From positions 1 to 51,696 of the forward strand of contig JAFSOA010000011.1 in NCBI GenBank assembly GCA_017447265.1: 51,696 bases of DNA, in the 5' to 3' direction. The position numbers and the translations under genes were made by a program. This document shows, piece after piece, positions 1-51,696 of the stretch. Numbering within the stretch: position 1 is the first letter of the stretch; the number at the start of each line of letters is the position of its first letter. The notes beneath the pieces were generated by a model. It did not search any database and was not told where the DNA came from. It saw only the letters and a program-made list of their open reading frames with translations. Source of the DNA: Bacteroidales bacterium (GTDB lineage Bacteria; Bacteroidota; Bacteroidia; Bacteroidales; UBA932).

Positions 1-756
1 AATGTTGACCTTGAAAAAGGCCAGTATCGTTATCAGGGCGGTCATCGCCGCAAAGCCGATGGCCAGGAGCATACAGGTGTTCTCACTGATGAACTCCTTG
101 ATATCCGGCGTCATAAAGACCGAGCCCTTGAGTCCGTTGATAAGCAGGAACCAAACGATGGCCGTGGCGCAGACACCGCCGAACAGGATGGTTTTCAGGG
201 ATCCGTTCCGGGGTTTGACGAAGGTGAATACAAACCTGGATATCCACATCACCAGCATGCCCGTAATGAAGGCCACGGCGACGGACAGGAAGATGGCGGC
301 GATGACGCTCAGGGCCTTATCCGTATTCAGAAGCTCTCCCAGGCCGGGACCGTCTTCCCGGACCATCTTTACCAGTGATAGGGCGAGTGCGCCTCCCAGC
401 ATCTCGAACACCAGGGAAACGGTGGTGGACGTCGGCATCCCGAGGGAATTGAAAATGTCGAGCAGAATCACGTCTGTGACCATCACGGCCAGGAAAATGC
501 AGATAACCTCGTAGAAACTGAAATACTGCGGGGCGAATATGCCGTGGCGGGCTACGTCCATCATTCCGTTGGACAGGGCGGCACCGGCGAAGACGCCGGT
601 GGCCGCGACCGCGATGATCGTTTTGAAACGTGCGGCTTTCGCTCCGATGGCCGAGTTGATGAAGTTGACGGCGTCGTTGCTGACACCAACGACGAGATCG
701 AATATGGCGAGTACGCAGAGGAATACGATGATCCCGCCAAAAATAAGCTGTGTCAT
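1..756 (-). CDS. PiT-family inorganic phosphate transporter (N-terminal part, cut by window edge)
   Basis: Integral membrane carrier of the PiT family, expected to import phosphate with a coupling cation. The visible 252 residues start MTQLIFGGII and are strongly hydrophobic. The N-terminal signature GVSNDAVNFINSAIGAKAA (about residues 24-42) is the conserved PiT motif, and GMPTSTTVSLVFE (about 106-118) is the matching serine/threonine-rich loop. The start is the ATG at 756, which begins the hydrophobic reading. The gene runs off the left edge, so the C-terminal half is not visible. It follows a 43-codon membrane peptide on the same strand and is divergent from a response regulator/kinase pair. 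The 11-bp repeats between them suggest phosphate control, which is inference. Family assignment is firm; the exact substrate is inferred. Confidence 0.88.
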   Translation of the reverse strand, partial: MTQLIFGGIIVFLCVLAIFDLVVGVSNDAVNFINSAIGAKAARFKTIIAVAATGVFAGAALSNGMMDVARHGIFAPQYFSFYEVICIFLAVMVTDVILLDIFNSLGMPTSTTVSLVFEMLGGALALSLVKMVREDGPGLGELLNTDKALSVIAAIFLSVAVAFITGMLVMWISRFVFTFVKPRNGSLKTILFGGVCATAIVWFLLINGLKGSVFMTPDIKEFISENTCMLLAIGFAAMTALITILAFFKVNI

Positions 757-777
757 TTTGTTTCGATTGAAATTAAA

Positions 778-909
778 CTAAGACGCCCTGTTCAATCCGA
801 TGGCCAAGAGCAGGATGATGATGATGAACAAGATTAATCTTGTCCAGTTATAGATTCGCCAGATTCTCTCCGCTTTGGTCTCCCTGTTTTCAGTCTTTTT
901 CATTTCCAT
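778..909 (-). CDS. 43-residue single-span membrane peptide upstream of the phosphate transporter
   Basis: A short frame starting at the ATG at 909 (or the in-frame ATG at 903) encodes a charged N-terminus rich in Lys, Glu and Arg, then one hydrophobic helix (LILFIIIILLLAIGL, about residues 25-39), and stops with TAG 21 nt before the transporter ATG. It is probably the first cistron of the transporter operon. Charge followed by a membrane span suggests a real small membrane protein, perhaps an accessory subunit or regulator of the carrier, but no family is recognised. A near-consensus -7 box (TTTCTTTG, complement 931-938) lies 22 nt upstream. The alternative is a chance frame in a leader. Confidence 0.55.
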   Translation of the reverse strand: MEMKKTENRETKAERIWRIYNWTRLILFIIIILLLAIGLNRAS

Positions 910-948
910 TGTTTCTGTATTTAACCGCTGCAAAGAAAACAAGACGCT

Positions 949-1003
949 GTTAAGCGTTTATTAAACGGCGGTTAAGTTTCTGTTAAGCCGTTGGTAACGG
1001 ACT
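949..1003. promoter_or_regulatory. Five 11-bp direct repeats, PHO-box-like operator
   Basis: Hexamers recur at exactly 11-bp steps: GTTAAG at 949, ATTAAA at 960, GTTAAG at 971, GTTAAG at 982 and GGTAAC at 993. Read on the other strand the core is CTTAAC, close to the cyanobacterial and Bacillus PHO/PhoP box cores, which are also 11-bp direct repeats bound by PhoB-type regulators. The array ends 10 nt before the -7 boxes on both sides (931-938 reverse, 1014-1021 forward), so one array could serve both the transporter and the regulator genes. The binding protein is inferred to be the adjacent OmpR/PhoB-family regulator. Confidence 0.65.
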
Positions 1004-1013
1004 CATAAAAATG

Positions 1014-1021
1014 TAACTTTG
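1014..1021 (+). promoter_or_regulatory. -7 promoter box of the response regulator
   Basis: TAACTTTG matches the Bacteroidota TAnnTTTG box and ends 2 nt before the ATG at 1024. With a start site several bases downstream, the mRNA would be leaderless or translation would begin at the next ATG (1027). Confidence 0.6.
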
Positions 1022-1023
1022 CC

Positions 1024-1695
1024 ATGATGGAAGAAATTTTGATTATCGAAGATGACGCCGACCTTCGGGAAATCCTGAAGTTCAGTCTCGAACGGGCCGG
1101 CTACAAGACCTATGAAGCGGAGAGTGCCGAGAATGGGTTGGAAATGATGAACGACAGGATCCGGCTTATCCTGCTGGACGTAATGCTCCCGGGGATGTCC
1201 GGATATGAACTGGCCGGGGTCCTCCGGGAAAAAGGATGTAAGATGCCCATTATCTTCTTGACCGCCCGGTCTTCGGAGGAAGACCTCCTTTCCGGCTTCG
1301 CTTCCGGGGGTGACGATTACGTTGCGAAACCGTTCTCGACGGCGGAACTGTTAGCGCGCATCGGAGCGGTCCTGAAACGCTCCGCGTCAAGTTGCACTGG
1401 ATTGGTCCATTGCGGCCTCCTGTCGGTCGACCTGGATGCGGAGAAAGTCTTCCTCGAAGGCAATGAGGTCCTGTTTTCAAGAAAGGAATATGAGATCCTG
1501 GCGTTCCTGATCCAGAATCAGGGGATATTTTTCACTCGCAGCCAGATCATCAAGGCGCTTTGGCTGGATGCGCCATTTGTTATTGACCGGACCGTAGATG
1601 TCCACATCGCGCATATCCGATCGAAACTGGCCGACCACAAAGGCTTGCTGGTCAGCCGCGTAGGTTTTGGATATAGTTTGAAATATGAGCAGTAA
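1024..1695 (+). CDS. OmpR/PhoB-family response regulator
   Basis: A DNA-binding response regulator of 223 residues, the normal length for this class. The receiver domain spans about residues 4-118: acidic pocket E9/D10/D11, phospho-acceptor D52 in LLDVMLPG, T80 and K102 in AKPFS. The C-terminal winged-helix domain (about 125-220) includes the typical SRKEYEILAFLI and DRTVDVHIAHIRSKL segments. It overlaps the kinase gene that follows by 11 nt, so the two are translationally coupled. The divergent phosphate transporter and the 11-bp repeats upstream point to a PhoB-like job in phosphate limitation, which is inference from context. The upstream array may also mean autoregulation. Confidence 0.9.
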   Translation: MMEEILIIEDDADLREILKFSLERAGYKTYEAESAENGLEMMNDRIRLILLDVMLPGMSGYELAGVLREKGCKMPIIFLTARSSEEDLLSGFASGGDDYVAKPFSTAELLARIGAVLKRSASSCTGLVHCGLLSVDLDAEKVFLEGNEVLFSRKEYEILAFLIQNQGIFFTRSQIIKALWLDAPFVIDRTVDVHIAHIRSKLADHKGLLVSRVGFGYSLKYEQ

Positions 1696-2938
1696 CAAAT
1701 CTTACCTGCAGCAGCTGCTGCTGTATATGGCGGTCGTAGTCGGCGTTTTCTCATTGGCCGCCTCCGTCTATACAATGCACAGCGAGCGGAATTACAAGAA
1801 ACTGGTCCTTCAATCGCGTCTGGAAGGATACGCGGACCGGATTGCCATCTTCGGTCCCGAAGTCTCGTTCAACGAAGAGGTCCGCGTCACGCTCCTGTCA
1901 AAAGAGGGGGGTGTCCTGTATGATTCCGATGAACCCGATCTGTCGACCGACCACAGCAAACGGCCTGAATTCCTCGAGTGCCGGGAAGACCGTCCGGGCT
2001 GGGCCATCCGGCATTCTGAGACGGAAGGTCGCGACTATTGCTATCTGACCAAGATGGATGGAGACCGGATCATCCGCGTGGCGGTCCCGTATGAGGTTGA
2101 CCTGAAGCATTTTTTGAGGTCGGATACCATATTCGTCGTTGTAGGGGTTATTCTGCTTCTGATATTCCTGGCCCTGATCGGACATTCGATGCTGCGGGGC
2201 TACAAATCTCTGGAGGACGCGCTGAATGCCGTTGAAAGCGAACGCCGCAACAATCAGCGCCTGAAACGGGAAATGACGCACAACATTGCCCACGAACTGC
2301 GGACCCCCGTCAGCAGCCTGCGCGGTTATCTGGAAGCGCTCACCGACTTCCAAGATATGGATGATGAGCGGCGCGAGCTGTTTACCCAGCGGGCTTATCT
2401 GCAGACGCTCCGTCTGTCGGATCTGCTGCGGGACATCGGACTGGTCACCAAGATCGAGGAATCCCCGGAGATGATCAAGGTCGAACGGTTCGCCCTGAAG
2501 GAAATCATCGACAGCGTCCTGGATGAATTCGCCGAAAAGATCTCTTCGCGCGGGATGACGGTTGAGAATAGCGTCCCGGAGAATTTGCATATGAACGGCA
2601 GTCCGAGTCTAATGTATGCCGTATTCAGGAATCTGGTGGAGAACAGTTACAAATACGCGGGCGAGGGAACGGAGATCCACGTCGAAGCGAAGCCTGGCAG
2701 ATGCTTCTACTACGATACCGGCGTGGGCGTTCCTCCGGAAATGCTGGACAAGATATTCGAGCGTTTTTTCCGGATTCCGGGGATGACCGGCACGGATTGG
2801 AATGTGGATACCGGCAGCGGACTCGGCCTTTCCGTCGTCAGGAATGCAGTCGGTTTCCACGGTGGGGAGATCAAGGCCAGCCTACGCCCGGAAGGGGGAC
2901 TCTCATTTGAAATGACCTTGCCGCTTTCTTATCGTTAG
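1685..2938 (+). CDS. Membrane sensor histidine kinase, partner of the upstream regulator
   Basis: A 417-residue HisKA/HATPase_c sensor kinase. The first membrane helix is at about residues 10-30, an extracytoplasmic segment of about 115 residues follows, and the second helix is at about 148-168. Phospho-acceptor H203 lies in NIAHELRTPVSSLRGY. The ATP-binding domain shows the N-box NLVENSYKYA (about 316-325), the G1 box DTGVGVP (344-350), the F-box ERFFR and the G2 box GSGLGLSVV (377-385). The two-helix layout with a short sensory loop resembles PhoR-like kinases. It overlaps the response regulator by 11 nt. The stimulus cannot be read from the sequence; phosphate is suggested by the neighbouring transporter. 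Confidence 0.9.
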   Translation: MSSNKSYLQQLLLYMAVVVGVFSLAASVYTMHSERNYKKLVLQSRLEGYADRIAIFGPEVSFNEEVRVTLLSKEGGVLYDSDEPDLSTDHSKRPEFLECREDRPGWAIRHSETEGRDYCYLTKMDGDRIIRVAVPYEVDLKHFLRSDTIFVVVGVILLLIFLALIGHSMLRGYKSLEDALNAVESERRNNQRLKREMTHNIAHELRTPVSSLRGYLEALTDFQDMDDERRELFTQRAYLQTLRLSDLLRDIGLVTKIEESPEMIKVERFALKEIIDSVLDEFAEKISSRGMTVENSVPENLHMNGSPSLMYAVFRNLVENSYKYAGEGTEIHVEAKPGRCFYYDTGVGVPPEMLDKIFERFFRIPGMTGTDWNVDTGSGLGLSVVRNAVGFHGGEIKASLRPEGGLSFEMTLPLSYR

Positions 2939-3082
2939 GCCTGTCCGGGCTGTTATTTCCAGTTCTTTTGCTAATGACGGGACAAGCCGAGGAAAATCTT
3001 CTAGAAACTGCGCTTGCCTACGAGCATCTTTTTTCGCAGGATTCTTTGAAAAAATGGGACATTATTTGGGCCACTATATACG

Positions 3083-3118
3083 AAAAATCCCCCTCAGGCT
3101 ACTCTGAGAGGGATTTTT
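3083..3118. terminator. Bidirectional hairpin terminator after the two-component genes
   Basis: A-rich and T-rich flanks close a strong hairpin: AAAAATCCCCCTCAG pairs with CTGAGAGGGATTTTT, with a single C/A mismatch and a short loop. The 3' T-run gives an intrinsic terminator on the + strand, and the 5' A-run does the same on the - strand. A 51-codon frame at 2974-3129 reads straight through it and was therefore not called. Confidence 0.75.
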
Positions 3119-3171
3119 GTGGAGCATAGGAAACTATATCAGGTGAATTCAATTTAGAAGTGCAACACACT

Positions 3172-3342
3172 TCAAAAGTCAAAGTTAAATAATTGTTTAC
3201 AATATTCCAACGGTGTCCTGTAACCCAGTGACTTACGGGGCCTGTGGTTAAGTTTCCATTCGATCTCTGCAAGCATCTCATCTGTCAGTTCGTTGAAATC
3301 CGTGCCTTTCGGAATGTACTGGCGTATCAGCCCGTTCGTGTT
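3172..3342 (-). pseudogene. IS30-family transposase remnant (C-terminal about 57 codons)
   Basis: The reverse strand encodes NTNGLIRQYIPKGTDF, then EWKLNHRPRKSLGYRTPLEY, then a TGA at 3172. This is the highly conserved C-terminus of IS30-family transposases, including part of the DDE catalytic region. The match stops abruptly at about 3342: the expected residues before NTNG are missing, and a TAG lies in frame a few codons further upstream. The remaining roughly 300 residues of the enzyme are absent. Sequence beyond the stop (TGTTGCACTTCTAAATTG on the reverse strand, about 3148-3165) could be the terminal repeat of the element; I cannot confirm this without the other end. It marks an old insertion with a deletion. 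Confidence 0.8.
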
Positions 3343-3405
3343 GCTCGATACCGAGACCGGCTACCGGTCCCAGTACCTGCAGCAATCGTTCCTGATTCAG
3401 TTATA
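3343..3405 (+). pseudogene. Possible C-terminal tail of a lost gene at the IS30 junction
   Basis: Directly at the breakpoint of the IS30 remnant the + strand reads LDTETGYRSQYLQQSFLIQL and stops with TAA. A short alternating segment ending in hydrophobic residues resembles the last strand of an outer-membrane beta-barrel, but 20 residues are too few to name a family. There is no start codon or upstream coding sequence because the IS remnant lies there. Interpretation is inference only. Confidence 0.25.
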
Positions 3406-3409
3406 AAAC

Positions 3410-4549
3410 TCAGATAATCTCCCCTGCCCAAAGGGCTTTGAAGAAGTCGGTCACGTAATACAGGTCAATGTCTCCCGACCGTCTGGTCAAGAAGTCTCTG
3501 GAGACAATGATCTGCTTGGCATCCGGGTGCTCTTCCACGAATTTCTTCAAGCCTTTCTTGTGCTCGGTTTCCACGTGGTCCGTCGATTTGATCTCAATGG
3601 CAACGCGGGCATCGCCGATCACGGCGTCAACTTCATCGTTGGTGTAGGTGTGCCAGTAGGTCAGTTCCTCCTCACTGCCGGAGTATCCCAAGTAAGCACG
3701 GATTTCCTGCATCACGATGCTTTCAAAGGCGTGCCCATATTCAGGTGTTCCTGGCATCAGGTGAAAACGGTGCAGCAAGTAGTTGGGAATGCCGACATCG
3801 AAGAAATAGAACTTGGAAGTCTGGTACAGTTTGCGTTTGATCACCTTCCGGTATGGTTTGACCTCGAATCCCAGAAGGGTATCGTAGAGAATCTTGAAAT
3901 AGGCCTTGGCCGTATTGACAGACACGCCGCAATCGGAGGCGACATTGTCGTAATTCAAGATCTCCGTGTTGGTGACAGCTGCCCCTTCGAGGAAGCGCTC
4001 AAAGGTATCAATATTCTGGACCAGGGCTTCCTCTTCGATTTCCTCTTTGAGGTACAAGTTCACATAGTTCTTGAGACGCACCCTTGCATCCTTCACATCA
4101 TAATGGCGCGGAATCATGCCGTTCTGGATGGCCCGCCCAAAGTCGTAATGAGGAATCTCAGCATAGACAAGCGGATACAGATGTTCCTCGTTTGCACGCC
4201 CACCCAGTTGGTTGACACCGGCCTTCTTGATCTTCCTGGCACTGGAGCCGCTAAGGATGAAATGAAGGTCATTCTCGACCATCAACTTGTGAACGACATC
4301 CAGCAGCTCCGGAAGTTTCTGGATCTCATCTACAATGACCAGGGTCTCGGGCGGATATTTCACCAGCATCTCGTAGAACTCCATGGTACGACGCCTGAAT
4401 CGTTTTCTCGTATCAGGATCAAGAAGGTCAACGTATATGGCCTGTGGGAATCGCTCCCTCAGAAGCGTCGATTTCCCAACCTGACGGCCGCCAAACAAGA
4501 ACATGCCCTCATCCAGGCGGTTCTCTATGTCGAATACTCTATGATACAT
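3410..4549 (-). CDS. AAA ATPase with DUF4143 domain
   Basis: A 379-residue protein of the AAA_14/DUF4143 class, common and variable in Bacteroidota genomes and of unknown biological role. The Walker A motif is GGRQVGKST (about residues 20-28), Walker B is LVIVDEIQKLPEL (D74/E75), and the sensor segment is HFILSGSSARKIK. The C-terminal DUF4143 part carries E306-V-D308 and E319-I-K321, the D...ExK pattern of a restriction-endonuclease-like fold. I chose the ATG at 4549; an in-frame GTG at 4573 would add eight residues. A -7 box (complement 4611-4618) and an inverted repeat (4577-4601) lie upstream. It sits between an IS remnant and an HTH fragment, so it is probably part of a transferred patch. 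Confidence 0.85.
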   Translation of the reverse strand: MYHRVFDIENRLDEGMFLFGGRQVGKSTLLRERFPQAIYVDLLDPDTRKRFRRRTMEFYEMLVKYPPETLVIVDEIQKLPELLDVVHKLMVENDLHFILSGSSARKIKKAGVNQLGGRANEEHLYPLVYAEIPHYDFGRAIQNGMIPRHYDVKDARVRLKNYVNLYLKEEIEEEALVQNIDTFERFLEGAAVTNTEILNYDNVASDCGVSVNTAKAYFKILYDTLLGFEVKPYRKVIKRKLYQTSKFYFFDVGIPNYLLHRFHLMPGTPEYGHAFESIVMQEIRAYLGYSGSEEELTYWHTYTNDEVDAVIGDARVAIEIKSTDHVETEHKKGLKKFVEEHPDAKQIIVSRDFLTRRSGDIDLYYVTDFFKALWAGEII

Positions 4550-4576
4550 AATCACCGTGAAATTTTGCAACACCTC

Positions 4577-4601
4577 TGACGATATTTGCGAAAAATCGTC
4601 A
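4577..4601. promoter_or_regulatory. Inverted repeat upstream of the DUF4143 ATPase
   Basis: TGACGAT (4577-4583) and ATCGTCA (4595-4601) form 7-bp perfect arms around an 11-bp A/T-rich spacer. The repeat lies between the -7 box and the start codon, so it could be an operator or a leader hairpin. No regulator can be named. Confidence 0.35.
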
Positions 4602-4610
4602 ACGGCAATG

Positions 4611-4618
4611 CAAATATA
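4611..4618 (-). promoter_or_regulatory. -7 promoter box of the DUF4143 ATPase
   Basis: TATATTTG on the reverse strand fits TAnnTTTG, about 60 nt before the chosen ATG, which leaves a leader containing the inverted repeat. Confidence 0.45.
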
Positions 4619-4654
4619 ATGAAGTTTATCTGAATACCAAAACCTTCCTTTATT

Positions 4655-4837
4655 TTATCTCAGTTTACTCAAAAACCGCCACAAGGCAACGGTCGCCGGT
4701 ACAGCAATCCTTTTCTTGGCATCGTGGACCAGGAGCCCGCGGTCATGCCAGTTGTAGACCGTCTGGCGGCTGACTTCGCTTCTGTTTGCCCGGACACCCT
4801 GAGCGGCAATAATTATCAAAATTCTGATTATTAACAT
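4655..4837 (-). pseudogene. Small helix-turn-helix fragment, probably decayed
   Basis: The 60-codon frame has a disordered-looking N-terminus and then SEVSRQTVYNWHDRGLLV, a typical helix-turn-helix recognition segment as in small DNA-binding or excisionase-like proteins, ending ALWRFLSKLR. In the overlapping frame just upstream a plausible N-terminus (ISKEDVAIMKHVNNQNF) runs towards the same region, so a frameshift may have split a longer gene. No family is firmly recognised. Together with the IS30 remnant it suggests decayed mobile DNA. The remaining sequence at 4838-4919 holds only the promoter of the next gene. Confidence 0.35.
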
Positions 4838-4919
4838 GTTTCATTATTGCAACATCTTCTTTCGATATTGCACCCGTCTTGAGTATCCGTATGTTGCGGA
4901 TTTTTGGTAACTTTCGGGC

Positions 4920-5843
4920 ATGAAAAAGAAAACCCTTATCATCCTTGCCTCCGTCGCAGCGGTATGCGTATTGGGGCTGCTCTCCTCCATCTATTTCAAT
5001 TGGCCCGTCGAACGTAATAACAGGGACGGGGATATTGCCAAATCTTCGCACTTCTTGCGCAAGAGCGCCGAAGAGAGAATCGACAATATGAGAGAATTGC
5101 TCCAGACCGACGAAGCCTTCAGGAACAACTTGCTGGCCGCCAATCTGGTGATGCATACACGGGCGACACAGTTCTCTGCCCTCGTAGACATGTCTAACAA
5201 AGTGGCGGGCGGCATTCCGGAATACGCCGATGTACTGAAGGATATGAATGCCGCGCGTCCGATGATCGACAATGTCCGCACTATCCTGGGCGATCTGCTC
5301 AACGCGCTGGATGGCGACCTGTCCGGTGAGAATCCGCAAGATTTGACACAGGGAACGATCCATGCTTCGCTGGCCTATGTCAAGCTCCAGCAGCAGAATT
5401 CCCTGGCCGACCGGTTCATCGCCACGACCGACGACTACCTGAAGCATGCGAAGGGCAGCGACCGGCTCCTGTTTGTCCGCGACGAGTGGGTGGACTACCA
5501 GCGAATGACCGCCGCCTTGAATGGTGACGAGAAGAGTACGAAGGAGTTGCAAGAAAAAGGAACCCAGCTCCCTTCTGAAAATACGCTGGCTGCACTGAAG
5601 TCATTCGATGCGTCCTGTCAGGAAGCGGTGGTCAACAGCGCGCTCATCAGCAACGAATTGACGGTCAAGAATCATCTGTCCGACGTGATTCCGGCAACGG
5701 ACCTGCTGGGCACCCCCTATCTGCTACCCGTAGCTGTATTTGGCGTTTTTCGCTATTCTGAGGATTGTTGCTCCAATGTAGGCAACCTCATCAACGAAAC
5801 AGCCAACCTTGGGGAGCAACTGAACTACCCTGTGTTCAGGTAG
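4920..5843 (+). CDS. Membrane-anchored helical protein of unknown function
   Basis: A 307-residue protein that I do not recognise. It has a Lys-rich N-terminus and one hydrophobic helix (about residues 5-25), which is a signal anchor without a lipobox. The rest is mostly helical and hydrophilic, with Asn/Asp/Leu-rich stretches such as MRELLQTDEAFRNNLLAANL and KLQQQNSLADRFIATTDDYL. One Cys sits at about 231 and an adjacent Cys-Cys pair (YSEDCCSNVGN) near the C-terminus. The architecture suggests an extracytoplasmic coiled or helical-bundle protein. A -7-like TAACTTTC lies a few bases before the ATG. It stands alone between the HTH fragment and a second small membrane protein gene. Confidence 0.7.
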   Translation: MKKKTLIILASVAAVCVLGLLSSIYFNWPVERNNRDGDIAKSSHFLRKSAEERIDNMRELLQTDEAFRNNLLAANLVMHTRATQFSALVDMSNKVAGGIPEYADVLKDMNAARPMIDNVRTILGDLLNALDGDLSGENPQDLTQGTIHASLAYVKLQQQNSLADRFIATTDDYLKHAKGSDRLLFVRDEWVDYQRMTAALNGDEKSTKELQEKGTQLPSENTLAALKSFDASCQEAVVNSALISNELTVKNHLSDVIPATDLLGTPYLLPVAVFGVFRYSEDCCSNVGNLINETANLGEQLNYPVFR

Positions 5844-5886
5844 ACAAAGAGGCTGACCCGCATTTGACAAGGAACCGATAAAATCG

Positions 5887-5894
5887 TACCTTTG
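5887..5894 (+). promoter_or_regulatory. -7 promoter box of the 78-residue membrane protein
   Basis: TACCTTTG fits TAnnTTTG and lies 22 nt before the ATG at 5917, supporting expression of that small gene. Confidence 0.5.
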
Positions 5895-5916
5895 CGATGG
5901 GAGAACGGTTCCTTGC

Positions 5917-6153
5917 ATGAATACCAGTTTGGCCATCATTATTTCAAGCATTTTGCTGGCGGTATGCCTGGTTTGTGGCACGCTGCTGTGGATCCGGCGC
6001 AAAGAAGTAGCAGACTATTCACGCTATTTCTTGTCTGCCATCTGTTTCCTCGGGGCTGCCTGCATCATAGCCTATCTGGTTACAGCGGCCAAAGGCCCGC
6101 AGGTTTCACGAGACCCCCTGCTGGATCCGATGCTGACTTTCGGAGGATTGTAA
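5917..6153 (+). CDS. 78-residue two-span membrane protein
   Basis: Two hydrophobic segments are visible (about residues 4-25 and 36-57), with a basic loop IRRKEVADYSRY between them. This pattern gives a small inner-membrane hairpin with both ends probably outside. No family is recognised. A good -7 box stands 22 nt upstream. The last 48 nt overlap the 3' end of the convergent lipoprotein gene that ends at 6106, so either both genes are genuine with overlapping tails, or the lipoprotein gene has lost its natural end and runs into this one. Confidence 0.55.
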   Translation: MNTSLAIIISSILLAVCLVCGTLLWIRRKEVADYSRYFLSAICFLGAACIIAYLVTAAKGPQVSRDPLLDPMLTFGGL

Positions 6154-6756
6154 GCCATTTCCTTCCACAGCCAGGCTGACATTCCCATAGTCACATTCCG
6201 GCGTCAAGCCGTCAATGATGAGGTCCACGACACTACCCATAGGCTCTACCTCCGCTTGGACGGTGGCAGCCTCGCTTCCGATGGTGACGGTCGTGGTGTA
6301 CAGGCCGATGGCCCGAAAGGAGCTGATTGTAGACGGATAGAGTTGTACGATATGGGCTGCAGCAAGCTGCTCCGCCTCCAACAATAGCCAGAACGGTTCA
6401 GGCCCAGTGGTGGTCGTCTGCCATGCCACAAGGGTATAGGTTCCCTGGGGAATGTCGCTCAGATGGATGGTTACGGTTTGCAGGCTGCTGGATTCCGCCC
6501 CCTGCCTGGCCACGAGCTGTCCCTGCCGGTCGTACACAAGTACGGAATCGGTTATTTTGAAGGAAGCCTTTTCGGCCAGCATCCCGGCAACGAGATCGGC
6601 AATCCCCAACTTTTCGCAGAGTGAGGCCGTGTTGATACACACGATGGCGCTGCCGCTGTCCGGCGTGTCGTCCGGGATGCACGAGGTGATACACATCGGC
6701 AGGCACATCATGAAAGCGGCTGCTACCGCCCATTGATACAATCTTTTCGTTCCCAT
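6106..6756 (-). CDS. FimB/Mfa2-like lipoprotein, apparently truncated
   Basis: 216 residues from the ATG at 6756, chosen because it opens a lipoprotein signal peptide (basic MGTKRLYQ, hydrophobic core, lipobox-like ITSC at about 24-27). The body resembles the FimB/Mfa2 family of fimbrial anchor or tip proteins of Bacteroidales: a segment like SVLVYDRQGQLVARQG, then IPQGTYTLVAW, then beta-rich sequence. Family members are usually around 300 residues and end in a second beta domain; this one stops early, inside the convergent small gene. No major fimbrillin gene is next to it. Assignment is by pattern and moderate; it may be a decayed copy. Confidence 0.55.
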   Translation of the reverse strand: MGTKRLYQWAVAAAFMMCLPMCITSCIPDDTPDSGSAIVCINTASLCEKLGIADLVAGMLAEKASFKITDSVLVYDRQGQLVARQGAESSSLQTVTIHLSDIPQGTYTLVAWQTTTTGPEPFWLLLEAEQLAAAHIVQLYPSTISSFRAIGLYTTTVTIGSEAATVQAEVEPMGSVVDLIIDGLTPECDYGNVSLAVEGNGLQSSESQHRIQQGVS

Positions 6757-6935
6757 TGTTACTACGACCGTATTTTTCAACAAGGTACGAAAAGCCGCCG
6801 GAACGTGCACACAGGCGTATGTAGCAATTTTGAGGAACGATGTTGCAAATCTGCAAAATCCTTCATTCATACCCGGCTTTTTCCTGAGGCGCTTGATCCA
6901 TTGTTATAAAATTTGTCATAACGCCAAAAAAAATG

Positions 6936-6943
6936 TATCTTTG
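6936..6943 (+). promoter_or_regulatory. -7 promoter box of the DUF6935 lipoprotein
   Basis: TATCTTTG, with an upstream TTTG at 6912-6915 about 20 nt away that fits the -33 element. This is one of the clearest complete promoters in the window. Confidence 0.65.
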
Positions 6944-6965
6944 GTAGATGAACCCTCTTTCAACT

Positions 6966-7577
6966 ATGAAAACAACCCTTCTTGTCCTTGCGGCGTTAGC
7001 ATTGATGCTGGTGCTGACGGCCGGCTGCGGTGTGATAGGGAAAACCGGTCTCAACCTTGGCGGTAATCCCAGCCACACCTACACCTACAACAAGCTTCCC
7101 AAGAATCTGGACGACCTGCTGGAACTGCCCGGCGCGGCAGAAATGACCGATCCTTACGCCGTGGCGGCCCTGACCGTAGCTGCACTGACCCGCTACGGCG
7201 AGAGCACCAGCGACTGCATCCAGATGCTCAACTATCTCAAAGGTCCAGGATCCGTATCCGGCTACGATGCCCAGTTCCTCCGCGACCGCCTGCAGGGGAA
7301 ATCCTATATCCCCTATTCCTATTTCCACGGTGCCACGCCCCAAAACAACTACACCCCCAGCAAACCGTACAAGATCACGGTGACTAGCAACCAGTATTCC
7401 TTCACGACCGACGGTTCGGGTCACGAATGGTGTTCGCTGATGGTCACTTCAGGCGGCGCCGACAACCCGCGTCACATCAAGTTGCGCAAGAAAGGCAGCA
7501 CCGGACAATGGTTCCTCAATGACATCCTCTGCCTGAGCGATATCCGGACACCCGCCAATCAGGATCCCTGGTATTAG
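6966..7577 (+). CDS. DUF6935-type lipoprotein
   Basis: 203 residues from the ATG at 6966. An in-frame ATG at 6948 would add six residues and lies almost on the transcription start. The signal peptide (MKTTLLVLAALALMLVLTAGC) ends in a lipobox with the lipidated Cys at about 21. The mature part has the pattern of the DUF6935 family: LDDLLELPGAAEMTDPYAVAALTVAALTRY followed by CIQMLNYLKGP, LQGKSYIPYSYF and a C-terminal beta region ending WFLNDILCLSDIRTPA. Function is unknown; the position is probably at the cell envelope. It ends 4 nt inside the convergent rsmD gene. Confidence 0.7.
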   Translation: MKTTLLVLAALALMLVLTAGCGVIGKTGLNLGGNPSHTYTYNKLPKNLDDLLELPGAAEMTDPYAVAALTVAALTRYGESTSDCIQMLNYLKGPGSVSGYDAQFLRDRLQGKSYIPYSYFHGATPQNNYTPSKPYKITVTSNQYSFTTDGSGHEWCSLMVTSGGADNPRHIKLRKKGSTGQWFLNDILCLSDIRTPANQDPWY

Positions 7578-8128
7578 GATTCCGCTTCCGCCGACGGCGA
7601 GAAATAGCTGAAATGCACGTTGCCGTACTTCTTCTCCTTCACGAAGGAGGGATGTGCGGCAAAGTTGTATTCGGCAGGATGCTCGAGGATGAGATAGCCG
7701 CCTGCATGGACAAGGCCCCGCGACAGTACCCGTTCCGGGATCGTATCAAGCCCTTCGATGGCGTAGGGCGGATCGGCAAAGACGATGTCGAAACGCTTGG
7801 CGCAGATGCCCAGGAAATCGAAAACATTCTGGTGTACGACCCGTACGGTCCGGTCGACGCCCAGCGCCGCGGCGGTCTTCCTGATGAAGGCCACGTTGGC
7901 AGGGTTCATCTCGACGCCGATTACCTCACCTGCTCCGCGGGACGCGAACTCGAAAGCAATGCTGCCTGTCCCGCAGAACAAGTCGAGTACGTCCAGGTCG
8001 TCGAAGTAAAATTCGTTATCGAGGGTATTGAAAAGGCCCTCTTTGGCAAAATCGGTCGTCGGCCGGGCCTTGAAGCCGGCCGGCGGAAGGATGGCCTTCC
8101 CGCGCAGGGAGCCGCCGATGATTCTCAT
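7574..8128 (-). CDS. rsmD: 16S rRNA (guanine-N2)-methyltransferase RsmD
   Basis: A 184-residue Rossmann-fold SAM-dependent methyltransferase that modifies a guanine of 16S rRNA (G966 in E. coli numbering) in the small subunit. It starts MRIIGGSLRGK as the family does. The RPTTDFAKEGLFN segment (22-34), motif I DLFCGTGS (49-56) and catalytic DPPY (119-122) are all present, and the length is normal. It is the last gene of a reverse-strand operon; its ATG overlaps the stop of the DUF3822 gene by 4 nt (ATGA), implying coupled translation. The rsmD-DUF3822 pairing is a usual bacteroidete arrangement. Confidence 0.93.
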   Translation of the reverse strand: MRIIGGSLRGKAILPPAGFKARPTTDFAKEGLFNTLDNEFYFDDLDVLDLFCGTGSIAFEFASRGAGEVIGVEMNPANVAFIRKTAAALGVDRTVRVVHQNVFDFLGICAKRFDIVFADPPYAIEGLDTIPERVLSRGLVHAGGYLILEHPAEYNFAAHPSFVKEKKYGNVHFSYFSPSAEAES

Positions 8129-8577
8129 AAGACCTCCACGCTGGCAAAGTGGCGGAAGAGGTCGCTCTTGATGCCTTCGCCCGCCTCGCCGAAAAAGTGG
8201 ACCCGGGTCAGTTCGGGATTGATCTGGAACTGCTTGAGGGCGGCAAACAGAAAGTATTGCGCCGTCACTTCGTCCCGGGCCGGAAACGAATTGCAGAGCA
8301 GCAGCCGGTCGCCGGCCGCCACCACGATGTCGACGGCGTCTTCGCCCAGATGCACGACCACCTTGTTGTAGCGGTTGAGCTCCGACGCAGCGGACACCAT
8401 GCCGGCAAGGCAGCGGGCCGCGGCATCATCACCGGCATAAACAAGAACTGCCTTGTAACAAGGCAGTTCCAAACTTTTCACCGGTTCGGACTTCTCGAGA
8501 ATGACGACCTGGGCAAGCAGGCTGGCAGCCGTTTCTTCCGAGAAGTACCCTTCGGGTATGAGGGTGTACTTCAGCAC
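8125..8577 (-). CDS. DUF3822 family protein, short form
   Basis: 150 residues starting with GTG at 8577. DUF3822 proteins are found next to rsmD in Bacteroidota and have an actin/ASKHA-like fold by family description; their function is unknown. Visible features are KVVVHLGEDAVDIVVAAGDRLLLCNSFPARDEVTAQYFLFAALKQF and a C-terminal VHFFGEAGEGIKSDLF segment. Members are usually about 250-280 residues, so roughly the N-terminal third to half is missing or replaced. The start overlaps the previous stop by one base (TAGTG), so the short form is not caused by a late start choice: no upstream room remains. Confidence 0.75.
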   Translation of the reverse strand: MLKYTLIPEGYFSEETAASLLAQVVILEKSEPVKSLELPCYKAVLVYAGDDAAARCLAGMVSAASELNRYNKVVVHLGEDAVDIVVAAGDRLLLCNSFPARDEVTAQYFLFAALKQFQINPELTRVHFFGEAGEGIKSDLFRHFASVEVL

Positions 8578-9287
8578 TATTCCCAGTTACCTGCGTTGTT
8601 GTTGGCGTTCTCGACAGAACCGACCATCAGGCCCGCGTAACGGCCCGTGTCTTCGCGCTCGGCCACGAGGTTGACGATCTGCTGGCGATCCATGCCCTTG
8701 AGGATGGACCAGAACGGCATCTGCGCCTCGAACAGCGGCACGTCCACGCCGGACACCTGCTTGACGATGCTCTTCATGATGACGGTGTCGCGCTTGCCGT
8801 TCTCATCTTCGGAGAAGGGGATGTAGCGGAGCTCGGCGACCTTGAAATCTGGACGGCTGCGGAAGAGGGTGTCTTTCACGTTGGTCTCCTGCGGGATACG
8901 GATGATGAGGTGCTCGTCGCCATTCTGGTAGAGTTCATAGAGCTTCTGCATCATCTGGTCGCCCTTGAGGTTACGGAAGGTCTTCTTCACGGCTTCGGTG
9001 TGCAGCACGGCCACGGAGTCGTCTTCCGAACCGATCTGCTGCATGATCGTGATCTTGCCGTTGTTGTAGAAGTCGATCAGGGAATCCATCACCGGCGCAT
9101 AGTGGCCGTAGGTATCCTTGAAAGTAACCTGCAGGGTACGGATGTCTTTCAGGCGTTCGATGCACGCTTTCTCGCGGATATCACGCTCCTTGTTGAATTT
9201 CACAGGCTCGTTGATGCTGCGGTAAAGCAGGAAAGCCAGTCCGATGATGCAGAGAGGGAAAATGAAATAGGTCAAAAGTTTTCTCAT
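8577..9287 (-). CDS. Conserved Bacteroidales membrane-anchored protein of unknown function
   Basis: 236 residues with a single N-terminal membrane helix (about 4-22, LLTYFIFPLCIIGLAFLLY), then a long extracytoplasmic domain rich in charged residues (KFNKERDIREKACIERLKDIRTLQVTFKDTYGHYAPVMDSLIDF). The first half looks helical, and the second contains VKDTLFRSRPDFKVAELRYIPFSE. It leads an operon with DUF3822 and rsmD. I recall proteins of this type in this neighbourhood in Bacteroidales but cannot name a function. A -7 box lies at complement 9341-9348. Confidence 0.75.
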   Translation of the reverse strand: MRKLLTYFIFPLCIIGLAFLLYRSINEPVKFNKERDIREKACIERLKDIRTLQVTFKDTYGHYAPVMDSLIDFYNNGKITIMQQIGSEDDSVAVLHTEAVKKTFRNLKGDQMMQKLYELYQNGDEHLIIRIPQETNVKDTLFRSRPDFKVAELRYIPFSEDENGKRDTVIMKSIVKQVSGVDVPLFEAQMPFWSILKGMDRQQIVNLVAEREDTGRYAGLMVGSVENANNNAGNWE

Positions 9288-9340
9288 ATCGGTTAATTTT
9301 TAATATTGTCTGCCTAGTACGCCAAAATCGATTGGACTTA

Positions 9341-9348
9341 CAAAAGTA
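9341..9348 (-). promoter_or_regulatory. -7 promoter box of the reverse operon 9287-7574
   Basis: TACTTTTG on the reverse strand leaves a leader of about 50 nt before the ATG at 9287. It is back-to-back with the nrnA promoter. Confidence 0.5.
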
Positions 9349-9379
9349 AAAAATTTATTTCAAGACTACAATATCTTTT

Positions 9380-9387
9380 TAAATTTG
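9380..9387 (+). promoter_or_regulatory. -7 promoter box of nrnA
   Basis: TAAATTTG fits the consensus and lies 24 nt before the ATG at 9412. It rules out the in-frame TTG at 9385, which falls inside the box. Confidence 0.55.
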
Positions 9388-9411
9388 CAGAAAGAAACTT
9401 GCGCGATTCCC

Positions 9412-10452
9412 ATGCAGATCGACATCTCTTCCCTGGAGACCCTGCTCCAACAAGCCGACAAACTGGTGCTGGTCGGGCACTTCAACCCCGACGGTGACGC
9501 GCTGGGCAGCGTCACGGCCGCGTACCACTACCTGAAAGGCCGTGGCAAGCATCCCCGCATCATCCTGCCCAGCCCCTACCCCGACAACATGGCATTCCTG
9601 GAGCCGGAAGACCCCCGGGACCGGATGATGATCTGCGAAAACGAGCTGGACGACACCCGGCGCGCCGTGGCGGAGGCCGACGCCATCATCTGCCTCGACC
9701 TCAACCGCCTCGCCCGCACGGAATACCTGGAAGACGACATCCTGGCCGCACCGGGCAAGAAGGTCCTGATCGACCACCATATCCCCGCTGAACTGGACCG
9801 CTTCGACGTGGCCATTTCCACTACCGGGGTCTCTTCCACCTGTGAACTGCTGTTCTGGATCCTGATGGCCCTGCCCGACGTCGCCGGCGATCCGCAGCGT
9901 ATCAGCGCGCGCTGTGCAGAATCGCTCTATGTAGGCATGATGACCGACACCAACAACTTCTCCAACTCGGTATTGCCCGGCACGTTCGAGATGGCTTCGA
10001 AACTCATCGCCCGGGGCGTGGATAAGAACGGCCTGCAGGAAAAGGTGCTCAGCTGCTACAGCGTGTCCCGCACGCGGCTGATGGGCCACATGATCAAAGA
10101 CAAAATGAAGGTGCTGCCCGCCTACAAGACAGCCTATATGCTCCTGAGCAACAAGGAGAAAGCGCGTTACAACTTCAAGCCGGGCGACAGCGAGGGCTTC
10201 GTCAACCTCCCGCTGGCCATCAGCAGCGTGCAGGTCAGCGCCCTCTTCACCGAAAACTTCGACAGCAAGTACATCCGCGTGTCGCTGCGCTCCAAGGGAC
10301 AGATCGACGTGAACCGTTTCGCCACGCAGTTCTTCAACGGCGGCGGCCACCACAACGCTGCGGGCGGACGCCTCTACATGCCTCTCGAAGCCGTTCCCGC
10401 CTACTTCGAACAGTCGCTGGCGACCTGGGCGAAGGAAGAAAAATTTTTATAA
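9412..10452 (+). CDS. nrnA: DHH/DHHA1 phosphoesterase, NrnA-like nanoRNase/pAp phosphatase
   Basis: 346 residues. Members degrade 2-5-nt RNAs and dephosphorylate 3'-phosphoadenosine 5'-phosphate in the cytoplasm using Mn2+. Metal ligands are visible: H23, D27 and D29 in GHFNPDGDALGS, D96 in ICLDLN, D121-H122-H123 (DHH) and D179 in GMMTDTNNF. The C-terminal DHHA1 domain has the substrate-binding GGGHHNAAGG loop near residue 310. The length is normal. It is the first gene of a forward cluster followed by two FKBP lipoproteins, each with its own spacing. Substrate preference cannot be read from the sequence. Confidence 0.9.
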   Translation: MQIDISSLETLLQQADKLVLVGHFNPDGDALGSVTAAYHYLKGRGKHPRIILPSPYPDNMAFLEPEDPRDRMMICENELDDTRRAVAEADAIICLDLNRLARTEYLEDDILAAPGKKVLIDHHIPAELDRFDVAISTTGVSSTCELLFWILMALPDVAGDPQRISARCAESLYVGMMTDTNNFSNSVLPGTFEMASKLIARGVDKNGLQEKVLSCYSVSRTRLMGHMIKDKMKVLPAYKTAYMLLSNKEKARYNFKPGDSEGFVNLPLAISSVQVSALFTENFDSKYIRVSLRSKGQIDVNRFATQFFNGGGHHNAAGGRLYMPLEAVPAYFEQSLATWAKEEKFL

Positions 10453-10496
10453 GGCACATCTTTTGTATAATTTTGCGGATTATCCGCATCCACCCG

Positions 10497-10985
10497 ATGA
10501 AACTGATGTTCCGTCTCTGTCTGTGCCTGGCCGCCGCCCTGCTGTTCGCTCTCTCATGCGAAAGCGAGGTGCGCGAAGCCAACATCAACCAGAACAAGTA
10601 CATCGACGACTACATCCAGAAGCAATTTGCCGACAAGGAGGTCATCCGCTATGAAGGCGTGGCCCGCGTCGTGATCGCCAACAACCTGCCCGTTTCGACC
10701 GCCATCGATCCCGGCGACTCGGCCTATCTCCACCTGGTCGGCTATACCTTCGGGCAGAACGGCCCGGAGAGCCAGTTCACCCACGACAGCTGCATGGTGC
10801 GCGTCGGCAAGGGCGACCTGATCACCGGCCTGGACCGCGGACTGATCGGCGCCCGCCTGGGCCAGGAGTCGCTGATCCTGTTTCCCGCGCAGCTTGGCTA
10901 CGGAAGGCAGTCTGTCGGGATGGTGCCCGAAAACACGGCACTGCTGTTCGACGTACTGGTGGCTGCAATCAAAAAGAATGACTGA
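10497..10985 (+). CDS. FKBP-type peptidyl-prolyl isomerase lipoprotein (short)
   Basis: 162 residues from the ATG at 10497. The signal peptide MKLMFRLCLCLAAALLFALSC ends with a lipobox Cys at about 21. The C-terminal half shows FKBP features: a central MVRVGKGDLITGLDRGLIGARLGQES segment (the canonical VIKGWDEGLxGMxVGE), then LILFPAQLGYGRQSVGMVPENTALLFDVLV, matching the PAxLAYG...IPPNxxLxFxVEL end. The expected TGWLEDGTVFDSS strand is poorly conserved, so catalytic activity is uncertain. Probably a periplasmic or outer-membrane-anchored folding helper. A second FKBP lipoprotein gene starts 3 nt downstream. Confidence 0.8.
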   Translation: MKLMFRLCLCLAAALLFALSCESEVREANINQNKYIDDYIQKQFADKEVIRYEGVARVVIANNLPVSTAIDPGDSAYLHLVGYTFGQNGPESQFTHDSCMVRVGKGDLITGLDRGLIGARLGQESLILFPAQLGYGRQSVGMVPENTALLFDVLVAAIKKND

Positions 10986-10988
10986 CGA

Positions 10989-11993
10989 ATGAAACGTACC
11001 CGAATCTTGTTTCTCCCCTTGCTGCTGGCAGCCGTCATGGCGATCTCATGCGCCGTCAATCCCTCTGAGGACAGCGACATCTCCTACGACCACATGATGG
11101 AGGCCTGGTTGCGCATCAACTATCCCGACGTAAAGCCGTACGGCAAGTACGGCGCCTATATCCTGCAAATGCACAAGGGCGACGGTCCGGCCATTGCCGA
11201 CAGCTCCTACATCCGTGTCCATTATACCAAGTACTTCCTCGACGGCACGATCGTGGAGACCAATGTCCGGCAGCTGGCGGAACAGATGGGCACCTACACC
11301 CCTTCCTCGAACTACGACGGCAACACCTGGCGGATGACCCAGGGTTACCTCCCCGATGCACTGGAGGAAGTGTTCCGGACCATGCACGGCGGCGGCTACA
11401 CGGCCATCGCCCTGCCGAAATCGGCTTCTGACCACCTCTATTCCATGTACGACGCCTTCACTTCCACGGAGGAAGTCAACAACTACCTCTACGAGTTCGA
11501 CATCGACACCGTCATCAACGACATCATCAGCTACCAGGACAAGGAGATGCGCACCTGGTTCCGCACGCACTACGACAGTGAAGCCACGATCGCCGAGCAT
11601 CAGTATTTCAAAAAACTGGAAGAACATACGGCCGACACCGACACCATCCCCGAAGGCACCTCCATCAGCGTCCGTTACATCGGCCGCCTGATGAACGGCC
11701 AGGTATTCGACACCAACATCGAAGACACGGCCAAGTTCTACCGCATCTGGTCGAAAGACAAGACCTACAGCGGGATGGATATTACCTACTACAAATACGA
11801 CGAGAGCAAATTCAAAAGCGACAACAGCGTCGTGGCCGGTTTCGGGAACGCCATCCTGAAGATGAACAAAGGAGAAAAAGCCGTCACCCTCTTCAATTCC
11901 GAGCTGGGATACGGTGCGAAAGGCAGCAGTCCTGCCATCCCGGAGTATTCCCCCCTCATCTTCTGGCTCTACATCGAGACGAAGAATCAATAA
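10989..11993 (+). CDS. Large FKBP-type isomerase lipoprotein
   Basis: 334 residues with a lipoprotein signal (MKRTRILFLPLLLAAVMAISC, Cys at about 21). Two FKBP-like halves can be read. The first has SSYIRVHYTKYFLDGTIVETN and a degenerate end (EEVFRTMHGGGYTAIALPKSASDHLY). The second has GTSISVRYIGRLMNGQVFDTN, then VVAGFGNAILKMNKGEKAVTLFNSELGYGAKG and IPEYSPLIFWLYIE, closer to the active family. It follows the short FKBP gene at 3 nt and is presumably co-transcribed. Likely a surface- or periplasm-facing folding factor. The 3' end overlaps the convergent lipid kinase gene by 7 nt. Confidence 0.82.
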   Translation: MKRTRILFLPLLLAAVMAISCAVNPSEDSDISYDHMMEAWLRINYPDVKPYGKYGAYILQMHKGDGPAIADSSYIRVHYTKYFLDGTIVETNVRQLAEQMGTYTPSSNYDGNTWRMTQGYLPDALEEVFRTMHGGGYTAIALPKSASDHLYSMYDAFTSTEEVNNYLYEFDIDTVINDIISYQDKEMRTWFRTHYDSEATIAEHQYFKKLEEHTADTDTIPEGTSISVRYIGRLMNGQVFDTNIEDTAKFYRIWSKDKTYSGMDITYYKYDESKFKSDNSVVAGFGNAILKMNKGEKAVTLFNSELGYGAKGSSPAIPEYSPLIFWLYIETKNQ

Positions 11994-12928
11994 TTCGAAA
12001 CAACCTGTATTCCATTCGGTATCACCGAGATATGCACAGGCGTAATCCCGACGGCTTCACCGTCCACTTCCATATAGGAATAGGGAGCGGCCGAGATGTC
12101 GATACGCTTGCCACGGGTATGAATGACTTCCTTGTTCCGGAAGATGGTTCCATGGAGCAGTGACGGGACCTTGGCCAGGAACTTCCATTTTTTGAGCTTC
12201 CGGACCACGGTCAGGTCGATCAGCCCATCGTCAGGAATGGCTTCGGGCGTCTGCATCATGCCTCCGCCGCAGTAGCGGCCCAGGCCCAGCGCCACGGAAA
12301 AAGCCGGTCCCCGGAAGAAATCCTCCCCGTCGACTGTCACGCGGAACTGCAGGCAGCGATAAGAGAGGAAGCCCGCCAGCAGCGACTTGAGATACTGCTT
12401 GTCGCCGGCATGCCCCCGCTCCTTGGAGAGATCGAAACGCCGGCATACTTCCGAATCGAAACCCAGCCCGCCGATGTTGACCATGTAGCGGCAATAGGCC
12501 TGGCCGTCCATGCGGGTGTCCACGCGCGCGAGATCCTGGACCCGGATGTGCGCCGCCGCATCTGCGACCAGGGAGACTGCGGCGGCATAATCGGAAGGAA
12601 TGCGGTGAAAACGGGCCCAGTCGTTGCCCGAACCCACAGGAATCAGCGCCACCGTCACTTCGGAAGGCGAAACCTCATGCTGGGAATACAGGCCGTTGAT
12701 CACTTCGTGCACGGCGCCGTCTCCGCCGACCACCAGCAGTTTCCGCCAGCCTTCCAGCACGGATTCCCGCGCCAGTTCAATGGCATGATAAGCATGATTC
12801 GTGAGAAGGGGAGAAAACTCTATCTTACTGGTTTTGAGAAGCTTCTCAATTTGAGGCCAGTCCTTGCGCGCCTTTCCGCCACCAGAGCGGCTGCTTACAA
12901 TCACGCGCCAGACAGAAGGATCAGACAT
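11987..12928 (-). CDS. Diacylglycerol/lipid kinase (DAGK catalytic family)
   Basis: 313 residues of the DAGK/YegS/DgkB family, which phosphorylate diacylglycerol or related lipids with ATP at the cytoplasmic membrane surface. The nucleotide-binding motif GGDG is at 68-71, PVGSGNDWAR at about 98-106, and the C-terminal part ends with the usual DGEAV...ISVIP segment. A VNIGGLGFDSEVCRRF strand and GGGMMQTPEAIPDDGLIDL complete the pattern. Start at the ATG at 12928; TAACTTCG, a -7-like box, lies about 20 nt upstream. It is divergent from parA. The true lipid substrate is not determinable here. Confidence 0.9.
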   Translation of the reverse strand: MSDPSVWRVIVSSRSGGGKARKDWPQIEKLLKTSKIEFSPLLTNHAYHAIELARESVLEGWRKLLVVGGDGAVHEVINGLYSQHEVSPSEVTVALIPVGSGNDWARFHRIPSDYAAAVSLVADAAAHIRVQDLARVDTRMDGQAYCRYMVNIGGLGFDSEVCRRFDLSKERGHAGDKQYLKSLLAGFLSYRCLQFRVTVDGEDFFRGPAFSVALGLGRYCGGGMMQTPEAIPDDGLIDLTVVRKLKKWKFLAKVPSLLHGTIFRNKEVIHTRGKRIDISAAPYSYMEVDGEAVGITPVHISVIPNGIQVVSNY

Positions 12929-12967
12929 GATTACGGTTTTAGTACTGCGAAGTTACTATTTTTTTCT

Positions 12968-12975
12968 TAAATTTG
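12968..12975 (+). promoter_or_regulatory. -7 promoter box of the parAB operon
   Basis: TAAATTTG ends 6 nt before the ATG at 12982, so the transcript should be leaderless or nearly so. Confidence 0.6.
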
Positions 12976-12981
12976 CAGTTT

Positions 12982-13770
12982 ATGGGAAAGATCATCGCAA
13001 TCGCCAACCAAAAGGGTGGTGTCGGCAAGACCACCACGGCCATCAACCTGGCCGCATCGCTGGCTGTCCTGGAATACAAGACCCTCATCATCGACGCCGA
13101 CCCGCAGGCGAACACCACCTCCGGCCTCAACTTCAATCCCGACTCGAAGGAGCACGACACGCTTTACGAACTGCTCATCGGTGAACGGAAGATCGAGGAA
13201 ATCGTCAAGGCCAGCGCGCTCGAGCGGCTGGACATCATCACCTCGCACATCAACCTGGTGGGCGCGGAGATCGAGATGCTCGACGTGCCCGGACGCGAGA
13301 ACGTGCTCCGCAACGCCCTCGCCGGCATCCGCGACAACTACGACTACATCGTGGTCGACTGCGCTCCTTCCCTGGGCCTGATCACCATCAATGCCCTGAC
13401 CGCCTCCGACAGCGTGATCATCCCCGTCCAGCCGGAATATTTCCCGCTGGAGGGTCTCGGCAAACTGCTGAATACCATCAACATCGTCCGGACGCGGCTC
13501 AACCCCGCCCTGACCATCGAAGGCTTCCTCTTCACCATGTATGACAGCCGCCTCCGGCTGCACAACCAGGTGGTCGAAGAAGTCAAGACCTACTACCCCG
13601 AAATGGTCTTCAAGACCATGATCACCAAGAACGTACGGCTGAGCGAGGCGCCTTCCTACGGCAAGCCGGCCATCCTGTACGACGCCCGTTCGTCCGGTTC
13701 CGACAATTACCTGAACCTGGCGCGCGAGATCATCCAAAAGAACGAAGCATGGCAAAAAGAGACGCACTAG
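12982..13770 (+). CDS. parA: Chromosome-partitioning ATPase ParA (Soj)
   Basis: 262 residues. ParA/MinD-type ATPase that binds DNA as an ATP dimer and works with ParB to segregate origins. The deviant Walker A QKGGVGKTT (10-18) with the signature lysine, Walker A' IIDADPQANTT, Walker B YIVVDCAPSLG and the C-terminal VRLSEAPSYGKP motif are all present. The length is normal for chromosomal ParA. The 3' end overlaps parB by 22 nt, implying coupling. Order parA-parB-DUF5683-mltD is the usual bacteroidete chromosomal arrangement, which places this region in core genome, often not far from oriC. No convincing parS site was seen in the window. Confidence 0.95.
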   Translation: MGKIIAIANQKGGVGKTTTAINLAASLAVLEYKTLIIDADPQANTTSGLNFNPDSKEHDTLYELLIGERKIEEIVKASALERLDIITSHINLVGAEIEMLDVPGRENVLRNALAGIRDNYDYIVVDCAPSLGLITINALTASDSVIIPVQPEYFPLEGLGKLLNTINIVRTRLNPALTIEGFLFTMYDSRLRLHNQVVEEVKTYYPEMVFKTMITKNVRLSEAPSYGKPAILYDARSSGSDNYLNLAREIIQKNEAWQKETH

Positions 13771-14642
13771 GAAGGGGTCTCGGCGCCCTTCTGGGTGACG
13801 TCGACCCGCTGCAGGGTACCCGGGAGATCCACCGGATCGTCAGCGGCAATCCCGCCACCGTCAACGACGTTCCCGTTGACCAGATCGTTCCCAACCCCTA
13901 CCAGCCCCGCAGCGAATTCGATGCGGAAGCCCTGGAGGAACTCACGGATTCGATTCGCACCCTCGGCATCATCCAGCCCGTCACCCTGCGCCAGACAGGC
14001 CCGCAAAGCTATCAGATCATCAGCGGCGAGCGCCGCTACCGCGCCGCCTGCGCCGCCGGGCTTACCCGCATTCCCGCCTATATCCGCCAGGCCGACGACG
14101 CCGCCATGCTCGAGATGGCCATCGTGGAAAACATCCAGCGAGAAGACCTCGACCCCATCGAGACCGCCCTCAGTTTCCAGCGCCTGATCGACGAATGCCA
14201 GCTTACCCAGGAAGCCATGGCTCTGCGCGTGGGCAAGAAGCGCACCACCATCGCCAACAGCCTCAGGCTGCTGAAATTGCCCGAAGAAATGCAGAAAGCG
14301 CTCATACTTGGCAAGATTTCTGTTGGACATGCCAAGGTGCTGCTGGGCGTCGAAGACCCCGCCCGCCAGCACAGGTTGTTTGAACAGACGGTCCGAAACG
14401 ACTGGTCGGTGCGCCGGCTCGAAGAAAGTGCACAAGTCAAGCCGCGGGAAGCCGCGGAAGCACCGGCGACAGCGCCTGCCCTCCCCCCTGTATTCCAAAC
14501 GCTTGCCGAGCGTGTGGGACGCCATTTCGACGGTCAGGTGGCCGTCCGCCCGAACGGCAAGGGCGGCGGAACCCTCACCCTCCGCTTCGACAACCCCGAA
14601 CAAGTAGAAACATTTATCAGCCACCTCAACCCTGAAGACTAA
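13749..14642 (+). CDS. parB: Chromosome-partitioning protein ParB
   Basis: 297 residues. CTP-dependent DNA clamp that loads at parS. The N-terminal LGRGLGALLGD segment (7-17) is the ParA-interacting tail. The ParB/Sulfiredoxin-fold domain contains the CTP-binding motif GERRYRAA (93-100). A helix-turn-helix follows at about 150-195 (LTQEAMALRVGKKRTTIANSLRLL, then GHAKVLLGV). An Ala/Pro-rich linker (about 240-250) leads to a C-terminal dimerisation region ending FDNPEQVETFISHLN. It overlaps parA by 22 nt and is followed at 4 nt by the DUF5683 gene. Confidence 0.95.
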   Translation: MAKRDALGRGLGALLGDVDPLQGTREIHRIVSGNPATVNDVPVDQIVPNPYQPRSEFDAEALEELTDSIRTLGIIQPVTLRQTGPQSYQIISGERRYRAACAAGLTRIPAYIRQADDAAMLEMAIVENIQREDLDPIETALSFQRLIDECQLTQEAMALRVGKKRTTIANSLRLLKLPEEMQKALILGKISVGHAKVLLGVEDPARQHRLFEQTVRNDWSVRRLEESAQVKPREAAEAPATAPALPPVFQTLAERVGRHFDGQVAVRPNGKGGGTLTLRFDNPEQVETFISHLNPED

Positions 14643-14646
14643 GTCC

Positions 14647-15633
14647 GTGCGCCGCATCCTTGTCACCCTCCTGCTGCTGATCCTTGTCTGTCTCAGCGCC
14701 AGTGCCCAGTTCCGGAGCACGCGCAACGACGTTTCCGGCAGGTCTTCCGTCGGCACCGTCACAGGTCCTCCGGGCTCCGAGGAAGCCAATGCCCAATCCG
14801 GCCGCGACACCACCGTGGCGGTCGACACCACCCAGGGCTTCTCCCTGCGCAAACTGTTCCGCGGCTATTTTGGACGCGACACCCTGACTCCGGGTTACAT
14901 GTTGCTGGGCACGGCCGTCGTGCCGGGTGCGGCCCAGCTTTACAACCACGACTGGTGGAAGGTACCCGTCATCTATGCCGGCATCGGCGCCGGCATCTAC
15001 GGCGGCATCTGGAGCAACCGGCAGTACCAGCACACGGGCGAAGAGAAATACCGGTACATGCGCCTGGCCAGCTATGCGGTGGCCGGTGCGTTCTACTGGG
15101 GGCAGATGCTCGACGGCACTGTCTGTTTCAAGACCGGTCTCAAGACACCGGTTCCGGCAAAATCCACCATCTACTCCCTGCTGCTGCCCGGTCTGGGACA
15201 GGCCTACAACGGCGACTGGTGGAAGATTCCCATCTGGACCGGCGGTCTGATGGCCTGCGGCTATTTTTATCATTTCAACGACATGCAGTACAGGCGGTTC
15301 CGCTGGATCGCCCAGATGGACCGCCACAAGGACGAGACCGGCTACATCGGCCAGATTACGGCCACCCAGGCCGAGACCTACCGCGACATGTACCGTCGCT
15401 GGCGCGATTACTCCATCCTGGCCACCGTCCTGGTCTACGCCCTCAACGTCATCGACGCCCACGTCTTCGCCTTCATGGCGGATTTTGACGTGAACGACAA
15501 TATCGCCTGGCTGGAAGTCCAACCGACTGTCATCCAGCCCATCTCCCCGCAATACGCTTCCTTCAGTTCCGGAAGCTCCGGTTCCGGTTTCACCAACACG
15601 GCGCTGGGGCTCAACCTGCAATTAACATTCTGA
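14647..15633 (+). CDS. DUF5683 envelope protein
   Basis: 328 residues, GTG start at 14647. Signal peptide (MRRILVTLLLLILVCLSASAQ) with a cleavage site near residue 21, then a polar linker rich in Ser/Gly/Thr. Two similar blocks follow: MLLGTAVVPGAAQLYNHDWWKVP and LLPGLGQAYNGDWWKIPIWTG, each followed by hydrophobic helices. Repeated PG-x-GQ-x-Y-N-DWWK units are typical of DUF5683 and suggest internal duplication of a membrane-inserting module. It is nearly always found between parB and an mltD-like gene in Bacteroidota, which suggests a link to cell-wall growth or division; the function is unknown. Confidence 0.85.
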   Translation: MRRILVTLLLLILVCLSASAQFRSTRNDVSGRSSVGTVTGPPGSEEANAQSGRDTTVAVDTTQGFSLRKLFRGYFGRDTLTPGYMLLGTAVVPGAAQLYNHDWWKVPVIYAGIGAGIYGGIWSNRQYQHTGEEKYRYMRLASYAVAGAFYWGQMLDGTVCFKTGLKTPVPAKSTIYSLLLPGLGQAYNGDWWKIPIWTGGLMACGYFYHFNDMQYRRFRWIAQMDRHKDETGYIGQITATQAETYRDMYRRWRDYSILATVLVYALNVIDAHVFAFMADFDVNDNIAWLEVQPTVIQPISPQYASFSSGSSGSGFTNTALGLNLQLTF

Positions 15634-15637
15634 CATA

Positions 15638-17239
15638 ATGAAACGCTTTTCCCTGCTCCTCCTGCTCGCCTCGCTGCTGGTCGCTGTTCCCGGACAGGCC
15701 CAGAGTCTCAAGGAGAAAAAGAAACAGAACCAGCTCATCGAAGAGCTGACCCACAGGCTCGACTCGCTGCAGCAGGCCTACGACTCGCTTTACAACGAGT
15801 ACCAGCTGCTCAGCGCCCCTGCCAACGACAACGACGGTGACATCCTCGTGGATGACGACATCGAAAATCTCATCGAATACAACTCCGACAACATCGACTC
15901 GCTGCTCAACATCTACTACATCCAGAAGCAGATCGATGTCAACGACTTCGACGTGGCCACCCTCGAGCTCGACTCGCTGACCAGCAACATCCCCGACGAG
16001 GTGTACATCGAGCGGCTCAAGAAGATGAATTCCTTCATCCCGGTGCAGTTCAACAAGGTCGTCAAGAACGCCATCATCCGCTACACCGAGCGCATGCCCA
16101 TGGTGACCTCCCGCATCATCGGGCTCTCGACCTACTACCTGCCGCTTTTCGAGGAGATCTTCGACGAGTACGGGCTTCCCAAGGAGCTGAAGGCCATGGC
16201 AGTCATCGAATCGGCCCTCAATCCCCGCGCCGTCTCGCGCGCCCGGGCCAAGGGCATGTGGCAGTTCATGTACAACACCGGCAAGATGTACGGCCTGGAA
16301 ATGACCTCCTACGTGGACGAGCGCCTCGACCCGCTGACTTCCTGCCGGGCCGCGGCACGCCTGCTCAAGGACAACTACATGATTTTCGGCGACTGGTCGC
16401 TGGCCATCGCATCGTATAACTGCGGTGCCGGCAACGTGAGCAAAGCCATCCGCCGCAGCGGCGGCAAGACCGACTTCTGGGAGATCTACGACTACCTGCC
16501 GCGTGAGACCCGCGGTTATATCCCCGCCTTCATCGCCGCCCTCTATACCCTGAACTACTATCCGGAGCACGGCATCGTGCCGGCCCAGATCAGTCTCCCG
16601 GCCCACGTGGACACCTTCCAGATCAACAAGAACCTGCACTTCGGACAGATCTCCGAAAACATCGGCATCCCGATGGAGACCCTGCGCGACCTCAATCCGC
16701 AGTACCTCCACGACATCATTCCGGGCACCGAGCACATGTACATCCTCAACCTGCCCCACCAGTATACGCTGGCCTATGTAGACCTGCAAGACAGCATCTA
16801 CAACTACAAGGACTCCGTGTTTTTCAACCCGGTGGCTGTCAAGAAGATCAAGGAGACAGGCGGCAGCGGCGAGCAGCGCGTGATCCACAAGGTGAAGAGC
16901 GGCGAGTCGCTCGGCAGCATCGCCAGGAAGCACCGCACCACCGTGGCCAACCTCAAGCGCTGGAACGGTCTCAAGAGCGACAATATCCGTGTGGGCCAGC
17001 GGCTCTACATCTACGGCAGCGCGCCCAAGGCCAGCGGCTCCAGCGCCCAGAAGAGCTCCGGCAGCAAGAACTCGACTTCCGGCAGCACGGCCGGCGCTTC
17101 GTACTACACCGTCAAGTCGGGCGACACGCTGGGCGGCATCGCCAAGAAGACCGGCGTCTCGCTCAACACCATCTACCGGCTCAACAACCTCAACAGCAGG
17201 AGCAAGATCTATCCGGGTATGAAGATCCGCACAAAATAG
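15638..17239 (+). CDS. mltD: Lytic murein transglycosylase MltD-like with two LysM domains
   Basis: 533 residues. Cleaves peptidoglycan glycan strands to 1,6-anhydro-muropeptides in the periplasm. Signal peptide at about 1-22, helical Asp/Asn-rich region to about 150, SLT domain from about 165 with catalytic E191 in AVIESALNPRAVS followed by GMWQFMYNTGKMYGL and IASYNCGAGNV. LysM domains at about 417-460 (HKVKSGESLGSIARKH) and 489-533 (YTVKSGDTLGGIAKKT) bind glycan. A Ser/Gly linker joins them. It lies 4 nt after DUF5683 and is the last gene of the par operon; its final 31 nt overlap the convergent outer-membrane gene. Confidence 0.92.
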   Translation: MKRFSLLLLLASLLVAVPGQAQSLKEKKKQNQLIEELTHRLDSLQQAYDSLYNEYQLLSAPANDNDGDILVDDDIENLIEYNSDNIDSLLNIYYIQKQIDVNDFDVATLELDSLTSNIPDEVYIERLKKMNSFIPVQFNKVVKNAIIRYTERMPMVTSRIIGLSTYYLPLFEEIFDEYGLPKELKAMAVIESALNPRAVSRARAKGMWQFMYNTGKMYGLEMTSYVDERLDPLTSCRAAARLLKDNYMIFGDWSLAIASYNCGAGNVSKAIRRSGGKTDFWEIYDYLPRETRGYIPAFIAALYTLNYYPEHGIVPAQISLPAHVDTFQINKNLHFGQISENIGIPMETLRDLNPQYLHDIIPGTEHMYILNLPHQYTLAYVDLQDSIYNYKDSVFFNPVAVKKIKETGGSGEQRVIHKVKSGESLGSIARKHRTTVANLKRWNGLKSDNIRVGQRLYIYGSAPKASGSSAQKSSGSKNSTSGSTAGASYYTVKSGDTLGGIAKKTGVSLNTIYRLNNLNSRSKIYPGMKIRTK

Positions 17240-18999
17240 GACACATATCCCTGCTGGACCTTCAAATAAAGGTCTACATAGCGTATCGGGGCATACTTCA
17301 CCAGGAGGTAGGCCCCGATTCCTTTTCCATAGTACGACTCCACGGCAAAGCTCTGCGGCACGTTCTGCTCGTAGAAGCAGATGCGCGAGGCCCAGTCTTC
17401 CGTGCGCCAGACCGTCAGGCGGGCCGCCAGGCTCCAGCGTTTCGAAGGCTGCCAGCGCAGCCCGGCATAAGCGGCGAAACCGTGCAGGTTGGCATCGGCA
17501 CGGGCGGCGAGCTGCCAGGCCTTCCCCAACGGAAGATCGGCCTGCAGGCGCGCTTTCCAGGTGCTGCCGTATGACAGCTGGCTCAGCAGCATGGCTCCGT
17601 TGTGGAAGACATACGAGAGCAGCAGGCGGCCCTTGACCTGCTGCGTCCCTGCCTCGGCCCGGTAGCGTTTCCATGGATAATAGACATACTCCAGGTCGCC
17701 CTGCAGCGTCCACGGGCCGTGGATCCAGCGAACCGAACCCGTGCCGCCGATCTGGTTGGAAACCGAGCTGAGGGTGGAATGCGCCCCGGCATGCGTGGCT
17801 ATGTAAGCGGGGGCATAGCAGCGTGCCGTGAAGCTGGTTTCGAAGTTGTACGACGGGCTCCAGAGCAAACCCGCGATGGCGGCTGGCGCCAGGTGCGCGT
17901 CGACCGCCACTTCCCCGAACAGCCGCAGGCTGCCCAGCGTACCGTACCAGTCCGCACCCAGATTGCCCCACCAGCCGTCGTACTGCTGGTAGCGGTTGTA
18001 GTCCTGCACGCGGCGCCCGTTGTGCTTGTCGTAGCGGTAGGCCGCACCGGTCACGCCGATATGCCAGCGCCCCCGCTCACAGGCGACATTCGCCCCCAGC
18101 ACATATTCGTGCAGGCTGTGCCGCCGGGCCCGCTCCGTTTCAGTGACATGCAGTCCGCCGGTGGTGATGGAGGTGTAGCTGCTGTCCACGATGCGGGCGT
18201 CCAGCGCGTTGCGCGATGCAAAAGCCGTCACGCTCCAGTGCCCGAAACGGCCCGTCCAGCCAGCACCGCGGAAGAAATTCGACTCGTCGGTGGAGCGATA
18301 CGGCTGGAGGCCGTTGCCGCGGCGGGCCACCGTGGCCGGTGACCCGAAAGCCGAAAGGCTGAACGACTTCCAGACGACGAGTCCCTGCCCGAAGCGTGCC
18401 GTGAAGTCGCCGGCAAAGAAACCCTTCCATTGCCCCGACAGGGAGATAAAATCCGGGAAATGCTCCCGCGGATCGTTGTCGAGTACGGCATGAAGTGACA
18501 GCTGCGGCGCTTCAAAACTGTGCTTGGCCGTAACAGACAGGCCTTTCTCCCGCCACTTGTTCCTGCCTTTGAAGCTTGTGGTGTTGGAAAAGCGCTGCGC
18601 CGGGGCTGTCTCCCCGAATTGCACGAAAGGGCGGAGTTCCGCCACGACTTCGGGCGGAAAGCCTTCCACCAGCGCCAGCTCGGCCGCCGAGCGGATCGCC
18701 CCGTAGCGCTCCCGCCACGCCAGCAGGCTTTCCTGCTGGAACAGGGTCAGCAGTCCGCTCGCCACCAGTTCGCGCCGCGTGGCGGCATTGAGATTCAAGG
18801 GCCGCGCGAGCAGGCCTTCATAGTGAAGAATCAGCGCCTCGGCGTCACAGCCCTCTTCGGCCAGCTGCTCGATGAGCGTCGTAATCATCGCCGGCAGTTC
18901 CTGCGCCCGGGCCGCTCCCGCTGCGCCTGCCAGCATTATTCCAGAAAAAAGCGTGAACATGAGGGTCCCGTAAACCGACCCTCCGGATCTCCTGCACAT
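17209..18999 (-). CDS. Helix-hairpin-helix plus beta-barrel outer-membrane protein
   Basis: 596 residues. A signal peptide ends near ARAQ (about residue 32), though the in-frame ATG at 18960 would give a shorter one. Next come two ComEA-like helix-hairpin-helix units: RPLNLNAATRRELVASGLLTLFQQESLLAWRERYGAIRSAAELALVEGFPPEVVAEL (about 65-122). The rest (about 140-596) is amphipathic beta sequence with repeated aromatic girdles, as in an outer-membrane barrel. Bacteroidota carry such proteins widely; the function is not established, and a role in DNA handling at the surface is only suggested by the HhH part. A -7 box is at complement 19028-19035. Confidence 0.8.
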   Translation of the reverse strand: MCRRSGGSVYGTLMFTLFSGIMLAGAAGAARAQELPAMITTLIEQLAEEGCDAEALILHYEGLLARPLNLNAATRRELVASGLLTLFQQESLLAWRERYGAIRSAAELALVEGFPPEVVAELRPFVQFGETAPAQRFSNTTSFKGRNKWREKGLSVTAKHSFEAPQLSLHAVLDNDPREHFPDFISLSGQWKGFFAGDFTARFGQGLVVWKSFSLSAFGSPATVARRGNGLQPYRSTDESNFFRGAGWTGRFGHWSVTAFASRNALDARIVDSSYTSITTGGLHVTETERARRHSLHEYVLGANVACERGRWHIGVTGAAYRYDKHNGRRVQDYNRYQQYDGWWGNLGADWYGTLGSLRLFGEVAVDAHLAPAAIAGLLWSPSYNFETSFTARCYAPAYIATHAGAHSTLSSVSNQIGGTGSVRWIHGPWTLQGDLEYVYYPWKRYRAEAGTQQVKGRLLLSYVFHNGAMLLSQLSYGSTWKARLQADLPLGKAWQLAARADANLHGFAAYAGLRWQPSKRWSLAARLTVWRTEDWASRICFYEQNVPQSFAVESYYGKGIGAYLLVKYAPIRYVDLYLKVQQGYVSYFVRIFIPG

Positions 19000-19027
19000 A
19001 TCGTTCGGTTTTAAGATTTGACAAAGT

Positions 19028-19035
19028 CAAAGATA
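19028..19035 (-). promoter_or_regulatory. -7 promoter box of the HhH/barrel gene
   Basis: TATCTTTG on the reverse strand, 28 nt before the start at 18999. It supports the longer start, since the alternative ATG would leave a 67-nt leader. Confidence 0.5.
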
Positions 19036-19135
19036 GGTCTTTTCTTCGGAAAAACCTACACCTGCCGGCATCCATTTTATTATTGCCAAAAACGAAGATA
19101 TTGCGTAATTTCGCGTGTTGTAAAAAATCTTTCTG

Positions 19136-20248
19136 ATGGACAGAATCCTGCTTAAAGACAAGTATTTCGTTCCCTACATTCCCTACGAGCGCCTCGAAAA
19201 GGCCATCGACGAGGTTGCGGAACGTATCAATCATGATTTCAAGGACTTCGACGGCGTGCCGATCGTACTCTGCGTGCTCAATGGTTCCATCCTCTTCACC
19301 GCCGAGCTGATGAAGCGGCTCAATTTCCCCTGCGAGTTTTCAAGCGTTCGCCTCTCTTCCTACGAGGGGACGCTTTCCATGGGCATCACCCGCAAGGTGC
19401 TGGGCCTGACTTCTTCCATCAAGGGCCGCACAATCATCGTGGTGGAGGACATCGTCGACACGGGCAAGACCATCACCGACCTCTATGCCCTGCTGCGCGA
19501 CGCGGGCGCCAAAGAGGTGAAGATATGCACGATGCTGCTCAAGCCCGAAGTTTACAAAAAAGACCTCAAGCTCGACTACGTGGCCATGGAGATCGAAAAC
19601 CGCTTCATCGTGGGCTTCGGACTCGACTACGACCAACTGGGCCGGAATTCCAAAGACATTTACATCCTCGACACCCAAACACCCATGAAGCACTATCTGA
19701 TCTTTGGCCCTCCGGGCGCCGGCAAGGGCACCCAGGCCGCACGGCTGGTCGAGCGTTTCGGCCTGCGCCATGTCTCCACCGGCGACCTGCTGCGCCGTGA
19801 AATCGCCAACGGCACGGCCCTCGGCCTGCAGGCGAAGTCCCTCATCGACAAGGGCGAACTCGTTCCCGACTCGGTCGTGGAAGGCATGATCGCCTCCGAA
19901 CTGGAAGCCCATCCGGACGTGAAGGGTTTCATCTTCGACGGTTTCCCGCGCACCACGGCCCAGGCGGAACACCTGGACGCGATGCTCGCCGCCCGCGGCG
20001 CCAGGGTCGACGCCGTGCTCTCGCTTGCCATTCCCGACGAGACGGTCTACGAGCGCATCCGCAAGCGTGCTGAAGTGGAAAACCGTGTGGACGACACTAC
20101 GCCCGAGATTATCCGCAACCGCATCGACACCTATCACGCCAAGACCGAGCCGGTCATTGCCTATTACAAGGGCAAAGGCGTCTACAAGGAAATCGACGGT
20201 CTGGGGACCATCGACGAGGTCTTCGACAAGCTCTGCGCACTGATGTAG
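19136..20248 (+). CDS. Hypoxanthine phosphoribosyltransferase-adenylate kinase fusion
   Basis: 370 residues with two purine enzymes in one frame. Residues 1-about 180 are a type I hypoxanthine phosphoribosyltransferase: CVLNGSILF, SYEGT, and the PRPP loop IIVVEDIVDTGKT (100-112). Residues 184-370 are adenylate kinase beginning MKHYLIFGPPGAGKGTQ, with P-loop 191-198, the STGDLLRREI AMP-binding segment, GFIFDGFPRT, and a short lid (RKRAEVENRVDDTTPE), i.e. the small non-zinc form. There is no stop between them, and ATG 19685 marks where a separate adk would begin. The fusion would make IMP/GMP by salvage and equilibrate ATP, ADP and AMP. Separate hpt and adk genes are the commoner layout. A hairpin terminator follows. 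Confidence 0.92.
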   Translation: MDRILLKDKYFVPYIPYERLEKAIDEVAERINHDFKDFDGVPIVLCVLNGSILFTAELMKRLNFPCEFSSVRLSSYEGTLSMGITRKVLGLTSSIKGRTIIVVEDIVDTGKTITDLYALLRDAGAKEVKICTMLLKPEVYKKDLKLDYVAMEIENRFIVGFGLDYDQLGRNSKDIYILDTQTPMKHYLIFGPPGAGKGTQAARLVERFGLRHVSTGDLLRREIANGTALGLQAKSLIDKGELVPDSVVEGMIASELEAHPDVKGFIFDGFPRTTAQAEHLDAMLAARGARVDAVLSLAIPDETVYERIRKRAEVENRVDDTTPEIIRNRIDTYHAKTEPVIAYYKGKGVYKEIDGLGTIDEVFDKLCALM

Positions 20249-20270
20249 CGCTTGTCCGCGACCATCATAC

Positions 20271-20303
20271 AACGGCTCCCCACCGGAAGGTGAGGAGCCG
20301 TTT
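20271..20303 (+). terminator. Hairpin terminator after the Hpt-Adk gene
   Basis: AACGGCTCCCCACC pairs with GGTGAGGAGCCGTT around a GGAA loop, with one mismatch, followed by TTCCC. The T-run is short, but the stem is strong and sits 23 nt after the stop. Confidence 0.65.
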
Positions 20304-20413
20304 CCCATAATACCTATAAAGAAATGCTTATTGAAGCCGAATGATTAGAAGGCAAGGAAAGGACGAACCAGCAACAACTTGTTCAACTGAGAACAATCGC
20401 TCCGAAAATCCGC

Positions 20414-20421
20414 TATCTTTG
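20414..20421 (+). promoter_or_regulatory. -7 promoter box of the AraC-type membrane regulator
   Basis: TATCTTTG, 8 nt before the ATG at 20430; it excludes the GTG at 20421 as a start. Confidence 0.6.
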
Positions 20422-20429
20422 TGAACTTT

Positions 20430-21545
20430 ATGGTAACGGACGCACTTTACTTCTCCGGGCTGGCAACAGCCTTTTACATCGCGACGAACCTCGTGTTCGC
20501 GGCGGTGCGCTGGTTCCACATCTGCCGTCCCTACGACAAGAATCCGGACTACTATTTCCCCGGGCGGAAGAACGCGTCCCTGACCACACTCGCGTCGCTG
20601 GTGCTCCTGCCATACGCCATCCACCCGTACAGTCCCTCCGCCTGGCTGATTACCAAGGCCTACTTCCTGCCGGCGGAGCTCTATTTCCTCACTGTCCTGC
20701 TGTTTTCCTATTTTGGAAACGTGATGCATTGGGAGAAATGGCAGCGCCCCGCCCTGTGGACGGGCATTCCGGGCCTGGCAGGCCTGGTACTGGCCCCGTT
20801 CTTTGCCGGCTTGTTCCAGAAATGGCATTTCGGCAGTTTCGCACTGGCCAACGGAGTAATCTTCGGACTGGGCGTCATCATGACGGGCATTGCCTTGTGG
20901 TCCGCCCGGCGAGTGCTGCGCTGGGCCCGAAGCGTGAACGACGAGGAGTATTCGAACCCGGACGATTTTCCGGTGGTCTTTGCGCGAAAGACCGTATATA
21001 TGGTACTGGTGATCATTGCCCTGCTCTGGGCGGCGGCCCTGGCCGACAACCGTATCGTAACGGCGGTTCTCGAACTCCTGCTGAGCGGCTTCACGGTCAT
21101 CCTGCTCATCGGCGTCCTGCAGCCGCACCGCCACCAGGCTGTCGAGTCCGAGGAAATGCAGGAGACCCCGGCAGCGCCGGCTGAAGAGACATCCGCGGCA
21201 GCCGCCACGGAAGTCTACAGGCGCACGCTGTCCGAATCCAAGGCACTGACCATCCTTTCGGCCATCAGCGAGGTAGTCGTGGAGCAGCAGGCCTTTCTCG
21301 ACCCGCACCTCACCATTCAGGACGTGGCCGACCGGGCCGGATACAACCGCACCTACATCGCCGGACTGTTCAAGACAGAGCTCGGCGGTTTCTTCAACTT
21401 CATCAACAACCTGCGCCTGGACTATGCCGAGCAGTACAAGAAGGAGCATCCCGACGCCACCCTCAGCGAGGTGATTTCAGAATCGGGTTTCGCCTCCCGC
21501 ACCACCTACTACGCCGTCAGGGCGCGGATGCAACGAGAAGAATAA
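20430..21545 (+). CDS. Membrane-bound AraC-family regulator
   Basis: 371 residues. The first ~230 residues hold about seven hydrophobic helices (for example FSGLATAFYIATNLVFAAV, PAELYFLTVLLFSYF, LANGVIFGLGVIMTGIALW, TVYMVLVIIALLWAAAL). A Glu/Ala/Pro-rich linker (about 238-258) leads to a C-terminal AraC-type helix-turn-helix (about 272-371): first helix LTIQDVADRAGYNRTYIAGLFK, second LSEVISESGFASRTTYYA. Such one-component membrane regulators bind DNA while anchored in the inner membrane. The signal is unknown. It lies 4 nt before lplA, with which it is probably co-transcribed; an effect on lipoate metabolism is possible but unproven. Confidence 0.82.
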   Translation: MVTDALYFSGLATAFYIATNLVFAAVRWFHICRPYDKNPDYYFPGRKNASLTTLASLVLLPYAIHPYSPSAWLITKAYFLPAELYFLTVLLFSYFGNVMHWEKWQRPALWTGIPGLAGLVLAPFFAGLFQKWHFGSFALANGVIFGLGVIMTGIALWSARRVLRWARSVNDEEYSNPDDFPVVFARKTVYMVLVIIALLWAAALADNRIVTAVLELLLSGFTVILLIGVLQPHRHQAVESEEMQETPAAPAEETSAAAATEVYRRTLSESKALTILSAISEVVVEQQAFLDPHLTIQDVADRAGYNRTYIAGLFKTELGGFFNFINNLRLDYAEQYKKEHPDATLSEVISESGFASRTTYYAVRARMQREE

Positions 21546-21549
21546 GTCC

Positions 21550-22506
21550 ATGTATCTGATTCTCGACAGCGCCACCGATCCTGCCTGGAACCTGGCTGCG
21601 GAAGAATACCTGCTTACCCGGCGCCACGAGCCCTTCTTCCGGCTCTGGCAAAATGCCGACAGCGTCATCATCGGCCGGCACCAGAACGCCTGGTCGGAGA
21701 TGGATGTCGACTATGTGACCCGCGAGCACATCCCTGTGATCAGGCGTCTGACCGGCGGCGGAGCGGTCTTTCACGACAGGGGCAACGTCAACTACTCGTT
21801 TTTCGACCTGAAGGACAGGAAGTTCACCGATGTGATCCTGACCGCCTTGCGCGCGATGGGCATCGAAGGGCAGTGCTCCGGCCGCAACGACCTGACCCTC
21901 GCGGACGGCCGGAAGTTTTCCGGCACGGCTATCTGCCGGCACAAGGGCCGCGTGCTGGAACACGGCACGCTGCTTTTCAACGCCTCGTTCGAACGGCTCT
22001 CCGCAACGCTGCGCCCCAGGCCCGAAAAGTTCGCCGGCAAGGCCGTCCAGTCGGTTCGCAGCCGCGTCACCAACCTGTCCGGGCTGCTGCCCGCCATGAC
22101 GGTCCGTGACTTTATCGCGGCGCTGAACCACCATATCAGCGCGTCGCTGGCCTGCGAGCCGTACACCTATACGGAGGCGGATCTGGCTGCCATCGCGCAG
22201 TTGCGCGCGGAGCGCTACGCCAATCCGGACTGGAACTTCGGCGCCTCACCCGCCTGCTCCGTGACGAATGTGCGAAAGTTCCCGGCGGGCCTGCTGGAGG
22301 CGCATTTCAATGTGAACGGCGGCCGCATCCGCGACCTGCACATCTTCGGCGACTACTTTTTCACGCGGCCGACGGAAGATTTCTGCGCATTGTTGGAAGG
22401 ATGCCCGTACGATGATAAAACCATCGCCGACTGCCTCCGTACGGTGGCAATCGGCGAATACTTTTCAGGCATCGAAGCAGCAGAGATACGCTCCCTGCTG
22501 ATGTAA
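21550..22506 (+). CDS. lplA: Lipoate-protein ligase A
   Basis: 318 residues of the biotin/lipoate ligase superfamily. Activates lipoate with ATP and attaches it to lysines of 2-oxoacid dehydrogenase or glycine-cleavage H proteins. The core has WQNADSVIIGRHQN, RRLTGGGAVFHDRGNVNYSFF (the lipoyl-AMP loop with RRxxGGGAVxHD), SGTAICRHKGRVLEHGTLLF and a C-terminal accessory domain starting after residue about 225 (NPDWNFGASPACSV). It begins 4 nt after the membrane regulator. Downstream hpf is convergent with a 3-nt gap. It implies salvage of exogenous lipoate; a LipB/LipA route is not visible in the window. Confidence 0.93.
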   Translation: MYLILDSATDPAWNLAAEEYLLTRRHEPFFRLWQNADSVIIGRHQNAWSEMDVDYVTREHIPVIRRLTGGGAVFHDRGNVNYSFFDLKDRKFTDVILTALRAMGIEGQCSGRNDLTLADGRKFSGTAICRHKGRVLEHGTLLFNASFERLSATLRPRPEKFAGKAVQSVRSRVTNLSGLLPAMTVRDFIAALNHHISASLACEPYTYTEADLAAIAQLRAERYANPDWNFGASPACSVTNVRKFPAGLLEAHFNVNGGRIRDLHIFGDYFFTRPTEDFCALLEGCPYDDKTIADCLRTVAIGEYFSGIEAAEIRSLLM

Positions 22507-22509
22507 ATC

Positions 22510-22800
22510 TTATTTGTACCTTCTCTCCTTTTCTGACACGAGGAGATCTTTCAGTGTGGCGACGCAATCGTTGACGGCCGTTTCGAAGGTGTCGCCGTTG
22601 CGCTCCACGACAAGCTCGTTTCCGGGAATGAAGACGTGTACCTTCACGTTCTTGTTCTGCGGATCGGGGAGCAGGGAGAGGTCGACTTCCGTGCGCACGA
22701 TGTCTTCATAGAATTTCTCGATCTTGCTGACCTTCTTGTCGATGTAGTCAAGCAGTTTCTGGTCTGCGTCGAACTTGATGGATTGTACTTTAATTTCCAT
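22510..22800 (-). CDS. hpf: Ribosome hibernation-promoting factor, short form
   Basis: 96 residues of the RaiA/HPF (sigma-54 modulation) family. Binds the decoding centre of idle ribosomes in slow growth. It shows MEIKVQSIKFDADQKLLDYIDKKVSKIEKF at the start and VKVHVFIPGNELVVERNGDTFETAVNDCVATL later. It lacks the C-terminal dimerisation domain of long HPF, as is normal for the short bacteroidete type. The start overlaps the xerC stop by 11 nt, so both come from one transcript. The pair xerC-hpf next to rpsU is a common bacteroidete neighbourhood. Confidence 0.93.
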   Translation of the reverse strand: MEIKVQSIKFDADQKLLDYIDKKVSKIEKFYEDIVRTEVDLSLLPDPQNKNVKVHVFIPGNELVVERNGDTFETAVNDCVATLKDLLVSEKERRYK

Positions 22801-23707
22801 GGTTACCTCCGTTTTTTGCTCTTGGATGAGCGGTTAAATATGTCTTCTTCAATTGTTCAAACGAGTTGTGCGTATACACTTGCGTCGCAGCCAGCGAGGA
22901 GTGTCCCAGGATCTCCTTGATGCTGTTGAGGTCCGCGCCCCGGTTGAGCAGGTGGGTCGCCAGCGAATGCCGCAGCACGTGGGGCGATTTCTTGCCGGTA
23001 AAACCCTCCAGTCCGGCCAGCTCGCGCTTGACGACATGGTCGGCAAAGGCCAGGTAGAGCGGCGCGCCGCTGTCGGTGAGAAAGAACTTTCCTTCCGGGT
23101 TTTCGGGATACGCTTCACCCAATTTTTTCAAATATAGTGAAAATTCCTGACATAACAAAGCCGGGACGGGGATTTCTCGCGGTTTGTCGCCCTTGCCGAC
23201 CACCCGGAAAAGCCGGCGCGAAGGGTCGAAGTCGGTCACTTTCAGGGCACAGAGTTCAGCGCGGCGCATGCCCGTCGCGTAGAGCACGACCATGATCATC
23301 CGGTCGCGCAGCAAGGCGAAGTTGTCCGGGTCCTCCTCCACCCGCCGGCGGCTCTCGTCGAAATAGTTGTCGATGGCTTTTTCCGTATAGAAGACGGGCA
23401 GTTTCTTCTCCTGCTTCGGGCGGGGGACCTTGCTCACCGGATTGCTATCCAGCAGACCCTGGCGCAGCAGCCAGTTGGCCCAGGTGCTGAGGGCGGAGAG
23501 TTTGAGATTCATCGTGCGGGCGGAAAGCCCGTTGTCGAGACCATGCGCAATGAAACTCCGCACATGCAGGGCAGTCAGGCCTTCCGGCGACGGCTCTTCT
23601 TCCAGGAAGGCGTAGAAATTCGCTACCGCCTCGTCATAGAGACGGACCGTCCGCGGCGAGTAGCGCCGCTCGACTTGCAGGTAGCGGATAAAATTTTCTT
23701 GCAACAC
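22790..23707 (-). CDS. xerC: Tyrosine recombinase XerC
   Basis: 305 residues, GTG start at 23707 (TTG at 23704 is possible). Resolves chromosome dimers at dif with a partner Xer. The N-terminal SAM-like domain is at about 1-85. The catalytic residues are R148 (TGMRRAEL), K172 (GKGDKP), H243 and R246 (HVLRHSLATHLL), H269 (LGHSS) and nucleophile Y278. All six are present, and the length is normal. The promoter box (complement 23712-23719) is 5 nt before the start, giving a leaderless mRNA. It is divergent from rpsU. XerC versus XerD cannot be separated with certainty from one gene. Confidence 0.92.
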   Translation of the reverse strand: MLQENFIRYLQVERRYSPRTVRLYDEAVANFYAFLEEEPSPEGLTALHVRSFIAHGLDNGLSARTMNLKLSALSTWANWLLRQGLLDSNPVSKVPRPKQEKKLPVFYTEKAIDNYFDESRRRVEEDPDNFALLRDRMIMVVLYATGMRRAELCALKVTDFDPSRRLFRVVGKGDKPREIPVPALLCQEFSLYLKKLGEAYPENPEGKFFLTDSGAPLYLAFADHVVKRELAGLEGFTGKKSPHVLRHSLATHLLNRGADLNSIKEILGHSSLAATQVYTHNSFEQLKKTYLTAHPRAKNGGNHGN

Positions 23708-23711
23708 TTGA

Positions 23712-23719
23712 CAAATTTA
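23712..23719 (-). promoter_or_regulatory. -7 promoter box of xerC-hpf
   Basis: TAAATTTG on the reverse strand, 4 nt before the GTG start, back-to-back with the rpsU box only 13 nt away. The two promoters must overlap in their upstream elements. Confidence 0.6.
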
Positions 23720-23732
23720 CAAATTATTTCTC

Positions 23733-23740
23733 TATCTTTG
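23733..23740 (+). promoter_or_regulatory. -7 promoter box of rpsU
   Basis: TATCTTTG, 30 nt before the ATG. It gives a short leader containing the Shine-Dalgarno sequence. Confidence 0.6.
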
Positions 23741-23753
23741 CGGTCCCTAAGAA

Positions 23754-23763
23754 AAAGGAGGTG
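23754..23763 (+). promoter_or_regulatory. Strong Shine-Dalgarno of rpsU
   Basis: AAAGGAGGTG ends 7 nt before the rpsU ATG and matches the 16S rRNA 3' end nearly perfectly. Almost no other gene in the window has such a site. In Flavobacterium johnsoniae, protein bS21 helps to hide the anti-Shine-Dalgarno, and a strong site on rpsU is thought to allow feedback control; the same logic probably applies here. Confidence 0.75.
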
Positions 23764-23770
23764 TAAGCAA

Positions 23771-23962
23771 ATGATTATCGTACAGGTCAAAGAAGGTGAG
23801 AACATCGAGCGCGCGCTGAAGAAATTCAAACGCAAATTCGAAAAGACGGGTGTCATCCGTGAGCTCCGCTCCCGCAAGACGTTCGAGAAGCCGTCCGTGA
23901 AAAAACGTGAGATGTTGAATAAGGCCATCTACGTGCAGAAGCTTCAGCTCCAGGACGAATAA
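23771..23962 (+). CDS. rpsU: Small-subunit ribosomal protein bS21
   Basis: 63 residues, basic, starting MIIVQVKEGENIERALKKFK as bacteroidete bS21 does. It sits in the 30S platform near the mRNA exit and, in Bacteroidota, helps to sequester the anti-Shine-Dalgarno end of 16S rRNA. Tyr54 in KAIYVQKLQ is in the position described as stacking on that end in F. johnsoniae (from memory). It has a near-perfect Shine-Dalgarno (23754-23763), unlike its neighbours. It is divergent from xerC and followed by a hairpin terminator. Confidence 0.95.
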   Translation: MIIVQVKEGENIERALKKFKRKFEKTGVIRELRSRKTFEKPSVKKREMLNKAIYVQKLQLQDE

Positions 23963-24015
23963 TACGGGTTCCTGAAGCGGCCTCCGCCAGCGCCTGATGG
24001 CGCACATAGAAGATT

Positions 24016-24045
24016 ACCTCAGCCTATTGGGTTGAGGTTTTTTTT
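24016..24045 (+). terminator. Intrinsic terminator after rpsU
   Basis: ACCTCAGCC pairs with GGTTGAGGT (one G-T pair) across a short loop, followed by a run of eight T. The -7 box of the next gene (24048-24055) starts directly after the T-run. Confidence 0.8.
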
Positions 24046-24047
24046 AT

Positions 24048-24055
24048 TATCTTTG
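24048..24055 (+). promoter_or_regulatory. -7 promoter box of the DUF362 gene
   Basis: TATCTTTG immediately downstream of the rpsU terminator, 17 nt before the ATG at 24073. Confidence 0.6.
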
Positions 24056-24072
24056 CTTCAAACCCATCATAC

Positions 24073-25206
24073 ATGGAAAAAGTCAAAGTTTTTTACACCG
24101 ACTTCCGTACAACGGCTTTCGGTGAGAGCATGCCTGCCAAATTGAAAAGGCTGGCCCGCAAAGCCGGCATCGCCGACATCGACATGAACGGCAAGTTCGT
24201 GGCCATCAAAATGCATTTCGGAGAACTGGGCAACGTCAGTTATCTTCGTCCCAATTACGCCAAGGCCGTCGTCGACCTGGTCAAGGAACTCGGAGGAAAG
24301 CCCTTCCTCACGGACTGCAACACCATGTACCCGGGCTTCCGCAAAAATGCCCTGGAGCATCTGGAGTGCGCCTGGGAGAATGGATTCACACCGCTCTCGG
24401 CCGGCTGTCCGGTGATCATCGCCGACGGCCTGAAAGGGACTGACGACATCGCCGTGCCGGTGGAAGGCGGGGAATACACGAAAGAGGCGCTCATCGGCCG
24501 CGCCGTCATGGACGCCGACGTGTTCATCAGCCTCACCCACTTCAAGGGGCATGAGATGACTGGGTTCGGCGGTGCCATCAAGAACATCGGCATGGGCTGC
24601 GGCTCACGCGCCGGAAAGAAGGACCAGCATTCCGCCGGAAAGGCCATGATCTACGAGGACAAGTGCCGCGGGTGCCGCCGCTGCCAGCGGGAATGCGCCA
24701 ACGGAGGTTTGGTGTTTGACGAGTCTGCCCGGAAGATGCACGTGGATGAGAACCACTGCGTAGGCTGCGGACGCTGTCTCGGCGCCTGTAATTTCGATGC
24801 GATCGACTTCGCCCAGAACCAGGCCATTTCCGTCCTCAACGCCAAGATGGCGGAATACACCCAAGCGGTCGTCAGCGGCCGGGATTGTTTTCACATTTCA
24901 CTCGTGCTGGACGTTTCGCCGTACTGCGACTGCCATGCCGAGAACGACGCGCCCATCCTGCCGGATATCGGCATGTTCGCGTCGAAAGATCCCGTGGCCC
25001 TCGACCAGGCCTGTGCGGACGCTTGCCTGAAAGCAGAGCCCCTGCGAAACTCGGTGCTTGATGACCACATGCACGCGCAGGGCTTCCACGATCACCACGA
25101 CCATTTCAAGAACACCACCCCCGAATCAGAGTGGGAAACCCAACTGATCCACGGGGAGAAAATCGGCCTCGGCAGCCGCCAGTACGAACTGGTCTTTATG
25201 AATTAA
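24073..25206 (+). CDS. DUF362 protein with two 4Fe-4S ferredoxin clusters
   Basis: 377 residues. The N-terminal DUF362 domain (about 1-190) contains KMHFGELGNVSYLRP, a Lys/His/Glu-rich centre and THFKGHEMTGFGGAIKNIGMGCGSRAGK (155-182). The ferredoxin part has two CxxCxxCxxxC sets, C198/C201/C204/C208 and C229/C232/C235/C239, enough for two 4Fe-4S clusters. A C-terminal segment with SKDPVALDQACADAC completes the usual family architecture. The cytoplasmic redox role is not established. It is a single gene with its own promoter, convergent with obgE 2 nt away. Confidence 0.88.
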   Translation: MEKVKVFYTDFRTTAFGESMPAKLKRLARKAGIADIDMNGKFVAIKMHFGELGNVSYLRPNYAKAVVDLVKELGGKPFLTDCNTMYPGFRKNALEHLECAWENGFTPLSAGCPVIIADGLKGTDDIAVPVEGGEYTKEALIGRAVMDADVFISLTHFKGHEMTGFGGAIKNIGMGCGSRAGKKDQHSAGKAMIYEDKCRGCRRCQRECANGGLVFDESARKMHVDENHCVGCGRCLGACNFDAIDFAQNQAISVLNAKMAEYTQAVVSGRDCFHISLVLDVSPYCDCHAENDAPILPDIGMFASKDPVALDQACADACLKAEPLRNSVLDDHMHAQGFHDHHDHFKNTTPESEWETQLIHGEKIGLGSRQYELVFMN

Positions 25207-25208
25207 GC

Positions 25209-26222
25209 CTACTCAGCAGCGTCGGCGTTGAGGGTGTTCCAGAGCAGATCTTTCAGCTCCGGGATGCCCTCGCCCGTCAGGGAGGAGATCAGGACGGAGG
25301 GGACTTTGCGCGGAAGATGCCGGCGAAGTTCGCGGCGGAGTTCCTCGTCAAGCATGTCGCACTTGGTAATAGCCACAACACGCTGCTTGTCAAGAAGTTC
25401 CGGATTGTAAAGCTTGAGCTCGCGCTGCAGGATGCGGTATTCGCCGGTGATATCCTTCGAATCGGCCGGGATCATGAATAGCAGCATCGCATTGCGTTCG
25501 ATGTGGCGCAGGAAGCGCAGGCCGAGGCCCTTTCCTTCGTGTGCGCCCTCAATGATGCCGGGGATGTCGGCCATCACGAACGAACGGTCGTCGTAGTAGT
25601 TTACGATGCCCAGTTGCGGCTCCAGCGTCGTGAAGGCGTAGTCTGCGATTTTCGGCTTGGCTGCCGACACGACCGAAAGGAGCGTCGATTTGCCCGCATT
25701 GGGGAAGCCCACCAGGCCCACGTCAGCCAACACCTTGAGTTCCAGAACGAACCAGCCCTCGACACCGGGTTCGCCCGGTTGCGCATAGCGGGGCGTCTGG
25801 TTGGTCGCGCTCTTGAAGTAATTGTTGCCCAGACCACCGCGGCCACCGCGCGCGAGAATCTTCTCTTCGCCGTCTTCCAATACTTCGAACAGCACTTCGC
25901 CCGTCTCGCCGTCGCGCGCCACGGTACCCAGCGGAACTTGCAGGATGATATCCGCTCCCTGTTTGCCGTGCTTGAGCTGGCCGCTGCCCGCGCCGCCATC
26001 CTCCGCCTTGATGTGCTTCTTGTACTTGAGGTGGATGAGCGTCCACATCTGCTTATTGCCGCGCAGGATGATGTGTCCGCCCCGGCCGCCGTCGCCGCCG
26101 TCCGGACCGCCTTTGGGCACATACTTGGCCCGGTGCAGATGCATCGACCCGTTGCCGCCGTCTCCGCTCTTGCAGAAGATGCGGACGTAGTCGATGAAAT
26201 TGGTACCTGTTTCGAAACTCAT
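25209..26222 (-). CDS. obgE: GTPase ObgE/CgtA
   Basis: 337 residues. A late 50S-assembly and stress-signalling GTPase. The Gly-rich Obg fold occupies residues 1-about 160 ([32 protein letters not shown]). The G domain follows: G1 [13 protein letters not shown]3 [17 protein letters not shown]4 TKCD, and G5 near the end ([16 protein letters not shown]). The optional C-terminal OCT domain is absent, normal for this group. It starts 5 nt after the ettA stop on the same strand and is the last gene of a four-gene operon. Confidence 0.95.
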
Positions 26223-26227
26223 AATCG

Positions 26228-27904
26228 TCAGTCTTTGAGTTTTTTGTATTTGAAGCGCCTGGGTTCTGCGGAGCCAAGGCGCATTTTTCTGTTGGCTTCG
26301 TACTCGGAGTAGGTACCTTCGAAGAAATAGACCTGCGAGTCTCCCTCGAAAGCGAGAATGTGGGTGGCGATACGGTCGAGGAACCAGCGGTCGTGCGACA
26401 CGACCACGGCGCAGCCGGCGAAGTTCTCAAGGCCTTCCTCCAGGGCACGGATCGTATTGACGTCCACGTCGTTGGTCGGTTCGTCGAGCAGCAGGACATT
26501 GGCGTTTTCTTTCAGCGTAAGGGCCAGGTGCAGGCGGTTGCGCTCACCGCCGGACAGCACGCCGCAGCGTTTCTCCTGGTCGGCGCCGGCGAAGTTGAAG
26601 CGCGAAATATAGGCGCGGGCATTTACCTCCCGGTTGCCCAGCTTCACATACTCGCTGTTTTCGGAAATCGTCTCATAGACCGTCAGGTCGGGGTCGATCT
26701 GCTTGTGCTGCTGGTCCACGTAGGCAATTTTCACGGTCTCCCCCACCTCGAAGGTTCCGGCATCCGGCTTCTCGTAACCCATGATCAGGCGGAAGAGCGT
26801 GGTCTTGCCGGCGCCGTTCGGGCCGATGACGCCCACGATGCCGGCCGGCGGCAGCGAGAACGTGAGGTTCTCGAAGAGTACCTTGTCGCCATAGGCCTTG
26901 GTAATGCCCTTGCATTCAATGACTTTATTGCCGAGGCGCGGTCCGTTGGGAATATAGATTTCAAGGCGTTCTTCCTTCTGTTTCGTATCTTCGTTGAGCA
27001 TCTTCTCGTAGGCGTTGAGTCGCGCCTTACCCTTGGCCTGGCGGGCTTTGGGGGCCATGCGAACCCACTCCAGCTCGCGCTCCAGGGTCTTGCGGCGCTT
27101 GCTCTCCTGCTTTTCTTCCATGGCCAGGCGTGCGCTCTTCTGCTCCAGCCAGGACGAGTAATTACCTTTCCAGGGAATGCCTTCGCCGCGGTCCAGCTCC
27201 AGGATCCAACCTGCCACGTTGTCGAGGAAATAGCGGTCGTGCGTCACGGCGATCACCGTGCCTTTGTATTGCTGCAGATGGGCTTCCAGCCACTGGATCG
27301 ATTCCGTGTCAAGGTGGTTCGTGGGCTCGTCGAGGAGCAGAACGTCCGGCTCGCGAAGCAGCAAGCGGCACAAGGCCACACGGCGCCGCTCACCCCCGCT
27401 GAGCGTTGCCACGGAGGCATCCGGATCGGGGCACTGCAGCGCGTCCATCGCGCGTTCCAGTTTGGCGTCGATGTCCCAGCCGCCGGCGTGGTCGATGGCT
27501 TCGGTCAGCTCGCCCTGGCGCTCGATCAGCGCATTCATCTGTGCATCGTCCATGGGCTCCATGAACTTCTGGTTGACTTCCTCGTATTCGCGCAGCAGGT
27601 CCATGACTTCCTGCACGCCCTCCTGCACCACTTCCAGCACGGTTTTGGACGGATCGAGCTTCGGTTCCTGCTCCAGGTAGCCCACGGTATAACCCGGCGC
27701 GAAGACCACTTCACCGTGCGTCGGCGTCTCGATGCCCGCGATGATTTTCATCACGGTCGATTTGCCGGCGCCGTTCAGGCCGATGATGCCGATCTTGGCT
27801 CCGTAGAAAAAGGAGAGATAGATGTCTTTGAGGATTACTTTGTTGTTGTGCGGCAGGATCTTGCTCACACCGTTCATCGAGAAGATGATCTTTTCGTCAG
27901 CCAT
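26228..27904 (-). CDS. ettA: ABC-F ATPase EttA (energy-dependent translational throttle)
   Basis: 558 residues with two ABC domains and no membrane spans. Binds the ribosomal E site and gates the first elongation step according to ATP/ADP. Domain 1: [36 protein letters not shown]. The linker includes the long charged arm and the [22 protein letters not shown] segment diagnostic of EttA. Domain 2: [35 protein letters not shown]. Both catalytic Glu residues are present. The gap to the upstream kinase gene is 33 nt without a recognisable promoter; operon membership is likely. Confidence 0.95.
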
Positions 27905-27937
27905 AATGAATAGTCGGTTTTTAACGCGATGGGGGCA

Positions 27938-28573
27938 CTATATCAAATTGCGTTGTTTCATGAAATATCTGATCAGGTCGACGACCTTTTCTTCGTCGTC
28001 GCCGAGGCGGGAGGCATTGACGCACAGGTCGTAGCTGGCCGAATCGCCCCATTTCTTGAAAGTGTAGTAATTATAGTACTCAGCTCGTTTCCGGTCGCCG
28101 GTTTCGATGAAACGGCGCGCTTCTTCCTCGGTCTTGCCGCCTATCCGCATCAGGTTCCGCACCCGGCTTTTCAGGTCCGCCGCGATAAAGACCGTCACCA
28201 GCCGGGGCTCGTCGCGCAGGATGTAGTCGGCGCAGCGTCCCACGAAGATACAGTCTTCCTTGGCGGCGATCTTCTGCATCACTTCGCTCTGGATCTTGAA
28301 GAGCTGCTCCTCCGTCATCACGGTGTTCGTTCCGGCCCGGTTATACGCGCCGAACAGGGAGCGGAAACCCTGGAGCGCCGTGCGCATGCCCCGCGACGAA
28401 TGCTCGTCGCGCTGGGCGAAGCAAGCCTCGTCCAGGCCGCTTTCGCGCGCCACTTCGGCCAGCAGTTCCTTGTCATAGACCTTCAGGCCGAATTCCTGCG
28501 ACAGGCGCCGGGCCACGCCCAGTCCGCCTGCGCCGATCTGCCGTCCGATGGAAATAATCAGATGTGGTTCCAT
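27938..28573 (-). CDS. Cytidylate-kinase-like protein
   Basis: 211 residues of the Cytidylate_kin2 family. The N-terminal P-loop is ISIGRQIGAGG (about 7-17), a variant of the NMP-kinase loop. Then come YDKELLAEVARESGLD and the FVGRCADYILRD segment, and a lid-like region with GKTEEEARRFIETGDRKRAEYY. The substrate is presumed to be a pyrimidine monophosphate, but the family is poorly characterised and the true cmk is usually a separate gene. It begins 9 nt after the MATE transporter stop. Confidence 0.85.
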   Translation of the reverse strand: MEPHLIISIGRQIGAGGLGVARRLSQEFGLKVYDKELLAEVARESGLDEACFAQRDEHSSRGMRTALQGFRSLFGAYNRAGTNTVMTEEQLFKIQSEVMQKIAAKEDCIFVGRCADYILRDEPRLVTVFIAADLKSRVRNLMRIGGKTEEEARRFIETGDRKRAEYYNYYTFKKWGDSASYDLCVNASRLGDDEEKVVDLIRYFMKQRNLI

Positions 28574-28582
28574 ATCGCGTCA

Positions 28583-29992
28583 TTAGATTGTATCGGTTAC
28601 TTCAATGGGTTCAGGAATCTCCCGGGATTCAGCCACCGGCATGGCCGCCTGCTCCCGGCGGAAGTCCTTTTTAAGGCGGGCCAGCATGATTTCAGAGACA
28701 ATCAGCGCAGCCAGGTCGGAGGCCGGCATGCTGAACCACACGCCGTCCGCGCCAAACCAGACCGGCAGGATGGCCAGGAAGGGCAGCAGGAAAATCAGCT
28801 GGCGAGAGAGCGACAGGAAGATGGCCTTGTTGGCCATGCCGATGCTCTGGAAGAAGTTCGTGATGACCATCTGCCGTCCGATGATGAAGAAAATCAGCAC
28901 CGTAATGCGGAAACCATGCGCCGCCAGGCCGATGAGTTCCTCGTCGTGGGTGAAGAGCGACACCGCGGCCTGCGGGAAGAACATCCCCACGACAAAGCAG
29001 GTAAAGGTCACCAGCAGCGCCCATTTGACGGTCAGGCGCAACACTTCCAGCACGCGGTCGTACAGCCGCGCGCCATAATTGTAGCCGGCGATCGGCTGCA
29101 TGCCCTGACATAAGCCCATCACAATCATCAGGAACAGGAATACGAGCCGGTTCACAATGCCGTAGGCGCCAATGGCCAGGTCGCCGCCGTAGCGCTTGAA
29201 CTGGTTGTTGATGAAGATCACCACGAAACAGGAAGCCACGTTCATCAGGAAAGGTGCCATGCCGATGGCCAGGGAGCGCTTCGCAATGCCCCAGTCCAAT
29301 CCGAAAGTTTCGCGGGAGAGGTGCAGGAATTCACGTTTGTCGCAGATGATACGCATGATCCAGACCAGCGACACGCTCTGCGAGATGACCGTCGCAATGG
29401 CGGCGCCCTGGATGCCCATCTTGAACACGAAGATAAAAACCGGGTCCAGCAACATATTGAGCATCACCGTCAGGATGGTGGCGTACATCGCTTTCTGCGG
29501 ATGGCCCGATACGCGCACGATGGAATTCAAGCCAAAGTACAGGTGCGTGATGATGTTGCCGGCCAGGATGGGAATCATGTAGCTCCGGGCGTACGGGAGC
29601 GTGGCGTCGCTGGCGCCGAAGAAGCGCAGGATGGGATTGAGGAAGACCAAAGCGACCACCGAAAAGATGACACCGACCAGGACGTTCAGGATGAAGACGT
29701 TGCTGAGCACCTTCTTCGCCACGGGATAGTTCTTCTGGCCCAGCAGGACGGAGATCAGGGTGGCGCCGCCGACGCCGACGAGGGTGCCGAAAGCGGCCGA
29801 CAGGTTCATCAGCGGAAAGGTCAGCGCGAGGCCGGAGATGGCCATCGGTCCGCAGCCCTGCCCGATGAAGATGCTGTCCACCATATTGTAGAGCGAGGAG
29901 GCGGTCATCGCGATGATGGCCGGCATGGCATACTGCTTCAGCAGTTTGCTGATCTTCTCGGTACCAAGTTCAAGGGGAATGTTTTCTGCCAT
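28583..29992 (-). CDS. MATE-family efflux transporter
   Basis: 469 residues from the ATG at 29992. Twelve hydrophobic segments are readable. The N-terminus KISKLLKQYAMPAIIAMTASSLYNMVDSIFIGQG is characteristic of the bacteroidete NorM/DinF-like MATE type, exporting cationic compounds with Na+ or H+. The C-terminal tail is cytoplasmic and Arg/Glu-rich. The promoter box at complement 29999-30006 is 6 nt before the ATG. It leads the operon MATE-kinase-ettA-obgE. Confidence 0.9.
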   Translation of the reverse strand: MAENIPLELGTEKISKLLKQYAMPAIIAMTASSLYNMVDSIFIGQGCGPMAISGLALTFPLMNLSAAFGTLVGVGGATLISVLLGQKNYPVAKKVLSNVFILNVLVGVIFSVVALVFLNPILRFFGASDATLPYARSYMIPILAGNIITHLYFGLNSIVRVSGHPQKAMYATILTVMLNMLLDPVFIFVFKMGIQGAAIATVISQSVSLVWIMRIICDKREFLHLSRETFGLDWGIAKRSLAIGMAPFLMNVASCFVVIFINNQFKRYGGDLAIGAYGIVNRLVFLFLMIVMGLCQGMQPIAGYNYGARLYDRVLEVLRLTVKWALLVTFTCFVVGMFFPQAAVSLFTHDEELIGLAAHGFRITVLIFFIIGRQMVITNFFQSIGMANKAIFLSLSRQLIFLLPFLAILPVWFGADGVWFSMPASDLAALIVSEIMLARLKKDFRREQAAMPVAESREIPEPIEVTDTI

Positions 29993-29998
29993 AGTCAG

Positions 29999-30006
29999 CA
30001 AAGATA
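29999..30006 (-). promoter_or_regulatory. -7 promoter box of the MATE-ettA-obgE operon
   Basis: TATCTTTG on the reverse strand, 6 nt before the ATG at 29992. It decides this start over an upstream in-frame codon at 30061. Confidence 0.6.
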
Positions 30007-30159
30007 CGAATAAAATCGGATTTACGCGCGTGGAAACTATCATCCTGACAATCAGGCACAACCCGGAAACCGTATGCGCGCTTTTACGCAGACGTTTTTG
30101 AGTAATTCGCTGAAAAACAGTTTGTTGTTTTCCACAAGTTTTGTATCTTTAGGCTCGTT

Positions 30160-31515
30160 ATGACCGGCCTGTCCCTCATCATCGCCTTTGTCGTGGCCAT
30201 TGTGGCCATGATCCTGCTCATCTCGAAGCTGAAGGTGCATCCCTTCCTGGCCATCCTGCTCATTTCGCTGGTGCTGGCCTTGCTGGCCGGGATTCCGCTC
30301 CGGCAGGTGCCGGGCGTCATCGGCGCCGGGTTCGCCGGGACATTTACTTCCATCGGTATCGTCATCATTTTGGGCGCTTTCATCGGGGCTGTGCTGGAAA
30401 AGACGGGGGCGGCGCTCAAACTGGCCGACCTGGTCATCCGGCTGGTCGGGCAGAAGCGGCCGGCGCTGGCCATCGAACTGATGGGCTGGATCGTGTCGAT
30501 CCCCGTGTTCTGCGACAGCGGCTTCGTAATCCTCGATCCGATCCGCCGGGCGATGGCCCGCCGGACCGGCGCTTCGAGCGTCACCATGACGGTCTGCCTG
30601 TCCTGCGGCCTCTATGTAGCCCATGTCTTCATCCCGCCCACGCCCGGTCCGCTGGCCGCAGCCCAGGCGCTCGGGCTGGAGAACAACCTGCTGCTGGTCA
30701 TCGGCATCGGCATCCTCTGCTCGATTCTCCCGCTCACCGCGGGCTACCTCTTCGCCCGACATATCGGCCGGAAAGTCAAAAGCGAAGATGAATCCGACAG
30801 CGCCCGGACCGTCCAGACTTATGAAGAACTCAAGGCCGGGTTCGGGAAACTGCCTTCGGCGGTCTCCGCCCTTGCGCCACTGGTGGTCCCAATTCTCCTG
30901 ATGGCGCTCTCTTCGGTCGTTTCCATGATGCATGCGACGGGCTGGGGTGCCGATCTCTGCCTCTTCCTCGGAACACCGATCATGGCACTGGCCGTAGGCG
31001 CCGTGCTGGCCATCTGCCAGCTTTTCGGCGCCGGCAAAGGCAGTGATTTCTATCCGTTGACCAACGACACGCTGAAGACGGTCGGCCCCATCCTCTTCGT
31101 TACCGCTGCCGGCGGCGTGCTGGGCAAGGTCATCGCATCGTCCGATATGGTGAATTACATCACGGCACACACGGATACTTTCCGGAGCATCGGCATCTTC
31201 TTCCCTTTCCTGCTGGCTGCCATTCTCAAGACGGCGCAGGGATCGTCCACGGTCGCCATTACCACGACGGCAGGGATCGTCGCACCGCTGCTGGGTGCCC
31301 TCGGTCTTGCCGCCCCGGTCGATGCTGCCCTGGTCGTGGTGGCCATCGGCGCCGGCGCCATGACGGTATCCCACGCCAACGATTCCTATTTCTGGGTCGT
31401 CACCAGTTTCGGCAAACTGCTGGTCAACGACGGTTACCGGACCCAAACCCTGATGACCCTGGTCATCGGCCTGGCCTCGATGGTCGAAGTCTTCCTGCTC
31501 AAACTCATTCTCTAA
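30160..31515 (+). CDS. GntP-family gluconate/organic-acid:H+ symporter
   Basis: 451 residues, about 12-14 hydrophobic helices. Diagnostic segments are VIILGAFIGAVLEKTGAA, IVSIPVFCDSGFVIL and YVAHVFIPPTPGPLAAA, all typical of GntP/GntT permeases for gluconate or related sugar acids, and MTVSHANDSYFWVV near the C-terminus. The substrate within the family is not determinable. A weak -7 box (TATCTTTA) stands about 10 nt before the ATG. The next small membrane gene begins 12 nt after the stop, so the two may be co-transcribed. Confidence 0.88.
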   Translation: MTGLSLIIAFVVAIVAMILLISKLKVHPFLAILLISLVLALLAGIPLRQVPGVIGAGFAGTFTSIGIVIILGAFIGAVLEKTGAALKLADLVIRLVGQKRPALAIELMGWIVSIPVFCDSGFVILDPIRRAMARRTGASSVTMTVCLSCGLYVAHVFIPPTPGPLAAAQALGLENNLLLVIGIGILCSILPLTAGYLFARHIGRKVKSEDESDSARTVQTYEELKAGFGKLPSAVSALAPLVVPILLMALSSVVSMMHATGWGADLCLFLGTPIMALAVGAVLAICQLFGAGKGSDFYPLTNDTLKTVGPILFVTAAGGVLGKVIASSDMVNYITAHTDTFRSIGIFFPFLLAAILKTAQGSSTVAITTTAGIVAPLLGALGLAAPVDAALVVVAIGAGAMTVSHANDSYFWVVTSFGKLLVNDGYRTQTLMTLVIGLASMVEVFLLKLIL

Positions 31516-31527
31516 ACGCGCTTTGTG

Positions 31528-31926
31528 ATGGCTTCCTTCAAAGAGTTGATGAAAGATAAAAATGAAAGACAGGCCATTCTGATTCTGGTCTCCGTCTGCC
31601 TGGCGCTTGTCGGGATTGCCGTCATCGCCATCATCCCCCAAGTCCAGTCTTTCTTCCTCCGGCTCCTGACCGGCGGAAAGGGACTCCTCTATCTGCTGGC
31701 CGCCGGCATACTGCTCACCGGCTGGTTCCTGATCCTCGGCGTTCGAGGAAAGGCCTTTCGCTACGCATTGCTGATTCTGGTATTTACCCTTCTATGCCTC
31801 TGGCTGGCCATCAACATAGACCTGGTCTGGAACTCGATGGTGCACACCATCGGTCTCTGGTCCACCATCATCATCGTCCTGTTGGGCGCCATCGGCGTCT
31901 GGCTCATCATCTGGATGTTCCTCTAG
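31528..31926 (+). CDS. 132-residue four-span membrane protein, unknown
   Basis: A charged N-terminal stretch (KELMKDKNERQ) followed by four hydrophobic helices (about residues 17-40, 51-70, 78-95 and 105-130). No family is recognised. ATG at 31528 was preferred over GTG at 31525, which is in frame and one codon upstream. It follows the GntP permease gene closely and overlaps the convergent UDG-family gene by 20 nt. Confidence 0.65.
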   Translation: MASFKELMKDKNERQAILILVSVCLALVGIAVIAIIPQVQSFFLRLLTGGKGLLYLLAAGILLTGWFLILGVRGKAFRYALLILVFTLLCLWLAINIDLVWNSMVHTIGLWSTIIIVLLGAIGVWLIIWMFL

Positions 31927-32512
31927 TCCACAGTCTACGGTAGAAATCCGCTTTCCGCTCGAGGGCGAGCGGATAGGCGCGGGATGTGGAAGGCATCCGC
32001 CAGAATGTCAGGGTGCGGCCGGCCGCCTCGGCCGCCGTCAGAGGCTCGCCGATTTCGATTTCGACGGATCCGCCGACAGGCGGTTCGGCGCAGCCGAAGG
32101 TTTCGACGATGACGTCGGTAGCTTTCTGGCAGGTAGTAACCAGCGTCCGACAGGCAGGGATGCGGGCCAGCAGGGCCGGAATATCGGTCGGCGTCACCAC
32201 TTCGAGGAATTTGTCGGAAGCGTTGTCCTTGAGGCGCCGGACTTCACAGGCCGTATCGTAGAGCGCCAGCCCCTTCTCACGGCAGAAAGCCTCCACCTGT
32301 GCCTGGTCAAATCGCTTTTGGCCAGGGACGGCGAAATGATCCTTGTCTCCGAAAAACAACAAACCCATCACCCGCCAGAAATCGTTGTTCCAGTTCGGAT
32401 AATAAAACGGCATCGACCACCGCTTCGGCTGCGGCGGAAAACTGCCCAGGAAAAGAATGCGGGCATTCTCCGGCAGGAAGGGTTCGAAAGGATGTCGTTC
32501 AGTTTCCATCAT
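31907..32512 (-). CDS. Uracil-DNA glycosylase superfamily protein
   Basis: 201 residues. The N-terminus has NARILFLGSFPPQPKRWSMPFYYPNWNNDFW, which matches motif 1 of bacteroidete UDG-like proteins related to the Mug/TDG branch. GLALYDTACEVRRLKDNASD follows, and a C-terminal WRMPSTSRAYPLALERK replaces the usual HPSPL loop. It is probably a base-excision repair glycosylase or relative; the active centre differs from classical Ung, so activity is uncertain. The start overlaps the stop of the upstream membrane gene by 14 nt. Confidence 0.75.
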   Translation of the reverse strand: MMETERHPFEPFLPENARILFLGSFPPQPKRWSMPFYYPNWNNDFWRVMGLLFFGDKDHFAVPGQKRFDQAQVEAFCREKGLALYDTACEVRRLKDNASDKFLEVVTPTDIPALLARIPACRTLVTTCQKATDVIVETFGCAEPPVGGSVEIEIGEPLTAAEAAGRTLTFWRMPSTSRAYPLALERKADFYRRLWTRGTSR

Positions 32513-32993
32513 CTGTTGTATCTGGCTGCGGCGGCAGCGGCTGCGACCGCCGCTCCCGCCACCATCGAATGAGAAAACGGATGCCGGCCGAAAGCAGGCC
32601 CGGCCCCAGGCCGCAGTAGAACCAGGCGAAAAAAGACGTCGGAATCCCAGGGATATGCTTCAGCGTGATGCCCAGTCCGATCATGAAGGCGATAATCAGA
32701 TACCCTTTCAGACTGAAGGTCTTGAACACCGAGGTTCTCGCTTCCGGCATGGCCAGGATCCGCGCCGAGTATTTGCCGACAACTCCGGTAAACATCCAGT
32801 AGAATCCCGCAAACACCAGCAGCGACAGCGGCACCATCCAACCCCAAGCCGCCGTTCCATTCGACGCAACCGCTTCGCCCACCGCTCCCAGCCGCATATA
32901 GCTGGCGACGCCCGTCACCAGAATCTTCGTCCCGATGGCCGTCCACAACACCCCGTTCACTGCCAGCAGTCCTTTTGTCGGTATCTTGCACAT
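32499..32993 (-). CDS. 164-residue membrane protein, unknown
   Basis: Four likely membrane helices (about residues 8-33, 50-73, 94-112 and 118-140) and an Arg-rich, Pro-rich tail (RWWRERRSQPLPPQ). No family is recognised. The -7-like box TATCTTTA at complement 33000-33007 is 6 nt before the ATG. It overlaps the UDG-family gene by 14 nt, suggesting a two-gene operon. The structured repeat A begins 43 nt upstream of its start. Confidence 0.65.
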   Translation of the reverse strand: MCKIPTKGLLAVNGVLWTAIGTKILVTGVASYMRLGAVGEAVASNGTAAWGWMVPLSLLVFAGFYWMFTGVVGKYSARILAMPEARTSVFKTFSLKGYLIIAFMIGLGITLKHIPGIPTSFFAWFYCGLGPGLLSAGIRFLIRWWRERRSQPLPPQPDTTDDGN

Positions 32994-32999
32994 AATACG

Positions 33000-33007
33000 T
33001 AAAGATA
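33000..33007 (-). promoter_or_regulatory. -7-like box of the membrane/UDG operon
   Basis: TATCTTTA differs from TAnnTTTG only at the last base and is positioned like the other boxes, 6 nt before the ATG at 32993. Confidence 0.45.
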
Positions 33008-33035
33008 CTCATAATTACGCACCCCGCCAAATTTT

Positions 33036-33148
33036 CCGCTGCAACGGACGCAATTGACTGACAGCCGATTACGCAAGTTGATCCCCCTCAAAAACAAGGG
33101 GATCAACCCGTGCAATTCACTGATTTACTGATGCGTACATTGCAGCGG
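33036..33148. repeat. 113-bp nested inverted repeat A (REP-like)
   Basis: Outer arms CCGCTGCAA (33036-33044) and TTGCAGCGG (33140-33148) enclose an inner 10-bp perfect stem GTTGATCCCC (33077-33086) / GGGGATCAAC (33098-33107). The element is 113 bp and 89/113 identical without gaps to repeat B at 34595-34707, in the same orientation. The conserved 3' part CTGATTTACT.ATGCGTACATTGCAGCG is the best preserved. The right end abuts a T-run, so the outer stem could also act as a terminator. It lies between a reverse-strand membrane gene and the metallophosphoesterase. Confidence 0.85.
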
Positions 33149-33157
33149 TTTTTTTCG

Positions 33158-33165
33158 TATTTTTG
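33158..33165 (+). promoter_or_regulatory. -7 promoter box of the metallophosphoesterase
   Basis: TATTTTTG fits the consensus and ends 5 nt before the ATG at 33171, 10 nt after the end of repeat A, so the repeat occupies the upstream promoter region. Confidence 0.5.
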
Positions 33166-33170
33166 TCATT

Positions 33171-34562
33171 ATGAAACGGAGAGTCTTTATCAAGACCTCG
33201 GCGCTGCTGGCAGCGGCGGCCGGGTCGGGCGAGCTGATGAAGGCGGCTGCCATGCCAGCGGCAGATTCAGAATTGGCAGATGCCGATCAGAACCCGGCGG
33301 AGCCGGAGGAGCCGGGCGAAGGCCCGCTCCTCGTGTCGGCGCCGATGCTACAGAATTTTGCCGACACGTCTGTCGGCGTCGCTTTCGCCGTGAGCGCCCT
33401 GGCCAACGGTTATGTCCTGATCGGCCAAAAGCCGGACCTGTCGGACGCCAGGAAGTTCCTCTGCGGGGGCTACCGCGTCACGGACATCGACGACCGGGTC
33501 ATCCGGGTCCGGATTACCGGCCTGAAACCTGCCACACGCTACTACTACCGGATCGGTGCCGACCGGATCCGGTACGACGGCGGCTACCGGATGAAAATCC
33601 TCGGCAACGAAGAAGATTCCCATATCTATCGTTTCACCACGGCTGGCGCGAAGGCGAAAGCCCACTTCTGCGTCATCAACGACACCCACGCCCGCTGGGA
33701 GCCGTTCGGTCGGATCATCGAAAAAGTCGCAGAGCTGGCGCCGGCCTGTGTGATCTGGAACGGCGATGCCAGCAATGTGGAAGAGACCGTCGAAGACCAG
33801 ATCCGCATCTTCCTGAAGCCGGAGATCGAACGGAATGACTATGCCAGCCAGATCCCCTATCTCTTCTCCCCCGGCAACCACGATAGCCGGGGAATGGCCA
33901 ACCGGCATCTCGAACGGGTCTGGATGTTCCGCCAGCCGGAAGAGCGGCTGCCCCGCGACTGGGATCTCGGCCGCAATTTCGCTGTCCGTCTCGGCGACAT
34001 GGCCTTGATCGGCCTTGACACCGCGGAAGACAAACTCGACACCAATCCGATCTTTGCAGGCCTGTTCACGAGCGGGCCGTACCGCGAAGCGCAGACGGAA
34101 TGGCTGCGCGACGCCCTCGCCCGGGAGGAGATCCGCACGGCCCCCTATCTGGTGGCCTTCTGCCACATCCCGCTGTTCGACGACAATCCCCGGCACAATC
34201 CGGGAGACGTGGCGCCGGCCGACAAAGACCCGCAATATAGCGCGGACTTTGCCTATTGGCAGCGCACCTGCGCCCGGCTGTGGACCCCGCTATTGGAAGA
34301 AGCCGGCTGTCAGCTGATCATCACCGCCCACCAGCACCGCTACCGCTACGACGCCCCGACGGCCGACCGCCCCTGGGCCCAGATCGTCGGCGGCGGGCCC
34401 GATCTGGGATTCACCGGTTCCGGAGACAACCGCAAGGAAGACCCCGGCAAGTTCCCCACCGTCGTCGAAGGCCTCGTCCACCGCGGCCACCTGGAAATCC
34501 GCGTCCACAACCTCGTCACCGGCACCATCCAGGACCGCTTCACCTTCCCGCCCCGCCGCTAA
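33171..34562 (+). CDS. Exported purple-acid-phosphatase-like metallophosphoesterase
   Basis: 463 residues. The N-terminus MKRRVFIKTSALLAAAAGSG has the Tat-like twin Arg. A low-complexity Asp/Pro/Glu linker (about 33-52) precedes a fibronectin-III-like domain (about 55-157). The phosphoesterase core has D171-T-H173 (motif I), N197-G-D199, G235-N-H-D238, FCHIPLF (about 343-349) and TAHQHRY (about 384-390, A replacing the usual G). Dinuclear-metal ligands are present, so hydrolysis of phosphomonoesters outside the cytoplasm is expected. The gene is flanked by both 113-bp repeats, as if carried as one cassette. Confidence 0.85.
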   Translation: MKRRVFIKTSALLAAAAGSGELMKAAAMPAADSELADADQNPAEPEEPGEGPLLVSAPMLQNFADTSVGVAFAVSALANGYVLIGQKPDLSDARKFLCGGYRVTDIDDRVIRVRITGLKPATRYYYRIGADRIRYDGGYRMKILGNEEDSHIYRFTTAGAKAKAHFCVINDTHARWEPFGRIIEKVAELAPACVIWNGDASNVEETVEDQIRIFLKPEIERNDYASQIPYLFSPGNHDSRGMANRHLERVWMFRQPEERLPRDWDLGRNFAVRLGDMALIGLDTAEDKLDTNPIFAGLFTSGPYREAQTEWLRDALAREEIRTAPYLVAFCHIPLFDDNPRHNPGDVAPADKDPQYSADFAYWQRTCARLWTPLLEEAGCQLIITAHQHRYRYDAPTADRPWAQIVGGGPDLGFTGSGDNRKEDPGKFPTVVEGLVHRGHLEIRVHNLVTGTIQDRFTFPPRR

Positions 34563-34594
34563 TGCGGCTGTCCGGCCGGCCCTTCCTCTTTTTT

Positions 34595-34707
34595 GCGCTG
34601 CAACGGACACATTTGGCTGTCAGGTAATTACACAAGTTGATCCCCCCGAAAGCCGAGGGGATCAACTTATGTAAGAGCCTGATTTACTAATGCGTACATT
34701 GCAGCGC
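34595..34707. repeat. 113-bp nested inverted repeat B (REP-like)
   Basis: Same length and orientation as repeat A. Outer arms GCGCTGCAA (34595-34603) and TTGCAGCGC (34699-34707): the first and last bases changed together from C-G in A to G-C here. Inner stem GTTGATCCCC (34636-34645) / GGGGATCAAC (34657-34666) extends to 12 bp with AA/TT and continues through TTACA/TGTAA after one mismatch. It stands between the metallophosphoesterase stop and the transposase gene that starts 121 nt further on. Confidence 0.85.
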
Positions 34708-34828
34708 AGGAAGGACTGGCCGGGCGGATGGCGGAAGATGATTTGCAATATTGGCAAACCCTTGCGATCTTTGTCATATAAGGGGCTGCACGACGCGGTC
34801 CTGACAAACAATAAAAGCTGCGAGCGAT

Positions 34829-35746
34829 ATGAGGGGAAGGAATAAACCGATTGTCAGGGCGAACGCCATCCACCACGTCTATCAGAATACCCGAAACGGA
34901 TATCTCATTTTCTATTCCGTCAAAGATTACCTGATTCTTTTTTCTGTCATTTCCGTATTCGCCCGCCGATATGGCGTTCAAATCCTGGGCATCAGCCTGA
35001 TGCCCGATCATATCCATCTTCTGGTGTACGTCAGAGACGTTGATAGTTTCCGGGCCTTCATGCGGGAGTACACAAAAGTATTCACCTACATATGGAACCG
35101 CCATTATCGCCGGACCGGACCTATGTTCAACACACCGTTCGGCTGTGCGCCGAAATTGGCGCACAAAAGAATCCGGTCGGCCATTGCCTATGTCTACAAC
35201 AATCCCGTAGAAGGACGCCTTGCATCCCAGGTAGAAGAAGAACGTTGGAACTTTCTGGCGTATGCCAACAAAAAGTCTCCGTTTTCGGAAAAACTCCGCA
35301 TCGATAGGGCCCGATGGGAACTCCGGAAAGCGTTCAATACCGTAAAGGCTTGCAGAAAGGAGGGAAGATGGCTCGATTATACAGAAATCGACAAGGCCAC
35401 GAAAAACTTGTCACTCCGGGAAATCCAGCAGTTCATCGACTACGTGATCCGGAAATACAACTGTATCGATTATCCCGCCACGACGTCCTACTACGAATCA
35501 TACGGAAAGATGGTGATCGCCCTCAACGCCTATACCGGCAGTGAGTATGACATTGAGGAGGACACTTTCGGCAAAGACTACCGTTGCTACAAAACGATGA
35601 TCCGGGAATTGTGCTTCGCCAAAGGCTACGGCTCGATGGAACGGGTACTGAATCTGCCCGAAGCCGACCGGCGGCGCTTGGGGCAAATGCTGATGCGGGA
35701 AACGGGGGCAAACGAGAAGGAAGTCGCCAAACTTCTCAGACTATGA
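34829..35746 (+). CDS. REP-associated tyrosine transposase (RAYT, Y1_Tnp/IS200-like)
   Basis: 305 residues. The Y1 HUH domain is N-terminal (about 8-140): the metal-binding HUH motif H61-I-H63 in SLMPDHIHLLVYV and the presumed nucleophile Y121 in AYVYNNPVEGRL. Such proteins cut single-stranded REP hairpins. The extra C-terminal half (about 150-305) is helical, with a segment near the end (RRRLGQMLMRETGANEKEVAKLLRL) like a DNA-binding helix-turn-helix. It has no IS ends of its own, typical of domesticated RAYTs. The 113-bp repeats just upstream are the likely substrates. It ends 6 nt before the convergent tyrosine phosphatase gene. Confidence 0.85.
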   Translation: MRGRNKPIVRANAIHHVYQNTRNGYLIFYSVKDYLILFSVISVFARRYGVQILGISLMPDHIHLLVYVRDVDSFRAFMREYTKVFTYIWNRHYRRTGPMFNTPFGCAPKLAHKRIRSAIAYVYNNPVEGRLASQVEEERWNFLAYANKKSPFSEKLRIDRARWELRKAFNTVKACRKEGRWLDYTEIDKATKNLSLREIQQFIDYVIRKYNCIDYPATTSYYESYGKMVIALNAYTGSEYDIEEDTFGKDYRCYKTMIRELCFAKGYGSMERVLNLPEADRRRLGQMLMRETGANEKEVAKLLRL

Positions 35747-35752
35747 GGGCGG

Positions 35753-36214
35753 CTATGAATAGTGCGGCAGCGCTTTCAACAGGGCGCGGCAGCCGAGAAG
35801 GATGTCGTTATAGGCCGTCACGAAATCACGCGTGTACCAGGGATCGGCCACGTTGCGGTGCTCACCGGCATAGTCAAGCAGCAGGTGAATCTTGTCTTCC
35901 GGATCGCCGCCGGCGATACGGCGGATACCGCGGATGTTGTCTTCATCCATGGCAAGGATCAGATCATATTTCTCATAATCAGACGCTTTCATCTGACGGG
36001 CGATCCTTTGTCCGTCAAAGACAACCTTGTTCCTCCGAAGCATGGCGGCGGCCTGCGGATAGATCGGATTGCCCCATTCTTCCTCGCTGACGGCGGCCGA
36101 GGCAATCTCGAATTCATCGGAACATCCGGCCTCGGCGACCAGCTGTTTCATGATGGCTTCGGCCATCGGGCTCCTGCAAATATTGCCGTGGCAAATGAAT
36201 AAAACTTTCTTCAT
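35753..36214 (-). CDS. Low-molecular-weight protein-tyrosine phosphatase
   Basis: 153 residues. The catalytic loop C8-HGNICR14-S matches CX5R(S), with His instead of a small residue at the second position. The general acid is D124 in ADPWYTRDF. Removes phosphate from phosphotyrosine, in bacteria often on capsule-kinase or arginine/tyrosine-phosphorylated targets. No kinase is nearby. The promoter box at complement 36220-36227 is 5 nt before the ATG. The length is normal. Confidence 0.93.
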   Translation of the reverse strand: MKKVLFICHGNICRSPMAEAIMKQLVAEAGCSDEFEIASAAVSEEEWGNPIYPQAAAMLRRNKVVFDGQRIARQMKASDYEKYDLILAMDEDNIRGIRRIAGGDPEDKIHLLLDYAGEHRNVADPWYTRDFVTAYNDILLGCRALLKALPHYS

Positions 36215-36219
36215 GGCAG

Positions 36220-36227
36220 CAAAGATA
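36220..36227 (-). promoter_or_regulatory. -7 promoter box of the tyrosine phosphatase
   Basis: TATCTTTG on the reverse strand, 5 nt before the ATG at 36214. Confidence 0.6.
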
Positions 36228-36266
36228 ACGGAAATCCACTTATTGTTCCAAAGAATTCTTAGGCTG

Positions 36267-37313
36267 CTATTCCGCTATTTTGTGAATAAAACCCGAAAAT
36301 TCTTCTGACCGTGATTCGAGCAGCCCATGCGTGGCGTTTTTCATAACGAACAGTCGCTTGTCAGGTGCATTCACCCGTTGGAAATAATCACTGGCAAGCT
36401 CAAAATTGGTCTGGTAATCCATGTCGCCATCGATATTGTAGAAAGGCATCGCATAATCATATCTGCCGAAAAGGGTCATATTCCTGAAGCCCTCTGAATC
36501 CAGGAAGACCAAATAAGGTTCAAAACTATCATCTGCATGGCCCAGAACTGTCACGAAATCCTTCAATGAATAGTTTGGGTTAAAGAGTGCCGTGAAGAAA
36601 ACGTTGAAGTCGGTCCCGTCTTTCATCATGTCATAACCATAGCGCTCCAGCATCTCCTGCCGATGCTTCAGGGCCTCGAATCCCGCATCCCGGCTGGAAT
36701 ACCACTGCTCGACGATCGCCCTGCCTTCCGGGTCGCCTTCCGACCACGCCAGCGCGGCTTCGTGAAGACGTTTTTCATTTTCATCATAATCGATAAACTG
36801 CCCCGTTCCGATAAAGGCCTCGTAATAGCCGGGGTACGCAAGCGACAGGTTGGCACCGAAATAGGAACCCCAGGAATGTCCAAGCAAGGTGATCTTGTCC
36901 ACCTTCAAATGATCACGCAGGAACTCGGTCATCGCCACTCCGTCCGCCATCATCTTGTCGGCAGTGATGGTCTCCCGTCGTGACTTGTCATAACTCTTGC
37001 CACATCCGCGCTGATCCCAGGTAACCACTGTGTAAACATCACTCCATTTTCTTGTGTAGGCATAGTCAAGCGTGCTGGTCGAACTTCCGGGCCCACCATG
37101 AAGATACAGGAGAACGGGGTTGTCAAGGCTCTTCCCGTAGATATTGATCCACTGTTTTGAACCATTGATATCCACGAAGAGGGATTCATTGATGCCCCCG
37201 TCCGGCGTCCGCCGATTGATGTTCCTTCCGATCCATCTCGAAATAAAGAATGTCACCATCAGAACAGCAAGGATGACACCGACCCATTTCAATATCCGTA
37301 AGAATGTTTTCAT
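36267..37313 (-). CDS. Membrane-anchored alpha/beta hydrolase, proline-iminopeptidase-like
   Basis: 348 residues from the ATG at 37313. One membrane helix (about 9-25), then an alpha/beta hydrolase: oxyanion HGGPG (72-76), DQRGCGKS (100-107), nucleophile S147 in GHSWGS, and the catalytic His in NATHGLLE near residue 330. The HGGPG and DQRG motifs point to the S33 aminopeptidase/prolyl iminopeptidase group; the true substrate is unknown. GC content looks lower than in the neighbouring ComEC gene. The promoter is at complement 37344-37351. Confidence 0.87.
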   Translation of the reverse strand: MKTFLRILKWVGVILAVLMVTFFISRWIGRNINRRTPDGGINESLFVDINGSKQWINIYGKSLDNPVLLYLHGGPGSSTSTLDYAYTRKWSDVYTVVTWDQRGCGKSYDKSRRETITADKMMADGVAMTEFLRDHLKVDKITLLGHSWGSYFGANLSLAYPGYYEAFIGTGQFIDYDENEKRLHEAALAWSEGDPEGRAIVEQWYSSRDAGFEALKHRQEMLERYGYDMMKDGTDFNVFFTALFNPNYSLKDFVTVLGHADDSFEPYLVFLDSEGFRNMTLFGRYDYAMPFYNIDGDMDYQTNFELASDYFQRVNAPDKRLFVMKNATHGLLESRSEEFSGFIHKIAE

Positions 37314-37343
37314 TTCTTTGATGTGAACAAGGCTGCTATCGTA

Positions 37344-37351
37344 CAAAGATA
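37344..37351 (-). promoter_or_regulatory. -7 promoter box of the hydrolase
   Basis: TATCTTTG on the reverse strand, 30 nt before the ATG at 37313. It excludes an upstream in-frame start at 37355. Confidence 0.55.
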
Positions 37352-37380
37352 ACAAAAAGCACGCACAAGGGATGGAATAA

Positions 37381-38442
37381 TCAGAGGGAGGCGATGAGGC
37401 GGATGAGGGTGTTGAGCAGATGGAGGAGCCAGCGGAGGGCCTCGATGATCCAGGAAGAGATGGGGACGAACTTGGGCGACAGGGCGGAGAGGCCGGCAGC
37501 GGCGAAGGTGGCGGCAGCGGTGTAGAGGATCAGGGTGGTCAGGGGGATGGCCAGCAGCGTTGTCAACAGGAAGTAACGCGGAAACGATCCGAAATAGAGC
37601 CAGGCAAGGACGCCGCAGGTGGCCTGGCAGCAGAGGCTGACGCAGAGCAGCTCCCACACGCGGCGCAAAAGACGCGAACGCGTCTGCAGGAGGCCGGAGA
37701 GCCGGGGATGCAGCAGCAGGATGGACAAAACGGCCGTGTAGGAGAGTTGGAAACCGATGTCCCGGGGCGAATCGGGACGGAAGAGCATGAGGAGCAAGGC
37801 GCTGCCGGCCAGCGCAGAAAGCGCGTCACGGTCGCCCGACAAAAGACCCGATACTTCATAGAACGTGATCATCAGCACGGCGCGGGAGATCGACGCGCTC
37901 AGACCCGTGATGACAGCATAGGTCCATAGAAAGCCGAGGATGCACAGACTGCGCAGCACCCGGGCCGGCCGGCCACCGCCCAACGGCCGCAACAGCCAGC
38001 CCAACAAGGCATAGACCAGTCCGACATGCAGCCCGCTCAACGCCAGCAGATGCATGGCTCCGCTCTCGCGATAAGCGGCACGAAGATCACGGTCCAGCCC
38101 GCTCTTGTCGCCGATCGACAGCGCCTGCAGCACGGACAATTCGTCGCCGGCCGGCAGGAGGCGGCCCAGCCAGCGCGAAAAGGACGCTTTGCAACCGGAT
38201 GCCCAGACCGCGAGCGAAGAAGGCCCGGGCACGGGCGGCATCCGCCCCAGTTGCACCGCCGCCGCACCCAGCATCAGCAGGCAAACCAGCAGCCAGCCCT
38301 TGCGGGGCCGCCAGGCCGTAACGAGGGCAAACAGCAGCGACAGAGAAAGATAGACGATGGGCGGAAGCGCCAGCAGATCTCCCGACACATTGCCGGCCAG
38401 AACGGCCAGCGCGCACAGCACAATTTCCCTACCTTGCCGCAT
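37381..38442 (-). CDS. ComEC/Rec2-family competence channel, short form
   Basis: 353 residues, almost entirely hydrophobic. The core competence domain is clear: AYRESGAMHLLALSGLHVGLVYALLGWLL (about 134-162), GLSASISRAVLMI and DIGFQLSYTAVLSILLLHPRLSG. Missing are the full N-terminal OB (DUF4131) region and the C-terminal metallo-beta-lactamase domain; usual ComEC proteins are 600-800 residues. It would be the membrane channel for single-stranded DNA uptake. The start at 38442 has a TACCTTG -7-like box about 20 nt upstream. It is divergent from ackA. Confidence 0.82.
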   Translation of the reverse strand: MRQGREIVLCALAVLAGNVSGDLLALPPIVYLSLSLLFALVTAWRPRKGWLLVCLLMLGAAAVQLGRMPPVPGPSSLAVWASGCKASFSRWLGRLLPAGDELSVLQALSIGDKSGLDRDLRAAYRESGAMHLLALSGLHVGLVYALLGWLLRPLGGGRPARVLRSLCILGFLWTYAVITGLSASISRAVLMITFYEVSGLLSGDRDALSALAGSALLLMLFRPDSPRDIGFQLSYTAVLSILLLHPRLSGLLQTRSRLLRRVWELLCVSLCCQATCGVLAWLYFGSFPRYFLLTTLLAIPLTTLILYTAAATFAAAGLSALSPKFVPISSWIIEALRWLLHLLNTLIRLIASL

Positions 38443-38478
38443 CCTTTCAAATTTTCAGCAAGGTACGATATTTTTTCA

Positions 38479-38486
38479 TAACTTTG
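38479..38486 (+). promoter_or_regulatory. -7 promoter box of the ackA-ptb-buk operon
   Basis: TAACTTTG, 30 nt before the ATG at 38517. It is the only clear promoter for the following three genes. Confidence 0.6.
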
Positions 38487-38516
38487 TATGATTGACAAAT
38501 TCAAAAAACAAATAAT

Positions 38517-39671
38517 ATGATTATCCTTGTCCTGAACTGCGGAAGCTCCTCGCTGAAATATCAGCTGCTCGACATGCGGAGCGCCGAAGATTTCACCCTC
38601 ATGAAAAAGGGCCTTGTCGAACGCATCGGTGAAGCCGAAGTCCCCGACCATGCCGCCGGTATCAAACTTGTGCTCGACGCACTGGTCAGCCCGGAAGAAG
38701 GCGTCATCGAATCGCTCGACCGCATTGATGCCGTCGGCCACCGCGTGGCCCACGGCGGCGAATTCTTCGACCGGAGCGTCCGCGTGACCCCCGACGTGAT
38801 GGACAAGATCGGCCGCTGCTGCGAGCTGGCACCGCTCCACAATCCCGCCAACCTGATGGGTATCCAGGCCGTCGAGAAACTGATGCCCGGAAAGCCGCAG
38901 GTCGCCGTGTTCGACACCTCGTTCCATCAGACCATGCCGGACTACGCCTACATGTACGCCCTTCCCTACCGCTTCTATGAGCAATACCGCCTGCGCCGCT
39001 ACGGCTTCCATGGCACCAGCCACAAGTTCGTGGCCCAGAAGGCCTGCAAATTCGTAGACATGGACATCAGGAAGAGCCGCATCATCACCTGCCACCTGGG
39101 CAACGGCAGCTCCATCACCGCCATCAAGAACGGCGAGAGCATCGACACCTCGATGGGCTTCACCCCGGTCGAAGGCGTGGTGATGGGTACCCGCGTGGGC
39201 AACCTCGACGTCGGCGCCGTCACCTTCATCCAGGAGAAAGAAAACCTCGATTTCGCCCAGGTCAACGCTCTGCTCAACAAGAAGAGCGGCCTGCTGGGCA
39301 TTTCCGGCGTATCGGCCGACAATCGCGACATCGAAGCCGCCGCCAAGACCGGAAACGAACGCGCTATCCTCGCCCGCAAAATGCTGGCATACAGCATCAA
39401 GAAATACGTAGGCGCCTATGCCGCCGTCCTCGGCGGCGTCGACCTGATCGTCTTCACGGGCGGTATCGGCGAGAACGCCTGGCCGGTCCGCGAGCAGGTG
39501 TGCGAAGGCCTCGAATTCCTCGGCGTGGACTTTGACGCCCAGGCCAACGCCGTCCGCGGAAAGGACGTCGTCATCACCCGTCCCGGTTCGAAAGTCAAGG
39601 TCGTGGCCGTCACCACCAACGAAGAGCTGGTGATCGCCACCGATACCATGAATATTGTGAATAATGTATAA
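38517..39671 (+). CDS. ackA: Acetate kinase
   Basis: 384 residues. Interconverts acetyl phosphate plus ADP and acetate plus ATP in the cytoplasm. The ASKHA signatures are NCGSSSLKYQLL (about 7-18), GHRVAHGGEFF, DTSFHQTMP, RRYGFHGTSHKFV, HLGNGSSITAIKNG, and FTGGIGENAWPVRE near 310-325. The length is slightly under the usual 400, with a shorter N-terminal region. It is the first of three kinase/phosphotransacylase genes; phosphotransacetylase (pta) is not in the window, so ptb could be its upstream partner. Confidence 0.94.
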   Translation: MIILVLNCGSSSLKYQLLDMRSAEDFTLMKKGLVERIGEAEVPDHAAGIKLVLDALVSPEEGVIESLDRIDAVGHRVAHGGEFFDRSVRVTPDVMDKIGRCCELAPLHNPANLMGIQAVEKLMPGKPQVAVFDTSFHQTMPDYAYMYALPYRFYEQYRLRRYGFHGTSHKFVAQKACKFVDMDIRKSRIITCHLGNGSSITAIKNGESIDTSMGFTPVEGVVMGTRVGNLDVGAVTFIQEKENLDFAQVNALLNKKSGLLGISGVSADNRDIEAAAKTGNERAILARKMLAYSIKKYVGAYAAVLGGVDLIVFTGGIGENAWPVREQVCEGLEFLGVDFDAQANAVRGKDVVITRPGSKVKVVAVTTNEELVIATDTMNIVNNV

Positions 39672-39683
39672 TTTGATACAACA

Positions 39684-40589
39684 ATGATTACCAACTTCAA
39701 CGAACTCTTTGAAACACTCCGTTCGCGGAGCAGGAAACGCATGGTAGCCGCCTGGGGCGTGGACGAACACACCATCACCGCCGCCTCCATGGCCATCGAG
39801 AAAGGCATTGTCGATGTCACCCTCGTGGGCGACAAGGACAAGATTGTCGAGGTCTGTAAGAACGAGCACATCGACCCGTCCATCTTCACCATCATCGACA
39901 ACAAGGACGAACTCAAATCGATCGCCCAGGCCGTGGGCATGGTCCGCGACGGCGAAGGCGACATCCTGATGAAGGGTCTCTGCAGCACCGACAAATACAT
40001 GCGCGGCATCCTCAACAAGGAGCGTGGCCTCCTGCCTCCGAAGGCCGTCCTGAGCCATGTGGCCGTGATTGAAAACCCGAACTATCACAAGCTCCTGATC
40101 GTGAGCGATATGGCCGTCATTCCGCTGCCGGACTTCAAACAGAAGATCGCCATCTGCAAGTACCTGGCTTCCACCGCCCGCGCGCTGGGCATCGAACGTC
40201 CGAAAGTGGCCGCCATCGCCGCCACCGAGCAGATGCTCGACGGCATGCCCGCCTGCGTGGAAGCAGCCCTGCTCGCCAAGATGTCCGACCGCGGCCAGAT
40301 TGCCGGCTGCGTCGTCGACGGCCCGCTTGCCGTAGACGTGGCCATCGATCCCGAATCGGTCGCCATCAAGAAAGTCAAGAGCGAAGTGGCCGGTGACGCC
40401 GACTGCCTCCTCTTCCCGAACATCGAGAGTGCCAACGTGTTCTACAAGGTCAACTCCAAGCTCTGCAAGGACGTGCGCCAGGCCGCCATCATGGCCGGTG
40501 GCATGGCCCCCTGCGTGCTTTCGAGCCGCGCCGACAGCATCGACACCAAACTGAATTCCATCGCCCTGGCCGCCTTGTCTGCCAAATAA
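39684..40589 (+). CDS. ptb: Phosphate butyryltransferase (phosphotransacylase)
   Basis: 301 residues of the phosphate acetyl/butyryl transferase family. Converts butyryl-CoA (or acetyl-CoA) plus phosphate to the acyl phosphate. The pattern VAAWGVDEHTITAASMAIEKGIVDVTLVGD, then GEGDILMKGLCSTDKYMRGILNKERGLLP, then DGPLAVDVAIDPESVAIKK is typical of Ptb rather than the longer Pta. It is followed by a butyrate kinase 9 nt downstream, which fixes the assignment. The gap to ackA is 12 nt. Confidence 0.92.
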   Translation: MITNFNELFETLRSRSRKRMVAAWGVDEHTITAASMAIEKGIVDVTLVGDKDKIVEVCKNEHIDPSIFTIIDNKDELKSIAQAVGMVRDGEGDILMKGLCSTDKYMRGILNKERGLLPPKAVLSHVAVIENPNYHKLLIVSDMAVIPLPDFKQKIAICKYLASTARALGIERPKVAAIAATEQMLDGMPACVEAALLAKMSDRGQIAGCVVDGPLAVDVAIDPESVAIKKVKSEVAGDADCLLFPNIESANVFYKVNSKLCKDVRQAAIMAGGMAPCVLSSRADSIDTKLNSIALAALSAK

Positions 40590-40598
40590 GCTGAGACC

Positions 40599-41657
40599 AT
40601 GAAAATCCTAGCCATCAATCCCGGCTCCACTTCGACCAAGATCGCGGTGTTCGAAGACTACGAGCAGGTATTCACCAAGACCCTCCGCCACTCCGCCGAG
40701 GAAATCGGGAAATACCCCAACGTCGTCTCGCAGTTCGAGTTCCGGAAGAGAATGATCGTCGACGCGCTGAACGAGAATGACGTCGTGCTGAACGAGATCT
40801 CAGCCATCGTAGGCCGCGGCGGCCTGCTGCGCCCCATTCCTTCCGGCGTATACGAGGTCAATGACCGCATGCTGGCCGACCTGCGTTCCGGCGATTACGG
40901 AGAGCACGCCAGCAACCTGGGCGGCATCCTGGCCCACGCCATCGCCAAGGAGATCGGCTGCCGTGCCTTCATCACCGATCCGGTGGTGGTCGACGAGCTC
41001 TGCGACCTGGCCCGCGTGGCCGGCCATCCGCTCTTCAAGCGCATCTCCATCTTCCACGCGCTCAACCAGAAAGCCATCGCCAAGACGTATGCGGCCCAGC
41101 AGGGCGTGAAGTACGAAGATCTGAACCTCATCGTGGTCCATCTGGGCGGCGGCACCTCGGTCAGCGCGCACTGCAAGGGCAGCGTGATCGACACCAACAA
41201 CGCCCTCAACGGCGACGGTCCGTTCAGTCCCGAGCGCTCCGGCGGCCTGCCGGCCCAGCAGTTGGCCGACATCTGCTTCAGCGGCAAATATACCCCGCAG
41301 GAAGTCAAGAAGATGATCAACGGCCGAGGTGGCACGGTGGCCCATCTGGGTACCAACGACTTCATGGAAATCGAGCGCAAGATGGTCGACGATCCGCACT
41401 TCAAGCTCATCGCCGACGCCTACCTCTATAACATTGCCAAGGAAATCGGCGCCATGGCCTGCGTCCTCAAGGGCAAGGTCGACGCCATCCTCGTGACCGG
41501 CGGCATCGCCTACGGCAAGGGCATGATGGCCGACCTGGCCGGCTATGTGGAGTGGATCGCCCCGATGAAAGTCTATCCGGGCGAAGATGAGATGGGCGCT
41601 CTTGCGCACAACGGCCTCAGCGTCATGCAGGGCCGCGAAGTCGCAAAAGTATACTGA
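40599..41657 (+). CDS. buk: Butyrate kinase
   Basis: 352 residues of the acetokinase superfamily, Buk branch. Makes butyrate and ATP from butyryl phosphate. Motifs: INPGSTSTKIAVFED (about 5-19), RGGLLRPIPSGVYEVND, SIFHALNQKAIAKTYA, VHLGGGTSVSAHCKGSVIDTNNALNGDGPFSPERSGGLP, and VTGGIAYGKGM near the C-terminus. With ptb it gives the phosphorylating butyrate route; isobutyrate or other branched acids are also possible substrates. It is the last of the three fermentation genes; the next gene starts 2 nt after the stop. Confidence 0.94.
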   Translation: MKILAINPGSTSTKIAVFEDYEQVFTKTLRHSAEEIGKYPNVVSQFEFRKRMIVDALNENDVVLNEISAIVGRGGLLRPIPSGVYEVNDRMLADLRSGDYGEHASNLGGILAHAIAKEIGCRAFITDPVVVDELCDLARVAGHPLFKRISIFHALNQKAIAKTYAAQQGVKYEDLNLIVVHLGGGTSVSAHCKGSVIDTNNALNGDGPFSPERSGGLPAQQLADICFSGKYTPQEVKKMINGRGGTVAHLGTNDFMEIERKMVDDPHFKLIADAYLYNIAKEIGAMACVLKGKVDAILVTGGIAYGKGMMADLAGYVEWIAPMKVYPGEDEMGALAHNGLSVMQGREVAKVY

Positions 41658-41659
41658 CA

Positions 41660-42967
41660 ATGAAACACTGGCAGATAGCAACGGCCGTACTCGCCTTCAC
41701 GATGGCGTGTACGGCCGCTTTCGCACAGACCGCCGCACAGAAAGCCGGCGACAAAGGCTACTACAAAGACCTCTTCATGGACGGAGGCTGCTCGCTCAAC
41801 GCCTACCCCGACCTGCCTGCCGCGGACTGGCTGGGACTCAGCATGGAACAGCTCAGCACCGCACCGCGCCTGGAGATGACCTCCCTCGACACGCTGATGC
41901 AGAACTACCTGCTGGTGGGGAACCGGCTTGACGAGAACGGCGCCCTGCTCTACCCCGACGGCGCACCCCGCTTCCGCGTGGTGTATGTCAACGGCGGCAA
42001 GGCGCTGGGGCACACCCGCTCCCTGACCGCGGAGGGCCGCGAGCGTTTCCGCACATACCTGAAGAACGGCGGCAGCTACGTCGGTACATGCGCCGGAGCC
42101 TTCATGGTCGCCCTGGGCTCGAAGCGCGACACGGGCTACGTGGCCCGTCCGGACTATCTCTGCCTCTATCCGGGCTGGGTGGTCGGCACCGGGCTGGAGA
42201 AATCCGCCACGGGCATGACCGTGGAGCCTGGCTCTCCCCTGCTGCAATACTATGACTTCGGCGGCGACATGCGCATCGACTCGGTCCGCCACAACGGCGG
42301 CTGCTATGCCTACATGGACGAGAACGTCCCGGCCGGCACGGAAATCCTGCTGCGCTACATCGGCGACACGCTGAAACTCAAAAAATCCATCCATCAGAAG
42401 GTCAGCGCCTGGGCCTGGAAGGAAAACGCACAGACGGGCCGCATCGTGGCCATCGGCTCGCACCCCGAACGCATGGTGGAAGGCGACCGCCTGGAACTGA
42501 TGGCGGCCCTGATCCGCTACGCGATGGACGGCAACGGCACGCCCCGGCTCAAGGGCATGCTGGCCAATGGAGAGACCCGCGCCATGACGCGCGCCACGGA
42601 TGAAAACGACCCCGACTTCACCCGCATCGGCGACCGTCAGTACCATCATTTCGCCGTGGATGTGCCCAAAGGCGTAAAAGAGATCCAGGTCGAGCTCCGT
42701 GCACCGGACCGCTGGGCCAACCGCTTCGACCTCTGGCTCTTCGCAGATGGGGAGGACTACGCATTCCGAGACAACGCCCGCTGGAAGGACCTGCGCCACG
42801 GCAGCGAAAAGAGCGTCACGATCCCGGTCGAAAAGCCCGGCCGCTACTACATCTCCGTGTTCTGCGCCACGACGGTCGACACGGTCGACACTTTTTACGG
42901 CGTCCAGTACACCGGCCGCACCGATGTCCTGAACGGCGTTCCCTACTTACTGAAAGTCAGCTGGTAA
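41660..42967 (+). CDS. Secreted class-I amidotransferase-like protein with C-terminal beta domain
   Basis: 435 residues. Signal peptide at about 1-22 (cleavage after FAQ). The body resembles the BPL_N/class I glutamine-amidotransferase-like fold: DGAPRFRVVYVNGGKALGH, then GSYVGTCAGAFMVALGSK with candidate nucleophile C144, and IGSHPERMVEG with the H-x-E pair near residue 273. Residues about 310-435 form a pre-peptidase-like beta domain (YHHFAVDVPKGVKEIQVEL, then PGRYYISVF). Its role outside the cytoplasm is unknown. It lies 2 nt after buk and may simply share its mRNA. Confidence 0.72.
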   Translation: MKHWQIATAVLAFTMACTAAFAQTAAQKAGDKGYYKDLFMDGGCSLNAYPDLPAADWLGLSMEQLSTAPRLEMTSLDTLMQNYLLVGNRLDENGALLYPDGAPRFRVVYVNGGKALGHTRSLTAEGRERFRTYLKNGGSYVGTCAGAFMVALGSKRDTGYVARPDYLCLYPGWVVGTGLEKSATGMTVEPGSPLLQYYDFGGDMRIDSVRHNGGCYAYMDENVPAGTEILLRYIGDTLKLKKSIHQKVSAWAWKENAQTGRIVAIGSHPERMVEGDRLELMAALIRYAMDGNGTPRLKGMLANGETRAMTRATDENDPDFTRIGDRQYHHFAVDVPKGVKEIQVELRAPDRWANRFDLWLFADGEDYAFRDNARWKDLRHGSEKSVTIPVEKPGRYYISVFCATTVDTVDTFYGVQYTGRTDVLNGVPYLLKVSW

Positions 42968-42972
42968 GCGCT

Positions 42973-43500
42973 TTATTTCCGCTTGGATATCTTGCTGTTG
43001 ATTTCGACCTGGACCGCTTTGTCCTCGTCGGACTTCTCCTTGGCGCGGTCAGCCTTGGCCTTGGAGGTGACGATGATGACGCCACCGTTGCCCCGCATGC
43101 CATAGATCGACGCCGTGCCGTCTTTGATCACTTCAATCGTGGCAATGTCATAGGGATTGATCGTGCTGGTGTCATAGGTTTCTACCCCGTCGTAAACGAT
43201 CAGCGGCTTGGAATAGCCGTTCTTGGTCGAGCGGCCGCGGATGACGAGGTTTCCGAAATTGTCAAGGTCTACACCAGCCGTGTGCGAAGCGACATATTCC
43301 TCAAAAGTGGTGTAGCCGGCCCGGTCCACATCAGTCACTTCGATGCGGCCGATGGCGCCCGTTTCGCGGGGAACCATGGCATCGGTCGGGTCCACGGTGC
43401 TATCGGCAGAGGAAGACGACTGAGCGGCGCCGCAGCCGCCTGCCAGCAACATCACGAGGGCCATGCCGGCCCAGCATGCGTATTTGTAGATCTGTTTCAT
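42973..43500 (-). CDS. Stand-alone TonB-plug-domain lipoprotein
   Basis: 175 residues. The lipoprotein signal ends at the lipobox AGGC (Cys about 23), followed by a Ser/Asp linker. The rest matches the plug domain of SusC/TonB receptors: NLVIRGRSTKNGYSKPLIVYDGVETYDTSTINPYDIATIEVIKDGTASIYGMRGNGGVIIVTSKAK. No barrel follows: the gene stops about 25 residues later with a Lys-rich tail. A free plug could bind a partner barrel or act as a surface scaffold; this is inference. It is divergent from the MG2 gene, which has its own promoter at 43526-43533. Confidence 0.8.
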   Translation of the reverse strand: MKQIYKYACWAGMALVMLLAGGCGAAQSSSSADSTVDPTDAMVPRETGAIGRIEVTDVDRAGYTTFEEYVASHTAGVDLDNFGNLVIRGRSTKNGYSKPLIVYDGVETYDTSTINPYDIATIEVIKDGTASIYGMRGNGGVIIVTSKAKADRAKEKSDEDKAVQVEINSKISKRK

Positions 43501-43525
43501 TCCTCAAAGTTAATTTTTTTTTCTC

Positions 43526-43533
43526 TATCTTTG
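43526..43533 (+). promoter_or_regulatory. -7 promoter box of the MG2 protein gene
   Basis: TATCTTTG, 5 nt before the ATG at 43539, so the start at 43476 suggested by an open upstream frame is unlikely. Confidence 0.65.
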
Positions 43534-43538
43534 TAATC

Positions 43539-45803
43539 ATGCGTTTTTTCCTCTTCTCCCTGACTTTCATGCTGATGGCCGCGACAATCACGGCCCAGGA
43601 GCGTCCCATGCCCGAAAAGGTGTACGCTCACCTTGACCGGAACTGCTATGCAGCAGGCGAGACTATATGGCTGAAAGGCTATGTTGAAGATGCGAAGGCT
43701 TCAGGGGGAACAAGCCGCTTCCTGTACGCGGAATTGCTCGACGCGGAGGGAAAGACCGTCCTTCGTTCGAAGATACGTCAGGGCCGCGACGGCTTTGCGG
43801 GATATCTTGAACTGCCGGATTCCCTGAAGACAGGGAACTATCTGTTCAGGGCCTATACGCGCTGGCAGCTAAACTGGCCGGAGCACACTTTGTTCCATAC
43901 GCCCATTCGCCTCGTGGGCATGGACGGCCTCATGCCGGACTCCCCGCACACAGATGATGCCCTGGACATCAGCTTCTATCCCGAAGGAGGGCGCTACTTT
44001 GCCGGCGAGCCAGCTTCGATTGGCTTCAAGGCCATGGATGCCGGAGGCAAGGGCGTGACGCTCTCGGGTCGCGTGGTCGAGGACAACGGGGCGGAAGTCA
44101 CGCAGGGTCGCACGCTGCACGATGGCATGGGCCTGCTGACCTTCACACCCGCACAAGGCCATCACTACCGCTTCCTCCCGAATGACGGCTCGGCGGCCTG
44201 GAATCTCCCCGAACCAAGCACAGACGGTGCGACATTGCAGATCCGTCGCATAGGCCAGCAGTTGATTGTCAAAGTCATCAACCACAGCGGGAATCCCTGC
44301 ACCTTATGGATTTGTGCAGGAGGGCATAATGAGAAGGCAGGCGAAGTGGCAGGTACTTCACAGAGCTTCCGTATCCAAATGCAGGACCTGGCCGAGGGCC
44401 TGCAGAAATTCCTGCTTACCGACCCGGCCGGCAATATCCTTTCTGAGCGGGCCGTATTCCGGGAGAGCGAGCGGACCGATGCCGTAGCCCTGACCGTGCA
44501 AAGCGAAGGCGACAGCTACGCACCGCGGACGCTGCGCCGTGTACGACTCAAACTGCCGGCCGGCATTGACTCCGGCGACGTGTCGGTTTCGGTGGTCCGG
44601 TCGGCGTTCCGGCCCTATCAGCAAGAAGGCGGTCTGGCAGCCTATATGCAGCTGGGAAGCGAACTCCGCGGCCATATTGAGAATCCCGACTACTATTTCA
44701 ATCCAACCGTACCGGAGAAGGAACGGCACAACGCACTCGATCTGCTACTCATGATCCAAGGTTGGAGCTATTACGACTTCGTACCGAAAGCCCCGATGGC
44801 CCGCGAGTTGACCCAAACCCTGACAGGCGAAGTACGGGGCTTCACCCAGCGGACACCGCGCAGCTATCTTCTCTCAATCATGGCACCGGCCCTCAATTAC
44901 TCGGAAGTGGCCGAAGTATCCCGTGGCGGCCGCTTCGTAATTGATTCCCTGGATTTCCGCGACAGTACCGTTTTTGTGCTCAATGTCACGCGCGACGGCA
45001 CCCTACAGCACTATACGCCTCGCATCCTTCCCGATCCCGTGGCACAGGAAACCGGCCCCTGGGCTGGCAGTTGGCCATTCGGCGGCCTACGTCTCGACCC
45101 GACCCAGGCCGAAACCCCCGTCTTCACCGACGTCTTTTTCCAGCGCGACTCCATCCAGGCCCTGGTGATCCAGGCCGACTACGTGCGCATCAAGTCGCCA
45201 TTCGGCAGCACACCGCGCCTGGGCGCCAAAACCCGCGACCAGCTCGGTCCTTACGACAACATGAACCTGCTCGACTATGTCCTGCTGATGAAGCCCAACT
45301 TCGAACGCGTCGACCAAGATGGAGAAACCATCGTCCGCGCTAAAACTTCTTACGAATACTTCGGAGACATCGCCTTATGTGTCAACGGAATCCGTTACAC
45401 CTGGGACCTTGGACAGACCATCATGGTAGGTGATATCGAGAAGCTCAGCATTACCACACGCAACAGCGACGCTTTCCTGCTGAAGGCCGACGGGGTGGTA
45501 CTTGTGGAGTTGAGCGGGCCGGGACAGCGTTCGCTGGAAGATCAAGGCAATACACGCGTGTTCACGCCGCTTGGCTGGCAGACGCCGCGCGATTTCTACA
45601 ACCCCCGCTACGACCGGACTCACCCCTGGGTGCCCGACCGGCGCAATACCATTTACTGGAACCCCTCGCTGGGGCTCTGGGGCCGGCATACCAACAGTTT
45701 TTCCTTCTACACGGACGACCAGCCGGACGGACCGTATTTTCTGCGCGTCGAAGGACGTGCCGCTGACGGCCGCTGGATCTCCACATCGCAGGTGTTGGAG
45801 TGA
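43539..45803 (+). CDS. MG2/macroglobulin-like surface protein with C-terminal plug-like region
   Basis: 754 residues from the ATG at 43539. Signal peptide at about 1-19 (ends ITAQ). The N-terminal MG2-like domain begins PEKVYAHLDRNCYAAGETIWLKGYV, the hallmark of a large bacteroidete family. Several beta domains follow. At about 605-660 a plug-like stretch (LLMKPNFERV, then ALCVNGIRYTWD, IMVGDIEKLSITTRNSDAFLL, GVVLVEL) is seen, as in relatives that carry a TonB plug. The C-terminal part is rich in Trp and Tyr. Function is unknown. It sits between two plug-domain lipoproteins, which suggests they work together. Confidence 0.78.
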   Translation: MRFFLFSLTFMLMAATITAQERPMPEKVYAHLDRNCYAAGETIWLKGYVEDAKASGGTSRFLYAELLDAEGKTVLRSKIRQGRDGFAGYLELPDSLKTGNYLFRAYTRWQLNWPEHTLFHTPIRLVGMDGLMPDSPHTDDALDISFYPEGGRYFAGEPASIGFKAMDAGGKGVTLSGRVVEDNGAEVTQGRTLHDGMGLLTFTPAQGHHYRFLPNDGSAAWNLPEPSTDGATLQIRRIGQQLIVKVINHSGNPCTLWICAGGHNEKAGEVAGTSQSFRIQMQDLAEGLQKFLLTDPAGNILSERAVFRESERTDAVALTVQSEGDSYAPRTLRRVRLKLPAGIDSGDVSVSVVRSAFRPYQQEGGLAAYMQLGSELRGHIENPDYYFNPTVPEKERHNALDLLLMIQGWSYYDFVPKAPMARELTQTLTGEVRGFTQRTPRSYLLSIMAPALNYSEVAEVSRGGRFVIDSLDFRDSTVFVLNVTRDGTLQHYTPRILPDPVAQETGPWAGSWPFGGLRLDPTQAETPVFTDVFFQRDSIQALVIQADYVRIKSPFGSTPRLGAKTRDQLGPYDNMNLLDYVLLMKPNFERVDQDGETIVRAKTSYEYFGDIALCVNGIRYTWDLGQTIMVGDIEKLSITTRNSDAFLLKADGVVLVELSGPGQRSLEDQGNTRVFTPLGWQTPRDFYNPRYDRTHPWVPDRRNTIYWNPSLGLWGRHTNSFSFYTDDQPDGPYFLRVEGRAADGRWISTSQVLE

Positions 45804-45836
45804 CAAACCACTTGAACATATAATACCTTGAAAGAT

Positions 45837-46226
45837 ATGAAAAAAACAATTTTCCTGACAGTTACGTTCCTGCTGCTCTGCAGCTGCGGCGGCGGCAGAT
45901 TGATCAGCGACGGCGCAAACGCCGACCAGCCCTGGCTCAATTACCGGACGATGGACGAGTATATCGAAGCCATCAGCCCCCACTTTTTTGAAGGCATCGC
46001 CGCCCGCGGTGTCAGCACCATCAACGGCAGTACCACGCCCCTGCTGATGGTCGACGGCTTCGAAGTCCAGAGCTTCGACAGCCTGGACCTGCACGACGTC
46101 GTCGCCGTCGAGATCATCACCGATTCCCGCGTCGCCAGCTATGGCGTCCGTGGCGCCAACGGCGTCGCCCTCGTCACCACCAAGCATTCGTGGAACGCCA
46201 ACAAAAAGTACAAGGACCTGAACTAA
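45837..46226 (+). CDS. Second stand-alone TonB-plug-domain lipoprotein
   Basis: 129 residues from the ATG at 45837. Signal peptide with lipobox LLCSC (Cys about 17). The mature part has the plug pattern STINGSTTPLLMVDGFEVQSFDSLDLHDVVAVEIITDSRVASYGVRGANGVALVTTK and then ends. It resembles the 175-residue protein at 42973-43500 in layout, though the sequences are diverged. It starts 33 nt after the MG2 gene and is probably in the same transcript. It is followed by a strong hairpin terminator. Confidence 0.8.
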   Translation: MKKTIFLTVTFLLLCSCGGGRLISDGANADQPWLNYRTMDEYIEAISPHFFEGIAARGVSTINGSTTPLLMVDGFEVQSFDSLDLHDVVAVEIITDSRVASYGVRGANGVALVTTKHSWNANKKYKDLN

Positions 46227-46256
46227 GATACAGGATTTAGTCCTTAACATAACGAA

Positions 46257-46290
46257 AAAAGCGGATGGCCATATGGTCCATCCGCTTCAT
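46257..46290. terminator. Hairpin terminator between the plug lipoprotein and susD
   Basis: AAGCGGATGG (46259-46268) pairs perfectly with CCATCCGCTT (46278-46287) around a 9-nt loop, with an A-run before it. It can end both the forward operon and the reverse susCD transcript, which finishes at 46310. Confidence 0.75.
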
Positions 46291-46309
46291 TTATTCGTTC
46301 AGCAGAAGC

Positions 46310-47872
46310 TTATTCGAGCGAGATCAGCTTGTTGTAGTCGGTCTCGTTCTTAGGAACTTTCCACGTCCACTTGTTGCCGTCGCCCACGTTGATGGTCACG
46401 GCGTAAGCATCCTGGAAGCTGCCGCCCTGCGCCTTGGTCTTACGGATAATCGGCTCGTTCCAGCGTTTGTAATCATACCAGTCGAAACCTTCACCCCAAA
46501 GGTCGATGCGGCGGTACAGCTTGACTTCCTTCAGGAGGTCGGCGCCCGTCTTCGTGCACTTGTATGCCGGGTCGAGGTTCTTGTTGAGTTCGTTCAACAG
46601 GCTCTGGACCTTGGCCTCCTGGCCACCCATGTGGCAGAGCGCTTCCGCCTCGGCGAGATACATCTCGGCGCTGCGGTAGATATTGAAGCTACCACCACCC
46701 GGCAGGAAGGTACACAGGAACTTGAACTGCATATAAGCGAAAATGGTACTGGTGGAATACAGCTTGGAAGCAAATTCTGCTTTCGCGCGCTTGGAGAAAG
46801 CGGAACCGGCTTTGTTGACATTGTTGCAGGCAGCCCATTCTGCTTCAGTAGGCTCCAGCCACATCTTGCGACGGACGTCCGTGGCAGGGATCTGGTCGTA
46901 GAGTTCCTTGCTGATGGCCAGCGGCCGGCTGCGCTGCATGGAGCTGGACGCATTGGAAGCCTGATATGCGAAGAAGGAATAGTAGTAGATGGTCTGGTCC
47001 TGAGCCTCATAAACACCCCAGATCCACTCGTTGTTCTCATCGGAGAAACCACCGTCCATATATTCGCTCGTACTCATCAGCGGGTGGCCCTTGCGAGCCT
47101 CGGGAGCGCAAGCGGCAACCGTCGCCCAGTCTTCCCTGACCAGAGCGGCGCGGGTCTTCACAGCGTAGGCGACGCCCAGGTTCGGCTTGTAGAACTCGTC
47201 AGCATCGCGATCCAGGCCGCTGGACTTGAAGAGGCTGATGGCCTCGTCGCAGTCGGCATAGATCTGGGCATAGCATTCAGCCTGGGAGGAGAGCGGAAGG
47301 TCATAGGTGCCATCCTCGTTTGCACTGGTGCTCAGGCGGAGGGCCACACCGTGGGAAGAACCGTTTCCGCTGTCGGCCCAACGATAGGCGTACAGCTGCA
47401 TCAGCATCGTGTAAGCGTGGGCGCGGAAGACCAGGGCCTGAGCCTTGTAGAACTTGCGCTCAGCCTCAGGACCTTCGGCACCGTCGATATTCTCGATCAC
47501 CTGGTTGGCGTTGCCGATGATCTTGTAGTAATAGTACCAGGGATAGACCAGATATGTGGAGTTCACGCTCTCGTGCATCGTGTGGTTCCAAAGGGATGCC
47601 CAACCAGCCTGGTCACTGCGCTGGCAGTCATTACCAAAGTTGCCGTACCAAGTCTTGATGGTCCCTTCGCCGTTGAGGCCTTGGGTACTCAGGTACTGCG
47701 TGGTCATCATCTTGCACATGCCGTTGATGGCCAGCTTCACGTTATCGGTCGTGGAGAAGATCGTAGCAGGAGAGACGGAACTCTCCGGAGTCGTTTCCAT
47801 ATAATCCTTGGCGCAAGCGGCAGCAAGGACAAGGGTTATGGCGCAAAGAGAGATTTTGATGATATTTTTCAT
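46310..47872 (-). CDS. SusD/RagB-family nutrient-binding lipoprotein
   Basis: 520 residues. Lipoprotein signal MKNIIKISLCAITLVLAAAC (Cys about 20). TPR-like helical body with the usual segments ADEFYKPNLGVAYAVKTRAALVREDW (about 222-250), then FNIYRSAEMYLAEAEALCHMGGQEAKVQSLLNELNKNLDP and the C-terminal LYRRIDLWGEGFDWYDYKRWNEPI. It forms the lid of a SusC transporter and binds glycan or peptide ligands at the surface. It lies 19 nt after susC on the same strand, an ordinary susC-susD pair. No hydrolase genes are close enough to tell the ligand. Confidence 0.95.
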   Translation of the reverse strand: MKNIIKISLCAITLVLAAACAKDYMETTPESSVSPATIFSTTDNVKLAINGMCKMMTTQYLSTQGLNGEGTIKTWYGNFGNDCQRSDQAGWASLWNHTMHESVNSTYLVYPWYYYYKIIGNANQVIENIDGAEGPEAERKFYKAQALVFRAHAYTMLMQLYAYRWADSGNGSSHGVALRLSTSANEDGTYDLPLSSQAECYAQIYADCDEAISLFKSSGLDRDADEFYKPNLGVAYAVKTRAALVREDWATVAACAPEARKGHPLMSTSEYMDGGFSDENNEWIWGVYEAQDQTIYYYSFFAYQASNASSSMQRSRPLAISKELYDQIPATDVRRKMWLEPTEAEWAACNNVNKAGSAFSKRAKAEFASKLYSTSTIFAYMQFKFLCTFLPGGGSFNIYRSAEMYLAEAEALCHMGGQEAKVQSLLNELNKNLDPAYKCTKTGADLLKEVKLYRRIDLWGEGFDWYDYKRWNEPIIRKTKAQGGSFQDAYAVTINVGDGNKWTWKVPKNETDYNKLISLE

Positions 47873-47891
47873 ATGATTCGTCTCCTAATGG

Positions 47892-50800
47892 TTAAAACTT
47901 GACATTGATACCTGCGGTAAACACGCGGGCGGTGACAAAGGTGTTGGTGCTCGTCACGCCACCGAAGCTGTACTGCGGGTTCAGACCCTTGCGGGCTGCG
48001 CATGTGAAGAGGTTTTCGCCGGAAGCCGTGATGGACAGACCCTGAATCTGGAGCGGGGTGAGCCAGCGTTTAGGCAGCGAATACGAAAGGGCGATGTTCT
48101 TCACCACCAGATAGTTGCCAGAAACCAGCCAACGGTTGGAAGTACCGGCGTTGTTCGAGATGGAAACATCTTTTCCATTCATGTTGTAGGTCGAGAACGT
48201 GTAGTTCATCGGCGTGCCGTTGGGATCGATGCGGTCCGGAGACGTTTCCGTCATGCCGGCGGGAGCACCGGTCCAGGCATTCAAGTTATCCTCATGCACG
48301 CTGCTGGGGCTGGCGCTCACGCCCATCTTGCCAGCATAGATACCGTCATAGACTTTGGAGCCGAGGCCATAGGTAAAGATGGATGACAGGGTGAAACCTT
48401 TCCAGCTCAGATTGAGGCCGAAACTACCGTACACCGTGGGCGTAGCCGTACCAGACCAGTCTTTCTTGCCATAAGAGCCCGGATTCCATACGTAAGGCTC
48501 GCCATTGATAATGGTGTAATTATGGGCTTCCATCAGGGAGTTGGCGTTGCCGTCCGCATCTTTGGCCGAACCATAGATGACTTTACCGTCCTTGGTATTG
48601 TCGTCCGTGATGTAGAAGCGCTCGTCGTCGAACTTATAGAGAGACAGACCGGTCATCTGGTCGACACCGGCGAACTGATACAGCCAGTAAGCATAACGGT
48701 CACCGCCTTCCACATAACGCTTGGTACCATCGATGATACCTTCTTTGCGGTTCTGCTCCGGCAAAGACAGGATCTTGCTCTTCAGGAAGGTTGCATTGGC
48801 GAAGAAGTTGATCCGCAAGTCCCTGTTCCGGACAATATCGATATCGGTTTCGATCTCAACACCGCGATTGGACATCGTACCGATATTCTGCGTAATGGAC
48901 GGGTTTGTGCCGCCTGTCGAAGTCGGACCGGCGGTAATCGGAAGGATCACGTCGAAGAGCAGGTCCTTATTGCGACGGTCAAAGTATTCCACGTTCAGGT
49001 TCCATCGGTTGAACAGGCGGGACTCGATACCGACGCCCCAGCTCTGGCCGGTTTCCCATTTGAGGTCATAGTTCGGCAGCTGGGAGATCCAGTAAGCACC
49101 CTTGTTGGCGTTCTGGCCGGAGGTGTAGAGGGCCTGGTAGCCGTAGAGGCCGGAACCGGAGTCGTTACCCACCTGGCCGAAGTCGGCGCGGAGCTTGAGG
49201 GTGTTGACCCAGCCCACGTTCTGCATGAAGTCCTCGCGGGAGATCATCCAGTTGGCACCGATGGACCAGAAGTTACCCCAGCGGGCCTTGGTCGCAAAAC
49301 GGGAAGAACCGTCACGACGGAAAGAAGCTTCCACGTTGTACTTGTCCAGATAGTTGTAACGAACGCGGGACAGATAACTCTCCGTGCGATAATTATTGCC
49401 GTAGTTGTAGAGGCTGGTGATTTCCGTGAAGTTACGAAGGTTGTTGACATTGGGGAACACCTCTGAGGTCTTGTAACCGTAGAGGTAGTCGTAGTGATTG
49501 GAGTAGTTCTCGTGACCGATGAGGATATTCACACTATGGTCACCGAACTGGTGGGCCCAGCGCAGCTGCTGCTGGAACGTGTAGTTCTTGTAGTTGTATT
49601 CGTTGCGGCTGCCACGGCCGTTGTTGCCCTTACCGTCACCGATCACGGCGCTGTCGTAGCTCTGCTCGATATCGCTGCGGAGGTTGAGGTTGCCGTTGAA
49701 GGTGAGGGTGAAGTCTTTCAGGAAGTAGAACTCGATCGTCGCGATGGCGTTCATCGTGTTGCGGGTGCTCTTGTCCTGGTTGAGCTCGTTCTCCCAGATG
49801 ACGTGGCGGTCCACGTACTGGTTACGGGTATCGACCTGAATGCCGTTCTCGTCGTAATAGTAACCCGGGTCATACTGCTTTTTGCCGTCCGCGTCAAGGA
49901 TGTATTCACCCGTGTTGACGTCGTGGAGGTGCACCGGATAGATCGGCGCGATGTTACGGCAGTACATGAACGGGTTCACGTAGGCGTTGGAACTCGTGGA
50001 AGTATTGAGGTAGCTCTGGTGCGTGGCGTTGACGTTGAAGCCCAGTTTCATGTAAGAGGTGGGTTTCACGTTGACGGCGGCACGACCGGAGAGGCGGTTG
50101 AAGCCGGAGGTCCTCAGGTAACCGTTCTCATCCAGATAACCCAGGGAGAAGTAGTAGTCTGCCTTGTCGGTGGCACCGGCTGCGGTAGCGTTGTATTCCT
50201 GGCGGAAACCGGGCTTGATGGTCTGACCGAACCAGTCAAGGTCGTCCTGATAACCCTTGAGGATGGTGGCATCGGCAGCCAGCTCGCCATTCTGGAAGAG
50301 GGCGTCCGTCGATTTGTTCCAGATGTTGAGTTTGAGGCGGTCGCTGATCAGGTTCGCGTTCGCATAAGCGGCAGCATCGGAAGCAGAGTCGCCATAATAG
50401 TACTGACGGTCGTTCTTGAGGGCCATCCAGTTGATATTCATAAACTCACGGGCGTCAGCCAGGTCGTATTCAGGAATACCTCTCTGGTACACACCGGCCG
50501 TAGCGCTGAACGAGACGTTCAGGCGTCCCGACTTGCCTTTCTTGGTGGTGATCAGGATCACACCGTTGGAAGCGCGGTTACCGTACAGGGCTGCGGAAGC
50601 GGCGTCCTTCAGGACGGTCATGGACTCGATATCAGCAGGGTTCAAGTCAGACAGGTTACCACCGTAGGGTACGCCGTCGATGACATACATAGGGCTGGAG
50701 CTACCATTCACGGTACCGTTACCACGGATCATGATGGAAGGGTCGGAACCCGGGTTACCGAAGGTGCTGTTGACCTGCACGCCGGTCACCGTACCTTCCA

Positions 50801-51227
50801 GGGCCGATGTGACCGTCGAGACCGGACGGGTCTCGATCTTGTCGGCGTTGACGTTCGAAATAGCACCCGTCAGGGTCGATTTCTTCGCGGCACCGTAGGC
50901 GATGGTGATCACCGCTTCTTCCAGGTTCTCGGTGTCCGTGGCCAGGATCACGTTGATGACACTGCGGCCGTCAACGGCGACTTCCTGGTTCAGGTAGCCG
51001 ATGGAGCTGAAAATCAGCGTCGCTTTCTTGGGAACATCGATGGAGTAGTTACCGTCTCCATCCGTGGCCGTTCCGGTCATGGTGCCTTTCACCTGGATCG
51101 AGGCAAAAGGGACTCCTTCGCCGGAGGCGTCGGTTACCGAACCTTTGACCGTAATGTTCTGCGCAAGGGCGGTTCCCAGTGCTAAAACAGTCAAAAGGCA
51201 GGTAAACAATAATCTAAGTTTCCTCAT
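47892..51227 (-). CDS. SusC/RagA-family TonB-linked outer-membrane transporter
   Basis: 1111 residues from the ATG at 51227, chosen because it begins a clean signal peptide (MRKLRLLFTCLLTVLALGTALAQ). A carboxypeptidase-D-like beta domain comes first (about 25-100: ITVKGSVTDASGEGVPFASIQVKG). The SusC-specific linker and TonB-plug follow (about 110-235: PSIMIRGNGTVNGSSSPMYVIDGVPYGG, DIESMTVLKDAASAALYGNRASNGVILITTKKG). A long beta-barrel ends AGINVKF with the terminal Phe. The size is typical. It leads the susCD operon. No exact TAnnTTTG box was found in the 85 bp between this start and the divergent recombinase. Confidence 0.95.
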   Translation of the reverse strand: MRKLRLLFTCLLTVLALGTALAQNITVKGSVTDASGEGVPFASIQVKGTMTGTATDGDGNYSIDVPKKATLIFSSIGYLNQEVAVDGRSVINVILATDTENLEEAVITIAYGAAKKSTLTGAISNVNADKIETRPVSTVTSALEGTVTGVQVNSTFGNPGSDPSIMIRGNGTVNGSSSPMYVIDGVPYGGNLSDLNPADIESMTVLKDAASAALYGNRASNGVILITTKKGKSGRLNVSFSATAGVYQRGIPEYDLADAREFMNINWMALKNDRQYYYGDSASDAAAYANANLISDRLKLNIWNKSTDALFQNGELAADATILKGYQDDLDWFGQTIKPGFRQEYNATAAGATDKADYYFSLGYLDENGYLRTSGFNRLSGRAAVNVKPTSYMKLGFNVNATHQSYLNTSTSSNAYVNPFMYCRNIAPIYPVHLHDVNTGEYILDADGKKQYDPGYYYDENGIQVDTRNQYVDRHVIWENELNQDKSTRNTMNAIATIEFYFLKDFTLTFNGNLNLRSDIEQSYDSAVIGDGKGNNGRGSRNEYNYKNYTFQQQLRWAHQFGDHSVNILIGHENYSNHYDYLYGYKTSEVFPNVNNLRNFTEITSLYNYGNNYRTESYLSRVRYNYLDKYNVEASFRRDGSSRFATKARWGNFWSIGANWMISREDFMQNVGWVNTLKLRADFGQVGNDSGSGLYGYQALYTSGQNANKGAYWISQLPNYDLKWETGQSWGVGIESRLFNRWNLNVEYFDRRNKDLLFDVILPITAGPTSTGGTNPSITQNIGTMSNRGVEIETDIDIVRNRDLRINFFANATFLKSKILSLPEQNRKEGIIDGTKRYVEGGDRYAYWLYQFAGVDQMTGLSLYKFDDERFYITDDNTKDGKVIYGSAKDADGNANSLMEAHNYTIINGEPYVWNPGSYGKKDWSGTATPTVYGSFGLNLSWKGFTLSSIFTYGLGSKVYDGIYAGKMGVSASPSSVHEDNLNAWTGAPAGMTETSPDRIDPNGTPMNYTFSTYNMNGKDVSISNNAGTSNRWLVSGNYLVVKNIALSYSLPKRWLTPLQIQGLSITASGENLFTCAARKGLNPQYSFGGVTSTNTFVTARVFTAGINVKF

Positions 51228-51312
51228 AAATGATGTTTTTAGGTTATAATTACATTTATGAAAAAAAGCTTTGAAATTTGGATATTTCCATCTATTTTTA
51301 GGACAAATTAGT

Positions 51313-51696
51313 ATGAATGGCATAAAAAAGAAATCAATAAGGTTGCTGGAATATTTCGACCGGCACAACCTGGCTTTCGCGGAAAAGGTGGGAAACAGCC
51401 GTGCCCAGTCGTCGTACGCACGCTACCAGACGGTCTACCATCACCTGCAGCACTACGTTCGCGATCGCTGCCGCAAAGAGGATCTCCCGCTGCGATCGGC
51501 CACTGCCGCTTTTGTCAACCGCTTCGACCGCTACCTGCGTGTGGAATGCCGGCTCTCGCCCAACACGGTCTGGGGCTACATGATCACGATGAAGCATGTG
51601 CTGGGACTGGCGTTGCGCGAACGCCTGCTGCCGGCCGATCCGTTCGCCGACTATATCAACTGCTACACCCCCGTGGACCGGGGTTATCTTTCTGAA
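51313..51696 (+). CDS. Tyrosine recombinase/phage-type integrase, N-terminal part (cut by window edge)
   Basis: 128 residues visible from the ATG at 51313, running off the right edge. A basic start (MNGIKKKSIRLLEYFDRHN), then the arm/SAM-like core-binding domain pattern of bacteroidete integrases: SYARYQTVYHHLQHYVRDRC (about 35-54), FVNRFDRYLRVECRLSPNTVWGYMITMKHVLGLALRERLLPADPFADY. The catalytic domain would lie beyond the window, so activity is not testable here. It is divergent from susC with only 85 bp between the starts, an arrangement seen where recombinases invert or shuffle surface-protein genes; that role is a guess. Confidence 0.8.
   Translation, partial: MNGIKKKSIRLLEYFDRHNLAFAEKVGNSRAQSSYARYQTVYHHLQHYVRDRCRKEDLPLRSATAAFVNRFDRYLRVECRLSPNTVWGYMITMKHVLGLALRERLLPADPFADYINCYTPVDRGYLSE

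Follow-up and report, generated by a model that had tools for sequence, protein, structure and literature searches.

A family of 111-bp two-stem palindromes associated with RAYT-type transposase genes in a Bacteroidales genus

How REPs spread is unsettled because they are short and hard to trace. The window analysed here, the whole 51,696-nt stretch of contig JAFSOA010000011.1 (positions 1 to 51,696; assembly GCA_017447265.1) from a Bacteroidales bacterium, holds two similar palindromic repeats, the second of them upstream of a gene for a RAYT-type transposase-like protein. This arrangement raises the question of what the repeats are and whether the neighbouring gene moves them. Our reading, to which we give a probability of roughly 0.7, is that they are RAYT-mobilised, REP-like, non-autonomous single-stranded DNA elements, 111 bp long, with the adjacent RAYT as their cognate partner.

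Two palindromic repeats beside a RAYT gene

The preliminary description of this locus had reported two blocks of 113 bp in the same orientation (33036-33148 and 34595-34707), identical at 89 of 113 positions, and a gapless alignment agrees at about 79% identity. Their equal length stands, but the true copied unit is 111 bp, at 33037..33147 (+ strand, copy 1) and 34596..34706 (+ strand, copy 2); the outermost base on each side of the 113-bp blocks differs between the copies and is probably target-derived. Mean column identity of the pair is 89% (two rows), and identity over 116 nt is 80%. When folded as single-stranded DNA, copy 1 gave z-scores of -5.6 and -5.9 and copy 2 of -8.1 and -9.9 for the two strands, each better than all 200 shuffles, which bears out the earlier remark that the repeats are too structured for chance.

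Copy 1 is a dispersed copy between two divergent ORFs, and only copy 2 is the 5′ flank of the RAYT gene (34829..35746, + strand, 305 aa), whose start lies 121 bp past it, as had been described. The copy 1 site is also filled in two related loci (L040 and L041), and a third (L042) has no counterpart of the stretch from ~32512 to 34589, which includes copy 1 and a phosphoesterase gene. On the other side of the RAYT is a gene for a low-molecular-weight protein tyrosine phosphatase (35753..36214, - strand; PF01451, E 1.8e-34). In all three relatives the RAYT and a homologue of this phosphatase are enclosed by two elements, with the phosphatase between the RAYT and the 3′ element. That 3′ partner is missing from the window, where its approximate site (36215..36400, no strand assigned) is empty and homology to L040 stops near 36172. 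A link of the phosphatase to the RAYT/element system would be conjectural.

A dispersed family of constant length

A DNA search of the window's own genome (2.13 Mb, 79% complete) recovered four copies in full and one more split into two partial matches, all confirmed by alignment, and these five were used to build a covariance model (R2). At E ≤ 0.1 the model returned 24 rows from this genome, which collapse to 13 places, six strong (E < 1e-18) and seven diverged, and two of the diverged places touch the ends of RAYT paralogues on contigs C8 and C7. These counts dispose of the possibility, raised in the preliminary description, that the genome contains no copies beyond the two in the window.

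R2 matched 24 of 40 genomes of the genus (14/25, 4/4 and 6/11 in three batches) and none of 16 genomes from other genera of the order, searched with stricter filters. The best match was below 1e-18 in 18 of the 24; the remaining six (G009, G012, G015, G021, G047 and G050) have a weak best match that is probably to a second, B-type palindrome treated below. Copy number among congeners ranges from 0 to at least 51 places, the maximum being found in G003 (98% complete), where at least 102 rows correspond to at least 51 places; this is a lower bound with 150 of 211 candidates scored, and one of the places is short and weak. Forty-six G003 copies were parsed, leaving aside the places at C10:241087, C3:192665, C4:14114, C1:147028 and C3:123123, and 45 of them are exactly 111 bp long and one 112 bp. 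By a crude ORF call only 5 of 45 fall inside an ORF. The dispersed, mostly extragenic copies that characterise classical REPs are thus found in G003, and the own genome has only its six strong ones. The covariance-model scan of the genome and its relatives proposed in the preliminary description thus does show a dispersed, mostly extragenic family linked with the neighbouring RAYT, and in one relative it reaches tens of copies. Two A+T-rich diverged copies in G000 (C8:89053-89159 and C9:22203-22309) have equal model scores on different contigs and are perhaps a single duplicated segment.

The copied unit and its probable insertion site

The G003 copies most alike form pairs that are identical at 108, 103, 102 and 101 of 111 positions and lie in unrelated flanks, with no similarity running on past short T and A runs at their borders. 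Since near-identical copies sit in unrelated surroundings, the 111 bp are what is copied. Across 45 G003 copies, T makes up 84-96% of the left flank at positions -5 to -2 and A makes up 76-96% of the right flank at +2 to +5, and no target duplication was seen in these flanks. In the window, the right flank of copy 2 is CAGGAAGG, and that of copy 1 is T-rich, unlike the A-rich pattern of the family.

These flanks suggest insertion at the dyad of a TTTTN|N′AAAA site without duplication, a target step that is read from the flanking bases. The runs might instead belong to the element, or arise after insertion through hairpin-templated repair, and then reflect no preference for a target; this alternative concerns the target step alone. 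Templated repair is known to act on long hairpins, and the T and A runs are nearly as conserved as the element ends. The bases at ±1, however, vary freely between copies and pair within a copy (64% against 39% after re-pairing, z 3.7), and flank complementarity wanes after about position 6, as a short dyadic target would give. We regard this alternative as doubtful, though it deserves to be kept in mind, and continue with insertion at a dyadic target.

Hairpin structure

The element is one long palindrome with two stems, as had been described, but the stem lengths given then (9 bp outer, 10 bp inner) do not hold, for the family model has a 16-pair outer stem and a 20-pair inner stem separated by an internal loop. 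The loop carries CTGA..TCAG motifs on both arms, and the inner stem is bounded by TTA and TAA. In 47 oriented copies, the two from the window and 45 from G003, the 36 pairs of the two helices are paired in 92.6% of 1692 cells, compared with 36-44% when slid, a control that leans towards the structure because the structure was derived from the same sequences. Shuffles gave 90.5%, and none of 500 was as high as the observed figure.

Evidence from covariation is confined to part of the hairpin. Cells changed on both sides number 72 against 41.8 in shuffles (0/500 as many) and fall mostly at inner-stem columns 41-42/70-71. Neither the count of doubly changed pairs (9, with 7.5 in shuffles and 97/500 of these as high) nor that of pair types (24, with 23.1 in shuffles and 190/500 as high) exceeded shuffles, the outer stem showed zero compensatory changes among the 47 copies, and the stretches between the stems paired no better than shuffles. 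TTGACTGACAG and CTGATTGACTGA motifs in those stretches make the element directional, and the copies were oriented by them. The outer stem also has an ACAT variant, which played no part in orienting the copies and sits nearly always on the right.

MITEs of a DDE transposon would likewise be constant in length, with near-perfect terminal inverted repeats and A+T-rich insertion sites; on that view the outer stems are the terminal inverted repeats and the RAYT is adjacent by chance. Such an element should share its ends with a longer transposon, yet in the own genome, which is 79% complete, each of the 11 exact end-motif matches belongs to a 111-bp element or to one of two diverged kin. No longer transposon with the same ends was found there, which agrees with the earlier statement that the repeats are not IS ends. 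The 45 G003 copies lack a visible target duplication, the inner-stem core is conserved as strongly as the ends, and most RAYTs of the genus are flanked by palindromes whose types track the RAYT tree, as detailed below. We therefore rejected the DDE MITE, which we hold to be very improbable, on the grounds of the unshared end motif in the own genome and the missing duplication, and retain RAYT-mobilised elements as the preferred reading.

RAYT genes and their palindromes

The window RAYT carries the motifs DHIH and YVYNNP, the latter with Y121. It scores above the Pfam cut-off for Y1_Tnp (PF01797, E 1.9e-6) and reaches 42 bits with NCBIfam REP_Tyr_transpos, under the cut-off of 80. Residues H61, H63, Y121 and N125 are invariant in 40 sequences, the pattern of an HUH nuclease with a single Tyr, and profile matches to solved transposases are at best E 0.0018 (2xm3) and 0.08 for TnpArep (4er8). 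The C-terminal ~160 aa (residues about 145-305) are conserved in RAYTs of the genus and have no Pfam match. The A4 model detects relatives in 25 of the 40 genomes of the genus at E ≤ 1e-10 and in 23 at E ≤ 1e-50, as up to four mutually diverged genes per genome. At E ≤ 1e-30 the A7 model found only one positive among 295 genomes sampled from the order, namely the own genome. One further Bacteroidales record, L043, has a distant RAYT of 41% identity with palindromes on both sides (2850-2997 and 3853-4001), the downstream one beginning at the gene's stop.

Of 48 distinct RAYTs, 44 have a long palindrome (score ≥8) on one side or both, the exceptions being L084, L087, L096 and L153. By side, 35/47 have one in the 5′ flank and 31/47 in the 3′ flank. 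Control windows contain one in 6 of 146 cases, one of them with a score of 26 that perhaps marks a genuine dispersed copy. For this comparison the highest score among up to three windows was taken for each RAYT gene, and each control is a single window. Palindromes scoring ≥9 are present on both sides of 27 of the 49 loci for which both flanks were examined. In 17 of the 27 the 5′ palindrome finds its best match in the 3′ one, and in 25 the 3′ one ranks among its best three; the pairs are direct in 16 cases, inverted in 5 and undecided in 6, with all eight A-clade pairs direct.

The palindromes fall into types that follow the genes. On the RAYT tree the end-type changes seven times (minimum 6, shuffled mean 17.4, 0/200 as low), a result obtained on a quick tree with 30 of 46 rows labelled by end motif, and one that near-copies favour. 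The 11 A-type rows, those of the window's own type, form one side of a branch with full SH-aLRT support. Outer stems in the B clade include CGTGGCA, CTGGAGG, TTGGCGGC, GTGCAC and others, and the inner stems differ too. A and B nonetheless share a plan: outer stem, CTGAT..ATCAG, TTA, inner stem, TAA, CTGAT..ATCAG, outer stem. Among B arms, 59/98 contain CTGA or TCAG where shuffles give 14.2, and among A arms 35/38 do where shuffles give 7.2, counted in palindromes that score ≥9 and measure 98-140 nt, with the two of L043 excluded from both types. A GT[AG]G near the inner stem was found in only 3 of 140 arms and at most 4 of 47 A-type copies share one at any single position, so that no GTAG guide is apparent. 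Cognate palindromes also occur elsewhere in the genome, with dispersed copies demonstrated for the A type only.

Taken by itself, co-occurrence across the 40 genomes is strong. RAYT (E ≤ 1e-50) and element are both present in 22 genomes and both absent from 15; only the RAYT occurs in one (G005, a gene fragment at a contig end) and only the element in two, G010 and G017 (Fisher 5e-8, or 4e-6 when G019 and G049, with matches near 1e-12, are counted as RAYT-bearing). For A-clade RAYTs and strong A-type matches the corresponding counts are 11 with both, 0 with the RAYT only, 7 with the element only and 22 with neither (1.4e-5). On a prfA tree of 30 genomes there are four independent pairs, two agreeing, none opposing and two without difference (p 0.5), and for the A clade one agreeing, none opposing and three without difference (p 1). 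The co-occurrence is therefore a single-clade pattern of no independent weight, and the argument draws on the palindromes beside the RAYTs and on the RAYT tree. Strong A-type matches without a detected A-clade RAYT occur in 7 of 18 genomes (G006, G010, G014, G017, G046, G054 and G055), and in G010 and G017 no RAYT of any kind was detected; these genomes may be incomplete, or the elements may have outlived the gene. On this evidence, both the 111-bp unit and the partnership of RAYTs with palindromes are well supported.

A possible route of mobilisation

From the partnership, the unit and its flanks we infer RAYT binding, cleavage, a single-stranded intermediate, strand transfer and present activity. 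A single strand of the element would fold into one long hairpin and be bound by the RAYT, an HUH protein with a single Tyr, through the loop motifs and stem sequence. The RAYT would nick at the element ends, and the strand would be joined at the dyad of a short TTTTN|N′AAAA site exposed as single-stranded DNA, with no target duplication, until replication fixes the new copy. As both the ends and the target are near-palindromic, insertion in either orientation should be possible.

A broader proposal, which we put forward tentatively and at rather less than even odds, is that these are a distinct kind of single-stranded DNA element. The whole element would be a 111-nt two-stem hairpin whose two strands are equivalent substrates; it would insert at the exact TTTTN|N′AAAA dyad in either orientation and occasionally be inverted in place. 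Each palindrome family would obey its own RAYT with an uncharacterised C-terminal domain, and several such pairs would co-exist and diversify in one genus. The system offers a long fixed-length unit with sharp ends, recognisable insertion sites and several RAYT-specific palindrome types in one genus. Given congeners with such different numbers of places (0 to at least 51), insertion, inversion and loss should be traceable in natural populations, and matched and mismatched RAYT/substrate pairs are on offer for binding and nicking tests.

Relation to known systems

IS200/IS605 elements have hairpin ends and make no target duplication. By sequence, the RAYTs share their HUH/Y1 nuclease fold, but they are few and diverged here (no genome has more than four) and do not form families of near-identical copies. 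RAYT groups were reportedly defined by Bertels et al. in 2017.

Classical REPs of E. coli, Stenotrophomonas and Marinomonas are 20-40 bp long with a GTAG foot (PMC8266576). The elements here resemble them in being dispersed palindromes with a foldable single strand and a nearby HUH/Tyr gene, and differ from their short hairpin and GTAG foot in having two stems, 111 bp and no GTAG. The candidate assignment to REPs made in the preliminary description accordingly fails for REPs in the classical sense, given the length of the unit and the absence of a GT[AG]G foot.

Published work already describes RAYT-like genes accompanied by long or atypical palindromes (PMC3733652, PMC6006769), so the kind is known. 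TIRtrons, or TIRYTs, are RAYT-like genes between long TIRs, which can be double palindromes and can have further genomic copies (Di Nocera et al. 2013, PMC3733652). The present system is like them in its RAYT-like tyrosine transposase gene, its long inverted repeats unrelated to GTAG REPs and its genomic copies. Compared by description, it differs from TIRtrons in having a unit of constant length (111 bp), a genome with at least 51 places, dyadic TTTTN|N′AAAA flanks, and palindrome types that track the RAYT tree within one genus. The GGGGWSAS motif given there for TIRYTs does not match GGGGATCA here.

TnpA-Y1 subclass 2.6 (Bertels group 5) is found mostly in Bacteroidetes, and its genes have atypical flanking structures that recur at other genomic places (Quentin et al. 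2018, PMC6006769). Bacteroidetes hosts, atypical flanks without GT[AG]G and genomic copies are common to both, but the printed signature of the subclass (NH[LIV]H, YIH[QN]NP, ~179 aa) differs from the DHIH, YVYNNP and 305 aa of the window protein. We found no report of the 111-bp family, its unit or its insertion site in the literature searched, which lay mostly outside subscription papers and was seen in part.

Stability of sites and possible host use

G043 and G054 are 97.4% identical over 5.2 kb, and each of the 12 element places in G054 has at least one flank that matches an element site in G043 (several by one flank only), so that sites look stable. Conversely, 20 of 33 G043 element places were not found among the G054 loci examined. 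Sixteen of these flank pairs were joined and searched in G054, G000 and G052, omitting two on small contigs, one near a RAYT and one partial, and no intact empty junction was recovered; G054 was matched only by scattered pieces, so the regions seem absent from its assembly, and at one of the 16 sites both G000 and G052 carry an element. At the prfA locus, G010 reads CCTTTTTC|GAATCGG where G003 bears an element, a candidate empty site that is suggestive only, the locus being too strongly diverged for it to be firm. At the 3′ end of the acyl-CoA dehydrogenase gene, the species compared yielded no clean empty/filled pair.

Shared sites such as those of G054 and G043, the mostly extragenic positions (5 of 45 inside crudely called ORFs) and the recurrence of A- or B-type palindromes at the acyl-CoA dehydrogenase 3′ end in different species would be expected if selection kept the palindromes as structures useful to the host, whether by forming transcript 3′ ends, stabilising mRNA or binding proteins; the RAYT would then be a domesticated protein that binds them and does not move them. 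A role at transcript ends would predict an excess in convergent gaps. Such gaps hold 17 of 45 copies at first count, and the excess is not significant, either against other gaps (16/34 versus 12/41, p 0.15) or against the 11/45 of the window (p 0.055). Copy numbers from 0 to at least 51 among congeners also speak against host use, as do the position of copy 1 between divergent ORFs and the order of the flanking runs, with T 5′ and A 3′, the reverse of an intrinsic terminator. This explanation is unlikely in our judgement, and mobilisation by the cognate RAYT remains preferred.

Two narrower candidates were rejected: an intrinsic terminator, for which the run order is wrong, and a structured RNA of a known family, as an Rfam scan with the element gave no family near its cut-off. 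The former accords with the earlier view that the repeats are not known terminators.

In G043 the element at the prfA locus (L186) is inverted in place relative to G000 (L184) and G054 (L185), with the immediate flanks unchanged. It is 97% identical when inverted and 78% when compared directly, and G000 and G054 agree with each other; an assembly error in G043 may be responsible.

The 3′ end of the acyl-CoA dehydrogenase gene (L214-L229), which bears A-type palindromes in some species and B-type in others, is either a hot spot or a selected position. In G043 (L227) and G054 (L228), the left end of the element (CGCTGCAACGGACG..) recurs there in a degenerate tandem array beside the element.
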